From an uncultured Selenomonadales bacterium (GTDB taxonomy: Bacteria > Bacillota > Negativicutes > Acidaminococcales > Acidaminococcaceae): a stretch of 64,000 nucleotides of DNA. The DNA lies in assembly GCA_900315925.1 (NCBI GenBank), contig ONAV01000004.1:1-64000 (forward strand), read 5' to 3'. Below the pieces are notes generated by a model. The model was given only the letters and a program-made list of their open reading frames with translations, was not told the DNA's origin and ran no database searches. This document shows positions 1 to 64,000 of this stretch, piece after piece. Position 1 is the first letter of the stretch. Every line of letters starts with the position of its first letter. The position numbers were made by a program, and so were the translations under genes.

Positions 1-86
1 TGCCCTGCCTATGGACGGACAGCGCTGTTCGGAGTTGTGTATTCGTATTAAGCATGTAAATAATACTCTATAACGTTTTAAAAACG

Positions 87-260
87 AAAAGCGTGCAGGA
101 ATTTTCAAAACCGGTCGCGTTTGTTATTCCATGGACTCATGCGCCTGTGGCTTCGAAACTCGGGGCTTCGCCCCTCAGACAGTCTCGCCACCACGGCGCA
201 TTTCTTCTCATGGAATTGCACAAACGCGCCCGATGTTTTGCTCATTCCCTGCACGCTTTT
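87..260. repeat. Palindromic interspersed repeat, family 1, copy A (short form)
   Basis: First of six copies of a long imperfect palindrome in this window. Its ends are exact inverted repeats of 13 bp (AAAAGCGTGCAGG and its complement), and most of the left arm pairs with the right arm. The conserved core runs GCAAAACCGTCAAGGATTGC, TATTCCATGGACTCAT, a central CGAAACTCGGGGC loop region, then ACAGTCTCGCCA, CTCATGGAAT and GATGTTTTGCTCA. This copy differs somewhat in the arms but keeps the core. It ends 40 bp after the stop codon of the PurF-like gene. Bases 1-86 and 261-300 hold nothing else that I recognise. Short open frames inside the repeat are not genes. Confidence 0.85.
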
Positions 261-300
261 TTGTCTTTAATCATCTATACTGTGAATGCTTTGATTTCTT

Positions 301-1716
301 TCAGTCTTTCCCGTTCCAGCAATATGTGCAAAGTTTGTCCGGATCAATACCTACTGCCTTAATCATGTCGTCCAGACGGTTAAAGGCCAGACTGGTGAAT
401 CCCATCTTCTTGCAGATTCCCTGTACCATCGCATGGTATCGGTCCGAATCCGGATTGCAGTAGTCTTCCAAAATCTCCCGGGCAACAGTTTCCCCTTCTT
501 CTTTAGCGATAATCTGACGGGCGATCAGTTCCATTTCCGAATTGGAACGGGAGAAGTTCAGGAACTTGCAGCCAAACGTAATCGGCGGGCAGGCCGGACG
601 GGCATGCACTTCTTTCGCTCCGCTTTTAAACAGGAACTCCGTGGTTTCCCGCAACTGCGTTCCCCTTACAATAGAATCGTCAATCAGGATGATACGTTTG
701 CCTTCAATCAGTTCGTGCACCGGAATCAGTTTCATCTTGGCAATCAGGTTCCGTTTGCTCTGAATGGTTGGCATAAAAGACCGGGGCCAGGTCGGCGTGT
801 ATTTGATCAGCGGACGCGAGAAAGGAATCCGGCTTTCATTGGCATAGCCAACCGCATGGGCAATACCGGAATCCGGAACACCGGCTACATTATCCGCTGC
901 ATCTTCCGTAATGTGATCCCGCCGGGCCATGTATTTGCCGCAGTTGTACCGCATCTGTTCCACGGAAACGCCTTCATAGAAAGAAGACGGATATCCGTAA
1001 TACACCCACATGAAGGTGCAGACCCGCATTTTAGAACCTGGTTTTGCCAGTACCTGCACACCTTCCGGCGTCATGATGTCAATCTCACCGGGTCCCAGCT
1101 CTTTATAATCTTCATAACCCAGATTTAAATACGCAGTAGATTCAAAGGTCGCACAGAAGCCTTCCGGTTTTTTTCCCAGGATCACAGGTGTACGTCCCAC
1201 TTTGTCCCGGGCCACGTAAATGCCCTGCGGCGTCATGATCATCAGGGAGAGAGAACCTTCTACGCATTGCTGTGCATATTGGATACCCTCAATCAGATTA
1301 TCTTTCTGGTTGATCAGGGTAGCCACCAGTTCCGTAGCGTTGATGGAACCGCCGCTCATCTCCAGGAAATGGGTGCCGGTTTTTTTCATAATGCCTGCCA
1401 CCAGCTCATCCATGTTATTGATCTTGCTGACAGTAGTGATAGCGTATGTTCCGTGATGGGACCGTACAATCAGAGGCTGGGCTTCAAAATCAGAAATGCA
1501 GCCGATGCCCAGGTTGCCCTGCATGTGATGGACATCATCGTCAAACTTGGTACGGAACGGAGAGTTTTCAATGTTGTGAATGGAACGGTTGAAGCCGTCT
1601 TTTCCATACACCGCCAGGCCGGCCCGGCGGGTTCCCAAATGGGAATGGTAATCCGTGCCGAAAAACAGATCAAATACGCAATCTTCTTTTGATACTACGC
1701 CAAAGTATCCACTCAT
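301..1716 (-). CDS. PurF-like amidophosphoribosyltransferase paralogue without the N-terminal catalytic cysteine
   Basis: This 471-residue protein has the two-domain plan of glutamine PRPP amidotransferase: an N-terminal class II glutaminase fold (LGTRRAGLAVYG near residue 28) and a C-terminal phosphoribosyltransferase domain with the PRPP loop ILIDDSIVRGTQ near residue 350. Cysteines in VCTFMWVY, TFGCKF and the terminal CTYC match the usual positions of the PurF iron-sulfur ligands. In true PurF the residue after the initiator Met (or after a propeptide) is the glutaminase nucleophile Cys. Here the protein begins Met-Ser-Gly-Tyr-Phe-Gly, so Ser takes that place. It should therefore not hydrolyse glutamine normally and may use ammonia or have another role. 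No other pur genes are nearby. Family confidence is high; the true reaction is unknown. Confidence 0.8.
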   Translation of the reverse strand: MSGYFGVVSKEDCVFDLFFGTDYHSHLGTRRAGLAVYGKDGFNRSIHNIENSPFRTKFDDDVHHMQGNLGIGCISDFEAQPLIVRSHHGTYAITTVSKINNMDELVAGIMKKTGTHFLEMSGGSINATELVATLINQKDNLIEGIQYAQQCVEGSLSLMIMTPQGIYVARDKVGRTPVILGKKPEGFCATFESTAYLNLGYEDYKELGPGEIDIMTPEGVQVLAKPGSKMRVCTFMWVYYGYPSSFYEGVSVEQMRYNCGKYMARRDHITEDAADNVAGVPDSGIAHAVGYANESRIPFSRPLIKYTPTWPRSFMPTIQSKRNLIAKMKLIPVHELIEGKRIILIDDSIVRGTQLRETTEFLFKSGAKEVHARPACPPITFGCKFLNFSRSNSEMELIARQIIAKEEGETVAREILEDYCNPDSDRYHAMVQGICKKMGFTSLAFNRLDDMIKAVGIDPDKLCTYCWNGKD

Positions 1717-1822
1717 TTGTCAAATCCCCTCAACTTTTCTTACGTGAAAAACAGGAAAGCATTCTGAACTCACTAATTCATCAGCGTCTCCTTAAATAAT
1801 GAATAACGCAAACTGCTTTCTT

Positions 1823-1851
1823 ATTTTATCGCACAATAGGAAAGACTGCAA
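1823..1851 (-). promoter_or_regulatory. Probable sigma-A promoter of the PurF-like gene, with a minimal leader ORF downstream
   Basis: On the minus strand a -35 TTGCAG (1846-1851) and a -10 TAAAAT (1823-1828) are 17 bp apart. The leader between this promoter and the ATG at 1716 contains AGGAG (1788-1792) six bases before ATG-AAT-TAG (1773-1781), a start codon followed after one codon by a stop. The leader also carries AGACGCTGAT-AAT, which recurs at 36771-36804. Confidence 0.5.
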
Positions 1852-1957
1852 GAAAAAAATCGCCGTTCCCATACAACCTCTATCGTTCATGTTACCTCCG
1901 GCATTTGGGGCAGAAAAGCTGACTTCATACGCTCCAGCCCGGTTTGTACCGTTCCTT

Positions 1958-2971
1958 TTATTCTTTGTTTTCGCATTGTCCCGCCCTGCTTTTGGGAATC
2001 AGCCGGTAAACAATGGAGTGCCCCGCAATCAGCTGGGCATGATGGGCAAAAAACAGTGTGCCGTCCGTGGGCGCACAGATTTTTTCCCGCACCTCCGTCG
2101 TATAAGGATCTATAATCTCCGCCAAGAGGTTACCGGCTCTTACAAAATCCGCCGGATGGTGATACCGTATCAGGATCCCGCCCTTTTTATTGTGAATGTT
2201 GATCAGTTCTTCTTCTTTTACTATTTTCGTTTTGGAGCCTTCCGGAATCTCCCAGCCCAGCATGCCTTTCTCTGCCAAAAAGCGCAGCACGCTCTCCGGT
2301 ACTTTGCTGCGCAGCATCCCCCGCTTTGCCAGAAAACGCAGAATACTTTCCGCCGCCAGTTCCGCACTGGATTCATCAATAAAATCCGTAGTGCAGGAAT
2401 ACACGGAAAACGTACAGGTATCCCACACCTGCCAGTTAAAATTCAGGGTAGTGGTATCGTAGGGATGAGGCTTGCGTATCATCAGGTACGGCAATCCGAA
2501 ATCCAGCCCCTCTTCATTGGACTGGTAACCCGTGTCCATAACCCGCACATGGGGAACAAAGTCCCCCGGCAGATAAAAGCTGGCCAGATGGACACCCCAC
2601 TTATATCCCTGCAGCGCCGTAAAAATTCTGTCTGCCAGACGCTGGGTGGTTTCCCCCGCTCCATACCCCGGAAACATGCGGTTGATATCCGTATTGTCCA
2701 AGGGCCAGAAACGCTTACTCACGTTCATGGAAAACTGCCCGGCACAGGGAACCACCATTACGCCGCAGTCCGGTGCAAAAGCGCCTTCTTTCTCCAGTTC
2801 CGAAAACTTACGGACCAGACGCGCCGCCACGTACATCTGCTGCACTTCGTCCCCCCGGATTGCGCCCATCACAGCCAGCGTTTTTTTCCGTGAACCAAAG
2901 CGGTACCCGTACACCGGAATGGGCTGGCGGTAGGGAAGCGCATCTATCGTAAATAACTTTACCCTTCTCAT
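1958..2971 (-). CDS. M14-family succinylglutamate desuccinylase/aspartoacylase-like protein, probably inactive
   Basis: This 337-residue protein belongs to the zinc carboxypeptidase-like aspartoacylase group and is a tandem paralogue of the gene just upstream. Its start overlaps the upstream stop in an ATGA junction, so the two are translationally coupled. The family zinc motif GxHGxE reads GAIRGDE here, with Arg for the first zinc His. The second zinc His is kept in GVHLAS. The segment that should carry the catalytic Glu (VVEMG in the neighbour) reads SVYSCTT. The C-terminal part resembles the beta-barrel domain seen in the family. I infer a catalytically dead or altered partner of the intact paralogue. 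Confidence 0.75.
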   Translation of the reverse strand: MRRVKLFTIDALPYRQPIPVYGYRFGSRKKTLAVMGAIRGDEVQQMYVAARLVRKFSELEKEGAFAPDCGVMVVPCAGQFSMNVSKRFWPLDNTDINRMFPGYGAGETTQRLADRIFTALQGYKWGVHLASFYLPGDFVPHVRVMDTGYQSNEEGLDFGLPYLMIRKPHPYDTTTLNFNWQVWDTCTFSVYSCTTDFIDESSAELAAESILRFLAKRGMLRSKVPESVLRFLAEKGMLGWEIPEGSKTKIVKEEELINIHNKKGGILIRYHHPADFVRAGNLLAEIIDPYTTEVREKICAPTDGTLFFAHHAQLIAGHSIVYRLIPKSRAGQCENKE

Positions 2972-3900
2972 GGTTCAATGCCTCCCAGTATCCGCGCAAT
3001 CAGCGAGCCTTCGTTGACTACCGGGTATTCACGCAGCGTAAAGACCATACCGTCCACCGGGCTGCACAGTTCTTCTTTTGTGACACCGTTCAGGGAATCG
3101 GCGATGAACCCTACCGGCTGCCCTTTTTTCACAAAATCCCCATGCATGACCTGCGGCATGAAAAAACCTGATGCATCCGCATTGATAAAGGCCACGCTGC
3201 CATCCGTGCTTACTACGGGCTGTTTTACTTCCGGCGCCGGTTCCGCCAGCATCCCCAACTGGGACATAACGGACAAAATGCCCGTAATCAGCTGATCGCC
3301 ATAGCTTTGGGTGATGCGCATGCCTACGCCCATCTCCACTACCAGCGTTTTCGTGTTCAGCATATTCAGACTGTAGGCCAGTGTGCTCTCCAGCACCGTA
3401 GCCGCGCTGTGGATCCAGATGAAATCCATGTTCAGCAGTTTAGCCAGAGGCGTCAGCACCGTTGCCGTTTTTTCATTGATCCGCACCTGGGGAATCTCCC
3501 GGAGAAAAATATTGCTGGCATGAATGTCGATGCACAGGTCCGCCCCTTTGATATCCCGAATGATGCCATTGGCAATGTATTCATACATGGTTTCATTACG
3601 GCTGCCCGGAAAGATCCGATTCATGTCCAGATCAAAACCCGGCAGCCCCCGGTAAATGGTACTGATGCCCAATGGATTCAGCGCAGGATAAATATCCACT
3701 GTACCTTGCAGCCTGTCTTTCTTTTCTTCCAGCACCCGGGCCAGCTGCCAGGCCACATACTGCCCTTCCAGTTCATCACCATGAGTACCGGTGACGATGG
3801 CAAGCCTGTGGCTTTTAGGGTCAGCGCCCGCAATACGGTTTTTTTGAATGACAAGTACCTCTCCCACAGGAAGAGGCGCTTTCACTACAGTCTCGATCAT
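2968..3900 (-). CDS. M14-family succinylglutamate desuccinylase/aspartoacylase-like hydrolase
   Basis: This 310-residue protein keeps the zinc signature of the aspartoacylase/desuccinylase subfamily: GTHGDELEGQ near residue 37 supplies His and Glu, CIDIHAS near residue 120 supplies the second His, and VVEMG supplies the likely catalytic Glu. No signal peptide is visible, so it should be cytoplasmic. Known members remove acyl groups from amino acids or trim amide-linked residues; the substrate here is unknown. It lies 9 bp after the transglutaminase-like gene and is coupled by ATGA to the degenerate paralogue. The company of an ATP-grasp ligase and a transglutaminase-like protease suggests a shared role in making and removing an amide-linked peptide tag. 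Confidence 0.8.
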   Translation of the reverse strand: MIETVVKAPLPVGEVLVIQKNRIAGADPKSHRLAIVTGTHGDELEGQYVAWQLARVLEEKKDRLQGTVDIYPALNPLGISTIYRGLPGFDLDMNRIFPGSRNETMYEYIANGIIRDIKGADLCIDIHASNIFLREIPQVRINEKTATVLTPLAKLLNMDFIWIHSAATVLESTLAYSLNMLNTKTLVVEMGVGMRITQSYGDQLITGILSVMSQLGMLAEPAPEVKQPVVSTDGSVAFINADASGFFMPQVMHGDFVKKGQPVGFIADSLNGVTKEELCSPVDGMVFTLREYPVVNEGSLIARILGGIEP

Positions 3901-3909
3901 GGGGTCTCC

Positions 3910-4758
3910 TTAATCCGTTACTTTTGTAAACACTTTTTGCGTCTGTTCCGCCCAGCCGGAGAACACGCCCCGCTCCAACGGGCAGTCGCTGTAATCGCGA
4001 CCGACACACAGCTTCAGATATTTCTCATCTGCCAGACAGTTATGAGTGGGATCGATACCGTACCACAGTCCGTCCATCCACACTTCCGCCCAGGCATGAC
4101 TGGCTCCTTCTCCTACAAACAGACCGCTGACATACCGCGCCGGCATGCCTGCCATACGGCACAGGGTAATCAGTACATGCGCATAATCCTGGCACACACC
4201 CTTCCCTGCAACAAAGGCTTCACCCGCCGTTGTCATCACATTGGTTTCACCGGGAGCATAAATAAAATGTTCATACACCTTTGCACAGAGTATTTTTGCT
4301 TTATCCAGCGCATTCAAGCTGTCAAAACATGCAGACGTTCCCTGCACCTGTGCGCCGTCCTCCTGTGACTGGGTCTGCGCTGTACCGGCTGCCGCGTCTT
4401 TCGCAACACTTTCATAAAACGCTTCCAGTTCCGGCGTCACCTGAGTCAGCGGCGAAACGTAACGGTAAAACGGAGCCGCCTCTTCCGGCACACGCAGGGA
4501 ATCGTCACGGTACGCCATGCCCTGCAGGGTATAGCGGAAGGAATCATGAGCTTCCACAACCCTTCCTGCACGCACCACATTACCAAACGAGTCCCGGCCC
4601 AGAGAAGCTGCACCGTCCGGATACACGGTCAGTGTATAGGAAAGGATGCTTTGTTCCGGTCTATCGGCAGGAATGCAGCGCAACAGGAAATTGTGTTCCG
4701 TCACGGAACCGGAAAAATTCAAAACCGTATCAAAATAAAAGGATAATTCACGACGCAT
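3910..4758 (-). CDS. Transglutaminase-like cysteine protease (bacterial N-terminal beta domain)
   Basis: The protein has 282 residues. The N-terminal half is the beta-rich domain found before bacterial transglutaminase-like domains (phenylalanine-rich start, then an FGN motif near residue 59). The C-terminal half is the papain-like core with the catalytic triad visible: Cys in GKGVCQDYAHV, His in GASHAWAEVW and Asp in YGIDPTHN. Such proteins usually cleave or transfer acyl groups rather than crosslink. It is 12 bp from the alpha-E gene, and the trio ATP-grasp, alpha-E and transglutaminase-like is a recurrent bacterial operon predicted to handle a peptide or amide modification. Its substrate is not established. 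Confidence 0.85.
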   Translation of the reverse strand: MRRELSFYFDTVLNFSGSVTEHNFLLRCIPADRPEQSILSYTLTVYPDGAASLGRDSFGNVVRAGRVVEAHDSFRYTLQGMAYRDDSLRVPEEAAPFYRYVSPLTQVTPELEAFYESVAKDAAAGTAQTQSQEDGAQVQGTSACFDSLNALDKAKILCAKVYEHFIYAPGETNVMTTAGEAFVAGKGVCQDYAHVLITLCRMAGMPARYVSGLFVGEGASHAWAEVWMDGLWYGIDPTHNCLADEKYLKLCVGRDYSDCPLERGVFSGWAEQTQKVFTKVTD

Positions 4759-4770
4759 GGGACACCTTCT

Positions 4771-5439
4771 TTACACTACAAACAGACTCTCCGCTGCTTC
4801 CAGCAGCTTTTTACGTTCTTCCGGAGTCTCCGGGTTTTTGGCAGACAGCAATACCTGCAGCGAAGCATGGGACGGTTGCAGCGACGTGCGGTTCATCCGC
4901 TTCATCAGCTTGCCGATTTCCGACTTCACCGAATCCAGATGCCAGCCCAGACGCAGATATAAACTCAGCCGTTCCACACCCGCAGCACACTTGATAATGT
5001 TCCGTACATTTTCATCGTCAATCATGTCATCGTAACTGCCGCGGAAGGCCATGATAAAATCAATGACCCGCTGCAACGGTAAGGTAGGACTGTCACTTTC
5101 TTCCGCGCTCTTCATCCCCATCACCGCCAGTTCCAGATAGGCCAGGGTGCGGCTGCCGATAACCTCACGCAGCACCATGCCGTTTCCCAGCATAGCATCC
5201 GCCACTGTGCGCAGGGAATCCGGATTGTTTTTGTCAAACACGTAATTGTGCATAAAATCTTTATCATCTTTGTAACAGCAATCGATGCTCAGCTTCCGGC
5301 AAAAATCAGGATAATCGATTTCCCCGTCGATCATCACATCGTACCAATCCCACAGGTAACCCAGGGTGGTAGCCAGCCGTTCATAATAACGCCCCAGCCA
5401 GTAAAGCCGGTTCAATTTACTTACTGACAAACTATCCAT
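4771..5439 (-). CDS. Alpha-E domain protein
   Basis: This 222-residue helical protein starts MDSLSVSKLNRLYWLGRYYE, the typical start of alpha-E proteins. I chose the ATG at 5439 because GGAGGAGG lies 12 bases upstream; an in-frame extension to 5523 would only read through the end of the neighbour. It overlaps the upstream ATP-grasp gene by 19 bp, so translation is probably coupled. Alpha-E domains occur almost only with circularly permuted ATP-grasp enzymes and transglutaminase-like proteases. No enzymatic motif is visible and its biochemical role is unknown. Confidence 0.85.
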   Translation of the reverse strand: MDSLSVSKLNRLYWLGRYYERLATTLGYLWDWYDVMIDGEIDYPDFCRKLSIDCCYKDDKDFMHNYVFDKNNPDSLRTVADAMLGNGMVLREVIGSRTLAYLELAVMGMKSAEESDSPTLPLQRVIDFIMAFRGSYDDMIDDENVRNIIKCAAGVERLSLYLRLGWHLDSVKSEIGKLMKRMNRTSLQPSHASLQVLLSAKNPETPEERKKLLEAAESLFVV

Positions 5440-6731
5440 GTGTCCTTGAAGCCTCCTCCCTGTGAAGAATTCACCACGAAGCTGTCCGGGTTCCGGGAGA
5501 ACCGGGTCAGTCCGCTGGGCCATACCTGCACATCCTCACCGCTGAGGACGAACGCCCGCAGGTCTGCCTTGCGTTCCACGGTCTCGCCCTTTTCCAGAAT
5601 GGGCAGATCTTTAAAATCAATGACTTCCTGCGCAATAAAGCGCCGCGGCGCATGGATGATGGTGTTCTTCAGGTCTTCCCGCTGCTCCCGGGTCAGGTTT
5701 TCACCGAACACTACGCCGTAGCCGCCTGCCTCTGCCACATCTTTAATTACCAATTTGTCAATATTGTCCAGTGTGTACTTGCGGTCTTCCTCATAATAGG
5801 GCAGATAGGTGGGCGCGTTCTTCAGGATTGCGTCCTCACCCAGGTAGTACGAAATCATCTTCGGTACAAAATAGTAGATGCCCTTGTCATCCGCCACCCC
5901 GTTTCCCGGCGCATTCATCACCGCCACGTTGCCCGCGCGATACGCATCCATTAAGTTAGGAATGCCGATCAGGGAAGAAGGTTCAAAGCAGAGCGGATCC
6001 ATGTATTCGTCGCTGACCCGGCGGTACACGGCGCCTACCTTCACCGGGTCCCGGCTGGTACGGTAATACAAAGTCTGGTTCTCCACAAACAGGTCATTGC
6101 TTTCCGCCAGCACCGCCCCTGCCTGTTCCGCCAGATAGGAGTGTTCAAAGTATGCAGCATTGTAACGTCCCGGGGTAAAGATCACATTGATGCCGCCGGT
6201 GTTTACGTAATCCATTGTCTGCTTCAGCAAGGCGCCGTAATTCCGGTTGTCCCGCACATGGTAGCGTTTGAAGGTCTCCGGGCTGCAACGCCGGCACAAG
6301 GTCCGCGCAATCAGCGGATAAGACGCACCGGAAGGGATTCGCAGGTTATCTTCCAATATATACCACTCATCGTCCTTGCCTTCCACTAAATCGATACCGG
6401 AAATGTGGCTGTACACTTCTTTGGATGGCGTGATGCCCTCGCACTGGGCCAAATATCCGGGGGAACGGTATACAAACTCTTCCGGCACCACCCCGTCGCG
6501 CACGATCTTCTTGTCGTGATAAATGTCGTAGATGAATTTGTTCAGCGCTGTTACGCGCTGGATCAGTCCTTTTTCCAGCACTTCGTAATCTTTTTCCGGA
6601 ATCTGCCGGGGAACCGGGTCAAAGGGGAACAGCCGCTCGTTAAACGTTCCGTCCTTGTAGATTCCGAATTTTACACCGTACCGGGCCAGCTGTTCATTGA
6701 TCTCTTTTGTGTGTGCCAACAGCGTTTTCAT
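5421..6731 (-). CDS. Circularly permuted ATP-grasp type 2 protein
   Basis: The protein has 436 residues from the ATG at 6731, which is preceded by a G-rich ribosome site; a TTG 18 bases further upstream is less likely. Recognisable blocks are NERLFPFDPVPR near residue 34, a central DLVEGKDDEWYILEDNLRIP, and the C-terminal KDVAEAGGYGVVFG nucleotide-binding loop with LRAFVLSG. Family members are predicted to ligate amino acids or peptides with ATP through an acyl phosphate. It is the central enzyme of the operon with alpha-E, transglutaminase-like and M14-like proteins. The product is unknown; the family call is secure. Confidence 0.87.
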   Translation of the reverse strand: MKTLLAHTKEINEQLARYGVKFGIYKDGTFNERLFPFDPVPRQIPEKDYEVLEKGLIQRVTALNKFIYDIYHDKKIVRDGVVPEEFVYRSPGYLAQCEGITPSKEVYSHISGIDLVEGKDDEWYILEDNLRIPSGASYPLIARTLCRRCSPETFKRYHVRDNRNYGALLKQTMDYVNTGGINVIFTPGRYNAAYFEHSYLAEQAGAVLAESNDLFVENQTLYYRTSRDPVKVGAVYRRVSDEYMDPLCFEPSSLIGIPNLMDAYRAGNVAVMNAPGNGVADDKGIYYFVPKMISYYLGEDAILKNAPTYLPYYEEDRKYTLDNIDKLVIKDVAEAGGYGVVFGENLTREQREDLKNTIIHAPRRFIAQEVIDFKDLPILEKGETVERKADLRAFVLSGEDVQVWPSGLTRFSRNPDSFVVNSSQGGGFKDTWIVCQ

Positions 6732-6754
6732 AAACAACCCCCCCACCAATTATT

Positions 6755-7183
6755 TTACTTGTAATTTATCACATACAGCCCAATCAGGCAAATCACTACG
6801 CCTGCGATTTTATTCCAGGCCAGCGGTTCGTGATACAGGAGATACCCTGCCAGCAACAGAAAGCCTGCAAGAATAGCGCTTTGCACAATGAAAGCCGTGC
6901 TCACGGGCCAGCCCGCCTTATAGGCGTAAATCCAGCCGGCTTCCAGTCCCACAATAACCAGACCCAGCAGGAAAGACGCCCAGTTCAGCCTGCCGTACTC
7001 CTGCCAAAGGCTGGCGCCGTTGCCGGTGACGAAAAACAAAACGCCGGAGGCCAGCGCTCCTACCAGATACGTCACGGTCAGCGTGGCAAATGCATTCACA
7101 CCGCCGGGCACTTCTTTCGCGCAAATCTGATACAGTGTGTTGGAAAACACCACCAGTGCGATGGGCCAAACATACGAAACCAT
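6755..7183 (-). CDS. Small EamA/DMT-superfamily transporter
   Basis: This 142-residue membrane protein has about four or five hydrophobic segments and ends LYHEPLAWNKIAGVVICLIG, the classic last-helix motif of EamA half-size transporters (an E-P-L loop followed by a glycine-rich helix). Half-size members work as dimers in the inner membrane and export small molecules. It ends 23 bp before the ATP-grasp start, so it may be the first gene of that operon and could move its substrate or product. The substrate is unknown. Confidence 0.75.
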   Translation of the reverse strand: MVSYVWPIALVVFSNTLYQICAKEVPGGVNAFATLTVTYLVGALASGVLFFVTGNGASLWQEYGRLNWASFLLGLVIVGLEAGWIYAYKAGWPVSTAFIVQSAILAGFLLLAGYLLYHEPLAWNKIAGVVICLIGLYVINYK

Positions 7184-7312
7184 TTATAGTCCCTCCTGCT
7201 CACTTTTTGGCCTGATTGTCGGCAGGTGCCCACCGGGTTGTGTTGTTATGTTAAACGAATCTGCAAAATACCGGTAACACCGTTCCTGCGTTATGCCGGT
7301 ACCGGGTATAAA

Positions 7313-7828
7313 CTACCGCCCCTCTGCCCCATACAACAGGTCAAGCAGTTTGTGATAATACTCGCTCTGCTTATCGTTCAGCTCATCATCGGAACGCATG
7401 GTAAGAGTCCAGCCTGCACCGTTAGTCGGATCTTTATAGGAAACAGACAGACTGACGGTGGCTGCATCCAGAGCAAACAGTTCACTTTTGCGAAAAACTT
7501 TCCACTTAAAAATCTTATATTCCCGGCCCAGCGCTTCCATTTCTTTGAATACGTTTGCCGAAACTTTCTTTTCCAGCACACGTTCCGGCGAACTGTGCCA
7601 GTCTTTGCTGCTGATTTTGTAGCTGGCTTCCGTGTCGCTGAGGCGCGTCAGTTCAATCCGTTCGTGCCCGCCGGTAGAACTGCCGGAACTGACATAGCTG
7701 CACCTTGTAACATACGCAGTTTTTTCTTTTACCATGTCCTTGCCGCCTTTGGCCTCCGCCATGCCAAACAATCCGGGCAGGCACAAAGCCAAACATAAAA
7801 CCATCATTATAATCTTCCAGTTTCTCAT
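7313..7828 (-). CDS. Secreted protein of unknown function
   Basis: The 171-residue protein begins with a clear signal peptide (MRNWK, then a hydrophobic core, then AEA near residue 26) and no lipobox Cys. The mature part is predicted mixed alpha/beta with no motif I know. It shares a loose order of features with the core of the zinc-ribbon protein upstream: an RCSY segment, a polar beta stretch, a V..SVSY/LLVQY strand and a final aromatic helix. A shared fold is only an inference. The gene stands alone, with about 140 bp on each side. Confidence 0.6.
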   Translation of the reverse strand: MRNWKIIMMVLCLALCLPGLFGMAEAKGGKDMVKEKTAYVTRCSYVSSGSSTGGHERIELTRLSDTEASYKISSKDWHSSPERVLEKKVSANVFKEMEALGREYKIFKWKVFRKSELFALDAATVSLSVSYKDPTNGAGWTLTMRSDDELNDKQSEYYHKLLDLLYGAEGR

Positions 7829-7972
7829 TGCATGACCCCCTTGTCAATTCAATTTCAATACACCGGATTCACTGCAGCAACATGAGTTCGGCATGCAACA
7901 TCCTGCACTACTCAGCTCTGCATTGAATAATGATTCATAAGATGCATCTATCCTTTTTCCGATGATTATCTA

Positions 7973-8932
7973 TTACGTCTTCGGCCTGACCTGTCCGCAA
8001 TTGATACAGAACGGGCCGGTATTATACTGACCGCAATTACATTGCCAGGAACAGTCCGCAGCATTACCTGAAGAGGTACCGGCCGCATTATTTACAGCAC
8101 TGTTCCATCCGGCGGCAAATGCCCGCTCAGCCTGTTCCCTTTCCTTAAACGAATCCGTAAAGATGTTTTTCCCGAAAGCGCCGGACAGATTACGGAAGAA
8201 ATCAATAAACCATTCTTCATTAAAATATTGGTTGTTCTGTGGCGGAATCCCCGTGGCCGCAATGCGCTCACCGCCCGCGTACTGCACCAGCAGGTCCATA
8301 TGGTTGGCAGCTCCCGGAGAATGAACGGAGTAACCGTCCAGCTGCGCCACATCCCGTTCTTTCAGCAGCCTGTCCAAACGGGTCAGGGCAAAGGTGTTCG
8401 CATCAAACTCCTCTTCCCGGTTATCGCTGTAACTGTGGAATTCAATTCGGCATCGGGCGCCTTTGGATGTACGGATCAGATGAAAACAGTAGTCCCCGGC
8501 AGGATACCATTTCATCTTTTCTTCATTATCGTAAGGCGGAGAAAAATAGGAACAGCGTAAATTGAAAACCTCTATTTCCGCGGAACTGATTTCCACCGGC
8601 TTGTCATGTTTTACTGAGAGGTCCTTTATCATCGGCCGGAATACCGGAGGCTGATAATCCGGGTTATGCGCTTCACGCGGATCCGGCATACCGCCTCGCG
8701 CCGGCAGCCCATCCGACATCAGCGGCACATAACCGGCAGGAAGTTTTAAACATGGCAGCAGTTCCGCAGCCCTGCGCCTCATCTTCTTTTCTACGTTTAC
8801 AGGTTCGATATTGATTTCCTGCGTCTGCGTAGAACCGCAGTACGTGCAGAACCTGTCTCCCGGTTTTATCTGCTGCCCACACTCCTTGCAAAAAACAGCT
8901 GTGTTTGCAAAAATATTATCAATATTATCCAT
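7973..8932 (-). CDS. Protein with zinc ribbons at both ends, unknown function
   Basis: The 319-residue protein has an N-terminal zinc ribbon (CKECGQQIKPGDRFCTYCG near residues 16-34) and a C-terminal one (CNCGQYNTGPFCINCGQ near residues 297-313). The middle, about residues 100-265, is a mixed alpha/beta domain rich in aromatic and acidic residues. There is no signal peptide or membrane segment. Double zinc-ribbon proteins of this kind often report or tether to partners, but nothing here fixes a function. Confidence 0.65.
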   Translation of the reverse strand: MDNIDNIFANTAVFCKECGQQIKPGDRFCTYCGSTQTQEINIEPVNVEKKMRRRAAELLPCLKLPAGYVPLMSDGLPARGGMPDPREAHNPDYQPPVFRPMIKDLSVKHDKPVEISSAEIEVFNLRCSYFSPPYDNEEKMKWYPAGDYCFHLIRTSKGARCRIEFHSYSDNREEEFDANTFALTRLDRLLKERDVAQLDGYSVHSPGAANHMDLLVQYAGGERIAATGIPPQNNQYFNEEWFIDFFRNLSGAFGKNIFTDSFKEREQAERAFAAGWNSAVNNAAGTSSGNAADCSWQCNCGQYNTGPFCINCGQVRPKT

Positions 8933-9006
8933 GACAATCTACTCCTTCCGCTCTTAACTGGGAAAATCGTAAGGAACACAGTTGCTTTAGCATTGAGTTG
9001 CTCTTG

Positions 9007-9888
9007 TCAGTTTTCTTCTGCAGCGTAAACTTCCAGTTTCAATCCAACCCCTACTTCTGCAACAGGAAGCGTTTTCATCATCTCAAACTTTGCTTCAAGG
9101 GACACACAGTGACAGGGATACAGCGTCCCTTTTGTATTATCTTTCAGGAAACGGACCGTTTCCGTTAGCTGACGGTTTTGCTTCAGCAAATGAAAACCGC
9201 CAATGATGCCGGCAATGGGCTTATGTTTGCTTCCTTCACGCACATTGCTTTCATAATCGCAGCTCACTTGGAGGTTTGCCATTTTCTCATTGCAGCATAA
9301 TGCCTGCCGCACAATGTTGCAAATGCCGCTGTGGGAACAGCCGGTAATGATGAACAAGCCGTCCTGTCCTTCATAAGATAAAGCAGAGTCGTCCAACACA
9401 AAGTCTGCCGGACCCGCTTTCCCCAATATGCCGATTGGTTCTTTTGCTTCAAAATCCGTTACCCGGGGGATTTCGCCTAAAAATGTCAGACGCTCCGTAA
9501 TTTTAACAGGCTTGCTTCCGTCAATAATTTCCAGTCCGTGAGCAAGACAGTCCTCTCTTGTAAAGGGTGCGCCTACATCGAGGCCCATGTACCGCTTTGA
9601 TGAAAACACGTCGGGGTGTGCAACCAGCTTTACATTTTTCAGGTCGTACCGGTCCCACAAAAATGGCAGCCCCCTGGTGTGATCATTGTGCCCGTGAGAA
9701 AGCATGATGTACGTCAGCCTTCCCAAATCAATGTGCATGGCTTCCGCATTTTTAATAAACGCATCGGAATAACCGGTGTCAAAGAGAATCCTCTCATCGC
9801 CGTCTTCAATATAAAAGCTGAGAGCCGGTTCACCCAGATAGTACTGATCGATATAGGTATTGTTGTCCGCAAGGACCGTGAGCTTCAT
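9007..9888 (-). CDS. Metallo-beta-lactamase-fold hydrolase
   Basis: This 293-residue cytoplasmic protein carries the metal motif SHGHNDHTRG near residue 64, the Cys-Ser-His segment TGCSHSGICN near residue 188 and a final His in IIGGFHLL, as in the MBL subgroup annotated as dihydropterin-ribofuranosylaminobenzene phosphate synthase-like. The true substrate is not known for that subgroup. Its start lies 5 bp after a small ORF that itself overlaps fic, so the three are probably one transcript. Confidence 0.8.
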   Translation of the reverse strand: MKLTVLADNNTYIDQYYLGEPALSFYIEDGDERILFDTGYSDAFIKNAEAMHIDLGRLTYIMLSHGHNDHTRGLPFLWDRYDLKNVKLVAHPDVFSSKRYMGLDVGAPFTREDCLAHGLEIIDGSKPVKITERLTFLGEIPRVTDFEAKEPIGILGKAGPADFVLDDSALSYEGQDGLFIITGCSHSGICNIVRQALCCNEKMANLQVSCDYESNVREGSKHKPIAGIIGGFHLLKQNRQLTETVRFLKDNTKGTLYPCHCVSLEAKFEMMKTLPVAEVGVGLKLEVYAAEEN

Positions 9889-9893
9889 GGTGC

Positions 9894-10103
9894 TTATTCT
9901 CCAAGCAATTCCTGTTCTTCTGCCGCTAATTTTAACTGCGATTCCGTATTCTCATAAGACGTCTTGTCATATTCATCACCAAAGCTGTCAATTCCCAGCC
10001 CAAAGTATTTTTCAAAAAATGCTTTCAGCCTTTCCAAAACGGTTTGTTTCTTTTTGACGGGCTCTCCAATTTTACAAATCAACCAACACTTCCCAACGTC
10101 CAT
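9894..10103 (-). CDS. Small protein between fic and the MBL hydrolase, unrecognised
   Basis: This frame of 69 residues starts at an ATG inside the 3' end of fic (32 bp overlap) with GGAAAA upstream; a GTG 18 bases further up is an alternative. The centre (residues about 18-35, KKQTVLERLKAFFEKYF) looks like an amphipathic helix and the end is acidic. It abuts the MBL start. I do not recognise the family. Its position after a Fic-domain gene would fit an accessory or inhibitory partner, but this is a guess. Confidence 0.45.
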   Translation of the reverse strand: MDVGKCWLICKIGEPVKKKQTVLERLKAFFEKYFGLGIDSFGDEYDKTSYENTESQLKLAAEEQELLGE

Positions 10104-11163
10104 TTCGTTTTCCGTTAGCACGCCGCAAATAACCTTTGTTCTGCAAATCCACCGTCCGTGTCTTAATGGTCCGCTCCGATTTTCCTATTAATCCAGCCAA
10201 CTCTTTTTGCGTGACCGCCGGGTTTGCATAAATTACTTTTAAAATTGCCAGTTCTTCCAAGGTGCATTTCAAAGAGCAATTTTTGCACTTTGAAAATTCA
10301 GGTGTTTCACTTTGAACCGGGCGTTCCTGATAATCAACATGCAGATACCTGTTCCTGAGTTCATGTTTTGCGTCCATCAGCAGATTTTCAAAAAACAATT
10401 CCAGATATTTTGTCGTTGCTTCTATACGGCTGGCAAAGTCATTATAGTTTGCCCGCACCAGCGCATTGCGAAAATACCAGGAATTATCTGCAAAAATGTC
10501 ATTTGTGATTGTGAAGCCAAATATTTTCAGATATTTGATAATAAAAACGGCCGTCGCTCTGGTATTGCCTTCGCAAAACGGATGAATCTGCCAGATGTCA
10601 GATGTAAATTTAGAAATATGACGCACTGCTTCACGCAACGTTAATCCCACGTAGGAAAAAGATCTTTCCGTATTGAAATCATAATCCATTGTATCCCTGA
10701 GGCTTTCATACGAAGCATAAATCACTGATTTTCCGTTTAGCACCCATTCTTTTTTTGTAATGTTATAGGTTCTGAATGTTCCCGCATGGCTAAAAACGCC
10801 AGTAAAAAGACGTCGGTGGATAGTTTGCCATTCTGCCGGCGAAAACTGAAATGTTTTTTCTCCCAGCAACGCAGTAATCCGAGAAGAAACAATGTCCGCC
10901 TCTTTTGTGTCAGCTTCGGTATTCTGCCTGTTGCTCCGCGCTTCATAGTAAGCCTGAATACGTTTTTGCGCATCAGTAATATTTATATTGCCCTCAATGT
11001 GCTCCTTGGCAGTTTCCAGAAGATAGGCAGAAGTTTTTAACCCGTCTACATCCTGAAGACCTATTGCGGTCTTCCATGCGGTACTTCTTTCCGCCTTGTC
11101 CGGTTCCCCCTGTTTAATATATTCATTTAAATCAAGATACCATTTTTCGTGAGTGTGATTCAT
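10072..11163 (-). CDS. Fic-domain protein with C-terminal winged helix
   Basis: The 363-residue protein starts at the ATG at 11163, preceded by GAAGGGA. The Fic core is visible: HPFCEGNTR at residues 194-202 supplies the catalytic His and the nucleotide-binding Gly-Asn-x-Arg. Upstream, EHIEGN (residues 54-59) lies in an N-terminal helix and resembles the self-inhibitory Glu helix of Fic proteins, although the usual Ser/Thr four residues before the Glu is Lys. The C-terminus (about residues 290-363) has a short Cys pair, CKNCSLKC, and a winged helix-turn-helix (VTQKELAGLIGKSERTIKTR), so it may bind DNA and autoregulate. The likely activity is AMPylation of a protein target. Confidence 0.85.
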   Translation of the reverse strand: MNHTHEKWYLDLNEYIKQGEPDKAERSTAWKTAIGLQDVDGLKTSAYLLETAKEHIEGNINITDAQKRIQAYYEARSNRQNTEADTKEADIVSSRITALLGEKTFQFSPAEWQTIHRRLFTGVFSHAGTFRTYNITKKEWVLNGKSVIYASYESLRDTMDYDFNTERSFSYVGLTLREAVRHISKFTSDIWQIHPFCEGNTRATAVFIIKYLKIFGFTITNDIFADNSWYFRNALVRANYNDFASRIEATTKYLELFFENLLMDAKHELRNRYLHVDYQERPVQSETPEFSKCKNCSLKCTLEELAILKVIYANPAVTQKELAGLIGKSERTIKTRTVDLQNKGYLRRANGKRNGRWEVLVDL

Positions 11164-11218
11164 TGTACTTCCCTTCAGAACCAATCTTTCTTAACTTTCC
11201 TAATGCTATATAATTCAA

Positions 11219-11244
11219 TTTTTGGTCACTCCAATGACCAAAAA
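11219..11244. promoter_or_regulatory. Inverted repeat upstream of fic (operator or hairpin)
   Basis: TTTTTGGTCA (11219-11228) and its exact complement TGACCAAAAA (11235-11244) flank six bases in the fic leader, 56 bp before the start codon. With a C-terminal winged helix in Fic, autoregulation here is plausible. It could also be a terminator of the gene upstream, because the arms end in A/T runs. Confidence 0.45.
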
Positions 11245-11402
11245 AATTTCGTAAATCCAGTCGTGTCTCGGTTTTTCAGCCTGCTTTCTGTTAATAATTA
11301 TAGATAGTCTGTTTATCTGTCTCCATATAGTTTTTTGTTCATTTTATTACTTTGTCTGAGAAAGCTGCCACTACGCCGAGCGTAGAAAAACAATGTTTCA
11401 AA

Positions 11403-11723
11403 TTATTTCATCACGTCTTCTTCATCTAATGTTTCAAGTAAAAAACTCACCGGACGGAAACCGTCATTACAGGAAATCATGGCAGACTTCGGATTTTTCA
11501 TCCATCCGTCATAAAAGTTCTCTGCCCCATGGGCCAGCGCCATCACAAAGGGCGACAGGGTTTCCCACGCGCTTTCACATAAGCCTTCCGGTTTTTCCCA
11601 GCCATTGGCAATGAACACCTGCCCCTCTTCCATATCGCAGGCGTGTTCCATCGGGTTCTCATATTTTTCCATTAAATCTTTGTGACAGACTTTGCGAATT
11701 ACCGTAATCTGAATTCTTTTCAT
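11403..11723 (-). CDS. TIGR04076-family protein
   Basis: The 106-residue protein matches what I know of the TIGR04076 family: a start of the form KRIQITVIRK, a middle EEGQVFIANG, a conserved Cys-x2-Ala-Trp core (CESAWETLSPFVMALAHG), and a Cys in ISCNDGFRPVSF. These short proteins occur in anaerobes and have no assigned function. It stands alone, with 240 bp to fic. Confidence 0.7.
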   Translation of the reverse strand: MKRIQITVIRKVCHKDLMEKYENPMEHACDMEEGQVFIANGWEKPEGLCESAWETLSPFVMALAHGAENFYDGWMKNPKSAMISCNDGFRPVSFLLETLDEEDVMK

Positions 11724-11825
11724 TTTGTTTAACCTGATTATCCAAAAGCAAGAAGTTTATGAAATGCAAGAGATTCATCCGCTTTTCTAAAGAATCTTTT
11801 ACTTTCTTAAGAATCTTTTACGCTC

Positions 11826-12620
11826 TTACTTCTTCTTCCCTCTGCTCTTTCCCTTTTTGCATTTGTAGCCAATCTGTTTCTTGCCGTTGAACTCGTAATT
11901 CTTCAGTTCATATTTTTCGGGAAAGGCTTCAATCAGCTTAGATAATTTTTCAAAACCAAAATTGCGTACGTCAAAGTCCGGCTTGGCCCGCCGGATAAAC
12001 TGACCGGCCGCAGCAATGTTTACATAATTGTCTGTGTCGTCATCATTGATTTGGAATTTATCAAAAGCAATGCGGAGCAGGTTGTGCACTTCATTAATAT
12101 TCTCATGCTTTTTCACTTTCACTTTGCTGCTTTCGGTTACGCTCTCGGAAGCAGAAGGCTCTTCCACCACAGCGGTTTCTTTTTCCACTCCGATATTTTC
12201 CAAAAAGATAAATTCATCGCAGCTGTTCCGGAAGGATTTGGGCGTTTTGTTTTCGCCGATACCGATGACGTACACACCGGATTCGTGAAGGCTGATGGCC
12301 AGAGGCGTATAATCGCTGTCGCTGGCAACAATGACAAAAGCATCGTAAATTCCCTTGTGAAGCAGGTTGATGGCGTCAATGACCAGGGCAATATCCGTAG
12401 CGTTCTTGCCGGACACATAATCAAACTGCTGCTCCGCCTTGATGGCCAGCCGTTTCAGTTCGTTTTCCCAGTTCTTTAACGCTTCCTTCTTCCAGTTCCC
12501 GTAGGCGCGCTTGACCACGATGCGCCCGTAGGTAGACACTTCCTGAATCACATTTTCAATTTTAGACAACTGCGTATTATCCGCGTCAATCATAAGCACG
12601 ATGCTTTTCAGCGTTTCCAT
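11826..12620 (-). CDS. NYN-domain (LabA/DUF88) protein with C-terminal OST-HTH/LOTUS-like domain
   Basis: This 264-residue protein starts at the ATG at 12620, which has GGAGG upstream. The N-terminal NYN (PIN-like) nuclease fold shows its acidic residues in VLMIDADN (residues 8-15), ATDIALVIDA and VASDSDYTPL. A Ser/Glu-rich linker (about residues 147-170) leads to a C-terminal domain, INEVHNLLRIAF to the end, that resembles the OST-HTH/LOTUS fold predicted to bind RNA; the last residues are Lys/Arg rich. A cytoplasmic RNase is likely but its target is unknown. Confidence 0.8.
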   Translation of the reverse strand: METLKSIVLMIDADNTQLSKIENVIQEVSTYGRIVVKRAYGNWKKEALKNWENELKRLAIKAEQQFDYVSGKNATDIALVIDAINLLHKGIYDAFVIVASDSDYTPLAISLHESGVYVIGIGENKTPKSFRNSCDEFIFLENIGVEKETAVVEEPSASESVTESSKVKVKKHENINEVHNLLRIAFDKFQINDDDTDNYVNIAAAGQFIRRAKPDFDVRNFGFEKLSKLIEAFPEKYELKNYEFNGKKQIGYKCKKGKSRGKKK

Positions 12621-12953
12621 GAACAACCTCCAAGAATAAAATATATGTAATTTTACAGATTTTTGTTTTACCAATGAATCACGATTTGTTAACGTTAAAC
12701 TTATAATGAAATTATAACATTTTTTTGCTCCTGATAGAAGCTTCCTATCTTGTTTAATTACATTTTTTGTTTCTTACAGAACGTACATAATAATAAATCC
12801 AAATTTGATTTAACAACAAAACTATGTTATTGTTTTTATAGAAAGTTACAAGAATAAAGAATTACCAATTCCATTGTCCGAACGTTTGTCAGATACAACC
12901 TTATTTTATCATTTTTTCCATAATAAATTATATGTACGAAGGAGGAACACACC
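12621..12953. other. Divergent intergenic region between the NYN gene and uxaA-like gene
   Basis: This 333-bp AT-rich stretch separates two divergent genes. On the plus strand TTGATT (12805-12810) and TATTGT (12828-12833) are 17 bp apart and could be the promoter of the dehydratase gene. On the minus strand TATAAT (12711-12716) could be a -10 for the NYN gene, with no good -35. I see no operator or RNA element. Confidence 0.35.
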
Positions 12954-14465
12954 ATGGAAATCAATGCTCTCATGATGGACACCACCGATAATGTGGTCAC
13001 CTGTGTGACGGAAGTTCCGGCAGGCGCCAGGGCCGTTTACCGGAAGGGAGAGGAAATCTGCTCTGTAGTGGCGAAAGAGAATATCCCTTATTGCCACAAA
13101 ATCGCACTGACGGACATTCCCAAAAGCGGTCACGTCATCAAATACGGTGAAAGCCTGGGCACGGTATCGGAAGATATTCCGGCAGGCGGCTGGGTAGCGG
13201 ACCACAATCTGTTCAGCGTGCCCCGGGATTATGACAGCGAGCTGGCGCCTGCTGATTTTCAGATGTGTGCCAGACAGTCCGATGGTGCGCCGGACCTGAA
13301 AGGATTTAAGTTCTGGGGTTACCGCCGGGCGGAAGGTCGTCCCGGCATCCGCAATCATGTACTGATCCTTCCGGGCTGTGCCTGCGGCAGCGAAAGTTCC
13401 CGCATTGTGGCATCCCAGGTGCGGGGAGCGGTTAATATTGTATTCAACACAGGCTGTTCCGATGTGGCCGCCAACACCGAGATGAGCCAGAAAGTGTTAA
13501 CCGGCTTCGCCTGCAATCCCAATGTGTACGGCGTGGTCATTATCGGTCTGGGCTGCGAAACAGTCCCCCACTACAAGCTCCGCGAAAAAATCCAAGCTAT
13601 GACTTCCAAACCGGTGGTCTCCTTCGGCATCCAGGACGAAGGCGGCACCCTGAAAACGATTGAGAAAGCAGTGCGTGCTGCCCGGGATATGGCTGCCGAG
13701 GCCGCCATGCAGCAAAAAGAACTGTTTGACATTTCCGAATTTCTGATGGGCATTGAATGCGGCGGCTCCGACGCCACTTCCGGTATCGCCAGCAATCCGG
13801 CCGTTGGGGAACTCAGCGACATTCTGGTCGACATGGGCGCCACCACCATGATGAGTGAGTCCATTGAATGGATCGGCGGCGAGCATGTACTGGCCAAACG
13901 CGGCGCCAACAAAGAAATCCATGACCAGATCATTGAAGTCTGCCGGGCTTATGAAGAACATCTGACCGCAGCGGGCCAGGACTGCCGTGCAGGCCAGCCC
14001 ACGCCGGGAAATAAGACAGGCGGTCTGTCCACACTGGACGAAAAGAGCCTGGGCTGCATCCGCAAGGGCGGCACCCGTCCTGTAGTGGAAGTACTGGAAC
14101 AGGGAGTGCCTCCGACCAAACGCGGCGCTGTCGTCATGGATACTGCGGGCTACGATATTTCTTCCGTAACCAGTATGGCCGCTGCCGGCTGCCAGGCCAT
14201 CATCTTCACCACAGGCCGCGGCACCCCCACCGGCAATGCCATCGTGCCGGTATTAAAAGTTACGGCCAACGGGCGCACCTACCAGAAGATGGAAGACAAT
14301 ATGGACATCGATCTGAGCGCCATTATCCGGGGTGAAAAGACCTATCAGGAAATGGGGCGGGAGATGGTGGATGCCATCCGTGACATCTGCAACGGCAAGA
14401 TGACGAAAGCGGAAGCGTTCGGCTTCTCCGATATTGCTGTAGACCATGTGTGCCGGTTCGTGTGA
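12954..14465 (+). CDS. UxaA-family (altronate/galactarate-type) dehydratase
   Basis: The 503-residue protein has an N-terminal SAF-like domain (about residues 1-90) fused to the large dehydratase domain, which begins GYRRAEGRPGIRNH near residue 122. Conserved Cys-containing blocks ILPGCACGS, NTGCSD, GLGCET and GIECGGSDATSG match the iron-dependent UxaA/GarD family. This is the full-length single-chain form. The start has GGAGG nine bases upstream. Family members dehydrate altronate, galactarate or related acids, or cleave sulfolactate-type substrates. No uronate or sulfonate genes are near, so the substrate cannot be named. Confidence 0.8.
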   Translation: MEINALMMDTTDNVVTCVTEVPAGARAVYRKGEEICSVVAKENIPYCHKIALTDIPKSGHVIKYGESLGTVSEDIPAGGWVADHNLFSVPRDYDSELAPADFQMCARQSDGAPDLKGFKFWGYRRAEGRPGIRNHVLILPGCACGSESSRIVASQVRGAVNIVFNTGCSDVAANTEMSQKVLTGFACNPNVYGVVIIGLGCETVPHYKLREKIQAMTSKPVVSFGIQDEGGTLKTIEKAVRAARDMAAEAAMQQKELFDISEFLMGIECGGSDATSGIASNPAVGELSDILVDMGATTMMSESIEWIGGEHVLAKRGANKEIHDQIIEVCRAYEEHLTAAGQDCRAGQPTPGNKTGGLSTLDEKSLGCIRKGGTRPVVEVLEQGVPPTKRGAVVMDTAGYDISSVTSMAAAGCQAIIFTTGRGTPTGNAIVPVLKVTANGRTYQKMEDNMDIDLSAIIRGEKTYQEMGREMVDAIRDICNGKMTKAEAFGFSDIAVDHVCRFV

Positions 14466-14524
14466 TTTGAAATATGTTTTCCTAATCATATTGTTACCGT
14501 GTTGCTACCTCTGTAAAAACCTAA

Positions 14525-14557
14525 CCCCGGAACAGATTCCTCTTTTCTGTTCCGGGG
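14525..14557. terminator. Terminator hairpin between convergent uxaA-like and guaA genes
   Basis: CCCCGGAACAGA (14525-14536) pairs exactly with TCTGTTCCGGGG (14546-14557) around a nine-base loop. It lies 60 bp after the dehydratase stop and 77 bp beyond the guaA stop, so it can serve both converging transcripts. The T-run on the plus side is interrupted. Confidence 0.75.
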
Positions 14558-14633
14558 TAAATCGTTTTCCTGTTTGTTATTACGGAATCACGGATTCATC
14601 CATCTGCACGCTTTCCGTTTTTTTCACAAAAGG

Positions 14634-16175
14634 TTATTCCCATTCAATCGTCGCCGGCGGCTTGCTGGTAATATCATACACAATGCGGTTGACACCCTCT
14701 ACTTCGTTGACAATGCGCCTTGAGATGGTATCCAGCACACTGTAGGGAATGTGGGCCCAGTCGCTGGTCATACCGTCAGTAGACAGCACGGCCCGCAGCG
14801 CCACGGTGTAGCTGTAGGTGCGTCCGTCTCCCATGACGCCCACGCTGTGAATGTTGGGCAGGCAGGCAAAATATTGCCAGATGGTACGGTCCAGCCTGGC
14901 ATTGGCAATTTCCTCCCGGAAGATGGCGTCCGCCTCTCTGGTAATCTTCAGTTTTTCTTCCGTCACTTCCCCCAGCACACGGATGGCCAGACCCGGTCCC
15001 GGGAAAGGCTGCCGCCACACCAGTTCTTCAGGGATACCCAGCTCGATCCCCACTGCCCTCACTTCATCTTTAAATAATTCCCGCAGCGGTTCGATCAGCT
15101 GCAGATCCATATCTTCCGGCAGGCCGCCCACATTGTGATGACTCTTGATGGTAGCGCTGGTACCGGTGCCGCCGCTTTCCACCACGTCGGGGTAAATGGT
15201 TCCCTGTACCAGAAAGTCCACCTTTCCCAACTTCTGCGATTCTTCATCAAACACGTGGATGAACTCTGCCCCGATAATTTTGCGCTTTTGCTCCGGTTCG
15301 GTAACACCTTTCAGTTTGCCAAGGAAACGTTCCGCCGCATTCACCCGGATAAAGTTCATATCAAAGGTATCTTTGAAAACTTTTTCCACCTGATCCCCTT
15401 CATCTTTACGTAACAGACCGTGATCCACAAAGATGCAGGTGAGCTGTTTGCCAATGGCTTTATGTACCAGCACCGCCGCTACGGAAGAGTCTACCCCGCC
15501 GCTGAGGGCGCAGAGTACTTTTTTATCTCCTGCCTTTGCTTTTATTTCCGCCACTTTACGTTCCACAAAAGACTTCATGGACCAGTCGCCTTTCAGCTGG
15601 CAGATTTCAAACAAAAAGTTGGCAATCATCTTTTTGCCGAACGGTGTGTGCTCCACTTCCGGATGGAACTGCACGCCGTAGAATTTTTTCTCCGCATTGC
15701 CTACTGCCGCCACGGGGCAGTCGCCGGTAACGGCTAATAATTCAAATCCCCCAGGCGGTTCCGCCACAAAATCCGTGTGACTCATCCAGCAGATATTCTG
15801 TTCTATCAGGTTTGCAAACAACGGTGTTTTCACATCCAGTTCAATCGCTGTCTTACCATACTCCCGGATGTTGGCGGAAGAAACTTTGCCGCCTAACGTC
15901 TGGCACATGAACTGATGACCGTAGCAGATGCCCAGCACCGGAACGCCCAATTCAAAAATACCCGCATCCGCTTTGGGCGCATTCTCCACATACACGCTGG
16001 CCGGACCTCCGGACAGAATAACAGCCGCTGGCTGCATTTCTTTGATTTTTTCCAGCGGACAGGAATAGGGAACGATTTCGCAGTACACGCTGCATTCCCG
16101 CACCCGCCGGGCGATCAGCTGGGCGTATTGGGCGCCGAAGTCAATGACCAGTACCAATTCGTGATTTTTCTTCAT
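14634..16175 (-). CDS. guaA: GMP synthase (glutamine-hydrolysing)
   Basis: This enzyme converts XMP to GMP with ATP and glutamine in the cytoplasm. The 513-residue protein starts at the ATG at 16175, preceded by GAGGAGG. The class I glutaminase domain shows the nucleophile in GICYGHQF (near residue 82) and the His/Glu in FHPEVEHT (near residue 172). The PP-loop ATPase follows with LSGGVDSS (near residue 228), and the C-terminal dimerisation domain ends [13 protein letters not shown]. All parts are intact. It stands alone; the leader carries a hairpin (16297-16317) but no purine riboswitch that I recognise. Confidence 0.97.
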
Positions 16176-16384
16176 TATAATCTGTTCCTCCTCATGAAAA
16201 GCAAAACAATACAAACTAATCCGAGACAAAAGCTCTGAACACTGATTGTAATTTTTTCTTATTCTTATCGTACCCTATGTCAATTACAATCATACCGTTT
16301 GAAATACCCTTTCAAACAAGAAAAATATACCACAAAAAAACTCACTTTGGCAATAAAATATCTTAGAAAAAATGACAAAAATTG

Positions 16385-16413
16385 TTGACAAAAAAAACGG
16401 TCTTCGATATGAT
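16385..16413 (+). promoter_or_regulatory. Strong sigma-A promoter of the LuxR-type gene
   Basis: A perfect -35 TTGACA (16385-16390) and a -10 TATGAT (16408-16413) are 17 bp apart, 61 bp before the start codon. Confidence 0.8.
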
Positions 16414-16414
16414 A

Positions 16415-16445
16415 ATTATACACTAGTATAACTATAGTGTATAAT
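16415..16445. promoter_or_regulatory. 11-bp inverted repeat at the LuxR-type promoter (probable operator)
   Basis: ATTATACACTA (16415-16425) and its exact complement TAGTGTATAAT (16435-16445) are separated by nine bases and begin one base after the -10 box, covering the expected transcription start. This position suits a repressor site, most simply for the regulator it precedes, or a 5' mRNA hairpin. Confidence 0.6.
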
Positions 16446-16473
16446 TAATTTTTTTTTGAGAGGGATAGTCATT

Positions 16474-17151
16474 ATGAGAGGAACTGCTGAAAATCAGATT
16501 AAATTTATTTCCAAAAAACTGGTCCGGTCTTTCTTCATAGACCGTAAACTAGATTATCTTTTTTCTTTACTGGCTGCTGACGTTTACTATCTGGGTGCCG
16601 GCAAGAATATGCAGGCAGAGGGAAAAAAGAAGGTTGAGTTTTTTATTACCAAAGCCTATGGGAATCTGCTTCCCTGCAGCGTGGTACATGAAAAATATAC
16701 GACGAAGCGGATCGGATGGGAGCATTGGCTTTGCGAAGTCGTCTGCGACCTTCAGGTGACGGAGGAAAGCCGGGAAACCGAACAGGAATGTCTGCATGAG
16801 GCACTGCTGTTCCGCCGTCGTAAGGATGCAAAAGTTGGCCAAAACCCGTGGGAACTGGTCTTTATTCATAATTCAATCACCACCAAGTGGTTCTCACCGG
16901 AGGAAATGCTGGCAATCCAGCAGGCAAACCGGACCCGTCGGAACACGCATTTATATAATGGCCTGACAGATCGGGAGAAGAAACTTGTGCGTATGATCCG
17001 CAGCGGGATACAGATTCGGGATATTGCCGCGGAATTCGGCCTGGCAGAAATTACGATTAAAAAAGCCCTTGCCAAGTTGTATCAGAGGTACAACGTAAAG
17101 AACCGTTCCCGGTTGTGCGCTTTCTTTGACGCTGAGGAAAACAATTATTGA
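16474..17151 (+). CDS. LuxR-type helix-turn-helix transcriptional regulator
   Basis: The 225-residue protein starts at the ATG at 16474; an in-frame TTG 18 bases upstream is less likely. The C-terminal part, about residues 165-222, is a LuxR/GerE helix-turn-helix (GLTDREKKLVRMI, IRDIAAEFGLAEITIKKALA). The N-terminal 160 residues contain no receiver or autoinducer domain that I recognise and may sense a ligand; the region with YLGAGKNMQAEGKKKVEFF resembles nothing I can name. Autoregulation at the palindrome is likely. It is monocistronic, ended by the hairpin at 17175. Confidence 0.8.
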   Translation: MRGTAENQIKFISKKLVRSFFIDRKLDYLFSLLAADVYYLGAGKNMQAEGKKKVEFFITKAYGNLLPCSVVHEKYTTKRIGWEHWLCEVVCDLQVTEESRETEQECLHEALLFRRRKDAKVGQNPWELVFIHNSITTKWFSPEEMLAIQQANRTRRNTHLYNGLTDREKKLVRMIRSGIQIRDIAAEFGLAEITIKKALAKLYQRYNVKNRSRLCAFFDAEENNY

Positions 17152-17174
17152 TAATTTTATAGTGTCTATATTAC

Positions 17175-17216
17175 AAAAGCGGCAGGTTGCCTTGGCAACC
17201 TGCCGCTTTTTTATTT
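17175..17216. terminator. Bidirectional intrinsic terminator between luxR-type gene and groEL
   Basis: A 17-bp perfect stem, 17175-17191 with 17194-17210, has A-run and T-run flanks on both strands (AAAAGCGGCAGG and its complement), followed by TTTTTTATTT. It ends both the regulator and the groESL transcripts. Confidence 0.95.
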
Positions 17217-17239
17217 CTTTATTTGCCTGTAACCGGGCG

Positions 17240-18889
<1,650 letters not shown>

Positions 18890-18936
18890 TCATTACGTTT
18901 GTTTCGCAAACTGTTTAAACAGTTTCTGATCAAAAA

Positions 18937-19242
18937 TTATTTTTTCTTTTTGGTGTCCGGTTCCACAACAGCCAGAATATCCCGCTCTGCCAGGATCAAC
19001 AGTTCTTCACCGTTGTACTTGACCTGAGTGCCGCAGTACTTTGCAAACACTACGGAGTCGCCAACTTTTACGTCAACAGGAACCCGTTTGCCATCAACGA
19101 TGGCACCGTTACCTACTGCCAGAACCGTACCCTGCATGGGTTTTTCCTTGGAAGCCGTATCCGGAATGAAAATACCGCTTTTGGTCTTTTCTTCCACTGC
19201 GTCTGCTTTAACAACTACATTTGCGCCTAATGGTCTTAACAT
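18937..19242 (-). CDS. groS: Co-chaperonin GroES (10 kDa)
   Basis: This is the lid of the GroEL chamber. The start is the ATG at 19242 (MLRPLGANVVVKADAVEEKT), with AAAGGGGA upstream; a longer frame to 19281 lacks a ribosome site. It is 101 residues, slightly longer than usual because of a C-terminal PDTKKKK. The mobile loop region SGIFIPDTASKEKP is present. It is controlled by the CIRCE element and promoter upstream. Confidence 0.97.
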   Translation of the reverse strand: MLRPLGANVVVKADAVEEKTKSGIFIPDTASKEKPMQGTVLAVGNGAIVDGKRVPVDVKVGDSVVFAKYCGTQVKYNGEELLILAERDILAVVEPDTKKKK

Positions 19243-19375
19243 TACTATGTCCCCTTTCTTGTTTGTGAAGCCGCACTCCATGATTTTGCGACTTCAAATC
19301 TTTGTGAGAGTTTACAGCAGGCAGCGTTCCTTTAATTCGCCGTCTGCTAACATTTAAAACAGTTTTGCGGAATCA

Positions 19376-19402
19376 TTAGCACTCAAAAACCGTGAGTGCC
19401 AA
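19376..19402. promoter_or_regulatory. CIRCE operator of groES-groEL
   Basis: TTAGCACTC, nine bases, GAGTGCCAA matches the CIRCE consensus (second arm GAGTGCTAA) with one mismatch. HrcA represses at this site and is inactivated by heat stress. It lies 134 bp before the groES start and 12 bp after the -10 box. Confidence 0.95.
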
Positions 19403-19414
19403 CTTCCAATACTT

Positions 19415-19442
19415 ATTATAGCCATATCGAAAAAAAATGCAA
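19415..19442 (-). promoter_or_regulatory. groES-groEL promoter
   Basis: On the minus strand a -10 TATAAT (19415-19420) and a weaker -35 TTGCAT (19437-19442) are 16 bp apart, directly upstream of the CIRCE. Confidence 0.7.
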
Positions 19443-19536
19443 TAGTCAAAATGACAAATCTTGTTTATTTTACAATTTTTTCATAGTTTTTTTGAAAAAC
19501 GAAGGTAAATTTGGCAAAAATCATGTTGAAAATACA

Positions 19537-19601
19537 AAAATCACAGGTAATTTTTGCATTTTTACCTGTGATTTTCAAAAAATCGTGTTTTTCGATTTTT
19601 T
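19537..19601 (-). terminator. Two hairpins ending the tsaE-tsaB-tsaD transcript
   Basis: Reading on the minus strand, a hairpin of AAAAAATCG arms (19577-19585 with 19593-19601) is followed by a 14-bp stem, AAAATCACAGGTAA (19537-19550) with its complement (19562-19575), and then a T-rich tract. They lie about 100 bp after the tsaD stop. The rest of 19443-19702 is AT-rich and I see no gene in it. Confidence 0.7.
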
Positions 19602-19702
19602 GCTTCTGACTTTTTGACTTTATCGTATTCCACACCATTCGTTTTGAAGCATTGATGTAAGCATGCAGTTCTGTCAACGCCCGGAAAGTGTCAAAATTTT
19701 CC

Positions 19703-20719
19703 TTATCCCAGTTTCAGCGCCGGCACCGCATTCAGGTCCCAGGGGCTGACTACTCCTGCCTGATACATATAATACCCCCGGCAGGCAATCATCACCGCGT
19801 TATCGGTACACAGAATCTTGGTAGGATGCACCAGACGGGCACCTGTCTTTTTGGCAGCCGCCGCCAACTTATGCTGCAGGGTCTTATTGGCTGATACCCC
19901 GCCGGCCAACACGATTTCTTTCAAACCCGTAGCCTTAATAGCCAGCACACTTTTCTGCACCAGCACATCTGTCACCGCTTCCTGGAACGAGGCGGCCACA
20001 TCAGCCCGGTTCACCGGGCGCCGGGCCTGCTCTTCATTGTGCAGGTAGTTAATGACGGAGGATTTCATGCCGCTGAAGCTGAACTGGAAGGGATCGTCCA
20101 GCATGGCACGGGGAAAATCAATGGCTTTGGGATTTCCTTCCAGCGCCAGCTTTTCGATTTCCGGACCGCCGGGATAGGGTAATCCCATGACCCGCGCGAT
20201 TTTATCAAATGCTTCTCCCGCCGCGTCGTCCCGGGTCTGCCCCAGCATCTCAAAACTGTTGTAGCCCGTCACCTTCAGCAGGGCCGTGTGCCCGCCGGAC
20301 ACCACCAGCGCCAGGAACGGCGGCTCCAGATTTTTGTCATTGATAAAGTTGGCGAACACATGACCTTCCAGATGGTTGACCCCCAGCAGCGGCTTGCCCG
20401 TAGCCCAGGCCAGGGCCTTTGCAGCAGACAGCCCCACCAGCAGCGCGCCTACCAGACCGGGGCCGTACGTAACAGCCACCCCGTCAATCCGGTCCAGCGT
20501 CACCTTGGCATCTTCCAGGGCCGCGTCAATGACCGGCATGATGTGTTCAATATGTTTGCGGGACGCAATCTCCGGCACCACGCCCCCGTATTTCCGGTGA
20601 ATGGAAATCTGGGAGGAAATGATATTGCTCAGCACGTCCCGTCCGTTTTTAACTACAGAAGCAGCCGTTTCGTCACAGCTGCTTTCAATTCCCAGAATGT
20701 AAATGTCTTTTTGTTCCAT
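19703..20719 (-). CDS. tsaD: tRNA N6-threonylcarbamoyladenosine synthase subunit TsaD
   Basis: TsaD transfers the threonylcarbamoyl group to A37 of ANN-reading tRNAs, together with TsaB and TsaE. The 338-residue protein starts at the ATG at 20719 (MEQKDIYILGIESSCDETA), with AAAGGATT upstream. The metal-binding HxxxH is in SRKHIEHIMP, and ASKHA-fold glycine motifs appear in VSGGHTALL and LAGGVSANKTL. It is the last gene of the tsaE-tsaB-rimI-tsaD cluster and begins 11 bp after the end of the broken rimI. Confidence 0.97.
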   Translation of the reverse strand: MEQKDIYILGIESSCDETAASVVKNGRDVLSNIISSQISIHRKYGGVVPEIASRKHIEHIMPVIDAALEDAKVTLDRIDGVAVTYGPGLVGALLVGLSAAKALAWATGKPLLGVNHLEGHVFANFINDKNLEPPFLALVVSGGHTALLKVTGYNSFEMLGQTRDDAAGEAFDKIARVMGLPYPGGPEIEKLALEGNPKAIDFPRAMLDDPFQFSFSGMKSSVINYLHNEEQARRPVNRADVAASFQEAVTDVLVQKSVLAIKATGLKEIVLAGGVSANKTLQHKLAAAAKKTGARLVHPTKILCTDNAVMIACRGYYMYQAGVVSPWDLNAVPALKLG

Positions 20720-20729
20720 AATAATCCTT

Positions 20730-21180
20730 TTACCGGTACAGCCACATGATGACCGCGCCCTCATGGGTATCCTCATAATAATCCGGCCGCACGCCTTTGG
20801 ATACGAAACCGCAGCGTTCATACACAGTTTGTGCCGCTATATTACTCCGCCCCGGCGTCCCAGGCTTTATGTATCAGTTCCGTTGTCAGCAAAAGACCCA
20901 GGCCCTGATTACGCATTGTCTTTTTCACTGCCACCCGCATGACCTGCGCTTCTCCGGCCACATTCCAGATACCGGCATACCCAGCAATTTGGTTTCCCAG
21001 TTCCGCTACGATCCAGACAGCAATCCTGTTCTGCAATTCCCTCTGCCAGGTGTCCCGGCTCCAGGGATCGAAGAACGCTTCCCCGTCCAGTTCCATCACA
21101 GCCGGCAGATCCTTTTCTTCACATAACCGGAATACGGGCCATATCTTTTTTTCTATAGTATTACAACTCGTACTGACCAT
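20730..21180 (-). pseudogene. rimI: rimI, N-alpha-acetyltransferase of ribosomal protein S18, broken by an internal deletion
   Basis: The first frame (20842-21180) codes a GNAT domain, PVFRLCEEKDLPAVMELD through QVMRVAVKKTMRNQGLG to AWDAGAE, and then stops. The remainder of RimI continues in another frame: IAAQTVYERCGF, VRPDYYEDTHEGA and VIMWLYR, ending at 20730. The missing piece is the beta strand usually reading like TLEVRVSN, which lies beside the acetyl-CoA site. By comparison with normal RimI about 26 bases are lost at 20841-20845, shifting the frame. The gene sits in its usual place between tsaB and tsaD. The protein should be inactive unless the deletion is a sequencing error. Confidence 0.85.
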
Positions 21181-21193
21181 TTTTGAAATTGCA

Positions 21194-21886
21194 TTATCCC
21201 TGCGGATGCCGTTTCTCCCATAATTCTTCTGCTTCCGATTTCCGGATGTAATAGGGGCGCAGAGTAAAAACGTCTTCCCCTGTCAGCACTTTCCTGCCTT
21301 CCGTCGCCAGCGCCACAGAAGAGGCTTTGGGCAGCCGCACCTGTTCCGGAGCTGCCAGAATGCCATCCGGCAGATCCTGCTTCAGCAGCCTTTCACATTC
21401 TCCCATAAGAAGCACCGGTTTGCCGCATCTCTGCAGCTGCTGCAGCAAGGTTTCCCTGTCCGCCATCTCTACCGACTGCAGTTCTTTCAGTTCTCCATTG
21501 ACCCATTCATACAACGCAGTATAATAATTCCCTTTTTGGGCATCCAGCACCGGCGCCAGCACCACACCGGCCAAAGGAATATTATAGGCCATAGCCTGCA
21601 ACGTATTGACACCACAGATACCACACTGCCAGGCATAGGCCATCGCTTCCGCCGCTGCCAGCCCGATACGCAGTCCCGTAAAAGAACCGGGCCCGATGCT
21701 GACAGCAATCCGATCAATTTCTTCTTTTTTTATCCCTGTACGGGCAAACATCTGGTCCAGTTGGGGCATCAGCCCTTCCGAATGGGTCAGGCCTACGGAA
21801 ATATCATATTCCGCCAGCACATGCCCGTCCTTTACCAGTCCCACCGTACATACGCCCGTCGCCGTATCAAGCGCCAGCGTTAACAT
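21194..21886 (-). CDS. tsaB: tRNA threonylcarbamoyladenosine biosynthesis protein TsaB
   Basis: TsaB is the inactive ASKHA-fold partner that dimerises with TsaD and recruits TsaE. The 230-residue protein starts MLTLALDTATGVCTVGLV and carries the conserved SIGPGSFTGLRIGLAAA (near residue 64). It overlaps tsaE by 20 bp, so the two are coupled. Confidence 0.95.
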   Translation of the reverse strand: MLTLALDTATGVCTVGLVKDGHVLAEYDISVGLTHSEGLMPQLDQMFARTGIKKEEIDRIAVSIGPGSFTGLRIGLAAAEAMAYAWQCGICGVNTLQAMAYNIPLAGVVLAPVLDAQKGNYYTALYEWVNGELKELQSVEMADRETLLQQLQRCGKPVLLMGECERLLKQDLPDGILAAPEQVRLPKASSVALATEGRKVLTGEDVFTLRPYYIRKSEAEELWEKRHPQG

Positions 21887-22466
21887 GCCGCAACACTTCC
21901 TTGCTTATGGCTTCGTACCGGAGGCCAAAGGGGATCAGCTCCACCACGCGCCCTTCCGGCACAATCGTCAGATTCACCTGCAAATACTCCGGGGGCAGTT
22001 CCGACTGGAACAAATCACCCCATTCAATCAAAGAGACACCTTCGCCGCCCACATATTCATAGAAACCGATATCGTTCAGTTCTTCCGGAGAATCCAGCCG
22101 GTACAGATCAAAGTGGCGCACTTCCATAACCTTTCCATTATATATGTTCATCAGGGCAAAGGTCGGACTCACTACTTCTTCTTCCTCCACGCCCAGGGAC
22201 CTGCAGACCCCCTTGCTCATCAGGGTCTTGCCGGCGCCCAGGTCACCGCTGAGGCAATATACGTCTCCGTCGGCAGCCAGCGTTCCCAGCAGTCTGCCAA
22301 AATGCTCTGTCGCGTTCTCATCAGCCAGAAAAAAGCGGGGACTGCGATTCCCGGACTCCTTCTGCCAGATTATGCCGGTCAAAACCGGCCGGGTTTCGGG
22401 TACAGGCCCTGCATTGTCAGAAGTCGTTTCAGTCTGATGTTGCTTTTTACGCGAGTGAGTATCCAT
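21867..22466 (-). CDS. tsaE: tRNA threonylcarbamoyladenosine biosynthesis ATPase TsaE
   Basis: TsaE hydrolyses ATP to reset the TsaBD complex. The Walker A is GDLGAGKT (near residue 75), followed by SPTFALMNIY and FDLYRL, all diagnostic. The protein has 199 residues, longer than the usual ~150, because of a polar 45-residue N-terminal extension rich in Gln, Thr and Lys. GGAG lies upstream of the ATG at 22466, and I see no better internal start. Confidence 0.95.
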   Translation of the reverse strand: MDTHSRKKQHQTETTSDNAGPVPETRPVLTGIIWQKESGNRSPRFFLADENATEHFGRLLGTLAADGDVYCLSGDLGAGKTLMSKGVCRSLGVEEEEVVSPTFALMNIYNGKVMEVRHFDLYRLDSPEELNDIGFYEYVGGEGVSLIEWGDLFQSELPPEYLQVNLTIVPEGRVVELIPFGLRYEAISKEVLRHVNAGA

Positions 22467-22481
22467 AAATCATTTTTCTCC

Positions 22482-23084
22482 TTACTTTTTCTCTTCTTTC
22501 TTCTTATCCGGTTTTTTCAGTACGTCCGGATTCCGTGTCAGAGGATCCAGCAGATCCATATGCCCGCTGATGGTGTCGATGTCCTTGCCGTCTACCAGAA
22601 ACTTAACTTTTTTAATTTCCGGGAATTCCGTCAAAGTGCAGACCACGGCGTTGACCATCATCCGTTCCGTAAAGGAGCCCTGCCCCCGGGACGCAAAATT
22701 CTGGTTGAAATCAACCGTTGCCGTATCCCCGCTGACCTTCACACTGTGCACATCCGTCCCCGGCGGAAACAGGTTCATCAACTGCTTGGAAACCGGGTCC
22801 GTATGGATCAGGGCATCCAGCGCCGCTTCTTCTCTTGATTTTTTTCCCGCAGCAAAGCGTACCTTCTCCGGAATCAGGATCTCTTCCCCGTTCTTTTGTA
22901 CACGGTACACCACAAACTCTTTCGTCAGAGGATTCGGGTCTTTTACTACGGTCGTGATGGGATTCTGCTGTCCCGTCACATCTTTCACGTCACCTTTTTT
23001 GCCGGTAATCTTCTCCGTTGGTTCACATCCCGTCACTGTCAACAACAGGACAAGCATCAGCAACATGCTTATTTTTTTCAACAT
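22482..23084 (-). CDS. GerMN-domain lipoprotein
   Basis: This 200-residue protein has a lipoprotein signal (LTVTGC, lipidated Cys at residue 20). A GerMN domain follows, with PEKVRFAAGKKSREEAALDAL and a conserved VDFNQNF strand; the end is Lys/Glu rich. GerMN proteins act at the envelope, often near peptidoglycan enzymes, which fits the amidase immediately upstream. The start has AGGAGG upstream. Its exact role is unknown. Confidence 0.85.
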   Translation of the reverse strand: MLKKISMLLMLVLLLTVTGCEPTEKITGKKGDVKDVTGQQNPITTVVKDPNPLTKEFVVYRVQKNGEEILIPEKVRFAAGKKSREEAALDALIHTDPVSKQLMNLFPPGTDVHSVKVSGDTATVDFNQNFASRGQGSFTERMMVNAVVCTLTEFPEIKKVKFLVDGKDIDTISGHMDLLDPLTRNPDVLKKPDKKKEEKK

Positions 23085-23103
23085 GATTACGCGCCTCCTG
23101 TCC

Positions 23104-24201
23104 TCAACCGCCGAAATACTCTTTCAATCCTTCAAACACAGCTTTGGCAATGGTCTTCTGGAACCAGGCGCTGCTGATCAGCTGCTCTTCCCGGTAATTG
23201 CTGAGGAAGCCTACCTCCAGCAACACTGCCGGAATATAGGAGCGCTTGATTACATAGAAATTAGCCTGCTGGGTTCCCATATTCCGGAGTTTGGACGCTG
23301 CCGCCATCTTTTTCTGAATGGCACTGCCCAACTTGTAATCGTAACCGGACTTAGGGTAATAATAGGTAGCAATACCGCCGATATTGCGGTTGTTATTGGC
23401 ATTGTGATGAATGCTGACAAAAGCGTCCGCCCGGTTCCGGGTGCTCACATCCACCCGGGCCTGCAGTTCGTTTCTGGCCGAAGCAAATCTTCCGTACACA
23501 TCTTTATCCGTAGTACGGGTCATGGACACCAGGGCGCCGGCCGATGTCAGGTAGTTCTTCAGGTAGTTGGCAATCAGCAGCGTGGAAGTCTTTTCCTTGT
23601 TGCCTTTAGGACCGATAGCGCCGGGGTCTGAACCGCCGTGACCGGGGTCGATGGTGATGCGTTTCCCTTTCAGTCCGCCGGTGGTAGCAAAGTTGACGCG
23701 GTTACCTACCGGGGTGGACGGTCCCTGGGAGGGACGAACCGCTGGACGGCGCACCGAAGTAGCCCCATATTTCATGGAAGCATTATTAACCTTGTTTGTA
23801 GAAACATCTACCACTAAGCGGGGAGGCCGGCCTGTAGAGGCATCTTTTTTCAGAATAAAGCTCTTCACGTCCGAACGTTCTACCTTTTTTGTCATAGGCA
23901 CACGGACCACGACACCGTTCTGTTCCCGGTCCACACTAAAGCTTTTCGCCAGATCACTTTTAATCGAGCCGCGGCGGACCACCTTGGGTCCCAGTCCGCC
24001 GGTGACTTTGATCTGCAGTTCTCTGTCATTGGCAATCTTAATATTGTACTGCGTGTTTTCCGACAGGTCCACTACCATACGGAGTACATTATATTTATCC
24101 ACGCCCCAGTTAACATCGGTTACCATGGCTGCCGCGGAAGCAGTACAGGTTACCAGCAGGCAGACAGCCCAAACCAGAAACGCTAAAAATTTCCTACGCA
24201 A
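23104..24201 (-). CDS. N-acetylmuramoyl-L-alanine amidase with AMIN domain
   Basis: This enzyme cuts the bond between muramic acid and the stem peptide. I place the start at the TTG at 24201, which follows AAAGGAGG by seven or eight bases and gives a clean signal peptide (RRKFLAFLVWAVCLL to ASAAA); an ATG at 24234 lacks a site. The protein is 365 residues. An AMIN domain (about 30-145) binds the wall, a Pro/Ser/Gly linker follows, and the amidase_3 domain shows the zinc ligands in IDPGHGGSDPGA, a His in SIHHNAN and Glu in LLEVGFLSN. It is periplasmic. Confidence 0.92.
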   Translation of the reverse strand: MRRKFLAFLVWAVCLLVTCTASAAAMVTDVNWGVDKYNVLRMVVDLSENTQYNIKIANDRELQIKVTGGLGPKVVRRGSIKSDLAKSFSVDREQNGVVVRVPMTKKVERSDVKSFILKKDASTGRPPRLVVDVSTNKVNNASMKYGATSVRRPAVRPSQGPSTPVGNRVNFATTGGLKGKRITIDPGHGGSDPGAIGPKGNKEKTSTLLIANYLKNYLTSAGALVSMTRTTDKDVYGRFASARNELQARVDVSTRNRADAFVSIHHNANNNRNIGGIATYYYPKSGYDYKLGSAIQKKMAAASKLRNMGTQQANFYVIKRSYIPAVLLEVGFLSNYREEQLISSAWFQKTIAKAVFEGLKEYFGG

Positions 24202-24317
24202 ACCGGTACCTCCTTTACGTATGTTCCAATACATGTCAAATGCTATAACGATTTATTTTAGCATAAAATATATTTATGTGCAAACTGTTTTCCTAATTAA
24301 TATATCTGAAGACTGCT

Positions 24318-24555
24318 GTAAGAAAAAGATTTCGCAAAACCGTCAATAATTGCTATTCCATGGACTCATTCGCCTGTGGCTTCGAAACTCGAAGTCGTGT
24401 TGACGGGGCAACCCGCCTCCCACTCCTCTGTGTGCCGCGCATCGCTCCGCTCAGCGTGGCTTCCCTCGTCGACTGGGACCCTTCCGGGTTGCCCCGCCAA
24501 CACTCAACTATACACTGCAATCGTTGCCGATGTTTTGCTCAAATCTTTTTCTTAC
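24318..24555. repeat. Palindromic repeat family 1, copy B (long form)
   Basis: The ends are 15-bp perfect inverted repeats, GTAAGAAAAAGATTT and its complement. Between the common arms it carries an extra palindromic insert bounded by GGGGCAACCCG and CGGGTTGCCCC, related to the element at 31855. It ends 20 bp beyond the nnrDE stop. Bases 24202-24317 hold only the amidase leader, where I see no strong promoter. Confidence 0.9.
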
Positions 24556-24574
24556 ATTATTTCAAATCATTTTC

Positions 24575-26134
24575 TCAGAGTTTCCGCGCTTCAGGTAATT
24601 TCAGTAGCAATTCGGAAGCTGCCATGCCCACGCTGCCTCCGGCAGCCAGTTCGCCGGCCATGCCGTGGAGGTAAACTCCGGCCACTGCCGCGTCAGCTAC
24701 AGTAAGCCCCTGTCCGATCAGGGCAGCAATCAGGCCGGTCAGCACGTCGCCGCTGCCGCCGGTAGCCATGGCCGGTGTACCGGTGGTATTCAGATACACG
24801 GTTCCGTCCGGCAGGGCAACAACGGAAGGCACACCTTTCAGCACAACGACCGCCTGCCACTTCTCCGCATAAAGACGGGCCACTTCCACCCGGTTCTTTT
24901 CAATTTCTGAAATCCGTATGCCGGTAATACGCGCCATCTCCCCCGGGTGAGGAGTCAGCACTTTTTCCGCCAGCATATGGGACAGCAGTTCTGTATGATC
25001 TTTCAGCGCCGTAATGGCATCTGCGTCAATGACACAGGGTACCGACGTTGTGACCAGAATATCCCGGATCAGGTTCCCTGCTTCTTCGGAAACGCCAAAA
25101 CCGGGACCGATGGCCAGCACATCTGCTTTATCCAGTGCTTCGGTCACAACCTCCAGTGCCTCTTCCGTCACCAGCCGGTCAGCCGACACAGGCAGACCTT
25201 TCACCATCACTTCCGTCAGTTTTATCGCCAGTATTTCCCTTGTGTTTTCCGGCGTCAGCAGCGTTACCAGACCAGCCCCGCCTTTTACCGCCGCAAAGCT
25301 GCATAAGGCAGCAGCTCCAACATAACCGTAGGAGCCGGCTACCACCGCAACCCGTCCTGCACTGCCTTTATGGGCATTCTGCGGACGGTCCGGAAGCATG
25401 GTTTTTACCAGTTCTTTTTCAATCAGGATACGGTTTCCCTCTGTTTCTTTCAATAAAGAGGAGGGCATGCCGATATCCGCTACCTGAACCGTGCCTGCAT
25501 GTTCTGCTCCGGGATATAAGTACAGGCCCAGCTTCGGCAACGCCATGGTCACCGTGGCATCAGCTTTCACTGCACTGCCGTCAGCCTCTCCCGTATCCGC
25601 ATTAACACCGGTGGGAATATCCACTGCCAGAATGCTGCAGGCAGGATTCTTTTCTTTTGCTCTGTTGATACAGCCGCACAGACGAAGGAACAGCGAACGC
25701 ATCTTTCCCGAAAAGCCTGTGCCCAACAAAGCGTCAATCAGTAAATCCGCCCGGAGAGCCAGGTTTTCTATTTCCGCAAAGCGCAGATTGTCGTCTGCAT
25801 CGGTAACTTCCAGCACCGTGGCGCCACAGGCAATATAATACTGCAGTTCATCCGCAGCGCTGCCGGACAGTTCTTCTGCCGCACAGGCCAGTACCAGGGT
25901 CACCTCCGCACCCCGGTTGTGGAGCCAGCGTCCGGCGCCGCTGCCGTCGCCGCCGTTGTTTCCTTTGCCGGCAAAGATGAGGACTTTTTTATGACAGCAG
26001 GCGCCCAGCAGTTTTTCCGCCGCATCTGCTACGGCGCGGCCTGCATTTTCCATCAGCACAAGACCGGGGATCCCGATTTCTTCTTCTACGGCGCGGTCCA
26101 GGGCGCGCATTTCTTCTGCCAGTAAAATCTGCAT
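24575..26134 (-). CDS. nnrDE: Bifunctional NAD(P)HX epimerase and ADP-dependent NAD(P)HX dehydratase
   Basis: The fusion repairs hydrated NAD(P)H. The start is the ATG at 26134 (MQILLAEEMRALD) with AAGGAGG upstream, giving 519 residues. The N-terminal YjeF_N epimerase (about 1-215) has NAGRAVAD and FAGKGNNGGDG. The C-terminal dehydratase (about 235-519) has KGSAGRVAVVAGS, IGPGFG, LTPHPGEMARI and the ADP-binding ATGGSGDVLTGLIAAL. It follows acpS, the common order in Firmicutes. Confidence 0.95.
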   Translation of the reverse strand: MQILLAEEMRALDRAVEEEIGIPGLVLMENAGRAVADAAEKLLGACCHKKVLIFAGKGNNGGDGSGAGRWLHNRGAEVTLVLACAAEELSGSAADELQYYIACGATVLEVTDADDNLRFAEIENLALRADLLIDALLGTGFSGKMRSLFLRLCGCINRAKEKNPACSILAVDIPTGVNADTGEADGSAVKADATVTMALPKLGLYLYPGAEHAGTVQVADIGMPSSLLKETEGNRILIEKELVKTMLPDRPQNAHKGSAGRVAVVAGSYGYVGAAALCSFAAVKGGAGLVTLLTPENTREILAIKLTEVMVKGLPVSADRLVTEEALEVVTEALDKADVLAIGPGFGVSEEAGNLIRDILVTTSVPCVIDADAITALKDHTELLSHMLAEKVLTPHPGEMARITGIRISEIEKNRVEVARLYAEKWQAVVVLKGVPSVVALPDGTVYLNTTGTPAMATGGSGDVLTGLIAALIGQGLTVADAAVAGVYLHGMAGELAAGGSVGMAASELLLKLPEARKL

Positions 26135-26172
26135 GGGGTGGCCTCCTTCTGTCAAGGTTGATGTCCCAGACT

Positions 26173-26323
26173 GATACCGCCTTCATAGCGCTCCGCTAAC
26201 GCTTCGGGCCTAACCCGCGCCGCATTGCTATGTGTAAAGTATTGTTGCGTTTCTTGTTCAATCTTCTTTAAACAACAATTCCTCGCGCCCTCCGGGGGAC
26301 GCTTCGCTTATTCAGGCGGTATC
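26173..26323. repeat. Palindromic element of family 2 between acpS and nnrDE
   Basis: The element is bounded by exact 10-bp inverted ends, GATACCGCCT (26173-26182) and AGGCGGTATC (26314-26323). Bases 26177-26211 are identical over 35 bp to 31862-31896. It is GC-rich at both ends and AT-rich in the centre. No gene lies in it. Confidence 0.75.
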
Positions 26324-26346
26324 ATTCTTGCTCCGTATCATTCATA

Positions 26347-26715
26347 TTATTCCAACACTACCACTGCCATTGCAGTGGTAGCGGTGTGGCTTAATGTAAG
26401 GTGTATCTTTTTCACACCCATCTTTGCGATGTGGGATGCGTAGTAGCCTGTCACTTTCAGTTCGGGCTTGCCCAGGTCGTCATTGACTACATAAATTTCT
26501 GTGAGTTGTCCTTTGCCACGGAGTCCGGTGCCGATGGCTTTCAGGAAGGCTTCTTTGGCGGCGAACCTGGCTGCATAGCTTTGGGCTTTGTCGCCGTGAG
26601 AGCCGGTGCAGTAGGCAATTTCTTCCTGGGTATAAACGCGTTCTTTAAAGCCCTTGCGCGTTATGGCTTTTTCGATTCGTTCCACGTCTGCCAGGTCGCA
26701 GCCGATTCCAAGCAT
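26347..26715 (-). CDS. acpS: Holo-[acyl-carrier-protein] synthase
   Basis: AcpS transfers phosphopantetheine from CoA to the acyl carrier protein. The start is the ATG at 26715 (MLGIGCDLADVERIE) with CGGAG upstream, giving 122 residues, the usual length. The magnesium-binding Asp is in GCDLADV and the second motif is RFAAKEAFLKAIGTG. The end, HTATTAMAVVVLE, is the normal trimer strand. It precedes nnrDE with a family 2 element between. Confidence 0.96.
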   Translation of the reverse strand: MLGIGCDLADVERIEKAITRKGFKERVYTQEEIAYCTGSHGDKAQSYAARFAAKEAFLKAIGTGLRGKGQLTEIYVVNDDLGKPELKVTGYYASHIAKMGVKKIHLTLSHTATTAMAVVVLE

Positions 26716-26733
26716 CTGTTTCTCCGTTTCTGT

Positions 26734-26899
26734 CAGGAAAAGACTTCGCAAACACGGAAATGATTGCTATTTTATGGACTCATGAGCCTGTGGCTTCGAA
26801 ACTCGGGGCTACGCCCCTCAGACAGCCTCGCCACGACGGCTCATTTCGTCTCGTAAAATTACGCAATCGTTTCCTATAATTTGCTTCTTTCTTTTCCTG
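26734..26899. repeat. Palindromic repeat family 1, copy C (short form)
   Basis: It has exact 10-bp inverted ends, CAGGAAAAGA (26734-26743) and TCTTTTCCTG (26890-26899). It lies 12 bp beyond the stop of the Ala/Glu-rich protein and 18 bp upstream of the acpS start, so it may end one transcript and sit in the leader of the next. Confidence 0.88.
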
Positions 26900-26910
26900 G
26901 CAATACATGA

Positions 26911-27714
26911 TTACTCTTTTGCTTTTTCAGCGACTTCTTCAGCCGTCGTTTCAACAGTTTCCACGGCCTCTTTCACCGCTTCTTCAGCTTTGCCCGCAAT
27001 GTCTTCCGCTTTAGCTTTCACGTTTTCAGCAGCTTCTTCCACTGCTTCTTCGGCTTTGTCCGCAGCGGCCTCAACATTTTCTGCAGCTTCTTTTGCAGCG
27101 GCTTCCGCTTTTGCTGCTGCTGCCTGAGCCGCCAGTTCCGCTTCTTTGGCTTTGGCTTCTGCCTGCTCCGCCGCAACTTTTTCCGCTTCCGCTTCCGCAG
27201 CCATGCCCTGGGCATCAAACTTCTGGCTGGAGCCGTAATTATACACAGCGATTTCTTCCGCGTCATACTGTTTGCCCAGTGCAATAGCGATGGCTTCGGT
27301 CTTATCTTTGTCTTTCACGTACACGTTCATGAAGAAGGGTTCGTCGGAAATTACATAGTCCGCCGCGTCGCTGTACACATACAGTTTGCCTCCGTCTTCA
27401 CTGTAGATTTTCACCTGTTTCTCAATTGGGTAATTCTTTTTATTGTCATAAAGGCCGGTAACACCGTCTGCCAGGTGTACCATCTCAATGCGTTTTTCCT
27501 TGCCGAAAGTGTAAATCTTTTTGCCTTCCGGTTCTCCGTCTTTTGTAGTGGGAACCACGCCGGCTGCCTGTTTGGCAAACGCTTCTGCTTTCTTTTTGGC
27601 AGAATCAAATACGTCTTCGGCTGTCAGGTTGTTTTCTTTTAAGTATTTCTGTCCTAATTTGTATGCCACGTAGCAGACCACGCCGGCCGCCAGAATCTTT
27701 TTCATTTTTCCCAT
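26911..27714 (-). CDS. Membrane-anchored Ala/Glu/Lys-rich coiled-coil protein
   Basis: This 267-residue protein starts MGKMKKILAAGVVCYVAYKLGQ, a short hydrophobic segment like those of YtxH-type or apolipophorin-like proteins. Residues about 65-165 form a compact domain (IYTFGKEKRIEMVHLADGV and so on) that I do not recognise. From about 170 to the end it is Ala/Glu/Lys repeats of roughly 11-residue period (KAEEAVEEAAENVKAKAED), predicted amphipathic helix, resembling LEA-type stress proteins. Function unknown. Family 1 repeats flank it on both sides. Confidence 0.65.
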   Translation of the reverse strand: MGKMKKILAAGVVCYVAYKLGQKYLKENNLTAEDVFDSAKKKAEAFAKQAAGVVPTTKDGEPEGKKIYTFGKEKRIEMVHLADGVTGLYDNKKNYPIEKQVKIYSEDGGKLYVYSDAADYVISDEPFFMNVYVKDKDKTEAIAIALGKQYDAEEIAVYNYGSSQKFDAQGMAAEAEAEKVAAEQAEAKAKEAELAAQAAAAKAEAAAKEAAENVEAAADKAEEAVEEAAENVKAKAEDIAGKAEEAVKEAVETVETTAEEVAEKAKE

Positions 27715-27754
27715 AATTAAAACCTCCCCGCTATTTGTTTAATTGATTTAATCC

Positions 27755-27927
27755 GAGTTAGGAAAAGAAATTCACAAAACCGTCAATGATTGCTATTCCA
27801 TGGACTCATTCGCCTGTGGCTTCGAAACTCGGGCTTCGCCCTCAAACAGTCTCGCCACAACGGCGAATTTCATCTCATGGAATTACGCAATCGTTGTCGA
27901 TGTTTTGTTCATTTCTTTTCCTAACTC
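27755..27927. repeat. Palindromic repeat family 1, copy D (short form)
   Basis: It has exact 17-bp inverted ends, GAGTTAGGAAAAGAAAT (27755-27771) and its complement (27911-27927), the longest in the set. This is the only copy not directly behind a stop codon: it lies 41 bp upstream of the Ala/Glu-rich gene, in its leader. The remainder to 28041 is AT-rich and I see no gene in it. Confidence 0.9.
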
Positions 27928-28041
27928 ATTAATCCAAAAGCTTATACGAATTCATTTTATTTTATCATAAAGAGGGAATGCAATAAACTACTTATTTAAA
28001 TATTACTAAATTATTTTATAAAAAGAACATAAAAAAGACAA

Positions 28042-28088
28042 AAAGAACTGCGCCAAACAAAGGTTATCTTCGTCCGGCACAGTCCTTT
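28042..28088 (-). terminator. Terminator after clpB
   Basis: On the minus strand AAAGGACTGTGCC (28076-28088) pairs with GGCGCAGTTCTTT (28042-28054) with two G-T pairs, followed by TTTTGTC. It lies about 100 bp after the clpB stop. Confidence 0.7.
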
Positions 28089-28186
28089 AAAACTTTTCTT
28101 TAAAAATTTTCGTGATTTTTTTACAGTTTTACAATGCTTCGGGTTCCGGGCATTGTTTTATGTTCTTAATTTTTTCGTGGTTCCAA

Positions 28187-30617
28187 TTACTTCACATCAA
28201 TGTTCCCGTTGTTCACATAAATTTCCACACTGTCCCCGGCTTTGACTTCCCCGTTAACGATTTTCTTGGACAATACGTTTTCTACGCTGTGGACAATCAG
28301 ACGTTTCAGCGGACGGGCACCAAACTGGGGATCGAAACCCTCTTTGGCTAACAAAGCTGCTGCTTCGTCAGTACAGGTCAGCTTGATTTCAAGCTGCTTG
28401 TTCACCCTGTCGCCCAGTTCTTTCAGGATCAGTTTCACAATGTCCTTGATCTGGTCGGGCTGCAGGGCTTTGAAGGTAACGATGTCATCCACGCGGTTCA
28501 GGAATTCCGGACGGAACCGGGTCAGCAGCAGCTGCCGCACCGCTTCACTGTCCATGGTTTCTTTTGCTTCCATGATCCGCTGGCTGCCGATGTTGCTGGT
28601 CATGATGATCAGCGTGTTCTTAAAGTCCACGCTGCGGCCCTGTCCGTCGGTGAGACGGCCGTCGTCCAGCACCTGCAGCAGGGCATTGAACACATCGGGG
28701 TGCGCCTTTTCAATTTCATCAAAGAGGATGACAGAGTACGGATGACGGCGCACCGCTTCGGTCAGCTGGCCGCCCTCGTCGTAACCCACATAGCCGGGAG
28801 GGGCGCCAATCAGACGGGACACGGTGTGTTTCTCCATGTATTCGCTCATATCGATGCGGACCATGTTCTTCACATCATCAAACAAAACTTCTGCCAGCGT
28901 TTTCGCCAGCTCGGTCTTGCCCACGCCGGTGGGTCCCAGGAAAATGAAGGAACCGATAGGACGATTGGGGTCCTTGATGCCCGCACGGGCCCGGATCACC
29001 GCATCCGCCACAGCCTTCACCGCTTCGTCCTGGCCGACAACATGCTCATGGAGGGTTTCTTCCAGATGTACCAGCTTCTCCCGCTCCCCGGTACCCAGCC
29101 GCTGTACGGGAATGCCGGTCCAGGTGCTCACAACCCGTGCGATGTCGTCTTCGTCCACTTCTTCTTTCAGAAGGGCATTTTCCCCGGCAGTCTGATTCTC
29201 CAGTTCCTGCAGCTGCTTCTGCAGTTCCGGCAGACGGCCGTATTTCAATTCCGCCAGCTTGTTCAGATCATAGTCCCGCTCCGCCTTTTCCATTTCCTGT
29301 TTCACGGCGCCGATTTCTTTCTTCACTTCCCGCACCTTGACAATGCCGGCCTTTTCATCATCCCAGCGTTTGATCAGGGCCGCGTTTTCTTCCCGCAGTT
29401 TGGCCAGCTGTTCCTGCAGTTTGGCCAGACGGTCTGCGGAAGCGGGGTCTTCCTCTTTCTTAAGAGCCTGCTCTTCGATTTCCAGCTGTAAAATCTTACG
29501 TTTACTTTCATCAATCTCCGTCGGGGACGAATCGATTTCCGTCCGGAGCCGGGCTGCCGCCTCGTCCACCAGGTCGATGGCCTTATCCGGCAGGAAGCGG
29601 TCATTGATGTACCGGTGGCTCATCACGGCCGCGGCTACCAGGGACGCATCCTTGATCCGCACTCCGTGATGGTTTTCATAGCTTTCTTTCAAGCCGCGCA
29701 GAATGGAAATGGTATCCTCCACGCTGGGCTCGTTGACCATGACAGGCTGGAAACGGCGCTCCAGGGCGCTGTCCTTTTCAATATATTTATGATATTCATT
29801 CAGCGTGGTAGCCCCGATGCACCGCAGCTCGCCCCGGGCCAGCATGGGTTTCAGGATATTGCCGGCATCCATGGAACCTTCCGCTGCGCCGGCGCCCACC
29901 ACGGTATGCAGCTCGTCAATAAACATGACAATCTGACCGGCACTGTCCGCTACGGCCTTCAGCACTTTCTTCAGGCGCTCTTCAAATTCACCCCGGTACT
30001 TGGCCCCGGCCACCAAAGCAGCCAAGTCCAAAGCATACAAGGTTTTGTTCTTCAGACTTTCTGGCACGTCCCCGGCCACGATGCGGCGGGCCAGCCCTTC
30101 TACAATAGCGGTCTTGCCCACGCCCGGTTCGCCGATGAGCACCGGATTGTTTTTCTTCCGGCGGCTCAGGATCTCAATGGTGCGGCGGATCTCATCGTCA
30201 CGGCCGATGACCGGATCCAGTTTGCCCTGCCGCGCCCTTGCCGTCAAATCCTGGCCGAACTTTTCCAAAGTCTTACTTTTTAAACAGCGCTGTAACTTCA
30301 CTGCTTCCATCGCTGGCCAACGCAGAAACCAGGTGGCCTACCGTCACATTGCCCTGCCCCGCTTTGCGGAGCACGATGCCGTTTACCCGGGCAAAGTCCG
30401 AACTCATGAGAAGCTGCCGGTCCTGTCCTTTTACGGACGGAATACGGCTGACAATGGCACGGGCCTCGCCGGCAAATGTATTTTCATCTACTTTGAATGT
30501 CTGCAGCAAAAACTTGAAGAAGTCATCGCTGCACAGTGCCAGCAAGAGATGCGCGCTGGTCACTTCCTGGTTGTAATTCATCAAAGCCTGCTGCTGTGCC
30601 GCTTCAATGATGGCTTT
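28187..30617 (-). pseudogene. clpB: clpB disaggregase, 5' truncated and frameshifted
   Basis: The long frame (28187 to about 30310) holds both AAA+ modules and the middle domain intact: Walker A GEPGVGKT and [31 protein letters not shown] and a coiled middle region. Upstream, in a different frame, is the N-terminal domain ([17 protein letters not shown], then [30 protein letters not shown]), which stops at 30273. The linker between ...TALFKK and [10 protein letters not shown] is short by about 25 residues and the frame shifts. At the other end, homology begins [18 protein letters not shown] directly after a TAA (30618-30620), so the start codon and first dozen residues are gone. Internal initiation could still make a short ClpB. 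Confidence 0.85.
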
Positions 30618-30786
30618 TTAATTTCTAACCATATGAAAAAGTTTCTGGCTGAAACTGTTTTTTCTAAAAAACTTTGGCGTATTGCACTTTAATTTATATA
30701 AACATGAGAAAACACTTTGCTTTTATGTTATAATTAATTGTTGCAAATACTTACCATTTATTATTTCAGTTTTGTGAGGGAATATC

Positions 30787-31842
30787 ATGAGAACTACTGT
30801 CATCGCCTACCGCCTTTTTGACGTAGCCGACGAGATCAATCTTGACCAGGTTCAGGCTATCTGGCACAGCCGCAACAAAATATCATCCCGTCTGCGCCTG
30901 GACCGCATTTCCACAAAATCCATCACCTTCCACGACCCGCCGGTACTCGTAGAGTTGGGCTATCATGAAATGGTCATCGGCGGGGTGGAGTACCTGGTAG
31001 AGGTAAAGGCCCGCATCCAGGACCTGGGTGTTATCTGCATCCTCTTCAACATTCCGCTGGAAGAAGACATTTCCTACAAAGATTATCTGAATCTTGTGCT
31101 GGCGGTGGAAGAGCTGCCGGATGAGGAGTTCCGCAAATTTGTGGACGCTACCATGGAGACCATCGGCCCAGCCTGCACCAACCAGAATATTTCCGGTTAC
31201 GATGAAGACTTCGTAGTCTATTACTTCCAGGACCCGATTCCTGCGGATTGGGACATTGTTCCTTTCCTGCTGAAGGATCCCAGTCCGGTAAACGAAGAAA
31301 CCCGCGAGGCCGCGCTGGCCAACCGGTTCTCTTATGCAGACGACGTAGCCTGGCTGGCCTGGGACAGCGCCGTAGTCTATGACCCTACCGGCAGCATGGA
31401 TATTCCGGACTTGCTGGAGTTTGCCAATGCCCAGTATCTGGAACTGCGTTATTACGACAACTTCCTGAATCACGCCATCGATAAGACATACGACGTCATT
31501 GAAGACAAAGCCAATCTCAAAAATATTGACGTGCTGCAGAACATCCGGGACGAACTGCTGGAGACCATGGCCGATGTCAGCAGTCTTACCAGCAATATCA
31601 CCAATGCGCTGCTGGTAACGGAGGATATTTTCTACGCCAAGGTGTACGCCCGTTATCTGAAGCTGCTGAAGGCTTCCGTCTGGCAGGAGAACATCGAGCT
31701 GAAGATGCAGGTGCTGCAGCGCTGCTATAATATGCTGAACGAGACGGTTACCAGTCATCACCTGGAGCAGATGCGCAAGTACAATATTACGCTGCTGGCT
31801 GTGATAGCGATTATATTGCTGGGAATTGCACTCTTCAAATAA
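30787..31842 (+). CDS. RMD1/YagE (DUF155) family protein with C-terminal membrane anchor
   Basis: This 351-residue protein shows the DUF155 signature in its second half: LLEFANAQYLELRYYDNFLN, then DNLK-like helices (ITNALLVTEDIFYAKVYARYLKLL) and a C-terminal transmembrane helix (ITLLAVIAIILLGIALFK). The family includes yeast Rmd1 and bacterial proteins of unknown biochemistry. It runs opposite to the genes on both sides. It lies between the damaged clpB and an orphan heat-shock promoter that points at clpB, which suggests it was inserted there. Confidence 0.8.
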   Translation: MRTTVIAYRLFDVADEINLDQVQAIWHSRNKISSRLRLDRISTKSITFHDPPVLVELGYHEMVIGGVEYLVEVKARIQDLGVICILFNIPLEEDISYKDYLNLVLAVEELPDEEFRKFVDATMETIGPACTNQNISGYDEDFVVYYFQDPIPADWDIVPFLLKDPSPVNEETREAALANRFSYADDVAWLAWDSAVVYDPTGSMDIPDLLEFANAQYLELRYYDNFLNHAIDKTYDVIEDKANLKNIDVLQNIRDELLETMADVSSLTSNITNALLVTEDIFYAKVYARYLKLLKASVWQENIELKMQVLQRCYNMLNETVTSHHLEQMRKYNITLLAVIAIILLGIALFK

Positions 31843-31854
31843 GTAATCCGCAGA

Positions 31855-32020
31855 ATTGATGCCGCCTTCATAGCGCTCCGCTAACGCTTCGGGCCTGCCC
31901 CGCGTAGTCGCTCCGGGCAACCCGCCTCCCACTCCTCGCTAGCCGCGCTCACTACGTTGCGCGTGGCTACGCCTCGTCGACTGGGACCCTTCCGGGTTTC
32001 CCTGTCAACGCTCAACGAAA
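31855..32020. repeat. Family 2 GC-rich palindromic element behind the RMD1 gene
   Basis: It begins with the 35-bp block shared with 26177-26211 (31862-31896 here). It then continues with CGGGCAACCCGCCTCCCACT, a CGTCGACTGGGACCCTTCCG segment and CTGTCAACGCTCAAC, which are the same as the insert of long family 1 copies B and F. Thus the inserts of those copies and this free-standing element are one family. It starts 13 bp after the stop codon. Confidence 0.8.
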
Positions 32021-32028
32021 GCAAGTTG

Positions 32029-32055
32029 TTAGCAGTCTCATCGCAAGAGTGCTAA
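32029..32055. promoter_or_regulatory. Orphan CIRCE operator
   Basis: TTAGCAGTC, nine bases, GAGTGCTAA matches the CIRCE consensus in 17 of 18 arm positions. It lies between convergent genes (RMD1 and CYTH-CHAD), so it has no adjacent gene to control. A good minus-strand promoter lies 70 bp to its right, pointing through it toward clpB 1.4 kb away. Confidence 0.85.
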
Positions 32056-32081
32056 CCCGTTTCCAAAATAAAAGGCTAACG

Positions 32082-32109
32082 AAAGAGTCCCCTAGACGGG
32101 GGCTCTTTT
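32082..32109 (+). terminator. Terminator hairpin
   Basis: AAAGAGTCCCC (32082-32092), a TAGA loop, then GGGGGCTCTTTT with one T-G pair. The T-run is on the plus side, so it probably ends the RMD1 transcript. It also lies in the leader of the minus-strand promoter at 32125. Confidence 0.7.
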
Positions 32110-32124
32110 CTTTGGCCTACATTT

Positions 32125-32153
32125 ATTATAAGAACTTAAAGTCAAAAAGTCAA
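32125..32153 (-). promoter_or_regulatory. Orphan heat-shock promoter on the minus strand
   Basis: A -35 TTGACT (32148-32153) and a perfect -10 TATAAT (32125-32130) are 17 bp apart on the minus strand. Transcription would run through the hairpin and the CIRCE and then antisense to the RMD1 gene. I infer that it once drove clpB. Confidence 0.65.
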
Positions 32154-32194
32154 ATGTTTTTTTGTGCTTTTTCAAATATTTCACAAAATCATAT

Positions 32195-32364
32195 GGCAGA
32201 AAAAGGTTTCGCAAAACCGTCAAGGATTGCTATTCCATGGATTCATGTGCCTATGGCTTCGAAACTCGGGGCTCCGCCCCTCAGACAGTCTCGCCATGAC
32301 GGCACATTTCATCTCATGGAATGACACAATCCTTTCCGATGTTTTGCTCATTCCTTTTCCTGCC
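32195..32364. repeat. Palindromic repeat family 1, copy E (short form)
   Basis: Its ends GGCAGAAAAAGG and CCTTTTCCTGCC are inverted with one mismatch, and the arms follow the family core closely. It ends 20 bp beyond the stop of the CYTH-CHAD gene. Confidence 0.9.
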
Positions 32365-32383
32365 GCATTATCATCATATCAAA

Positions 32384-33967
32384 TTAGTACTTCACTGTCT
32401 TCAACCATTTCGCAAAGGCTTTGTTCACGGCTTTGCGCGCCATTAACTGTTCCGCGGCAAGGTCGCCCAACAAATACCCGCTTTGGCGAGCAGACAGTAC
32501 TGTGTTGGATTTCAGCAGTTCTGACGGAACGGACTGGCCCAGGCTGTTGACGGCAAAAAGTTCCCGCAAGGCTTCGCCCAGTTTTTCCAGTTTTTTCCGG
32601 CTTTCTTTGCTCAGGTCTGTAAGTTTGCTGCTTTCATTGGCAGTCACCAGATAATAAAACTCTTTGCCAAGACGTGTCACGGTTGCATAACCGGGCTCTT
32701 TCAGCGTACTCTTCTTTCCTTTTTTCGCCGACGCAAGTTTTCCCGTAAGTATGGCTTCGGCTTTTTCCGTTTCAGCTTCCTTTTCCCGGCTCATGGCGTC
32801 TTCTATTTTTTCCAGGATGTCTTTTACCCGGACCTGCAGCAGCTGTCCGGCCTGCAGATACTCTTCCGCTTTCCAGCCGGCGCCTTCCATGGCTGCCCAC
32901 AGGGAAAAGATGATACCGGAATAGGTTCCCCGCATCACCTGCAGCTGAATTTCATCGCCAATGTCTTCCAGACGGTTTTCCAGAAGACGGGTCACTTTAT
33001 CTTCCCCAAGACGTCCGTCAGCCAGCTTGAAGAGACTCTTCCAGCGCCGCAGCAGCGTTTTTGTATCTCTTAACTTATACAAAGGGCGCAGCGCTCCCTG
33101 AAGATTAGCCTGCATTCCTGCGCTGCCGTCCATCACCGGCTGCAGCCAGTACAAGGCGGCCTGCATCCGTTCAAAATAGGGCAGAAAGATCCGATCCGCT
33201 TCTGTCTGGAGCTTACCGCAGTCCGCAAACACGTTCTGCTCTTCCATGATGGCCGTGCCATACTGGTAAAACTGCTTTTTATATTCTTCGCAATAATCGT
33301 TATCCCAGTCAACCTCCGGCAGCGGACGGGCCCCTTCCGGTTCCAGCTTGTCTAACAGCGCCAGACCCCGGGCATATTTGCTTCGTGATTCCGTAAACAC
33401 TGGAACCTCCGCCGCGATTTTTGCCGTGTAGGCCAAAAGATCCGCCAGAGAGCCTTCCTTTAATTCCAGTTCTACTTCGTCAATGGTTTCCTTCTTACCA
33501 CCGGCAGAGATAAAGCCCTGGTCGATGGCCATCTCCACCATGGTTTCTTTCGTAATCTGCAACAGGCGGAGTTCCCGCTTCACCCGCACCGTAAACAGTT
33601 TTTCAATTTGAGCGGTTCCTAAGATGTCCGTAAAATCCACCTGCAAACCGCTTTCCGCAAACACGGAAAGATTTGGTTTGGCATTCTTCACGGCCACGTT
33701 GTACTCCTGCCGGGCGGAAAGACCTCCTGCCTCAGCGCGGCTCAGTTTGACGGTTGCTTCATATTTTTTTCCGTTCTGCCGCACACGGTAGGCAATGCCG
33801 GCCTGGTGCAGCAACAGGTCGCGGGTATCAAAATAAATATTAACCAGCTTCACTGTTTTGTGGCTGCCCTTTTTTGTTTTTTTGGCCACCAACGGTGAAG
33901 CGACTAATGCTTTTACGTCTTTTTTGGCAATTATTAGTTTGATTTCGGTCTCTGTATTTTTTTCCAT
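32384..33967 (-). CDS. CYTH-CHAD domain protein (triphosphate tunnel metalloenzyme with polyphosphate-binding helical domain)
   Basis: The 527-residue protein begins with a CYTH domain (about 1-205) whose ExExK motif is ETEIK near residue 6, with RVRQNGKKYEATVK and EVELELKEG later. The C-terminal part (about 225-527) is the helical CHAD domain, rich in conserved Arg/Lys and His-type helices (PLYKLRDTKTLLRRWKSLF, YLVTANESSKL). CYTH enzymes hydrolyse triphosphates and CHAD domains bind polyphosphate, so a cytoplasmic role in polyphosphate handling is likely. It is monocistronic and bracketed by family 1 copies E and F. Confidence 0.85.
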   Translation of the reverse strand: MEKNTETEIKLIIAKKDVKALVASPLVAKKTKKGSHKTVKLVNIYFDTRDLLLHQAGIAYRVRQNGKKYEATVKLSRAEAGGLSARQEYNVAVKNAKPNLSVFAESGLQVDFTDILGTAQIEKLFTVRVKRELRLLQITKETMVEMAIDQGFISAGGKKETIDEVELELKEGSLADLLAYTAKIAAEVPVFTESRSKYARGLALLDKLEPEGARPLPEVDWDNDYCEEYKKQFYQYGTAIMEEQNVFADCGKLQTEADRIFLPYFERMQAALYWLQPVMDGSAGMQANLQGALRPLYKLRDTKTLLRRWKSLFKLADGRLGEDKVTRLLENRLEDIGDEIQLQVMRGTYSGIIFSLWAAMEGAGWKAEEYLQAGQLLQVRVKDILEKIEDAMSREKEAETEKAEAILTGKLASAKKGKKSTLKEPGYATVTRLGKEFYYLVTANESSKLTDLSKESRKKLEKLGEALRELFAVNSLGQSVPSELLKSNTVLSARQSGYLLGDLAAEQLMARKAVNKAFAKWLKTVKY

Positions 33968-33998
33968 AATAATAACGCCCCTTATTCATTATAACAAA

Positions 33999-34230
33999 AA
34001 GGAAAAGAATTCGCAAAACCGTCAAGGATTTCTATTCCATGGACTCATGTGCCTGTAGCCTCAAAACTCGAAGTCAAGTTGCAGGGCAACCCGTCTCCCA
34101 CTTCCTCACTCCGCCCGCTCAGCAAGCTTCGCGTTGCTCGCTCGTCAAACTGGGACCCTCACGGGTTGCCCTGTCAACACTCAACAAAACTGCGCGATCG
34201 CTCCCGATGTTTTGCTCATTTCTTTTCCTT
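33999..34230. repeat. Palindromic repeat family 1, copy F (long form)
   Basis: It has exact 10-bp inverted ends, AAGGAAAAGA (33999-34008) and TCTTTTCCTT (34221-34230). It contains the same kind of insert as copy B, bounded by GGGCAACCCG and CGGGTTGCCC. It lies 12 bp beyond the stop of the TVP38-type gene and 32 bp upstream of the CYTH-CHAD start. Confidence 0.9.
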
Positions 34231-34241
34231 ACTATATATTT

Positions 34242-34928
34242 TTACTTTTCTTCTCCCAACTGTTTCCTTTCTCCGCCAAAATACCAGAAGGCCAGGGGGA
34301 TTCCGAATGCAACAACGATCATGAGCGCAGATAGTGTCAGACCGGAGTTTCCGCCCAACGCGTCTCCTAAAATGTTATAGGCAATCGCTCCCGGTACCAT
34401 GCCCAGCAATGTTGTCAAGGCAAAGGTCACAAACTTCATTTTTGTGCAGCCTGCTACCAGGCTGATCACGTCATAGGGGAACAAGGGCACCGTTCGCAGC
34501 CACAGCATTCGCTGAAAGTTTTTGGCGCTGTCTGAAAGGTAGTGGTGAATGCGCGTCCCCCACTTGCCGCCGTGGAGGTCAAAGAATTCGCTGCCGATGC
34601 CTGTGCGGGCCATATAAAAGAGCAGCGCCGCACTGCCCAGGCCTCCGGCCAAAAGACAGGGAATGCCAACAACAGGCGAAAACAGAATTCCGGCAGCCAC
34701 ATTCAGCAGCAGACTGGGAAACAGAAGCAGGGGCCGCATCGTGTACAGCAGTACATACACCAACGGGCCCCACACGCCGAACCCCATTACCCACCGGCGG
34801 ACATCCTCCACCGACCTTGGGTGGAACACGCCGGGCAGATACCAGAGAGCGGCGATGATCAGCAAATATATAATTAGCAATAAGGCGTGACGGTGACGCC
34901 GCAAAAGTAAAAAAGAAAAATGATTCAT
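34242..34928 (-). CDS. TVP38/TMEM64 (VTT/DedA-like) membrane protein
   Basis: The 228-residue protein starts at the ATG at 34928 with a weak ribosome site. It has about six membrane segments and the VTT-domain features: LLLFPSLLLNVAAGILF with a glycine-rich continuation (VVGIPCLLAGGLGSAALLF), and later RTVPLFPYDVISLVAG, the typical Arg-x-x-P-x-x-P re-entrant motif. Members of this family are linked to lipid scrambling or transport in the inner membrane. It is a single gene; the 230 bp upstream show no clear promoter. Confidence 0.82.
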   Translation of the reverse strand: MNHFSFLLLRRHRHALLLIIYLLIIAALWYLPGVFHPRSVEDVRRWVMGFGVWGPLVYVLLYTMRPLLLFPSLLLNVAAGILFSPVVGIPCLLAGGLGSAALLFYMARTGIGSEFFDLHGGKWGTRIHHYLSDSAKNFQRMLWLRTVPLFPYDVISLVAGCTKMKFVTFALTTLLGMVPGAIAYNILGDALGGNSGLTLSALMIVVAFGIPLAFWYFGGERKQLGEEK

Positions 34929-35114
34929 AAACAAATATAACCCAATACAGAACAAACTATAATCAGTGATACATATTTTATCAGATTTCTACATAAAATA
35001 CCATACCAGCTCCCAACTCTGAAAAAGATACAGAAGTACCACAGTACAACTCATTCAAATTGGTTGAGCTACCCAACATTCATGTCTTTCGTTCCTTGTT
35101 ATTATTTTTTTACC

Positions 35115-35143
35115 TTGACAACATAGGATAAATCCTATATTAT
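35115..35143 (+). promoter_or_regulatory. higBA promoter with internal operator palindrome
   Basis: A perfect -35 TTGACA (35115-35120) and a -10 TATTAT (35138-35143) are 17 bp apart. Between them ATAGGAT (35123-35129) and ATCCTAT (35132-35138) form a palindrome separated by two bases. An operator placed between -35 and -10 is typical of sites bound by Xre-type antitoxins. Confidence 0.75.
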
Positions 35144-35160
35144 ATTTATGAGGTGAGGTA

Positions 35161-35520
35161 ATGCCAAAATTTGAAGTTTTATTTTATCAGACTACTACCG
35201 GCAAACAGCCTGCAAAAGAATTTTTACTTTCTCTTGATATAAAGATGCGTGCTAAGGTGTCCATGATAATCAGTATTCTACAAGACAACGGTTACGAACT
35301 AAGAGAACCCTACTCCAAACATTTGTCAGACGGTATTTTTGAAATACGGGCAAAAGTCAGTTCAAACATTTGCAGAGTTCTTTATTTCTTTTACTTCGGA
35401 AATCAAATAATCCTCACAAACGGATTTGTCAAGAAAACATCAAAAACGCCTGCAAAAGAAATTGAAAAAGCAAAAAGATACCGTAAAGATTACATACAAC
35501 GAAAAGGGGAAATGCAATGA
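35161..35520 (+). CDS. higB: HigB-type toxin (RelE superfamily, phage Gp49-like/DUF891)
   Basis: The 119-residue basic protein matches the Gp49-like branch of RelE toxins: TGKQPAKEFLLSLD near the start, REPYSKHLSDGIFEIRAK in the middle and RVLYFFYFGNQIILTNGFVKKTSKTP, then a Lys-rich helix. Such toxins cut mRNA on the ribosome. It precedes its antitoxin, the order used by HigBA, and the two overlap by 4 bp (ATGA). GAGGTGAGG lies just before the ATG. Confidence 0.88.
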   Translation: MPKFEVLFYQTTTGKQPAKEFLLSLDIKMRAKVSMIISILQDNGYELREPYSKHLSDGIFEIRAKVSSNICRVLYFFYFGNQIILTNGFVKKTSKTPAKEIEKAKRYRKDYIQRKGEMQ

Positions 35521-35831
35521 GTGTAAAATTTGACGAATTCCTTCAGGAACAGCTTTTAGATTCTGAATTTAAAAATGAGTATGAAGCACTTCAACCGGAA
35601 CGCGCCATTATCCAAGCTATTATTGATGCACGGCAACGTTCCGGACTCACACAGAAAGAACTCTCAGAACGTACGGGCATTGCGCAGGGAGATATTAGCA
35701 AACTGGAACGCGGAAACGCCAACCCGTCTCTTCGTACCTTGCAACGATTGGCTACAGGTATGGGTATGTCTCTTCACATAGAATTCCGTCCAATTGCCGG
35801 TACAAACCATATTATTGCAGAAAAACCATAA
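35517..35831 (+). CDS. higA: HigA-type Xre-family antitoxin
   Basis: This 104-residue protein has a helix-turn-helix of the Xre type in its second half (SGLTQKELSERTGIAQGDISKLERG, read in two parts), preceded by a segment that should wrap the toxin (ALQPERAIIQAIIDARQ). It neutralises HigB and should repress the operon at the palindrome between the -35 and -10. Confidence 0.9.
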   Translation: MSVKFDEFLQEQLLDSEFKNEYEALQPERAIIQAIIDARQRSGLTQKELSERTGIAQGDISKLERGNANPSLRTLQRLATGMGMSLHIEFRPIAGTNHIIAEKP

Positions 35832-35873
35832 CAGACTATTGACTGAAAAACACAACCAGAAAAACAACGCCAT

Positions 35874-35906
35874 AAGGCAGTCCATTACACTTGAATGGGC
35901 TGCCTT
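35874..35906 (+). terminator. Terminator of higBA
   Basis: AAGGCAG-T-CCATT pairs with AATGG-G-CTGCCTT with one T-G pair around a seven-base loop, followed by TGTTATTT. It begins 42 bp after the higA stop. The sequence from 35907 to 36039 shows nothing I recognise. Confidence 0.85.
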
Positions 35907-36039
35907 TGTTATTTCAATTATTGTTGATAAATTGAAAACACAGAACTACAGGCGTTGAGCTATAACAGCCTTACTTAATTCACAACTCCTGAATAAGCAC
36001 TTTTTGCAAAAGATTCGACAGATTGATATTTCTATTCTC

Positions 36040-36068
36040 TTGTGTTTTTCTCCCTTTTATTTTATAAT
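36040..36068 (+). promoter_or_regulatory. Promoter of the type III toxin-antitoxin remnant
   Basis: A -35 TTGTGT (36040-36045) and a perfect -10 TATAAT (36063-36068) are 17 bp apart, and the -10 ends 6 bp before the RNA unit. Confidence 0.65.
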
Positions 36069-36074
36069 AAACAT

Positions 36075-36170
36075 GAAAATGTTACCGCTTACCAACGGCG
36101 CGGTATAGAAATTACTTGGTGCGAAAATGTAGTAAGTCCCCATCTTCACCCGGAGATGGGGACTTGGAAT
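36075..36170 (+). ncRNA. Candidate type III antitoxin RNA (one 48-nt unit, partial second unit, terminator)
   Basis: The unit begins GAAAATGT (36075-36082) and the same eight bases recur 48 nt later (36123-36130). Inside the unit TACCGC (36083-36088) pairs with GCGGTA (36100-36105), and loop bases ACCAA (36091-36095) pair with TTGGT (36116-36120), giving an H-type pseudoknot. A terminator follows: AAGTCCCCATCT (36134-36145) with its exact complement (36154-36165) and then AATTTTT. Promoter, repeats, terminator, toxin gene is the ToxIN/CptIN layout, but real loci usually hold two or more repeats. Confidence 0.55.
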
Positions 36171-36193
36171 TTTTATGAGGAAAGGGGGATATA

Positions 36194-36430
36194 ATGGATA
36201 TTATCGAAGGCTGCTTTTATCATATCAGCGACAAATTCTTTTTGGAAGTTAATGAACCGTCCTTAATGGCAAACAAAGAAGATGGAAATTACCGGCCACA
36301 TTATCTTGCTATAAGAGATACCTTGAACACAGAAATTTTCTGGATGATACCGGTTTCATCAAAATACACAAAATTTGCCGCACTTTATGATAAACAGATT
36401 AAAAAATATGGACTTTGCACAAAAAGATAA
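36194..36430 (+). pseudogene. N-terminal fragment of a CptN/ToxN/TenpN-like endoribonuclease toxin
   Basis: The 78-residue frame resembles the beginning of type III toxins: a GCFYHISDKFF strand, then MANKEDGNYRPHYLAIRD, FWMIPVSSKYTKFAALY and DKQIKKYG. These correspond to the N-terminal fold and the first part of the RNA groove. A full toxin has about 150-180 residues, so roughly half is missing; the frame stops at 36428-36430, and no homologous continuation is evident in the next frames. GAAAGGGGG lies upstream of the ATG. The protein is unlikely to be active. I am fairly sure of the family type, less of the subfamily. Confidence 0.5.
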
Positions 36431-36490
36431 AATTGATGTCATAATTTATCTAAATCGATTAAATTATTATAGAAAAAGACAGATTATATA

Positions 36491-36712
36491 TTGATTTTCG
36501 TCTTTATTTGTGTTATGAGGAGAATTCCCTATTACCTTAGTCTTCTTGATCCGGCGATGGATTTTAATGCAAATACAGATAACCTGTTTTTCAGAAAGCG
36601 GGCAGAACTATGGGATGAATTCGACCATTTTTACCAGACGCTTTTTTACGAAAAGCCTTTATCTCGTACTTTAACCTCCAGAATCTATTCCCCAAATATA
36701 ACATTAATTTGA
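36491..36712 (+). CDS. Short ORF of unknown origin
   Basis: The frame codes up to 73 residues, including LLDPAMDFNANTDNLFFRKR and AELWDEFDHFYQTLFYEKP, whose composition looks protein-like rather than random. It has no clear ribosome site. I do not recognise it. It may be a fragment of a decayed gene between the toxin remnant and the ATPase. Confidence 0.3.
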   Translation: MIFVFICVMRRIPYYLSLLDPAMDFNANTDNLFFRKRAELWDEFDHFYQTLFYEKPLSRTLTSRIYSPNITLI

Positions 36713-36728
36713 TTTTGGGGAATAGATT
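36682..36728 (+). terminator. 15-bp perfect inverted repeat (terminator) overlapping the promoter of the ATPase gene
   Basis: AATCTATTCCCCAAA (36682-36696) pairs exactly with its complement at 36714-36728, followed by TGTT. It can end transcripts from upstream. Confidence 0.65.
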
Positions 36729-36737
36729 TGTTATAAT
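36709..36737 (+). promoter_or_regulatory. Promoter of the AAA/DUF4143 ATPase gene
   Basis: A -35 TTGATT (36709-36714) and a perfect -10 TATAAT (36732-36737) are 17 bp apart. The spacer holds the right arm of the inverted repeat. Confidence 0.6.
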
Positions 36738-36770
36738 AGTTCCACAAATACAATTTCCATCTAAAGTTAA

Positions 36771-36804
36771 TCAAGGAAACGCTGATTAATCAGCGTCTAC
36801 TTAA
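36771..36804. repeat. Near-perfect 34-bp palindrome in the ATPase leader
   Basis: The centre ACGCTGATTAATCAGCGT (36779-36796) is an 18-bp perfect palindrome; the flanks extend it with a few mismatches (TCAAGGAA ... CTACTTAA). Half of it recurs in the PurF-like leader at about 1775-1795. It could be an operator or the joined ends of a lost insertion element. Confidence 0.5.
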
Positions 36805-36827
36805 AAACTTATTGGGAGGCGAGAATC

Positions 36828-38033
36828 TTGAAGCTCATTGAACGTAGCGAATACATAAATGAAATAAAGGATGTACTGCAAACGCCAGACATCAAAGTCA
36901 TTACCGGCGTCCGCCGAAGCGGAAAATCCAAATTGCTTGAAAACATTGCGGACCATATCAATGACACAGACCCGATGGCTAATCTTATTCATATAAACTA
37001 CAATCTCACAGATTTTGAAGACCTTGCAGAGTATCATGCATTGGAAAACTATGCAGAAGAGCACTACCAAAAGGATATGAACAATTACCTGTTAATTGAT
37101 GAAGTTCAAATGTGTCCTTCGTTCGAAAAAGCAATCAACAGCCTGCATGCAAAGGAAAAATTTGATATCTGGGTAACCGGCTCCAATGCCTTTCTGCAAA
37201 GCAGCGACCTTGCCACCCTGTTTGTGGGCCGCACGTATGAAATCCACATTTTTCCCTTCTCATTCCGTGAATATCTTGCTTATTACCCGACTGAAAACCT
37301 GTACACAAGCCTGACAAAATATATCACTGACGGCGGCATGGCCGGATCCTATCTATATAAAAACGAAGTACAAAAGTACCGCTACCTTAACAATGAAGTG
37401 CTGAATGCGTTAATTGTCCGCGACATTGAGAAGAAATATAAAATCCGCAATGAACCGCTGCTGCAAAAACTGATTGACTTCCTCATGGATAATATCGGCA
37501 ACGTAACATCCATCAGAACCATTACTGACACTCTTTCCTCAAGCAAAGCAAAAGCAGATCATAAAACCATTGGCAAGTATATTGAACATCTATGCAAAGC
37601 TTTCGCCTTTTACCGTATCCGCCGTTACGACATCAGAGGAAAAAAATATCTCCGGTCAGAAGACAAATACTATCTGTCAGACCAGAGTTTTAAATATGCA
37701 CGGCTTGGCACCAAAAACATGGACTATGGCCATGCGCTGGAAAACATCGTCGCCATTGAGCTGCTGCGCCGCGGCTATGAAGTATATGTGGGCGCGCTGT
37801 ATGATAAGGAAATTGATTTTGTAGCCATGAGACAAGGCCACAAAACATATATACAAGTTGCCTATGATATTTCCGAAAACAAAACTTTTGAACGGGAAAT
37901 TAAGCCGTTGCTAGCTATAAAAGACGCGTACCCTAAAATGCTGATTGCAAGAACTTACCAACCTACGTACCTACACGAAGGCATCCATGTGATAGACGCC
38001 GCAGAATGGTTAAACAACAGTTATTCAGGATAG
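36828..38033 (+). CDS. AAA ATPase with C-terminal DUF4143 domain
   Basis: This 401-residue protein uses a TTG start with GGGAGG eight bases upstream. The N-terminal AAA_14 domain has Walker A GVRRSGKSK (near residue 27) and Walker B YLLIDEVQM, with a WVTGSNA sensor strand and the FPFSFREYLAYY motif typical of the group. The C-terminal DUF4143 domain (about 205-375) has an endonuclease-like strand pattern, EIDFVAMRQGHKTYIQVAYD. These proteins are common, mobile and unassigned. It is full length and lies at the end of the accessory patch. Confidence 0.85.
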   Translation: MKLIERSEYINEIKDVLQTPDIKVITGVRRSGKSKLLENIADHINDTDPMANLIHINYNLTDFEDLAEYHALENYAEEHYQKDMNNYLLIDEVQMCPSFEKAINSLHAKEKFDIWVTGSNAFLQSSDLATLFVGRTYEIHIFPFSFREYLAYYPTENLYTSLTKYITDGGMAGSYLYKNEVQKYRYLNNEVLNALIVRDIEKKYKIRNEPLLQKLIDFLMDNIGNVTSIRTITDTLSSSKAKADHKTIGKYIEHLCKAFAFYRIRRYDIRGKKYLRSEDKYYLSDQSFKYARLGTKNMDYGHALENIVAIELLRRGYEVYVGALYDKEIDFVAMRQGHKTYIQVAYDISENKTFEREIKPLLAIKDAYPKMLIARTYQPTYLHEGIHVIDAAEWLNNSYSG

Positions 38034-38077
38034 TGTCAATAGTTTTGCGCAAATATTATAATCCCCATAAATTGCAA

Positions 38078-38908
38078 TTAATTATTTAGCTGTTTGAGTA
38101 CTTCATTTTTGTTGAAATTAGTATCAAAATCGTCATTATAAGTTGCCGGAAGATTTCCTATTTTAGTAACGCTTAAACCTTTAGAACTATTGGCACCTGC
38201 ACTACCGCTATTATTAAATGAATCCATAACAACTTTAGCTGCCACGACTTTATCACTATTATCATACAGAAGCTTAATCTTTATACCGCCTCTATCATAG
38301 GTTTTATTATCAGCAGCTTTAAACGTACTTCCTGTATCATTACCCAATGCGTAATCAGAAAATAAATACCTTGTTTCAGGATTATAATCCTTGGAACTAT
38401 CATAAGTCCCATCTTTTCCATAATCTTGTTGCAGCCAATTATATATATGTGCTTCTAACTCTGCCTTACCTGTATCGGATATTGAATCTCCATTGGCTAC
38501 AAAACTCATTCCGCCATTCTCATTATTAGTTAAATGACCAAGCAGAATAACTCTGTTCGACCAAACAGTATCCGCTCTTGTAAACAAAGGATACAAATCC
38601 GCCTTTGTTAGTCCAATAAAATAACCTGCAAGATTTTCCATTGCTTCTTGATCAATTGAGAGTCGCTTTTCATTTTCAATCTTAGAAAATTCCTCTTCAG
38701 ACATGTTTCCCCAATGCTTTAATGCCGAAGCATAATCTTTAACGTCGCTGAAAACAGTCACCACATCGTCAAACACGCCTTTCACTGCGCCACCAATATT
38801 GGAACCGTTCAGCAGCATAGCAATACCCACAACAAATGAAAGCAATAAGGCATACTCTATAATGCCCTGACCTTTCTGTTTAACCACATTTCTTAACTCT
38901 CTTAACAT
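38078..38908 (-). CDS. Large Flp-type pilin with 220-residue C-terminal domain (second copy)
   Basis: The N-terminus is that of an Flp prepilin: after QKG the sequence QGIIEYALLLSF puts Glu at +5 and Tyr at +6 of the prepilin peptidase site, followed by a hydrophobic helix. Ordinary Flp pilins have about 50-80 residues; this has 276. The added domain shares with the other large pilin the block SIDQEAMENLAGYFIGLT and a polar, Gly/Asn/Asp-rich beta region. It could be a minor or tip pilin, or an adhesin carried on the fibre. It has its own promoter, as a terminator separates it from the preceding gene. Confidence 0.7.
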   Translation of the reverse strand: MLRELRNVVKQKGQGIIEYALLLSFVVGIAMLLNGSNIGGAVKGVFDDVVTVFSDVKDYASALKHWGNMSEEEFSKIENEKRLSIDQEAMENLAGYFIGLTKADLYPLFTRADTVWSNRVILLGHLTNNENGGMSFVANGDSISDTGKAELEAHIYNWLQQDYGKDGTYDSSKDYNPETRYLFSDYALGNDTGSTFKAADNKTYDRGGIKIKLLYDNSDKVVAAKVVMDSFNNSGSAGANSSKGLSVTKIGNLPATYNDDFDTNFNKNEVLKQLNN

Positions 38909-39012
38909 CTGCGTTCTCCTTTTACAGAAACCGCTAAAAAAGCGTGATAATATATTTACAAAGTTATTTTTTTATAAAAACTTAATAAAATTATTCTTTT
39001 TGAAGCAAAAAC

Positions 39013-39041
39013 ATAATATCATAAAAAGACTGTAAATGCAA
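39013..39041 (-). promoter_or_regulatory. Probable promoter of the second large pilin
   Basis: On the minus strand a -35 TTGCAT (39036-39041) and a -10 TATTAT (39013-39018) are 17 bp apart, about 105 bp before the start codon. The rest of 38909-39332 holds only the terminator at 39193. Confidence 0.5.
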
Positions 39042-39192
39042 TAACTGACGCAGATATTTCAGTAATTATCTTCATCAGCAGAGAGACAATTGATACTACC
39101 AGAAATATTTTACTATGCATTTGGTCGGCAGAACGGATTCAACACCGTCCCTGAAGTAGCAGATAACCTTTAAAAGCCAAATGAAAGAAAAA

Positions 39193-39223
39193 GAGGTAAA
39201 CCGAAAAGTATCGTGTTTACCTC
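39193..39223 (-). terminator. Terminator after the first large pilin
   Basis: On the minus strand GAGGTAAAC and GTTTACCTC (39215-39223 with 39193-39201) form a 9-bp stem followed by TTTTTCTTTC. It lies 110 bp after the stop. Confidence 0.85.
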
Positions 39224-39332
39224 AATAACTACAATTTGTAATAGCTCGCCCCAGCTTCAGGGAAAGAACCGGACACCGGATTTTTCATAGAACGCGCTTT
39301 TACCTTCGGTTCCCATACGTGATTATCGGATT

Positions 39333-40301
39333 TTAATTCACCACATATGTATGTTCACTATCATTTTTATAATAATTTGTCGGTTTGTTTATTATATCGT
39401 TGCTTCCTGCTGTCCCGGTATTTGTTATAGCCGCATGACCTGCTTCAGTGACATGTAAACAAAGGCCTGTAGCAAATTTACCGGAAGTAGTGTTAACCCA
39501 GGAATCGCCATTACCTGTCCTCAACGCAATATCGACAAAATCAACTTTACCGTCTGTATAGTGCAACCTTACCGTAATCTTTGCGGCAGTATTGTTCAGC
39601 ATATCATCCGAGTAAAAAAGCCTGTCAGTGCATACTGTGTTGCGTTGTTTATTATAAAGATAATTAGGATTATCGGCGTCATACTTATCATAAACTCTCG
39701 CTTCACTATTAGTCAGATACATCGCCGTATTCTGATTATTATTCCTCTCATAATGAACCCAGCCCTGGGTCCGGTTATCAGCGCTGTCACCATTCTTGTC
39801 CAAAGAATTATTCTTATATGACATCGGGACTAATACACCTGTCGAAAATCCGGTTCCGCTTGCTGTACTGCATTTAAGGTCTTTAATAAATTCAGGCGCC
39901 ACATTTGCTTTATCACTATTGGAATAAAAATCCATCAAATTCATAACCTGGTTCTCTGTCTTTCCGAGATAGGTTTCAGCAATTTTAACCAGCGCTTTCT
40001 GGTCAGCCTCAATCCGTATCGGATTATCCACATCATTAACTGTATCTGCGGTTAAATACCTCCACTTACGATAAAATTCCATGTAATTATTTATCTTCTT
40101 CTGCCCAATCTCCGCCGCATAAAGCACCGGTTTGCTTTTGTCCAAAGACTCCTCAAATGCCCCGGAAAAATCAACGTCACGCGCAAATATGCCTATGGCC
40201 GCGCAAAAGGCGCAAAGAAGTGCAAATTCAACAACGCCCTGGCCTTTATTCTTAATCCGCTGTTTCAAACCGTTAACACGTTCTGACATTGTAGCGTTCA
40301 T
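39333..40301 (-). CDS. Large Flp-type pilin with 270-residue C-terminal domain (first copy)
   Basis: NKG followed by QGVVEFALLCAF gives the class of prepilin site used by Flp pilins, with Glu at +5. The total is 322 residues. The C-terminal part begins with the same helical block as the other large pilin (IEADQKALVKIAETYLGKTE) and continues as a polar domain with several Tyr, Asn and Cys residues (LKCSTAS, TVCTDRLFY, GLCLHVTE). It follows tadG by 41 bp and is probably the last gene of the main Tad operon. Function is inferred: a minor or tip pilin. Confidence 0.7.
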   Translation of the reverse strand: MNATMSERVNGLKQRIKNKGQGVVEFALLCAFCAAIGIFARDVDFSGAFEESLDKSKPVLYAAEIGQKKINNYMEFYRKWRYLTADTVNDVDNPIRIEADQKALVKIAETYLGKTENQVMNLMDFYSNSDKANVAPEFIKDLKCSTASGTGFSTGVLVPMSYKNNSLDKNGDSADNRTQGWVHYERNNNQNTAMYLTNSEARVYDKYDADNPNYLYNKQRNTVCTDRLFYSDDMLNNTAAKITVRLHYTDGKVDFVDIALRTGNGDSWVNTTSGKFATGLCLHVTEAGHAAITNTGTAGSNDIINKPTNYYKNDSEHTYVVN

Positions 40302-40342
40302 GATTTCCTCCTAAAAATACTGAAGAATATGGTGGTAAGTCA

Positions 40343-42733
40343 TTAATCATCCTCTCCCAGGACTAAATTATTAAATGGGTTAATATACGGTTCAATTGTA
40401 TACTCGGTACGGAAATTGGTAAGACGCAAGGTTTCACTGGAAATATCACTATTGATAGCGCTTACATTATAATGATGCTGGTCAGGGTCCGTTGGCTTGC
40501 CTCCTTCTTTCCAGGGCCAGTCAGGCATATCTAATCCCGTTGTAGACCATAGCGTTTGTCTTAAATCATTCCAAGCATTTTTAAAACGTGTTTTGTCTTC
40601 GTCAGTTGTAAAATTTTTATGAAACCAATCAGGATCTGACCATTCTTCATCACTAATTCTCAAGTCATCTTTCACAAACTTAATGGCATCTTGTTTTCTT
40701 TTTTCCTGCGCTTTTGCCGCTTCATCAGAAACCTTTTTTAAATCACTGTCATCAGCCAGAAAATTCTGGCCGGCCCAACTGACGTCCCCGTCCTGTATCT
40801 CAAGTTCTTTTGCAATAATATTTCCTTTAAAAGACTTTCTGCTTCCGGTTACCGGGTTTCCGTCACTATCCGTATAAGCTGTATTGACAACTTTAGCATA
40901 CGGCGAATAAATCACGCCTTTAAATGCGGCACCCGGTTTAATACTGAATTCAGTGATCTCATTCTCTGTCAGGTTGCAAAAGATGAAAGGCCGTTCATTG
41001 GATACATTAACCTTGATTTTTATCGGTGCCTTAAATTCTTTTTTCGAGGATCCCACACCGCCGGTCAATATCAGATAAAAAGGCTCGTAGTCTCCGCCAG
41101 CCATTTTTTCATCCACAGTAATTTTAAGTTCCTTTTCTCCCTCCTGCTCCCAGTGAAATACGTTGGAGTACTTAATCTGAGGTTCGTTAATCTGTCTTTT
41201 ACCCGAAAAATCATATTCCACTTTTTTAATAGTAAAATAAATTATTTCATCATTGGCTGTCGGATACCTGTATGAATACTTTACAGCGTCCTTGTCATCA
41301 GTCACTTTAGTAAGTGCATGCTTATTATTGCCATTGCCCGTTTCAAGTTTCTTGTATTCAACTTTCGGCAAGCCCTGTTCATCATAGGTCACATTCTTTC
41401 TGTAAAAATCAAAATATATTTGATTATTATTGCTCAATCTGTTACAAAAAATCTGATTTCCCTGTTCATCCGTAACATATGTGTTGCAAATTGTACCATT
41501 GTTATTGAATCTATATCCTTCAGATTTGAAAACATAATACACATTTGTTTCGCCGAGACAGAGCCAGTACGCTTGCCCGAGAATACTGTCTTCTTCTGAC
41601 CGGGGATAACAAAAAACAAGCTTCTGATTGTTCTCACCGTTACTGCCATCCGTTTGGAGATAATGAGTAACATTACCTCCTGACGTAACAGTAAAACTAT
41701 GATCCCGGGCCAGTCTGTCATCGTTCCTGTGTCTGCCTATATTTGCTGTCCTGAAATCATTCAATACTCCCCCGGTTGTATTGACCGTGTACTTTTTTAA
41801 ATCAAGATGTATCTTATGTAGCTTATCGATAAAACCGGAAACAGAATTGTCCACCGGAATCGAATTATCCCAGACAGCTTTCCCCCCCATATTGGGATAA
41901 GCCGCAGTCAAATCCTCAACCGAAAGATTATTTCCCGCCTGGTAGTTTTTTTCTGCCAGCGTATAAAAATAGTCATTTACACCCGAAACATCTTCTGCTG
42001 CAAAATCCTTGCCTGTTGCAAAAACAATTCCTCCGTCAAACGTACCGTTAATACTTCCTTGTGCATCAACACCAACACCACTGCCTAAACTTATGCCGTC
42101 CTTCACAACAAACAGGTTATCAAAAAGTGCTTTCCCGGCGCCGGCGCCCATGCCGTCGTCTATCAGCGCAATCGCTCCCGCACGAACTTTCTGTTCTTTT
42201 TTCATACCTATTACAGGCAAAAAATGCATCGGCACCATTTCATACAAACCAACACGGTAAAATACCCTGCCGCTCATTCCCTCCGTCTTCAGGGCAAAAT
42301 GAGAAAATTTATCACTTGTAACGCTGGTGCCTAAATTTCTAATATTGTTAAGGATGTATCTATCAGCTGCAGTATCCGCGTCTGCATGAACGCTGTCACG
42401 GCCTACTGCAGCGAGCGTATCACCTACATGATACGTAACTTTTATTCCCTCATAACTTTCGGATAGGGAGGGCATGTCATCGCTTTGATCTTTTATCCCT
42501 GTCGGCTTTTTCTGGCTGTCCAAATAGGCGCGGCCTCCGGCCAAAGCCGCCGCGTCCGCAATATTCTGCAGTCTTGATTTGTGTAGATACAAATTACCGA
42601 AATCATAGGCAAAGCCCAGACAGCCCAGCATAATCGGCAGCATCAAAGCAGAAATTACAAGGATCGAACCGCTTTGCTGCTTCATTTCTTTTATTAATTT
42701 CATTCTTTTTAATACGCTTGCCCACAAAGTCAT
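40343..42733 (-). CDS. tadG: TadG-like pilus-associated protein, large form
   Basis: The 796-residue protein starts at the ATG at 42733, with GGGAGG eight bases upstream. The N-terminus has the TadG/Tad domain: QQSGSILVISALMLPIMLGC, then DFGNLYLHKSRLQNIADAAALAGGRAYL. Behind the single membrane helix is a long extracytoplasmic region of about 740 residues with no recognised domain, strongly charged and Asn/Lys/Asp rich. TadG proteins anchor or help assemble Tad pili. Its position after tadC and before the large pilins supports this. Confidence 0.75.
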   Translation of the reverse strand: MTLWASVLKRMKLIKEMKQQSGSILVISALMLPIMLGCLGFAYDFGNLYLHKSRLQNIADAAALAGGRAYLDSQKKPTGIKDQSDDMPSLSESYEGIKVTYHVGDTLAAVGRDSVHADADTAADRYILNNIRNLGTSVTSDKFSHFALKTEGMSGRVFYRVGLYEMVPMHFLPVIGMKKEQKVRAGAIALIDDGMGAGAGKALFDNLFVVKDGISLGSGVGVDAQGSINGTFDGGIVFATGKDFAAEDVSGVNDYFYTLAEKNYQAGNNLSVEDLTAAYPNMGGKAVWDNSIPVDNSVSGFIDKLHKIHLDLKKYTVNTTGGVLNDFRTANIGRHRNDDRLARDHSFTVTSGGNVTHYLQTDGSNGENNQKLVFCYPRSEEDSILGQAYWLCLGETNVYYVFKSEGYRFNNNGTICNTYVTDEQGNQIFCNRLSNNNQIYFDFYRKNVTYDEQGLPKVEYKKLETGNGNNKHALTKVTDDKDAVKYSYRYPTANDEIIYFTIKKVEYDFSGKRQINEPQIKYSNVFHWEQEGEKELKITVDEKMAGGDYEPFYLILTGGVGSSKKEFKAPIKIKVNVSNERPFIFCNLTENEITEFSIKPGAAFKGVIYSPYAKVVNTAYTDSDGNPVTGSRKSFKGNIIAKELEIQDGDVSWAGQNFLADDSDLKKVSDEAAKAQEKRKQDAIKFVKDDLRISDEEWSDPDWFHKNFTTDEDKTRFKNAWNDLRQTLWSTTGLDMPDWPWKEGGKPTDPDQHHYNVSAINSDISSETLRLTNFRTEYTIEPYINPFNNLVLGEDD

Positions 42734-42916
42734 TTCATTTTCCTCCCTGCGAGGATCGCACTATTTTATAACGGTAATTTTTAAAAAAAGCAATAACGTT
42801 CTGCAAACCAATTTTCATTTTAATTTACACTTACACTTCTGCATAATAATTATAATATTTTTAGCCGCGTAAATCAATAGAAATCAAAACGATTGAACAA
42901 TATTTTACAAAAAATC

Positions 42917-43282
42917 TTACATAACTAAAGTTAATTTTTTACCTGCTTCACACCCGCAGCGTTCCGCTTCGCCTGCTTTCATTTCCAGCGTAGCCCAGGC
43001 CCGGCTGCATATGCTTACGCCAAGCCAGGGTTTTAAGTTTTTTACTACCTTAATGATAGTGTATTCTTTGTCAATATATACCACATCAATGGCAAAGCGC
43101 ATAAAACACATATGCACGCTGTTGCAGGGAACCAGCAGCAGACCGGTTGCCGGCGGCAGCTTGCGACGGAACATCAGACCGGCTAAACGGGTTAAAAACG
43201 AATCTGCCAACATCACTTCTATTTCCTTTAAAAAAGGAGCGCTTGCCGGCGCTCCTTCAATGTACATACGTTGAATCTTCAT
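42917..43282 (-). CDS. DUF192 family protein
   Basis: The 121-residue protein has the DUF192 core: RLAGLMFRRKLPPATGLLLVPCNSVHMCFMRFAIDVVYID in successive pieces, then VKNLKPW and LEMKAGEAERCG. Members are small beta proteins of unknown role, often exported; here there is no signal peptide. It lies inside the pilus locus between tadC and tadG, so it may assist the pilus, but the link is only positional. Confidence 0.85.
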   Translation of the reverse strand: MKIQRMYIEGAPASAPFLKEIEVMLADSFLTRLAGLMFRRKLPPATGLLLVPCNSVHMCFMRFAIDVVYIDKEYTIIKVVKNLKPWLGVSICSRAWATLEMKAGEAERCGCEAGKKLTLVM

Positions 43283-43359
43283 TTTGAAAATTTCCTGAAA
43301 GCTGATTACTGATAAAATGCTTCTTCAAGGTTTTAATTTACAGTTTTTCAACAATTCTA

Positions 43360-44295
43360 TTATTTTCCGCCCAGGCTATGCATCAAAGAGAACAGCGAAG
43401 GCAGCAAAACTACAACGAAAATTGCCGGGAAAATAAACATTACCAGCGGGAATACAATCTTTACCGGGGCTTTTAACGCTTCCGCCTTGGCTTTCTGCCG
43501 TCGGCGTTCCCGCATATTATCCGCCTGGCTGTCCAGCGTCCGGCCCATACTTGTACCTAAACGTTCCGCCTGTATCACTGCTGTAATAAATAAATACAAA
43601 TCATCTACATCACAGCGCTTCGCTACCGCCTGCAAGGCCCGTGCCCGTGGAGAACCCATACGAACATCCTGTTGCATCCGCCTGAACTCGTCAATCAGGG
43701 GCCCCGACATACGGTCCGTAATTTTGCGCAACGCACCGTCAAAAGACAAACCGGCCCGTACACTGACGCTTAACAAATCCAACACTTCCGGCAGTTGCTT
43801 ATCAATCGCTTTCTGACGTTTCCGGATAACAGAATTCAGCACGGTAAAAGGAAGCATAGTGCCAACTGCCACACTCAACCAGGCAAACAAAAGAGCCTGG
43901 GAGAACGGCATATTCTTTCTGGTTACTAAAACAATATAAGCAATACCAAAAAAAATCGCTGTGCAAATAAGCCATACTGTAATAAAACCGTTGGGACTCC
44001 ATTTATCCAGCAGACCGGCCAGCATCAGTTTTCGCTCTACAGTACTATGAATGCCGGAAGGAGCAAATCGTACCATAAAACCCTCAAACCTGCGTAAGAG
44101 CGGTATCACAGTACGATCCAAAATCGGCACCCGGTTCAACTCATCGGCACGAGACGTAATCACCCGGCCTTCCGCGCCCTGCAAATCCTGCAGACGCTGA
44201 TGCACCTGGTTATCCGGTACTATCTTGGTTTTCATTACATAATATAAAACAACAAAAATCAAAAATGCTGCCAAAAGGGAGATGAGCAAAATCAT
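43360..44295 (-). CDS. tadC: Tad pilus inner-membrane platform protein TadC
   Basis: This 311-residue protein starts at the ATG at 44295, with AGGAGTG upstream; a GTG nine bases earlier is an alternative. It has the type II secretion F domain (LPEVLDLLSVSVRAGLSFDGAL and RALQAVAKRCDVDDLYLFITAVIQAERLGTSM in pieces) and membrane helices at both ends. With TadB it forms the platform on which the TadA ATPase acts. It follows tadA by 17 bp. Confidence 0.92.
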   Translation of the reverse strand: MILLISLLAAFLIFVVLYYVMKTKIVPDNQVHQRLQDLQGAEGRVITSRADELNRVPILDRTVIPLLRRFEGFMVRFAPSGIHSTVERKLMLAGLLDKWSPNGFITVWLICTAIFFGIAYIVLVTRKNMPFSQALLFAWLSVAVGTMLPFTVLNSVIRKRQKAIDKQLPEVLDLLSVSVRAGLSFDGALRKITDRMSGPLIDEFRRMQQDVRMGSPRARALQAVAKRCDVDDLYLFITAVIQAERLGTSMGRTLDSQADNMRERRRQKAKAEALKAPVKIVFPLVMFIFPAIFVVVLLPSLFSLMHSLGGK

Positions 44296-44312
44296 GCCTG
44301 TCACTCCTGTTC

Positions 44313-45689
44313 CTATTCACCGCGTAGCTGTTTCATAAAACTCTTCGGCAATTCCACACCGTTCATCTTGAACTTCTGTAAAAACATAGGCTGTAATCCA
44401 CTGGCTTCATAATATCCAACAGACTTCCCGCTTTCATTAATGCTCGTTTGTACATAGGTAAACAAATCCTGCAGCACGATGGTATCGCCTTCCATCTTCT
44501 GCACTTCCGTGATATAGGTGATCTTACGGCTGCCATCCTGGATACGGGACTGCTGAATAATCAAATCCAAGGCCGAAGCTATCTGTTCACGGATAGCCCT
44601 TACGGGCAAATCCATACCTGCCATCATGACCATGGTTTCCAGACGACTCAAAATATCACGGGGACTGTTTGCATGTCCCGTAGTCAGAGATCCATCATGA
44701 CCGGTATTCATGGCCTGCAACATATCCAACGCTTCACCGGAACGAACTTCGCCAACTATGATACGATCAGGACGCATACGAAGAGCATTGCGTACCAAAT
44801 CGCGGATAGTGATGGCACCGCGACCTTCCAGGTTAGCCGGGCGGGATTCCAATGTTACCACATGCTGCTGCTGTAAGCGTAGTTCCGCTGCATCTTCGAT
44901 GGTAACAATACGTTCCCTGTCCGGAATAAACGAAGACAAAACATTCAGCGTGGTGGTCTTACCGGAACCAGTACCACCGGAGACCATTATGTTCAAGCGG
45001 GCTTTTACGCAAGCTTCCAGAAATTCCGCCATCTCTTCGCTCAACGTACCAAAGCCTACTAAGTTATCAATGGAGAGTGGATTCTTTGTAAACTTACGAA
45101 TGGTTACACAGGGACCGATCAACGACAGTGGCGGTACAATGGCATTTACACGGGAACCGTCTGCCAGACGGGCATCAACCAAAGGCGATGCTTCATCTAT
45201 ACGCCGGCCCAAAGGTGACACGATGCGTTCAATAATATTCATGAGGTGGGCATCATCATGGAACTGCACATTAGTCAGCTGCAATTTGCCTTTACGTTCC
45301 ACAAATATCTTCTTGGGTCCGTTGATCATAACTTCGGTGATGCTCTCATCTTTCAGCAAGGGCTCAATCGGACCAAGACCTAAAATTTCGTCACAGATAT
45401 CCGCCACAATACGGGCTCGCTCTCCACGGGGCACGTTCATGGGGCTGTCATCCAATACCCTCTGGCAGTAAGAAGAAATCAGTTCCTCCACTTCCGCCCG
45501 GGTATGGTTATTGCTGGCCAGGAACTGCTGTTCCTGATCGCTCATTTCATCTACGATACGACGATGGATGGCAAGCTTCAGCTCCTGATAATTATCTTCC
45601 TTCGCCTCTGCCTGACGTCTGCCAAATATAGTTTTTTGCTGAATGGGTTCCCCTGCCGGACGTCCCAAGCGTTCTAACAATAATGACAT
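44313..45689 (-). CDS. tadA: Tad pilus assembly ATPase TadA/CpaF
   Basis: The 458-residue protein starts at the ATG at 45689, preceded by TTGGAG. It is a secretion ATPase of the VirB11/PilT superfamily with Walker A SGGTGSGKTTTLN, Walker B RIIVGEVRSGEALD and the His box GHDGSLTTGHANS, all intact. It powers Flp pilus extension from the cytoplasmic side. The N-terminal about 130 residues are the CpaF-type extension. Confidence 0.96.
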   Translation of the reverse strand: MSLLLERLGRPAGEPIQQKTIFGRRQAEAKEDNYQELKLAIHRRIVDEMSDQEQQFLASNNHTRAEVEELISSYCQRVLDDSPMNVPRGERARIVADICDEILGLGPIEPLLKDESITEVMINGPKKIFVERKGKLQLTNVQFHDDAHLMNIIERIVSPLGRRIDEASPLVDARLADGSRVNAIVPPLSLIGPCVTIRKFTKNPLSIDNLVGFGTLSEEMAEFLEACVKARLNIMVSGGTGSGKTTTLNVLSSFIPDRERIVTIEDAAELRLQQQHVVTLESRPANLEGRGAITIRDLVRNALRMRPDRIIVGEVRSGEALDMLQAMNTGHDGSLTTGHANSPRDILSRLETMVMMAGMDLPVRAIREQIASALDLIIQQSRIQDGSRKITYITEVQKMEGDTIVLQDLFTYVQTSINESGKSVGYYEASGLQPMFLQKFKMNGVELPKSFMKQLRGE

Positions 45690-45798
45690 GTGTGCCACTC
45701 CAATCTGTTATCGTCTTTCGCTAAAAACTTTAAACCTTTTATAATTGCAAATATTGTTTTTGTTTCACATCTGTAAATAATACCGAACAAATCTATCT

Positions 45799-46215
45799 TT
45801 ATGTAGATGAACTTGTGTAGGGCTCTTTCTTCATGTAATACCGGACTCCGAACGTTTTCGGCAATATCATATCCAAAAAGAAACCATTGGCTTTCAATTG
45901 CATATTTATCGTGGTTTGAACACCCTCAGTATCCTTACCATGATCCACTGGTACAATAACAATCGGATTGCTGTCAGCTTTTTTATAAAAGCTGGTCATC
46001 AACTCATCTAACTGCCCCTCATAATGAGTTGCAATCGTGCCATACTCATCCTTAGCAGTAACGGCTGCCTCCCTGGCGCTGGTTCTTGCAATATTGCTTA
46101 GCGTAATGTAGTCATGAAACAACATACCGGTGTAAATGACTCCAAACATTATGAACAAAAACAGAGGAAGTACCAAAGCAAATTCAACAACTGACTGTCC
46201 CTTGCGCTTTTTCAT
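45799..46215 (-). CDS. tadE: TadE-like minor pilin
   Basis: This 138-residue protein starts at the ATG at 46215 (MKKRKGQSVVEFALVLPLFL) with GGGGGAAGG upstream. RKG followed by QSVVEF gives Glu at +5 of the prepilin peptidase site, and the TadE features FGVIYTGMLFHDYITLSNIARTSAREAA follow in order. It sits between flp and tadA. Confidence 0.88.
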   Translation of the reverse strand: MKKRKGQSVVEFALVLPLFLFIMFGVIYTGMLFHDYITLSNIARTSAREAAVTAKDEYGTIATHYEGQLDELMTSFYKKADSNPIVIVPVDHGKDTEGVQTTINMQLKANGFFLDMILPKTFGVRYYMKKEPYTSSST

Positions 46216-46280
46216 ATATCCTTCCCCCTGAAAATACTTTAAGAAATACAAAACAAATATACGTTTAAAAAGAATTTGGA

Positions 46281-46308
46281 ATTGGCCTCCTGTTAACAGG
46301 AGGCCAAT
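46281..46308 (-). terminator. 12-bp perfect hairpin between flp and tadE
   Basis: ATTGGCCTCCTG and its exact complement surround a TTAA loop, 10 bp after the flp stop; on the minus strand a TTCTTTTT tract follows. It should partly end transcription after flp and protect its mRNA, giving excess pilin over assembly proteins. Confidence 0.8.
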
Positions 46309-46317
46309 CAGGAATGA

Positions 46318-46506
46318 TTAGCTAACGGTGGTCGAGAAAGACTTAACCTGACTAGCAGTTTTGCTGAAGTTGGTTTTAATAGCTCCACCTAAACCGCTTT
46401 CCTGCAATGCATAAACCGCAATTGCTACGACAAATGCTAACAGCAGCGCATACTCAACGATACCCTGGCCTTTCCCTTTGAAATAATCTCTCAAAGAAAC
46501 TAACAT
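46318..46506 (-). CDS. flp: Flp major pilin
   Basis: The 62-residue prepilin has the peptidase site KGKG followed by QGIVEYALLLAFVVAIAVYAL, with Glu +5 and Tyr +6, a hydrophobic helix and a short polar tail (NFSKTASQVKSFSTTVS). This is the normal size for Flp. AAAGGAGG lies upstream of the ATG. It is the likely main subunit of the fibre. Confidence 0.95.
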   Translation of the reverse strand: MLVSLRDYFKGKGQGIVEYALLLAFVVAIAVYALQESGLGGAIKTNFSKTASQVKSFSTTVS

Positions 46507-46575
46507 GGTTTGTTCCTCCTTTCCCTAGTAATTATATATACATGTACATGTATATGTAAAAGCCAGATTACTGGC

Positions 46576-47538
46576 TTATACATCAATATTGACAATGCGC
46601 TGGATGATAATAAAACCAATAATAACCATAACAACGGCAATCGCTATGGCTATCTGGCCAAGCCGTTCTGTAAACAAAGGTTCAATATAACCTGGATTTA
46701 TTACGCTAATAAAGGCGCCCAAAGCAAACGGCAACACCCCAAGAACATACCCCGATATCCTTCCCTGCGAAGTTAACGTATGAATCTCACGGCGCATGCG
46801 AATCCGATCCTGAATCGTATCACTGATGGTATCCAGAATGTGAGCCAGATCACCACCCACCTGCTGTTGAATCAATACCGCTGTCACTACCAGCGAAAAG
46901 TCCGGGCTGCCGACACGTTTATCCATATCGTCCAAAGCCCGCTCTATAGAAGTCCCCAGATTGATATCCCGCATCACATGCTTAAATTCATCACTGATAG
47001 GAGGTTCCATCTCTTTGGCAATCAAATCCATCGCCTGCATAAAACTGAAACCGGCCCGCATGGCGTTAGCCACCATCATGAGACAATCTCCCAACTGATT
47101 GGTAAAAGCAGCTTCCCGACGGCTGATCTTCAACAATACAAATACCCATTCCGCTGCTACCACCACAACGGCAACTAAAACACCGGCAAACAGCTTTTTC
47201 GTCACAATAAAAACAATGGCTGCTGATAAAAATGCACTTAACCCCAACAAAATCAGGAATTCAGTTCCTAACAAGGGAATTCCTGCCTTTTGCATTTTAA
47301 AGTCAAGTCCACGGGCATGACGGATATTGCTCAGCAGCTTTCCGCTGCTACGCAGAATATCCATGAGCCGTTCCGCAAGAGGCTTGCTCTCTTTTGGTTT
47401 TTCCTGAGTATCCATCTCCCCGGAGTAGTAACGCATACGGCGGGCTAACGCACGCCGACTACGGGAACGGTATTCCAGCAAAAGGAACAGTATCAGCAGA
47501 ATAAACAAAGTGCTGATGAGGGAAATCACAAAAATCAT
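46576..47538 (-). CDS. tadB: Tad pilus inner-membrane platform protein TadB
   Basis: The 320-residue protein has an N-terminal helix, a cytoplasmic linker and the type II secretion F domain (FTNQLGDCLMMVANAMRAGFS, then TAVLIQQQVGGDLAHILDT), with C-terminal membrane helices. It is separated from flp by 69 bp. It pairs with TadC. Confidence 0.92.
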   Translation of the reverse strand: MIFVISLISTLFILLILFLLLEYRSRSRRALARRMRYYSGEMDTQEKPKESKPLAERLMDILRSSGKLLSNIRHARGLDFKMQKAGIPLLGTEFLILLGLSAFLSAAIVFIVTKKLFAGVLVAVVVVAAEWVFVLLKISRREAAFTNQLGDCLMMVANAMRAGFSFMQAMDLIAKEMEPPISDEFKHVMRDINLGTSIERALDDMDKRVGSPDFSLVVTAVLIQQQVGGDLAHILDTISDTIQDRIRMRREIHTLTSQGRISGYVLGVLPFALGAFISVINPGYIEPLFTERLGQIAIAIAVVMVIIGFIIIQRIVNIDV

Positions 47539-47541
47539 AGT

Positions 47542-48669
47542 TTATCCCCACCTTACATGGGTTTTAGACCCGATAATTTCATCCGCCAGCTGGTTTATGA
47601 AACGGGCAAACTTGGAATCCGGCTGCTCCAAAATCGCCATCTGCCCATTATTGGCAGCGGAAGAAACCAGCATGTATTCATTGGGAATAATAGACACTTT
47701 AGGATACCCCAAAGCTTCCGCCAGCTTGTTTTGTTCATTGGTATCGCAAGGTTCCACACGGGTAAACACTGTCCTTACCCGCTCCTGGTAATCCGGCCAG
47801 GCTTTAAAAATTTCCAACGCACGCTGCATATGCTGGATTTCAAAAGTACCGCTGATCATGGAAACCAGGTAGGTAATATCGCTGGCTTCCGCCGTAGCAA
47901 TGGAAATAGGGGTAAAACCGGAAGGAATATCAATGAGCACATAGCGGCAAATGCTCCGAGCCATGCTCACCACTTCTATAAAGGATTTTATATCCACCAT
48001 CTCCGCATACTCGGGCCGCCGGGTGCCACATAACACACGAAGGTTTTCCGCTATCGGCAGAAAATAAGAGTTCAACGTTACGGGAGACAGGAAATTAATA
48101 TCCCGTACCGCTTCCATAATCGTAGTCTTTGGCGCCAGGTTAAAGAACACGGACATATCCCCAAACTGTAAATCCGCATCAATAACACCCACCTGCTGAC
48201 CGGTTTTCTGGGCTAAAGCCATACCTAAATTGGCAATAAGAGTTGTTTTCCCGCTCTTCCCTTTGGGACTGAAAAAAGATATTACATTGGAACCTGCCGC
48301 GATTCCTGTTTTTTCAAAGGTCTTAACAGCTTCCTGCAATTCCTCACTGGTAAAGGGTTTAATCAGAAAGCCCCGGGCTCCGGCGCCGGCCATGGTTTCC
48401 GAATCACTGGCGGCCCATTTGGCGCTCATGCAGATAACCGAAGCTCCCTTAAATGTGGTGGTAAACTCTTCAATCAGGGAAGCATCATCATCACTTTCAT
48501 CTATGTCCAACAATATCATGTTAGGCTTGAACATAGCGCCCTGCCCCAGAGCGTCGCCACTCTGTTGATAACGGGCAACCAGTTCAAAATCTTTTGTATT
48601 GCGCACCACGCTGGACAGGCGCTCTAACATCAACCGGTTGCCTTCTACTAATATTACCCGATATGCCAT
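47542..48669 (-). CDS. tadZ: Receiver-CpaE/TadZ-type localisation ATPase
   Basis: The 375-residue protein has an N-terminal receiver-like domain (YRVILVEGNRLMLERLSS, phosphoacceptor region ILLDIDES, GFLIKPFT) and a MinD/ParA-type ATPase from about residue 130. The deviant Walker A FFSPKGKSGKTT keeps the signature Lys. TadZ/CpaE proteins place the pilus machine at a site in the cell. It follows a second ATPase of the same type and precedes tadB by 3 bp. Confidence 0.88.
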   Translation of the reverse strand: MAYRVILVEGNRLMLERLSSVVRNTKDFELVARYQQSGDALGQGAMFKPNMILLDIDESDDDASLIEEFTTTFKGASVICMSAKWAASDSETMAGAGARGFLIKPFTSEELQEAVKTFEKTGIAAGSNVISFFSPKGKSGKTTLIANLGMALAQKTGQQVGVIDADLQFGDMSVFFNLAPKTTIMEAVRDINFLSPVTLNSYFLPIAENLRVLCGTRRPEYAEMVDIKSFIEVVSMARSICRYVLIDIPSGFTPISIATAEASDITYLVSMISGTFEIQHMQRALEIFKAWPDYQERVRTVFTRVEPCDTNEQNKLAEALGYPKVSIIPNEYMLVSSAANNGQMAILEQPDSKFARFINQLADEIIGSKTHVRWG

Positions 48670-48683
48670 CTGTCAGCACCTGC

Positions 48684-49502
48684 CTATCTGAATAACTTAC
48701 TGAACCAGGACGAATTGCTATCTTCTTTTCCGTCTACTTCTTCCAAAGGATTACCCGTGTACCGGGCTACCAAATTCCGGAGTTCCGTCTTAAGAGGCGA
48801 CGCCTTGGTATCCAAAACCAGGGGACAGCCTGTCTTAATAGAACGGGTTGCTGTGCCAAAATCATTGGGCAAAACATGGTAGAACTCTGAACCCAGCAAC
48901 TGTTCCACATCCTGCAAGTCAATACGGGTCTTGGAATTACTCCGGTTCAAAATCATACGAATCTTGTTGGTATCATATCCCAAACCATGTATGGTATCAT
49001 TACCACTCTTCATATTTTTAATGGTGGGAATAAAGTCTACTATTCCAAGGAAACTAATAATGGTACTCATTTCCATAGCCATCAGGTTCACTTCACTGAA
49101 GGTAGAAGCAGTGTCAATGACAAGGAAATCAAATTTTAACTGTAACTGCGACAAAATCAGCTTTACATCATTCGTTTGGATGTTATAGGCTTCCTCTAAC
49201 TTTAAGGGTGCAGCCAAAACCCCAAAAGGAACATCGTAGCGATCATAAGTGGTGAGAAAAGCCTGCACATTAAAGTTTTCTATTTCTTTTTCCTGTGCGG
49301 CGATAGCATCCGCCAATGTGTATGTGGGCTGCAATTGCAGATAGTTGCATACATCGCCGAATTGCAGATCCAAATCCACCAGGCACACCCGGTAGCCTTC
49401 CTTGGCCAGTTCTGCCGCCATATTTATAGCTATCAGAGTTTTGCCCACGGCTGAAGCCGTGCTGAAAACCGTAATGACTGTGCCTCTGCGTGCATCTGCC
49501 AT
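48684..49502 (-). CDS. Second CpaE/TadZ-like MinD-family protein with altered P-loop
   Basis: This 272-residue protein starts at the ATG at 49502 with AAGGAGGG upstream. It is a MinD/ParA-type ATPase without a receiver domain: VDLDLQFGDVCNYL, FLVIDTASTFSE and IRMILNRSNSK are recognisable. The P-loop reads FSTASAVGKTL, so the signature Lys of the deviant Walker A (KGGxGKT) is Ala, while the second Lys is kept. It may bind nucleotide without normal hydrolysis. It lies between cpaC and the receiver-type copy. Confidence 0.82.
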   Translation of the reverse strand: MADARRGTVITVFSTASAVGKTLIAINMAAELAKEGYRVCLVDLDLQFGDVCNYLQLQPTYTLADAIAAQEKEIENFNVQAFLTTYDRYDVPFGVLAAPLKLEEAYNIQTNDVKLILSQLQLKFDFLVIDTASTFSEVNLMAMEMSTIISFLGIVDFIPTIKNMKSGNDTIHGLGYDTNKIRMILNRSNSKTRIDLQDVEQLLGSEFYHVLPNDFGTATRSIKTGCPLVLDTKASPLKTELRNLVARYTGNPLEEVDGKEDSNSSWFSKLFR

Positions 49503-49538
49503 ACAGTTCCCTCCTTTTCCTGCTCTAGCAGGTGTCAC

Positions 49539-51242
49539 TTATCGATTCAGATAATCACCTAATGCCGCTTCTTCTCCTCGATTAGCAGCAGGTTGCTCCA
49601 TAATTACCGGTTCTTCTGCTAACACCGGTTGTTCCACTACAATTTCTTCTTTCGAAGGCAACACTACCGTCACATTTTGTTCCGGCGCCGGCTTAGAAGA
49701 AACAGCATTGTTCGCGGCATCATTCCGTAAAATGGAGTTTATCCGATCACGCAAAGCGGACTTTTCCCTTGCATAGCCATTTTCTTCGGCCTTTTTCCGC
49801 TGCTTTGCAATTTCCCTGGCTGCCCGTTTGGCTTCTTTTTCCGCTGCTTTCTGTTCTTTCTTTGCTTTATCTTCAGCCCGTTTCTCTTTGATGCGGACAA
49901 TCTCTTTTTCCACTTCCGGTTCGATTACATTAGCATTCACTTTATTCATGGAGTGATATTCTGTCTGGCCTTCATTAAAGGCTTCTTTCATCTGGTCAGA
50001 CATGTTCCACTGCGTATCTTCTCCAACAAGATGAGGAGTAATGATAATAATCATTTCCCGTTTATCGCGGGTACGGCTGGTGTGCTTAAAGAATTCACCA
50101 ATAATCGGAATATTCCCCAGCAACGGTATCTTAGTTACAGTCTTACCGTCTTCACTGTTCAGCAGACCACCGATGATCATGCTCATACCGTTGGATACAT
50201 GGATGACCGCTTCCGCTTCCCTGGTAGCCAGAGCCGGAATACTGAAGCCGTTTTGGGTTAGCCCATTGGCGTAATCCAACCGGCTGACCTCCGCATGCAC
50301 CTTGGAAGTAATCTTATCCATCTGATCCACTACCGGTTCAATATTCAGTTTCACGCCGTATTCCTTCCATTCGATGGTAATACTGCCATCCTTGTTAACC
50401 GGAATCGGAATACTTCCACCAATCAAAATCTTGGCTTTTTCCCCGCTCAGGGTAGAAATATTAGGACGGGATAAAACCCGGGCTTTCCCTTGGGTAATCA
50501 AAGCTCTCAATGCAGCATTGATTGTGGAAGAGTGCCGAACCAACCAGCCGCCCCAACCACGGGTACTCCAGTCTTCGCCGGCATAAATGGCGCCTGTCAC
50601 ATCCACCTTGGTTTCATTGTCACCGCTGGTTCTTGTTCCATATTGAATACCAAGTTCTTTCTTGTTACTGGAAGAAATTTCAATAACTTGTGCTTCTAAG
50701 CGAATCTGAGCCGGATGAGCCATCTGTAACAGATCGATTACATTACCACCGGTCTTATCCATGGCTTTCGCCGCATTTCCGTCACTCGAAGTAGTAGTCG
50801 GAGTTGTACCGGTATAGAGTCCGGCCACTTTTAAGGCGAGATTTTTTTCATATTGATTCATCACGGTACCGCGCAACAGTATTTTATTTCCTACCATTTG
50901 TACCGTTACGCCCGGCAAATTAATAGCCTTTTCTATCATGGCAGCCAAGCCGGCATTTTCACCGGTCACCGTCACCAGATATTCCTGCCGTCCGTTCGCG
51001 CCCCAAACAAGCAAAGAAGTAGAACCCGCTTTTTTACCAACCAACAGAAACTCTCTGGCCGAAAGCAGCTGCACATCCGCAATTTCCGGATTCCCAACTG
51101 CTACCCGGTTTAAACCGGCTTCCTGCACATAGCGGGATTCATTCACACTGACATTCAGAGGAGTTGCTGCTATGGCAACCGGAGCTGACAGAAGAATTCC
51201 TGCGCTTAATAAACCTGCAAAAATTTTATTACGCTTCATCAT
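49539..51242 (-). CDS. cpaC: Outer-membrane secretin CpaC/RcpA
   Basis: The 567-residue protein has a signal peptide (NKIFAGLLSAGILLSAPVAIA), an N-terminal pilus domain (VSVNESRYVQEAGLNRVAVG), a BON-like segment and the secretin beta domain (VLSRPNISTLSGEKAKILIGG, GMSMIIGGLL, PLLGNIPIIGEFF). It forms the outer-membrane channel of the pilus, good evidence for a diderm cell. The last 150 residues are a charged Lys/Glu/Ala coiled coil followed by a Val/Pro/Glu tail, longer than usual. Confidence 0.95.
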   Translation of the reverse strand: MMKRNKIFAGLLSAGILLSAPVAIAATPLNVSVNESRYVQEAGLNRVAVGNPEIADVQLLSAREFLLVGKKAGSTSLLVWGANGRQEYLVTVTGENAGLAAMIEKAINLPGVTVQMVGNKILLRGTVMNQYEKNLALKVAGLYTGTTPTTTSSDGNAAKAMDKTGGNVIDLLQMAHPAQIRLEAQVIEISSSNKKELGIQYGTRTSGDNETKVDVTGAIYAGEDWSTRGWGGWLVRHSSTINAALRALITQGKARVLSRPNISTLSGEKAKILIGGSIPIPVNKDGSITIEWKEYGVKLNIEPVVDQMDKITSKVHAEVSRLDYANGLTQNGFSIPALATREAEAVIHVSNGMSMIIGGLLNSEDGKTVTKIPLLGNIPIIGEFFKHTSRTRDKREMIIIITPHLVGEDTQWNMSDQMKEAFNEGQTEYHSMNKVNANVIEPEVEKEIVRIKEKRAEDKAKKEQKAAEKEAKRAAREIAKQRKKAEENGYAREKSALRDRINSILRNDAANNAVSSKPAPEQNVTVVLPSKEEIVVEQPVLAEEPVIMEQPAANRGEEAALGDYLNR

Positions 51243-51245
51243 CTG

Positions 51246-52202
51246 TTACCTCCCCACCGTTGTCGTTGTTCCGCGAATAATCTGCACATTGGCAGTCGGG
51301 GAAGTATCTATATCCGCTCCCGGAGGAATGGTTCCCGCCGGAGGCGGTGTTACCGGCATCTTGCCGCTGGACTTTGTTACGGAATAATAGGTATCGTCGC
51401 TGATCCCGTTCGAGGGACGATACGGACGAAGTACCAGATAAATCTGCCCCAACTGAGCTTTAGCCGCCAGTTTCAGAGCATCTTCCGGTACCAGCGCCAT
51501 AGTGGCCATTGCCGGGTTACCGGTCACTTTGGGCTGACCTACCGCATTCGTATTCTGGGCTTTTGTATTTTTATCATCCGATTTAGCCCGTGTGCTAACA
51601 TCGTTTGCACTTTCAACCTGTTTATTAATAGCCAGCAACAATACATTCTGCAGAATCATTTCGCTGACCACTTTATTATTTTCTACCTGACTGGACACCA
51701 GCATCACATCAACATAATCACCGGGCTGTGCAAAACCTGCCACACCAGTCACATCGCTGATGCCCACTGTAATCGCCCGGCATTCCGGCGGAATACGACC
51801 GCTGAGACCCATGTCCAAAATGCTGGCAAATACTTTCTGCGTTGTAATAATCTCACCCTGATTAATTGCAACCCGAGTAGGACGTCCCACCAGGTCTGCC
51901 GTACTCATTAAAGCGCCATTAGGCACTTTGTTAGAGGGCATTGTCATAAGACTCAGCATTTCTTCCTTGATCAGCGTGCGTTCCGGAATGCTGGTCTTTG
52001 CCGTTACAATCGTAACATCTTTTACCTGTGCCTGCTTAACTACAGGCTGTTGTTGCGGAACCGGTTTCTGTTTTTCCGCTGTTAGCCTGGTGAGAGTAAA
52101 ATATATGAGCAGGAAAATAATCAACGCCACTACGCCACAAATCATCAATAGCTGTCGAGGTGTCAAACGCTCCATAATTGTGCTTAATTTCGGTAGTTTC
52201 AA
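51246..52202 (-). CDS. cpaB: CpaB/RcpC pilus assembly protein
   Basis: This 318-residue protein begins at a TTG with AAGGGG upstream and has one membrane helix (LLMICGVVALIIFLLIYF). A SAF domain follows (VTAKTSIPERTLIKEEML) and the RcpC core FAQPGDYVDVMLV, with a low-complexity Asn/Lys/Ala section around 200-220. It is periplasmic and works with the secretin. It is the first gene of the minus-strand operon. Confidence 0.92.
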   Translation of the reverse strand: MKLPKLSTIMERLTPRQLLMICGVVALIIFLLIYFTLTRLTAEKQKPVPQQQPVVKQAQVKDVTIVTAKTSIPERTLIKEEMLSLMTMPSNKVPNGALMSTADLVGRPTRVAINQGEIITTQKVFASILDMGLSGRIPPECRAITVGISDVTGVAGFAQPGDYVDVMLVSSQVENNKVVSEMILQNVLLLAINKQVESANDVSTRAKSDDKNTKAQNTNAVGQPKVTGNPAMATMALVPEDALKLAAKAQLGQIYLVLRPYRPSNGISDDTYYSVTKSSGKMPVTPPPAGTIPPGADIDTSPTANVQIIRGTTTTVGR

Positions 52203-52370
52203 AATAAAACCCCTTTTCTTTAATAGTTTTACTGGAAATTTATGTCTAAAATATGTTAAAATGGGAAGCGAAATAAAACTCGTATGATTTTGCGCATAAA
52301 CCTCCCACCTTACTAAGTATTATGATACCGCTTTCATAGTAGATTTGTCAAGATTTCAGAGAATAAATTT

Positions 52371-53045
52371 ATGAATTTAACAGTCTTTTCTGAACATTTA
52401 TTAATATTGCTCCCGCCCCTTCTGCTATCTTTTGTCTGTACTATAGCAGGTTCCCTCTGGATCGACAGGCTATACCGTCAGGAAAAGGATGACAGTTTGT
52501 TAAGCTTTCCGGATCAGATTGCAAAACGGGCAAAATTTCGCAAACCTTTATTGTTTTTTTTATTGTTGTTCTGCCTTGGGAAAACATGGTACGCTGTATC
52601 TATACCAACAGTAATATATTACACCGTTGCCATTATCTTTCTGTCTTTTATTACTGTCACAGATTTTGAGCAATATGTGATTTTTGACAACATGCTGTTA
52701 CCTCTTGCTGCTCTTGGCCTGTGCTATACTATACACCAGCAACTATCAATAACAGAGCATCTTGCAGCAGGTTTAGGCGGCGGATTGCTTTTTTTACTGC
52801 TTACCATTCTGACAAAAGGAGCTATCGGCGGCGGTGACATTAAACTGATTGCCGCGCTTGGGCTCTGGTTAGGGATTCGCCCATTACTCAGCGTAATCAT
52901 GTACGGCTTTCTAGCCGGAGGCGCAGCCGCCTTGTTCTTGCTGATTACAAAACAAAAAAAACGCCAGGACTACTTTGCTTACGGCCCTTACTTCGCCCTG
53001 AGCGGGATTGCGATACTGCTATCATGGATTCGTCCGCTCTTTTAA
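52371..53045 (+). CDS. tadV: Type IV/Flp prepilin peptidase (TadV/CpaA)
   Basis: This polytopic 224-residue protease cleaves Flp, TadE and probably the large pilins. The two catalytic Asp are visible in FITVTDFEQYVI and GAIGGGDIKLIAALG. It lacks the N-terminal zinc/methylase domain of PilD, as is normal for TadV. It is divergent from cpaB; the 168 bp between hold both promoters, which I cannot place with confidence. Confidence 0.9.
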   Translation: MNLTVFSEHLLILLPPLLLSFVCTIAGSLWIDRLYRQEKDDSLLSFPDQIAKRAKFRKPLLFFLLLFCLGKTWYAVSIPTVIYYTVAIIFLSFITVTDFEQYVIFDNMLLPLAALGLCYTIHQQLSITEHLAAGLGGGLLFLLLTILTKGAIGGGDIKLIAALGLWLGIRPLLSVIMYGFLAGGAAALFLLITKQKKRQDYFAYGPYFALSGIAILLSWIRPLF

Positions 53046-53074
53046 CAACTGTTTCTTTACCTGAATTCATAAAC

Positions 53075-54514
53075 TCAATGCTGTAAATCAATTTCATTGT
53101 GGTTATCTTTTTCCGCACGCACCCCCTTTATTCCATAGTACCGGGCAAAAGCCACATTTTCCCAACAATTGGCATCATCAGATAGATCATTCTGAACGAT
53201 ATGAAATCCACTCATCAGCACCTCTGTTTTACCCGCCTTTCGAAACGGTTTGACGGATAAAACAGAGTTTTTATTTTTCATTTTTGTCTGCTGTACACGA
53301 AACAAAAGTTCCTGTTGCCATTCATTCGTTTTACAAAAATTTTGGAGAGTAATTACAGATGTCATAATAAAATAGATCACACCTGTTACAGCTAAAAACT
53401 TCTTTGCTCTATCCTGAATCAAATTCAGTTTATACTCGTCCTGCATCTGCCACACAATACCTGAAGCGATTATTAACCATACCGTTCCGAAAAAACCGCT
53501 CCGTTCCGGAAATTCCGGCGCCAGTAACATAACCACGGATGAGCCCAGACTGATTACACTTAAAACCGAAACAAATATTATTTCCTTTTTCAAAATTTCA
53601 CTACCACTGCTTTTATGCATTGCTCCGCATAAAAACCGTAACAAGAAATACCATAAAAAAAACTGGCAGATCATTACTTTAAAAAATGTTGAACAATTTG
53701 CCTTGATGTATTGCACACTGTCCCATCCGGTTCCATGTATCAAATAAAGACGCGATACGTTTCCGGGCGACAAAACCAACAGCAGATATCCAATAAACAA
53801 TCCTGCCAAACCCGCATACATCCAATTATGGATGCTGATTTCATGTTTATGTAAGCGTAAAAGAAAAAGAAACAGCATCAGGATAATCCAACACACACTG
53901 TTTTCATTGGTCCATCCGGAAACAATACCGAAACAAAACATAAAACCGGTAAAAAACACACTGTCGCCGATCTGTTCCTCAGGAAAATAATACTTTTTTA
54001 TAAAAGGGACCATAAATCCAAGCAGCATAACACATGTCCAAAGGTAATTGCAAGCGCCCGTCAGCCACAAAAAAACCGGCGTAAAGCCCGGCGTAAAGGC
54101 CCATAAAGCAAAAAAAATCCAAAACACTTTTTTCGGTTCAAATGAAAAAGACACTTTACCCTTATGAATGCACCAGTAAATCTCAACAACCAGCAGCGTG
54201 CCGACAAAAGCATTCACAAAATTGAACCCCACTTTTCCTTTCCACAAAAAAAGCTGGGCAAGCGTATGAGCGACCGACCTGCCCCCCCACGTCAAATAAT
54301 GCGACCATTGGGATGCCAATAAGTCAGAAAAAGACGAAACCCTGGCTGCGTTTGCAGACAGCGGGTCATTCATGGCATTCCCCTGCCAGATAAAGGAGTA
54401 CAGATAATCATCGCCAAACCCCAGTGGGGTTAAATAATTTAAAACATATAAAAATACAAAAATTATGAGAAGCGTTAACATTCCTCTCTCATCGGTTCTC
54501 ATTTTTTTCATCAT
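53075..54514 (-). CDS. DUF6056 polytopic membrane protein, copy 1
   Basis: The 479-residue protein has about 11-12 membrane helices and the family markers GFGDDYLYSFIWQG near residue 32, WGGRSVAH, ACNYLWT, GWTNENSVCW and LLVLSPGN. The Asp-Asp after the first helix and the overall plan recall GT-C glycosyltransferases that use polyprenyl-phosphate sugars, so I infer a sugar or substituent transferase on the outer face of the inner membrane. It ends with a VAFARYYGIKGVR motif shared by all three copies. It overlaps copy 2 by 26 bp. Confidence 0.75.
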   Translation of the reverse strand: MMKKMRTDERGMLTLLIIFVFLYVLNYLTPLGFGDDYLYSFIWQGNAMNDPLSANAARVSSFSDLLASQWSHYLTWGGRSVAHTLAQLFLWKGKVGFNFVNAFVGTLLVVEIYWCIHKGKVSFSFEPKKVFWIFFALWAFTPGFTPVFLWLTGACNYLWTCVMLLGFMVPFIKKYYFPEEQIGDSVFFTGFMFCFGIVSGWTNENSVCWIILMLFLFLLRLHKHEISIHNWMYAGLAGLFIGYLLLVLSPGNVSRLYLIHGTGWDSVQYIKANCSTFFKVMICQFFLWYFLLRFLCGAMHKSSGSEILKKEIIFVSVLSVISLGSSVVMLLAPEFPERSGFFGTVWLIIASGIVWQMQDEYKLNLIQDRAKKFLAVTGVIYFIMTSVITLQNFCKTNEWQQELLFRVQQTKMKNKNSVLSVKPFRKAGKTEVLMSGFHIVQNDLSDDANCWENVAFARYYGIKGVRAEKDNHNEIDLQH

Positions 54515-55922
54515 TATCTTTTTCTTTTACCATTCGAATACCCTTAATACCATAATACCGGGCAAACGCAACATTTCTCCATTCATTTTCATCCTCTGAC
54601 AATTCATAAGAAATAGTGTGGAGCGCCGTATAAAGACTTTCATTGTCGAACGGTTCTGTCATTGCTTCGACTGTAATCACAGAATCTCTTTTATCATTAC
54701 TGATATTATTCACAACAGACAATAACTTTTCTACGTATACATAACCACAATAGTAATATCGAAATGAAAAGCCTGCAGTAATAATAAAAAACACAAGGCT
54801 TACGCAAAACAGGAATTTCTTTGCGCTTTCCTGAATCAGTAATACATCATATTCTTTCTGGATTCGCAATAAAATACCCGCCCCCGCAATCAGATACAGC
54901 AGTCCGGAAAAACCGCTGCGAGGAGGAAATCCCGGCGAAAAAAGCATCACCCCGGTCATGCAGAATCCGGCCACAACCAAAATTTTAACAAGCAACACTT
55001 CCTTTTTTATTAAAGGATCGCTGTTGCCTATTTTTCTGAGTGTAAATAAAGAACGAAGCACGAAATACCATAAGAGAAACTGCAACACATAAATCAGCAT
55101 CATCATTGACAAATGCTCTTGCAACCCGGTCAGAAAATGCCAGTCAGACTGTGAAGAGGAGAGCCTGTTATAATTACCGGGCGCAAATATCAGCAACGCA
55201 TAACCGGTTACAAGTCCGATAAACCCGGAGACCATCCAGCTTTCCAGAGTATCATGGTTTTTACAATAATAAATAAACACCGCTAAAATCAAAATAATCC
55301 AGCAAACACTGTTTTCGTTCGTCCAGCCTGCTAGTATTCCAAAGAAAAATGCAATTACAGTACCAATCAGTTTATTATCGAATGAAGCCTTTTCGTCACA
55401 GTGATAATATTTATAAAAATAAGGTATCAGGAAACCAAGCAAAATCACATTGGTCCATAAATAATTACATGAACCTATAACCCATAAAAATACAACCCCA
55501 AATCCGGGTGTACAGGCCCATAACAGAAAGAATATCCAGATAATGGTACGAGAATCAAACCGAAAACTGATTTTTCCCTTATTGATACACCAATATAATT
55601 CAAAAACCAATAAAATGCTGATGAATGTGTTGGCAATATTAAAAAGTGCTTTGCCCTGCCATAAAAAAAACTGCGCCAGCACATGGGCAACGGTTCTGCC
55701 ACCCCATGTAAAATAATGTGACCACTGTGAACGGAATAAATCCTGCCAGCTTGCAACCCGGGAAACATTCTGCGGCAACGGCTCATAGATTGACTGACCT
55801 GACCAAATGAACGAATAGACATAATCATCCCCAAAGCTGATCGGGGACAGAAAATTAAAGATAAACATAAAAATAAAAATTGCAAAGATAACAAGCCAGC
55901 TCTTTTTAGTATTCATAAGCAT
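54489..55922 (-). CDS. DUF6056 polytopic membrane protein, copy 2
   Basis: This 477-residue paralogue of copy 1 keeps SFGDDYVYSFIWSG, WGGRTVAH, SCNYLWTN, GWTNENSVCW and LLIFAPGN, and ends NVAFARYYGIKGIR. Its start directly abuts the stop of the GT2 gene (TAAATG), so the two are probably translated together. The GT2 enzyme may supply the lipid-linked sugar that this protein uses. Confidence 0.75.
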   Translation of the reverse strand: MLMNTKKSWLVIFAIFIFMFIFNFLSPISFGDDYVYSFIWSGQSIYEPLPQNVSRVASWQDLFRSQWSHYFTWGGRTVAHVLAQFFLWQGKALFNIANTFISILLVFELYWCINKGKISFRFDSRTIIWIFFLLWACTPGFGVVFLWVIGSCNYLWTNVILLGFLIPYFYKYYHCDEKASFDNKLIGTVIAFFFGILAGWTNENSVCWIILILAVFIYYCKNHDTLESWMVSGFIGLVTGYALLIFAPGNYNRLSSSQSDWHFLTGLQEHLSMMMLIYVLQFLLWYFVLRSLFTLRKIGNSDPLIKKEVLLVKILVVAGFCMTGVMLFSPGFPPRSGFSGLLYLIAGAGILLRIQKEYDVLLIQESAKKFLFCVSLVFFIITAGFSFRYYYCGYVYVEKLLSVVNNISNDKRDSVITVEAMTEPFDNESLYTALHTISYELSEDENEWRNVAFARYYGIKGIRMVKEKDNDEKNENR

Positions 55923-56873
55923 TTACTTCTTTCCAGGGAATACCTTATTCCCATTATATTCGCTGACGAGATAGTCCGGTCTTCTTTTAGATTCATAAAA
56001 GATACGTCCGACATATTCGCCTATAATCCCCAGGACAATCAGCTGGATGCCTCCCATAAACAGAATAATGGAAATCATAGACGGATAACCGGCAACCGGA
56101 TCGCCAAATAACAATGTTTTTGCAATTACAAAAACCAGATAGATAAAAGCAATAGACGAAATGATGATTCCCAATATGGAAGCAAGCCGCAACGGCGCAA
56201 CAGAAAAAGAGGTGATACCATCAACTGCCAGGCCAAATAACTTTAAAAAATTCATTTTGGAATTGCCTGCCGCCCGTGGTTCCCGGTCAAACAACAATTC
56301 CTTTTTATTATAGCCTATCCAGCTGAACAAACCTTTTGTGTAACGCTGCCGTTCCCGAAGCGAACAAAGCGCATCCACCGCCTGCCGGTCAAGAAGCCGG
56401 AAATCTCCCACATCAGAAGGGATATCGATATCGGCAAATTTTTGCAGAATACGGTAATACCAGTGAGCGCTTGCTTTTTTAAACCAGGTTTCCCCTGCAC
56501 GGCTCCGGCGGCGCGCATACACATCGTCGTATCCCTTTTCCCACTCTTCAATCATCTGCGGTATCAATTCCGGAGGATCCTGCAAATCTGCATCTAATAA
56601 AATCACTGCATCTCCCTCAGCAAAATCCAGTCCCGCCAGCATTGCATTTTCCTTACCAAAATTACGGGAAAGGCTAAGATAAGAGACTGTTGAATCTTTT
56701 GTATGCAACTCCTGCATTTTTGCTAACGTATTATCCTTGCTTCCATCATTAACAAGCAAAATCTGGAACCTATACTGGCTTAACTGGCTTGTCATGTTTC
56801 GCAAGCGTTCATAAAGAAGATCAAGACTATTTTCTTCGTTGAAACAAGGAATTAAAATTGTTATTAATTTCAT
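55923..56873 (-). CDS. Family 2 polyprenyl-phosphate glycosyltransferase (GtrB/DPM1-like)
   Basis: The 316-residue protein has a GT-A domain with the metal-binding ILLDADLQDPPEL near residue 90, an N-terminal ILIPCFNEENSLDLLYERL, the acceptor motif DVGDFRLLDRQA, and two C-terminal membrane helices followed by QLIVLGIIGEYVGRIF. Such enzymes load a hexose onto undecaprenyl phosphate on the cytoplasmic face. No GtrA-type flippase is seen in the window. It lies between two DUF6056 genes. Confidence 0.93.
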   Translation of the reverse strand: MKLITILIPCFNEENSLDLLYERLRNMTSQLSQYRFQILLVNDGSKDNTLAKMQELHTKDSTVSYLSLSRNFGKENAMLAGLDFAEGDAVILLDADLQDPPELIPQMIEEWEKGYDDVYARRRSRAGETWFKKASAHWYYRILQKFADIDIPSDVGDFRLLDRQAVDALCSLRERQRYTKGLFSWIGYNKKELLFDREPRAAGNSKMNFLKLFGLAVDGITSFSVAPLRLASILGIIISSIAFIYLVFVIAKTLLFGDPVAGYPSMISIILFMGGIQLIVLGIIGEYVGRIFYESKRRPDYLVSEYNGNKVFPGKK

Positions 56874-56875
56874 AA

Positions 56876-58312
56876 TTAATCCTCTTCTGCCAGTCGTATG
56901 GCTTTAATACCATAATATACTGCTACGTCTACATTAATCGTCTGTTTTTCATCAGAAGTTAATGTATTAATTCTTGGAAGATGCCCACCTGTCAGTAAAT
57001 TAGTAAACATAAAATCATCTAATGGATAGGGAGAGTCTTTAACAATTAACATGCTTGCATCAGGGTTCATTTTTGCGCCTTCTATTTGTGATAACATAAT
57101 TTTCGATTGAATGTGATGAAGGTTGTAAAAATACACTGAAGTAATCAATGTGCACAATGTATATGCAACTGCTGTCAAGGATAGTATTTTTTTAAGAACA
57201 GGCGGAATATCGTGTGGAAATTTATTAGAACTCTTAATACTATGAACAATTCCCGCCGATATTATTATAAAAATTAAACCTGGGAAAGTACTCCTATACC
57301 GGAACTCTGGTGAAAAAATCATTACAAGCATACTCAAAAAACTCATAAGAAAATAAAAACGAGCTAACTTGAGTAATTTTCTATCATTCTCGCAAAAAAA
57401 CTTAGAACGAAACGAAACAAGATTCTTTATAACATAGAAATAGATAAAAACTCTAATGTAAAACATAATTGTAAATGTTAGCACATTCTGTTTAAGCCGT
57501 TCTACCCCTTCCATAATCTCTCCAACCTGTAAAAGCGTCAAGTATCTTACATAATTTCCAGGCGCAAAAACCAGTAAGGAATAGCCTAACAACATTCCAA
57601 AAATACTTACAATCATTATTTGTTTTTTATTCTTTTCACAATTATTGTCAGTAATTATAAAAAAACTCAAAAAAGCAATCACAAAACAAGGTACATTTTC
57701 ATTTGTCCATCCAACAATAACGCTGAATACGAACATTAACAGTCCCTTGATAACTTTTGTTTTGCCGCAGACACACTCCTGTTCCTTCGGAAACAAGTAA
57801 CTACGCTCATAAAGCAACAAAAAAGCCAACATCAAAACCATAGTCCATAAATAATTACACGATAATGTTAGCCATGTAAAAATGTCACCCAAGTAGAAAG
57901 AAAAAATCCAAACGATACAAAAAACCGCCAAAATATCTTTCGGTTTAAAATCAAATCTAACTCTTCCCTTGTCAATAATCCACTTTATCTCTAAAAGCAT
58001 TATAACAAATATTGCCGCATTCAGCAGATTAAAATACTTTTTCCCCCACCACAAAAAGGTTTGAACCAAAATATGAGCAACAGTACGCCCGCCCCATGTA
58101 AAATAATGATTCCACTGCGAATATAATACATCATATAAGCTCTTAACCCTTACTGCATCTTCTGGCAATGGTGTAATAATAGAATTACCTGTCCAGACAA
58201 ACGAATAAATATAGTCATCCATAATCAAGGGAGTACAAAAGTTAAAATACCACATCAAAAGAAAAATCCAAAACAGCACAATAAAATTTAATTTTCTATT
58301 AGAAAGACTCAT
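56876..58312 (-). CDS. DUF6056 polytopic membrane protein, copy 3
   Basis: The ATG at 58312 with AAAGGG upstream gives 478 residues; a TTG 39 bases earlier is less likely. It is the most divergent copy: LIMDDYIYSFVWTG, WGGRTVAHI, SCNYLWT, GWTNENVPCF, LLVFAPGN, ending VAVYYGIKAIRLAEED. It is 2 bp upstream of the GT2 gene. Like copies 1 and 2 it is probably a lipid-sugar-dependent transferase with a different acceptor or sugar. Confidence 0.75.
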   Translation of the reverse strand: MSLSNRKLNFIVLFWIFLLMWYFNFCTPLIMDDYIYSFVWTGNSIITPLPEDAVRVKSLYDVLYSQWNHYFTWGGRTVAHILVQTFLWWGKKYFNLLNAAIFVIMLLEIKWIIDKGRVRFDFKPKDILAVFCIVWIFSFYLGDIFTWLTLSCNYLWTMVLMLAFLLLYERSYLFPKEQECVCGKTKVIKGLLMFVFSVIVGWTNENVPCFVIAFLSFFIITDNNCEKNKKQIMIVSIFGMLLGYSLLVFAPGNYVRYLTLLQVGEIMEGVERLKQNVLTFTIMFYIRVFIYFYVIKNLVSFRSKFFCENDRKLLKLARFYFLMSFLSMLVMIFSPEFRYRSTFPGLIFIIISAGIVHSIKSSNKFPHDIPPVLKKILSLTAVAYTLCTLITSVYFYNLHHIQSKIMLSQIEGAKMNPDASMLIVKDSPYPLDDFMFTNLLTGGHLPRINTLTSDEKQTINVDVAVYYGIKAIRLAEED

Positions 58313-58362
58313 ATTCTTACCCTTTACTCCACAAGAAACACAAATATTCAATACTTATTAAA

Positions 58363-60087
58363 TTATCCTATAAACCGATTCCAATATTTATTTTTACGTA
58401 TAAGATAAGCAAAAATAAGAAATCCTAATGTTGAAAATAACGATATATAATCTGCAACAACAAATAACGGCAATCCTTTATACCATATTTTGATCTTTCC
58501 GGATCCTTCAGGCAATGCCAGTTGCATCATATGGTTGTCACTTTCTTCAATGTTAACTGCCCTTCCCGTGTTATCTGTAGCAATATACCCCGGGTAATTG
58601 ACCAAAGGCAATATAATCTTTGATTCATTCTTATTCTCAGTTTTGTAAAAAAAAGATATGTTAGTTCCGCTCTTACTGTAATTGCTGATTATCCCATCAG
58701 AAATATAACGATCTCCCTGCTCAAAAAGTTTTTGTTTATCAATGTCATTGTACAGATAGTCTGTATCAGAAACACATTTTATCCTTTCCCAAAAGACTTT
58801 CTGTGTCGGCATGTTCCAATCCGGTATTGAAGATATCGGAGCAAGATTACTAAAGGCTATTAAACTTGTAAAACAAATCAAAAACACACTTAACACCAGA
58901 TAACCATGCTTTTTTCTTTTCTTTTCTGATAAAAACTTATGAAAACAAATCCCGCCGGGAACACAAAAACACAAAGTTGAAATACCTAAAAACCGCCAGG
59001 GAAACTGCATTGTTTGAAAAAAATGTTTGAGCAAAGGAAACATGTCCCATGGGAACGAAAGATCTGCCATAAAAAGAAACAGACAGCCGGCAAAAATACA
59101 CTTCACATATATTTTTGAAAATAAGAATTCTTTCTTATCCTTTATTGTAGACTTACCTGAAGCTTTAGCCGATTTTAAATTATAACTGCGTAACATTTTC
59201 GGAAGAAAAAAATAAACCGCAACAACCAGCCAAAAATTCCACGCCAGAAAGAACCGAAACAGTACAATTGTGGGCCATCCCTGTTCGCCAAAACCATCAA
59301 CGAAATCCATAGTTATCGGCACATTTTTATAAAACAACAAAAACGGCATGATGAAATGCGCATTTAGCAAAAATACTGTTATAGTTATCACAAGTATTCG
59401 ATAAAGCTGCCTTAACGAAATGTTTTTATAATGCACTATCAAACAAAATATTCCAAATAACACCAGCGCTACACTGCACAACACATGCGACTGAATCACT
59501 GCAGAAATCGCCAATACACTCCATACATAATCTTTTACTTTAACTTTTGATTTTGCTATTAAAATTTCAATACTTGCTATTGCCAATGGCATAAAAGAAA
59601 AACCTAACAATTCTCCTAAAGCATTTCGGATATATGCATCCATTAAGTAATAGCCAGAAGAAATATATAGTAGTGTCGAAAAAAACGCAATTTTTTTTGA
59701 TTTGGTTAATAAGGTAAAACCATACCACGATGAAAAAATCCCCAACAAAAACACAATAGCAATGAATACATTAAAGCAAATTTCAACAGGCAAACCTGAC
59801 AGTTTTAATAACGCAGGTATATAAAAAAACAGACTTGGATAAAAAATACCTACCGGAGCACCCCAAAACCGTATTTCATCAGCATACATTCGCACAGGAA
59901 AAACACCGTTCTTTATTTCTTCAGCGATATTTAAGAACCTGGTAACGTGAAATACATCATCATGACCTGGTATTATTTTTGTATCTGCTAACGGAGTGAC
60001 CAAAATAAACCAGGCTACAAACAAAAAGAAAATATACGGTGGCTTTTCGCCAAGAACTTTTAAAACAAATTTTCTCATTTTATCCAT
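58363..60087 (-). CDS. Polytopic membrane protein of the YfhO/PTPS-related (GT-C-like) group
   Basis: This 574-residue protein has about 11 membrane helices. After the first helix comes PGHDDVFHVTRFLNIAEEI, the acidic loop motif of the group annotated as 6-pyruvoyl-tetrahydropterin-synthase-related membrane proteins, followed by FPVRMYADEIRFWGAPVGIFYPSL in pieces. A soluble extracytoplasmic domain lies near residues 430-545, before a final helix. I infer a glycosyltransferase or flippase-like role in the same envelope pathway. The gene is 50 bp upstream of DUF6056 copy 3. Confidence 0.65.
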   Translation of the reverse strand: MDKMRKFVLKVLGEKPPYIFFLFVAWFILVTPLADTKIIPGHDDVFHVTRFLNIAEEIKNGVFPVRMYADEIRFWGAPVGIFYPSLFFYIPALLKLSGLPVEICFNVFIAIVFLLGIFSSWYGFTLLTKSKKIAFFSTLLYISSGYYLMDAYIRNALGELLGFSFMPLAIASIEILIAKSKVKVKDYVWSVLAISAVIQSHVLCSVALVLFGIFCLIVHYKNISLRQLYRILVITITVFLLNAHFIMPFLLFYKNVPITMDFVDGFGEQGWPTIVLFRFFLAWNFWLVVAVYFFLPKMLRSYNLKSAKASGKSTIKDKKEFLFSKIYVKCIFAGCLFLFMADLSFPWDMFPLLKHFFQTMQFPWRFLGISTLCFCVPGGICFHKFLSEKKRKKHGYLVLSVFLICFTSLIAFSNLAPISSIPDWNMPTQKVFWERIKCVSDTDYLYNDIDKQKLFEQGDRYISDGIISNYSKSGTNISFFYKTENKNESKIILPLVNYPGYIATDNTGRAVNIEESDNHMMQLALPEGSGKIKIWYKGLPLFVVADYISLFSTLGFLIFAYLIRKNKYWNRFIG

Positions 60088-60160
60088 TTTTTCCTAACAA
60101 AACATCGAGAATATAAAAACATTTAAGTTTTACAATTTATTGCAAAGGTATTTGTTATTA

Positions 60161-62899
60161 CTAGTATCCTGACTCTTTTTCCAAAATCTGTATTTCATTG
60201 ATTTGAAACAACTCCGGTTGCTTTGAATTAGGGGAATTCGCGACAGAAAAACGTAAATTCAGTTTTGCAGAATTTAAAACACTTTCAGGCAACACACTTG
60301 TAAGAGTTATAGTATCTTTGTTAGTTAACCGCCATTCTCCAATTTTAATACCATTTGCATACAATCGCATGTCCCTGTACGCCAACGGACTTAATGCATG
60401 GTAATCAACGGCAGACACATAATAATTAAGCAATGGATTGCAAACTACATTTATTACATAATTTCGTTCACGATTAAAACTGTCTTCCATTTGCAAAATC
60501 AGTCCCGCTTCTGGTTGTGTAATCAGCGAAGCGTACGTTGTTTCCAGATCGCCCCACCCATACGTCTTATATTTGAAAGAATTGCCAAAACTGGAAAAAT
60601 CTATTTTCTCTCCTATTTTGTAGATCCTATTGTCAGGTTCTTTTTTCTTAATTTCTCCTAATGGCACCCATGAATCTCTGTTTTTTGCCGGCCCATCTAC
60701 CACATACTTAATAAATTTTCCCGTTTTATCAGTATCTTCATAATAAAAAAACCTTTTATTATGAGCAGTCCGAGCAGTTATATATTTGCCCGTTTTATCG
60801 AAAACTGCGAATATTTTAGGCATTAACTCAGATACAGTGTTGGAAATATGATTTATTATTATCTGATTATGTTCCTCATCCCGATGCTTCAGCAAAAACA
60901 ACGGGCGCATCCCCAATTCATGATGATAACCATGATCTGCAATAACAGCGAAGGTTGTACTACTATAAGCATTAATCTTTTTCATCTGAGACAGATATTC
61001 CCTGACAATTACCAATGAACCAAGCGCCTGCTTATAGGCAGTTCCTTTTTCCCCCGGTTTCAGCGGCTCCACGTTTTCGTTATATGAATAGGGTGGGTGT
61101 ACGCCACTAAGATAATAAAACTTAAACATATTTTTACCGGTAAGCTGCAGTCCTTTTTTTAATTTTTCATAAAAACCATTATCATCATTTTCATTATAGG
61201 GTTTATTCTTATCAAAGACTGCAGGATTAGTAATACCAGGGTTGTACCGATAATAGATGCGTTTTAAACAGTGAGGAGACATACGGAATTTTGTTACTTG
61301 ACCGAAACTTTCGGCAACTTCGTCTTTCATCACTACCTGTTCCTCAATCAAGTTGTCTACAGGCGCTTTTCGGTCTACATAAATCCCGTTGGCATAAAGG
61401 TTTATATTAAAATTTAATACCTTTAATTTTTTATAATACAGATTATCGTCCCATGCTTTAGCTAAATATTCCGGAAACCTTGTTGCAGGGTCATATAACT
61501 GTCCTGTCAGAATTTCAGGAAGTGAAAAATCTGTAAAGCCAAATGAAGATATCGTATTGTCGTAAAAAGTAAAATCTTTTAAATCTTCAATAACCTCCGG
61601 ATTTTTTTGCATGATTTCTTCGAAAATACTTGCGTCAAACGCATCTATCAAGAAAATGATAATGTTATCTTTATCCGAAACAGTATACAAATCTTTTGCG
61701 GTTAAAACACCTGCTTTTTCGTTCTCCAGTATGATATTTTTTTGAATTGGATTATTCTTTAACGTTATTACCAAGACAACACACTGAACCGCAATAACGA
61801 TAAATGAAATTGGTTTAATATATTTCTTAATCTTATCCGTGTTAAACTTTAAATGCTTAAAACAGATAAACACTGCACCCAGACAAACCAGCCAGATAAA
61901 GGCGTTTACTAAACCGGGTATTGCATATTTATCCCAATCTATCTCATGCCCGTCAAACAGTCCATAATCAATAGCAATAATGTAGCTTTGGATGAACACA
62001 CCGAATAACAAACCGGTTAATAATGAAAGGTAAATACCGCTTACTTTTTTACGCCGGCAAAGAATATAAGCCAAAAGAAGAATAACAAAATACTTAACGG
62101 TATCTGCAAGAAAATATTTTAAAATATCTTTGTAATCAAACCAAAGCTGACTGGCATTTTTAATGTAAATGTCTGTTGGTACAAATAAGCCCACTGTTAA
62201 TGTCAGAGCAAAGATAATGTGAAATGCTAATTCGTTTTCTGAAACAAAGTCTCCTATCCATCCCAGCCTTCTACTTAACACACTATCCAACAACGACCAA
62301 ACAAGATTGCATGTCCAAAACACCAACAGAGCGGAAGGCGCTTTATATAATAATACCAAAAAGAAAGCGCCGATAGCAACTGTTTGCAACCGTTCCTTTC
62401 TGGTAATATCCGGTAGCATGAAAGCATAAACACAAGTTACCAACGTCATCACAAACGGAAGAAGATTAATATCCGCCAGCAAATGATCCGGCTGTCCAAG
62501 ATTTGGAATAAACCCCCAGACCACACCTTGTATTTCTGTCAGACCGGAAAGCATATAATATGCCGCCGTCAAAAATGGAATCTGAAAAATAAAACCCAGT
62601 GCTGAACGAATCGCATATAACGGATGATATCCATAACGTTTATATAGCCATTGCAACTGTTCATACTGTTCCCGCCCAGTATACTGCTTTTTAATTTCAT
62701 CAATCTGCGGGGCCAGGATAGCCTGGATTTTATGCTCCTTGTTTTGCATTTGTTGGGCTTTTTTATTAAAAGGATATAACACAACAAACGTAAAAAGAGA
62801 CAGCAACACCAAGGAAATACCATAGTTTCCCGTCATATCGTACGCAAACAAATATAAAGCTTTATAAATTTTTATAAGTGGTTCAAATAAACTTTGCAT
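60161..62899 (-). CDS. YidC/Oxa1-like membrane domain fused to a sulfatase/phosphotransferase domain
   Basis: The 912-residue protein has three parts. Residues 1-215 are a YidC/Oxa1-type domain: MTGNYGISLVLLSLFTFVVL, a coiled cytoplasmic hairpin, GYHPLYAIRSALGFIFQIPF, IPNLGQPDHLL and PSALLVFWTCNLVWSLLD. The Arg that is nearly invariant five residues before the first-helix Pro is Phe38. Residues about 220-385 add more membrane helices. Residues 410-740 are an alkaline-phosphatase-superfamily domain of the LtaS kind, with Asp419 (FLIDAFD), the likely nucleophile Thr456 (FGFTDFS), His601 and Asp655-His656 (ADHG). The end, about 770-912, is a beta domain like that in the next gene. I infer transfer of a phospho-substituent to a surface polymer. 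Confidence 0.8.
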   Translation of the reverse strand: MQSLFEPLIKIYKALYLFAYDMTGNYGISLVLLSLFTFVVLYPFNKKAQQMQNKEHKIQAILAPQIDEIKKQYTGREQYEQLQWLYKRYGYHPLYAIRSALGFIFQIPFLTAAYYMLSGLTEIQGVVWGFIPNLGQPDHLLADINLLPFVMTLVTCVYAFMLPDITRKERLQTVAIGAFFLVLLYKAPSALLVFWTCNLVWSLLDSVLSRRLGWIGDFVSENELAFHIIFALTLTVGLFVPTDIYIKNASQLWFDYKDILKYFLADTVKYFVILLLAYILCRRKKVSGIYLSLLTGLLFGVFIQSYIIAIDYGLFDGHEIDWDKYAIPGLVNAFIWLVCLGAVFICFKHLKFNTDKIKKYIKPISFIVIAVQCVVLVITLKNNPIQKNIILENEKAGVLTAKDLYTVSDKDNIIIFLIDAFDASIFEEIMQKNPEVIEDLKDFTFYDNTISSFGFTDFSLPEILTGQLYDPATRFPEYLAKAWDDNLYYKKLKVLNFNINLYANGIYVDRKAPVDNLIEEQVVMKDEVAESFGQVTKFRMSPHCLKRIYYRYNPGITNPAVFDKNKPYNENDDNGFYEKLKKGLQLTGKNMFKFYYLSGVHPPYSYNENVEPLKPGEKGTAYKQALGSLVIVREYLSQMKKINAYSSTTFAVIADHGYHHELGMRPLFLLKHRDEEHNQIIINHISNTVSELMPKIFAVFDKTGKYITARTAHNKRFFYYEDTDKTGKFIKYVVDGPAKNRDSWVPLGEIKKKEPDNRIYKIGEKIDFSSFGNSFKYKTYGWGDLETTYASLITQPEAGLILQMEDSFNRERNYVINVVCNPLLNYYVSAVDYHALSPLAYRDMRLYANGIKIGEWRLTNKDTITLTSVLPESVLNSAKLNLRFSVANSPNSKQPELFQINEIQILEKESGY

Positions 62900-62919
62900 G
62901 GTCTACTGTTATCCCTAAT

Positions 62920-64000
62920 TTATTGTTCTTCAATCTTAAACTTTTTCCATAAAATTCCCAAATCATTAAGCGAGCCAAAATCCTTTATAGACAGCCCATT
63001 GTGATCTATTGTAAAACGTATCCTGAGCAAATTACTGTTAATAACAGCTGCCGGTATTCTAAACGAAAAATCATAGTTCTTGTTATCAAACAAGACATCA
63101 GTAATATAAACATCATTAACATAAAACTTAGCCGTTCTGTACGGCAAATTTGATATATACGAATCAGCGGTAAAGCTGAAAACCAAGTCCGTATCTTTTT
63201 GATAATTACTTAAATTAAACTGTAAGGTGGACTCCGCCCCCACCGACCAACTACCTTTGGGTTCCGATTTTTCCATCCAACCGGTACCCTGGAACATCTC
63301 AAAATTCGGATTCTTATCAGTACAATCTATTTCTTCTCCCAGCGAATAAACTCTTCCCTGATTTTTATACCAACTTCCCAATGTTTCTTTTTTCTTCCAA
63401 GAATTTAAATCTTTGGCATTGCCAACGATTTCATATTCAACAAAATCTCTTTCCTGTTGTAAATAGTACTTTCTGACCGGCAAAGAGAAATTCCTTTGAT
63501 TTCCTTTCTCATTATCATCAAATCGTTGAAAAAGCATCGGAAGGAATTCCGAATACGAAATAGATTCATCAGATACTTTTATATCAGTCATCTGACTGCC
63601 CGGTTGCTTCATGCAAAGTAACGGCCGACTTCCAGGTTGGTTAAAATCCCCATGATCCGCCATAATCACAAATGTACTGTCGTCAAATATTCCCTTTTCT
63701 TTCATTTGGTGTATATACTCAATAACAATCTTCATAACACCGACAGATTGTTCATAACGATTTAAGTTATTCTTCTCGTGAAGCCCGAACTCCATATTAC
63801 GATTGTAAATATATGGATAATGTGCGCCTGATAAGTGATAAAAACGAAAACAATTCTTATTATCAGTATAAGTTAAACCTTTCTTTAATTCAGAGTAAAA
63901 ATCCCCGTCATTTACTTCATATATTTGAACTTTTCGATTTTTCAATAGGCTTGCCTTACCATTTGGATCATATAGATAAAACAATTGCTTAAGATAATGC
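62920..64000 (-). CDS. Sulfatase/phosphotransferase paralogue, 5' part beyond the window
   Basis: The frame is open to the window edge; about 360 C-terminal residues are seen. It aligns with the C-terminal half of the fusion protein downstream: HYLKQLFYLYDPNGK corresponds to its HCLKRIYYRYNPG, then FYHLSGAHYPYIYN with the metal His, FVIMADHGDFNQPGSRPLL, and a C-terminal beta domain (RTAKFYVNDVYITDVLF, LLRIRFTIDHNG) that may bind sugar. Whether it also carries a YidC-like start cannot be seen. It is 20 bp upstream of the fusion gene. Confidence 0.75.
   Translation of the reverse strand, partial: HYLKQLFYLYDPNGKASLLKNRKVQIYEVNDGDFYSELKKGLTYTDNKNCFRFYHLSGAHYPYIYNRNMEFGLHEKNNLNRYEQSVGVMKIVIEYIHQMKEKGIFDDSTFVIMADHGDFNQPGSRPLLCMKQPGSQMTDIKVSDESISYSEFLPMLFQRFDDNEKGNQRNFSLPVRKYYLQQERDFVEYEIVGNAKDLNSWKKKETLGSWYKNQGRVYSLGEEIDCTDKNPNFEMFQGTGWMEKSEPKGSWSVGAESTLQFNLSNYQKDTDLVFSFTADSYISNLPYRTAKFYVNDVYITDVLFDNKNYDFSFRIPAAVINSNLLRIRFTIDHNGLSIKDFGSLNDLGILWKKFKIEEQ

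Follow-up and report, generated by a model that had tools for sequence, protein, structure and literature searches.

The window, a 64,000-nt stretch of DNA from an uncultured Selenomonadales bacterium of the gut, encodes a protein in which a YidC/Oxa1-fold domain is joined by further membrane helices to an alkaline-phosphatase-superfamily domain (YidC~sulfatase fusion; Table 1). The parts of this system recur, shuffled and re-fused, across numerous bacterial phyla, which suggests that the YidC fold has been reused toward cell-surface decoration. We assign the fusion, with good confidence, to a putative functional class, surface phospho-alcohol or phosphonate transfer by a three-module complex. 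The best explanation of its role, to which we give an even chance, is that it forms part of a system that decorates the cell envelope with phospho groups.

Table 1. Features of the YidC~sulfatase fusion gene and of its tandem copy in the window.
Feature	Position	Strand	Details and basis
YidC~sulfatase fusion gene	60161..62899	minus	912 aa; open ORF; 67-member family alignment; AlphaFold whole-chain model
YidC/Oxa1-fold domain, residues 1-212	62264..62899	minus	PF02096 E 4.6e-20; model pLDDT 90.3
Phe38 codon (aligned with E. coli YidC Arg366)	62786..62788	minus	column comparison
Five further transmembrane helices	61688..62263	minus	residues 223-247, 256-280, 284-308, 322-349, 354-382; model helices
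Alkaline-phosphatase-superfamily (LtaS/EptA/PbgA-like) domain, residues 405-756	60632..61687	minus	Foldseek and VIA
Asp419 codon, metal-ligand position	61643..61645	minus	Asp 67/67
Thr456 codon, nucleophile position	61532..61534	minus	Thr 67/67
His601 codon	61097..61099	minus	His 66/67
Asp655-His656 codons, metal-ligand positions	60932..60937	minus	66/67 each, one gap
C-terminal beta-rich extension, residues 757-912	60164..60631	minus	confined to the window's sub-clade; low-confidence model
Tandem YidC~sulfatase gene, 3' part	62920..64000	minus	46% identical to the 60161-62899 copy; runs past the window end

Inspection of the minus strand confirmed an ATG start and no internal stops for the fusion ORF. 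In the genome, the tandem copy is intact: its gene of about 2.7 kb spans positions 62920-65643 of contig G000:C51 and encodes 907 aa. In addition, 67 chains of the YidC~sulfatase architecture from several phyla, one set of them from cultured or named strains, could be aligned. Tandem expansion has led to up to 3-4 fusions per locus. The two-domain protein proposed by the sequence-only reading is therefore genuine and widespread, and the relatives show neither a stop nor a frameshift between the domains, which that reading had set as a check. The residues it named were all correct as well (Phe38, five residues before Pro43; Asp419, Thr456, His601, Asp655 and His656). As the assembly that contains the window is a draft of the metagenome type (100 contigs, 88% complete), we also considered that the fusion might be an assembly, frameshift or pseudogene artefact. 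This explanation, which we regard as virtually impossible, is refuted by the intact second copy and by the 67 relatives, in which catalytic and groove positions are kept throughout. The C-terminal extension has a column occupancy of 3% in the 67-chain family alignment.

Residues 26-208 match the Pfam family 60KD_IMP (PF02096) with 72.7 bits against a curated cut-off of 35, while the score for the YidC membrane protein insertase model TIGR03592 stayed below its curated cut-off (66.3 vs 84.3 bits). VIA searches with the whole chain were filled by matches to the phosphatase domain, and the YidC part was consequently folded and searched separately. The resulting model gave Z scores of 18.9 to E. 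coli YidC (6al2; rmsd 3.2, 199 residues) and 18.0 to B. halodurans YidC2 (3wo7), compared to 6.7 for the best unrelated entry. Thus, the assignment of residues 1-215 to the Oxa1/YidC fold held: the predicted structure is of the Oxa1 type and superposes on YidC crystal structures. Mean pairwise identity within the fusion family is 50% in the YidC domain, 40% in the phosphatase domain and 27% in the helical linker, and Asn145, Thr152, Tyr185, Trp195 and Asn198 of the YidC domain are present in all 67 fusions. As the best-conserved part of the protein, the YidC domain is under selection, and we exclude that it is a vestigial relic. Replacement of the cell's own YidC by the fusion was likewise ruled out, since a canonical YidC of about 222-225 aa is encoded elsewhere in the three window-family genomes checked (G000, G012 and G028); in the window genome, it is situated in the rnpA-yidC-jag region, and the fusion is not. 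In a phylogenetic tree, the YidC domains of the fusions from several phyla formed one clade with a long stem (SH-aLRT 100). The fusion therefore shares the five-helix fold and the cytoplasmic hairpin with the YidC/Oxa1/Alb3 family (PF02096, TIGR03592), but differs from it in belonging to this separate long-stem clade, in lacking a groove Lys or Arg in 79 of 79 domains, and in being joined to a phosphotransferase.

The charges of the loops, with K/R-rich loops in the cytoplasm and the C-terminal domain outside, are consistent with the five helices predicted between residues 223 and 382. Foldseek matched the phosphatase domain to MCR-1, PbgA, LtaS and LtaP, in VIA, sulfatases, PbgA and LtaS/LtaP reached Z scores of about 20-22, and a loose alignment with PbgA spans residues 211 to 751. 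The predicted fold is clear, and the catalytic residues are kept in 66-67 of the 67 chains. The window protein did not reach the cut-off of Pfam Sulfatase PF00884 (17.9 bits, E 0.002, vs 25), which a relative with the same architecture cleared with 34 bits. No match of the fusion to the LtaS model NF053595 was obtained at E values up to 1, and the portion of the tandem copy that lies in the window scored 19.9 vs 970 bits. Similar to LtaS, EptA/MCR, PbgA/YejM and OpgB, the fusion combines five helices with an outward alkaline-phosphatase-type domain and, judging from the conserved positions, a Thr nucleophile with metal-ligand residues. In contrast to these enzymes, it carries an additional N-terminal YidC domain and falls outside the LtaS family model; moreover, it is paired with a CDP/CMP-dependent transferase, which neither LtaS nor EptA requires.

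This partner, encoded outside the window, is a single-domain TagF/TarL-like transferase of 400-450 aa that begins with a Y[IL]DPGTG membrane segment at its N-terminus. TagF-like partners scored 29.4, 40.5 and 58.5 bits against the PF04464 cut-off of 22.1, their RPHP and D-x-S motifs are conserved (A5), and the partner profile matched Cps3D (8qoy, E 2e-8) and TarL (8va1, E 4e-5). The partner thus shares family and motifs with the CDP-polyol phosphotransferases TagB/TagF/TarL and Cps3D, but it is short, carries the Y[IL]DPGTG segment and is fused to YidC or sulfatase in some species. A TagF-like gene was located near the fusion in 36 of 51 loci. It was not found within the available DNA of the other 15, only some of which are accounted for by contig ends, implying either that some systems do without the partner or that its gene can lie elsewhere. 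Among 398 genomes of a first sample, TagF-like proteins at E < 1e-150 occurred in exactly the three fusion-bearing genomes, and in a second sample of 120 genomes the partner was present in 6/7 fusion genomes, with Fisher values (9.6e-8 and 1.9e-9, respectively) that disregard shared descent and horizontal transfer. Each TagF-like genome of the second sample had either a YidC~sulfatase fusion or a TagF fused to YidC. This genome-wide pairing rules out a generic capsule neighbourhood devoid of a specific partner. The TagF-like Y[IL]DPGTG protein, which had escaped the sequence-only reading, renders its functional interpretation plausible.

The modules are furthermore found in other covalent combinations: YidC~TagF in four genomes, sulfatase~YidC~TagF in one locus (L104), and a frameshifted TagF~sulfatase adjoining a lone YidC in another (L063). 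Genes related to the Pnt pathway of surface aminoethylphosphonate synthesis (Ppm, Ppd, AEPT, PntC; PMC6697681) adjoin the fusion or the TagF-like partner in several genomes. They comprise PEP mutase, phosphonopyruvate decarboxylase and a PhnW-like transaminase (PhnW-AepZ), all of which exceeded curated cut-offs, as well as LicC/PntC-like genes. Other head-group neighbours encode a TarI-like ribitol-5-phosphate cytidylyltransferase, a TagD-like enzyme and LicC-like proteins. A PEP mutase gene adjoins the fusion in two relatives (G304 and G376), while no match to PEP mutase was obtained in the window genome. A donor common to all loci was ruled out, as the neighbours differ (ribitol, glycerol-type, phosphonate, choline-like). 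A 600-aa nucleotidyltransferase in locus L061 can be read as PntC combined with a phosphonate transaminase, but threonine-phosphate decarboxylases (6oux, E 7e-45) are the closer match to its second half; an aminoalcohol-phosphate donor is therefore also possible. Altogether, the neighbouring genes support the suggested link to lipid- or polymer-phosphate transfer. They also bear on the alternative that the outer domain hydrolyses or remodels, taking off phosphate, phosphonate or sulfate groups in the midst of ordinary capsule genes. Transferases and hydrolases are not separable by fold alone, and in VIA, sulfatases and hydrolases of phosphonate monoesters score as high as LtaS or PbgA. However, the five-helix membrane part is attached as in LtaS, EptA/MCR and PbgA, the nucleophile position is occupied by Thr in all 67 chains instead of the Cys or Ser of formylglycine sulfatases, the pairing with a CDP-polyol transferase homologue is tight, and the neighbours synthesise activated head groups rather than degrade them, which makes removal of such groups very improbable.

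The Lys or Arg in the groove of YidC has been termed strictly conserved (PMC8920935). In 56 other YidC domains, this position was occupied by Lys (32), Arg (22) or Asn (2), i.e. by a basic residue in 54, whereas none of the 79 domains of the fusion clade had Lys or Arg (41 Asn, 30 Ser, 3 Phe, 3 Thr, 1 Tyr, 1 Gln). Loss of the groove arginine, noted earlier on the basis of Phe38, is thus correct for the window protein, but it is a trait of the whole clade, in which Asn or Ser is usual; Phe or Tyr occurs only in the sub-clade to which the window protein belongs. The fusion clade therefore represents an exception to the rule that every YidC-family groove is positively charged. Lys205, at the position of E. 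coli Gln527 near the cytoplasmic end of TM5, is present in 73 of the 79 domains. A compensating positive charge elsewhere in the groove was nevertheless rejected, as the window protein has Asp at 205 and the other newly conserved positions are neutral polar. Separately assembled forms (L104 and G455) retain Lys at the groove position, implying that a neutral groove is no condition of the YidC-TagF-sulfatase partnership. These data have to be weighed against the possibility that the YidC domain is still dedicated to inserting or chaperoning the membrane proteins that partner it in the operon, and that the fusion only co-locates the activities. The Oxa1 fold is fully retained, and the short N-terminal membrane segment of the TagF partner is of the kind that YidC inserts. 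Moreover, E. coli YidC is functional without Arg366 if residue 517 is aromatic or hydrophilic (PMC8920935), and the fusions carry Trp at the equivalent position. On the other hand, S. mutans YidC2 is inactive when the Arg is replaced by a neutral residue and position 517 is Trp (PMC8920935), the canonical YidC is available in the genomes checked, and the 3-4 fusions per locus track the transferase rather than a need for insertion. We consider a retained insertase function improbable.

The most far-reaching reading of the YidC domain, tentative and with the chances leaning somewhat against it, is that it no longer inserts proteins but moves phospho-alcohol or phosphonate head groups, linked to lipid, across the membrane for the fused outer phosphotransferase. 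In the scheme proposed for the whole system, and from family knowledge, cytoplasmic nucleotidyltransferases would produce CDP- or CMP-activated head groups, such as aminoethylphosphonate, phosphocholine- or phosphoethanolamine-like groups, or ribitol- or glycerol-phosphate. The Y[IL]DPGTG-anchored TagF/TarL-like enzyme would then transfer the head group from CDP or CMP to an acceptor on the inner side of the membrane. The YidC fold with its neutral polar groove may dock this enzyme and may provide the loaded polar head with a path to the outer leaflet. Finally, the outward phosphatase-type domain, with Thr456 and its metal site, would move the phosphate or phosphonate from the lipid to a surface glycan. 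For this load-flip-transfer scheme as a whole, we estimate just short of even chances. Its proposed logic is that of Gtr/ArnC-type decoration (polyprenyl-phosphate loading enzyme, flippase and outer transferase), with loading inside, crossing and transfer outside, but the head groups contain phosphate or phosphonate where Gtr/ArnC-type systems handle sugars, and the protein families are unrelated in all three steps.

Alternatively, the YidC domain may be a docking scaffold only, which would hold the TagF-like Y[IL]DPGTG helix in the way that YidC holds that of a substrate and would thereby couple the inner-face and outer-face phosphotransferases, while lipids cross otherwise. Concordant with such a dock, the Y[IL]DP segment is almost always present, be it as TagF N-terminus, as a small protein of its own or attached to the sulfatase, and the YidC domain shows strong conservation in its cytoplasmic hairpin. 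In addition, one architecture exists without a YidC neighbour: a complete phosphonate cluster in G433 contains a TagF-like gene and two genes of the sulfatase type with no YidC module beside them, implying that the YidC fold is dispensable in some such systems or supplied by another protein. However, type C and D proteins, in which TagF is covalently attached to YidC, retain both a separate Y[IL]DP helix and the complete five-helix YidC fold, and the polar positions of the groove rank with the best-conserved residues, seemingly beyond the needs of a static dock. We therefore regard a role confined to docking as unlikely. A role of the YidC domain in providing a lipid path is further favoured by the ability of YidC to scramble lipids in vitro (PMC10491306).

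No description of the YidC~sulfatase fusion or module was found in the open-access literature; domain databases may list the architecture uncommented. Searches of this literature for YidC tied to flippase, undecaprenyl or scramblase, or for phosphonate with glycerophosphotransferase and sulfatase, yielded nothing relevant by title. Surface phosphonate tailoring has been described only as far as CMP-aminoethylphosphonate, the later steps being termed unknown; LicD-like transferases and glycosyltransferases were named as neighbours, while YidC, sulfatase-type and glycerophosphotransferase genes go unmentioned (PMC6697681). The TagF-like protein and the YidC~sulfatase fusion represent a concrete candidate set for the steps after CMP-aminoethylphosphonate. 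If head-group transport by the YidC domain proved true, the fusion would be the first protein of the Oxa1 fold to be dedicated to a cargo other than protein, and it would supply the step that is missing on the way from CMP-aminoethylphosphonate or CDP-polyol to the decorated surface. Lipid scrambling in vitro has been reported for Oxa1 and related insertases besides YidC; its physiological relevance could not be shown by the authors, who reasoned that scrambling is probably redundant and that these proteins have other survival-critical roles (PMC10491306). The fusion is an accessory YidC fold that exists beside a separate canonical YidC and is joined to an enzyme class acting on lipid substrates, and the role of the fold is thus open to probing by deletion.

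The N-terminal part of the window protein, in which a YidC/Oxa1 domain is followed by five helices and an alkaline-phosphatase-superfamily domain, had been assigned to the YidC fold by the sequence-only reading, and structure prediction bore this out. Modelled alone, this part reached a pLDDT of 90.3 and aligned by VIA with E. coli YidC (Z 18.9) and B. halodurans YidC (Z 18.0); next came 9olf (Z 12.8), from its structure title presumably human OXA1L, and the best unrelated entry scored 6.7. The AlphaFold model of the whole chain, with 67 relatives, had an overall pLDDT of 76.6, with about 90 across the YidC part and most of residues 405-750, dropping to low values over residues 757-912 at the C-terminus. 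Foldseek with this model returned MCR-1, PbgA, LtaP, LtaS and E. coli YidC in one match list; in VIA the phosphatase domain gave Z of about 20-22, and PbgA was alignable from residue 211 onward with a large rmsd. Residues 1-210 matched YidC in phmmer searches of the PDB, and Pfam detected 60KD_IMP at residues 26-208 (E 4.6e-20) and, weakly and under the cut-off, Sulfatase at residues 412-664 (E 0.002). The residues previously named for this protein were all correct in the sequence and family alignment. Loop charges are consistent with a YidC topology, then five helices and a phosphatase domain lying outside. The tandem second fusion is whole in the genome (907 aa, 46% identical to the window copy). 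An ordinary YidC of 221 aa is encoded elsewhere (contig C75), beside genes that, as read from their sequences, are RNase P protein-like, Jag-like, MnmE-like and DnaA-like. A relative in genome G012 has a weak, sub-cut-off DUF7024 match in its C-terminal extension.

Features of the fusion locus and of related survey loci (L-numbers); other positions refer to contig ONAV01000004.1
Feature	Position	Strand	Description
Fusion gene	60161-62899	minus	912-aa ORF, stop-free
C-terminal extension of fusion	60164-60631	minus	beta-rich; only in the window's sub-clade
Second gene, same architecture	62920-64000		3' part; reading frame from window edge
Partner protein	65651-67006		451 aa; beyond window, directly upstream of both fusions
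Multi-helix ORF	58363-60087	minus	574 aa, between fusion and DUF6056 genes; no above-cut-off Pfam match
DUF6056 (PF19528) paralogues	53075-58351	minus	three, 477-491 aa, flanking one GT2
Polyprenyl-phosphate-type GT2	55923-56873		325 bits to PgfS
CpaB-like and prepilin-peptidase-like proteins	51246-53045		read by eye; adjoin sugar cluster
Stand-alone YidCs, one family	L039:1492-2301; L055:1333-2112		otherwise ordinary, Asn at groove position
Type B chain	L063:10678-13766	+	frameshift inside TagF part, before TM-sulfatase part, same transcript direction
TagD-like cytidylyltransferase fused to GFO/IDH/MocA oxidoreductase	L023:7039-8382; L062:4231-5571	-; +
LicC/PntC-like nucleotidyltransferase fused to threonine-phosphate-decarboxylase-like enzyme	L061:12560-14362	+	about 600 aa; ten similar
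MarR-type winged helix ahead of LicC-like nucleotidyltransferase	L023:15354-16247	+	one chain; homologues L127:9612-10484, L129:13178-14077

The two-domain architecture recurs well beyond the window. Scanning 84,980 genomes yielded 60 loci, a lower bound as short conserved peptides were used, and 49 of these carry a YidC domain of the fusion clade; one further locus with only a divergent YidC copy was counted separately. A profile of the YidC part scored fusions above 150 bits, whereas other YidCs reached at most 100. Loci occur in Bacillota (Negativicutes, Clostridia, Erysipelotrichia), Actinomycetota, Spirochaetota, Nitrospirota, Bacteroidota and Riflebacteria, with up to four tandem fusion copies each. 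An entry 58% identical to the window protein across the aligned chain is labelled Acinetobacter, which may be wrong. A phylogeny of 91 YidC domains placed the fusions on one side of a branch with SH-aLRT 100 and a stem length of 1.78 changes per column, and the mixing of taxa inside this clade suggests horizontal transfer.

The groove position, aligned with E. coli Arg366, is N (41), S (30), F (3), T (3), Y (1) or Q (1) in the 79 clade domains and K (32), R (22) or N (2) in the 56 other YidC domains. This positive charge has been described as strictly conserved in all homologues and required for groove hydration, and a neutral groove residue next to Trp at the 517 position leaves S. mutans YidC2 inactive (PMC8920935). 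Since the fusions combine a neutral residue with Trp at the 517 position, they would be predicted to be poor insertases. The stand-alone YidCs of L039 and L055 are an exception to the conserved charge outside the clade. The membrane part of the clade has gained other invariant polar positions: Asn145, Thr152 and Asn198 are present in 67/67 aligned fusions, and position 155 is Asn, Ser or Thr. Averaged over sequence pairs, the YidC part is 50% identical, the phosphatase part 40% and the linker 27%.

In the window genome and most loci the YidC-sulfatase chain accompanies a TagF/TarL-like partner with an N-terminal Y[IL]DPGTG membrane segment (type A). Further arrangements, whose sulfatase-type domains were called from motifs by eye and not by curated profiles, comprise a lone YidC (227 aa) with a Y[IL]DPGTG-TagF chain running into a membrane-sulfatase part in Erysipelothrix L063 (type B); a YidC-TagF chain followed by a YIDPS-segment protein in genomes G455, G477, G506 and G541, the YIDPS-segment protein extending in G455 into a sulfatase-type domain (type C); in L104, a single 1202-aa sulfatase-YidC-TagF chain with a small YIDPS protein encoded next (type D); and TagF with two sulfatase-type genes and no YidC neighbour in G433 (type E). 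Types C and D retain a groove Lys in their YidC domains, which also score far under the clade, so both appear to have been put together separately from the same module set. This repeated re-fusion gives the strongest grounds for regarding the YidC, sulfatase and TagF modules as one machine.

The partner from the window genome combines a YLDPGTG membrane segment with a PF04464 domain, and its profile matches the TagF-like Cps3D and TarL in the PDB. The profile matched 36/51 loci and none of the comparison loci of other YidCs. Among 398 genomes of the phylum, the partner was found at E <1e-150 in exactly the three with the fusion (partner copies 2, 1, 2; fusion copies 2, 1, 2), with weaker matches in two more; among 120 genomes of one other family, it was present in six of the seven with the fusion, and in the other genomes with a partner-like match it was fused to YidC. 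Fisher tests, which ignore shared descent, gave 9.6e-8 and 1.9e-9, respectively.

The simplest scheme using all parts would be loading by the TagF-like enzyme, crossing through the YidC fold and transfer by the phosphatase-type domain. Loading and transfer are proposed from family membership (TagF/TarL; LtaS/EptA), and crossing from the precedent that YidC, Oxa1 and Get1 scramble lipids in vitro through the same groove (PMC10491306). The relative cluster without YidC and the loci with no partner seen count against crossing; the main rival gives the YidC domain a pure docking role. Each single domain is of a known kind; in the open literature searched we found no description of the domain combination, the clade-wide loss of groove charge or the re-fused three-module set. 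There is a real chance that the role of the YidC fold is categorically new.

Neighbouring genes bear on the head group. PEP mutase, phosphonopyruvate decarboxylase and PhnW-type transaminase genes, all above curated cut-offs, together with LicC-like enzymes, adjoin the fusion or the partner in G304 and, with no fusion, in G433, and G376 has homologues. PEP mutase homologues occur at eight more loci of the scan; some neighbours contain choline-kinase domains. In G012, ribitol-5-P cytidylyltransferase and a TarJ-like dehydrogenase are neighbours. The TagD-like oxidoreductase fusion, which G028 shares with the window genome, might both produce a CDP-polyol precursor and reduce it, and the LicC-like decarboxylase-like protein of eleven loci is a possible single-protein route to CDP-ethanolamine or CDP-aminopropanol. 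The MarR-LicC-like chain is an odd regulator-enzyme fusion. No PEP mutase match was obtained in the window genome, but upstream of the tandem pair, at a distance of 6-10 kb, lie ABC transporter genes, a LicC-like enzyme and a substrate-binding protein nearest the aminoethylphosphonate PhnS2 family (under its cut-off), which would fit head-group salvage rather than synthesis.

Within the window, the DUF6056/GT2 group resembles a set for sugar decoration in which several outer transferases would be alternatives to one another, and the adjoining CpaB-like and prepilin-peptidase-like genes probably belong to a Flp-type pilus locus.
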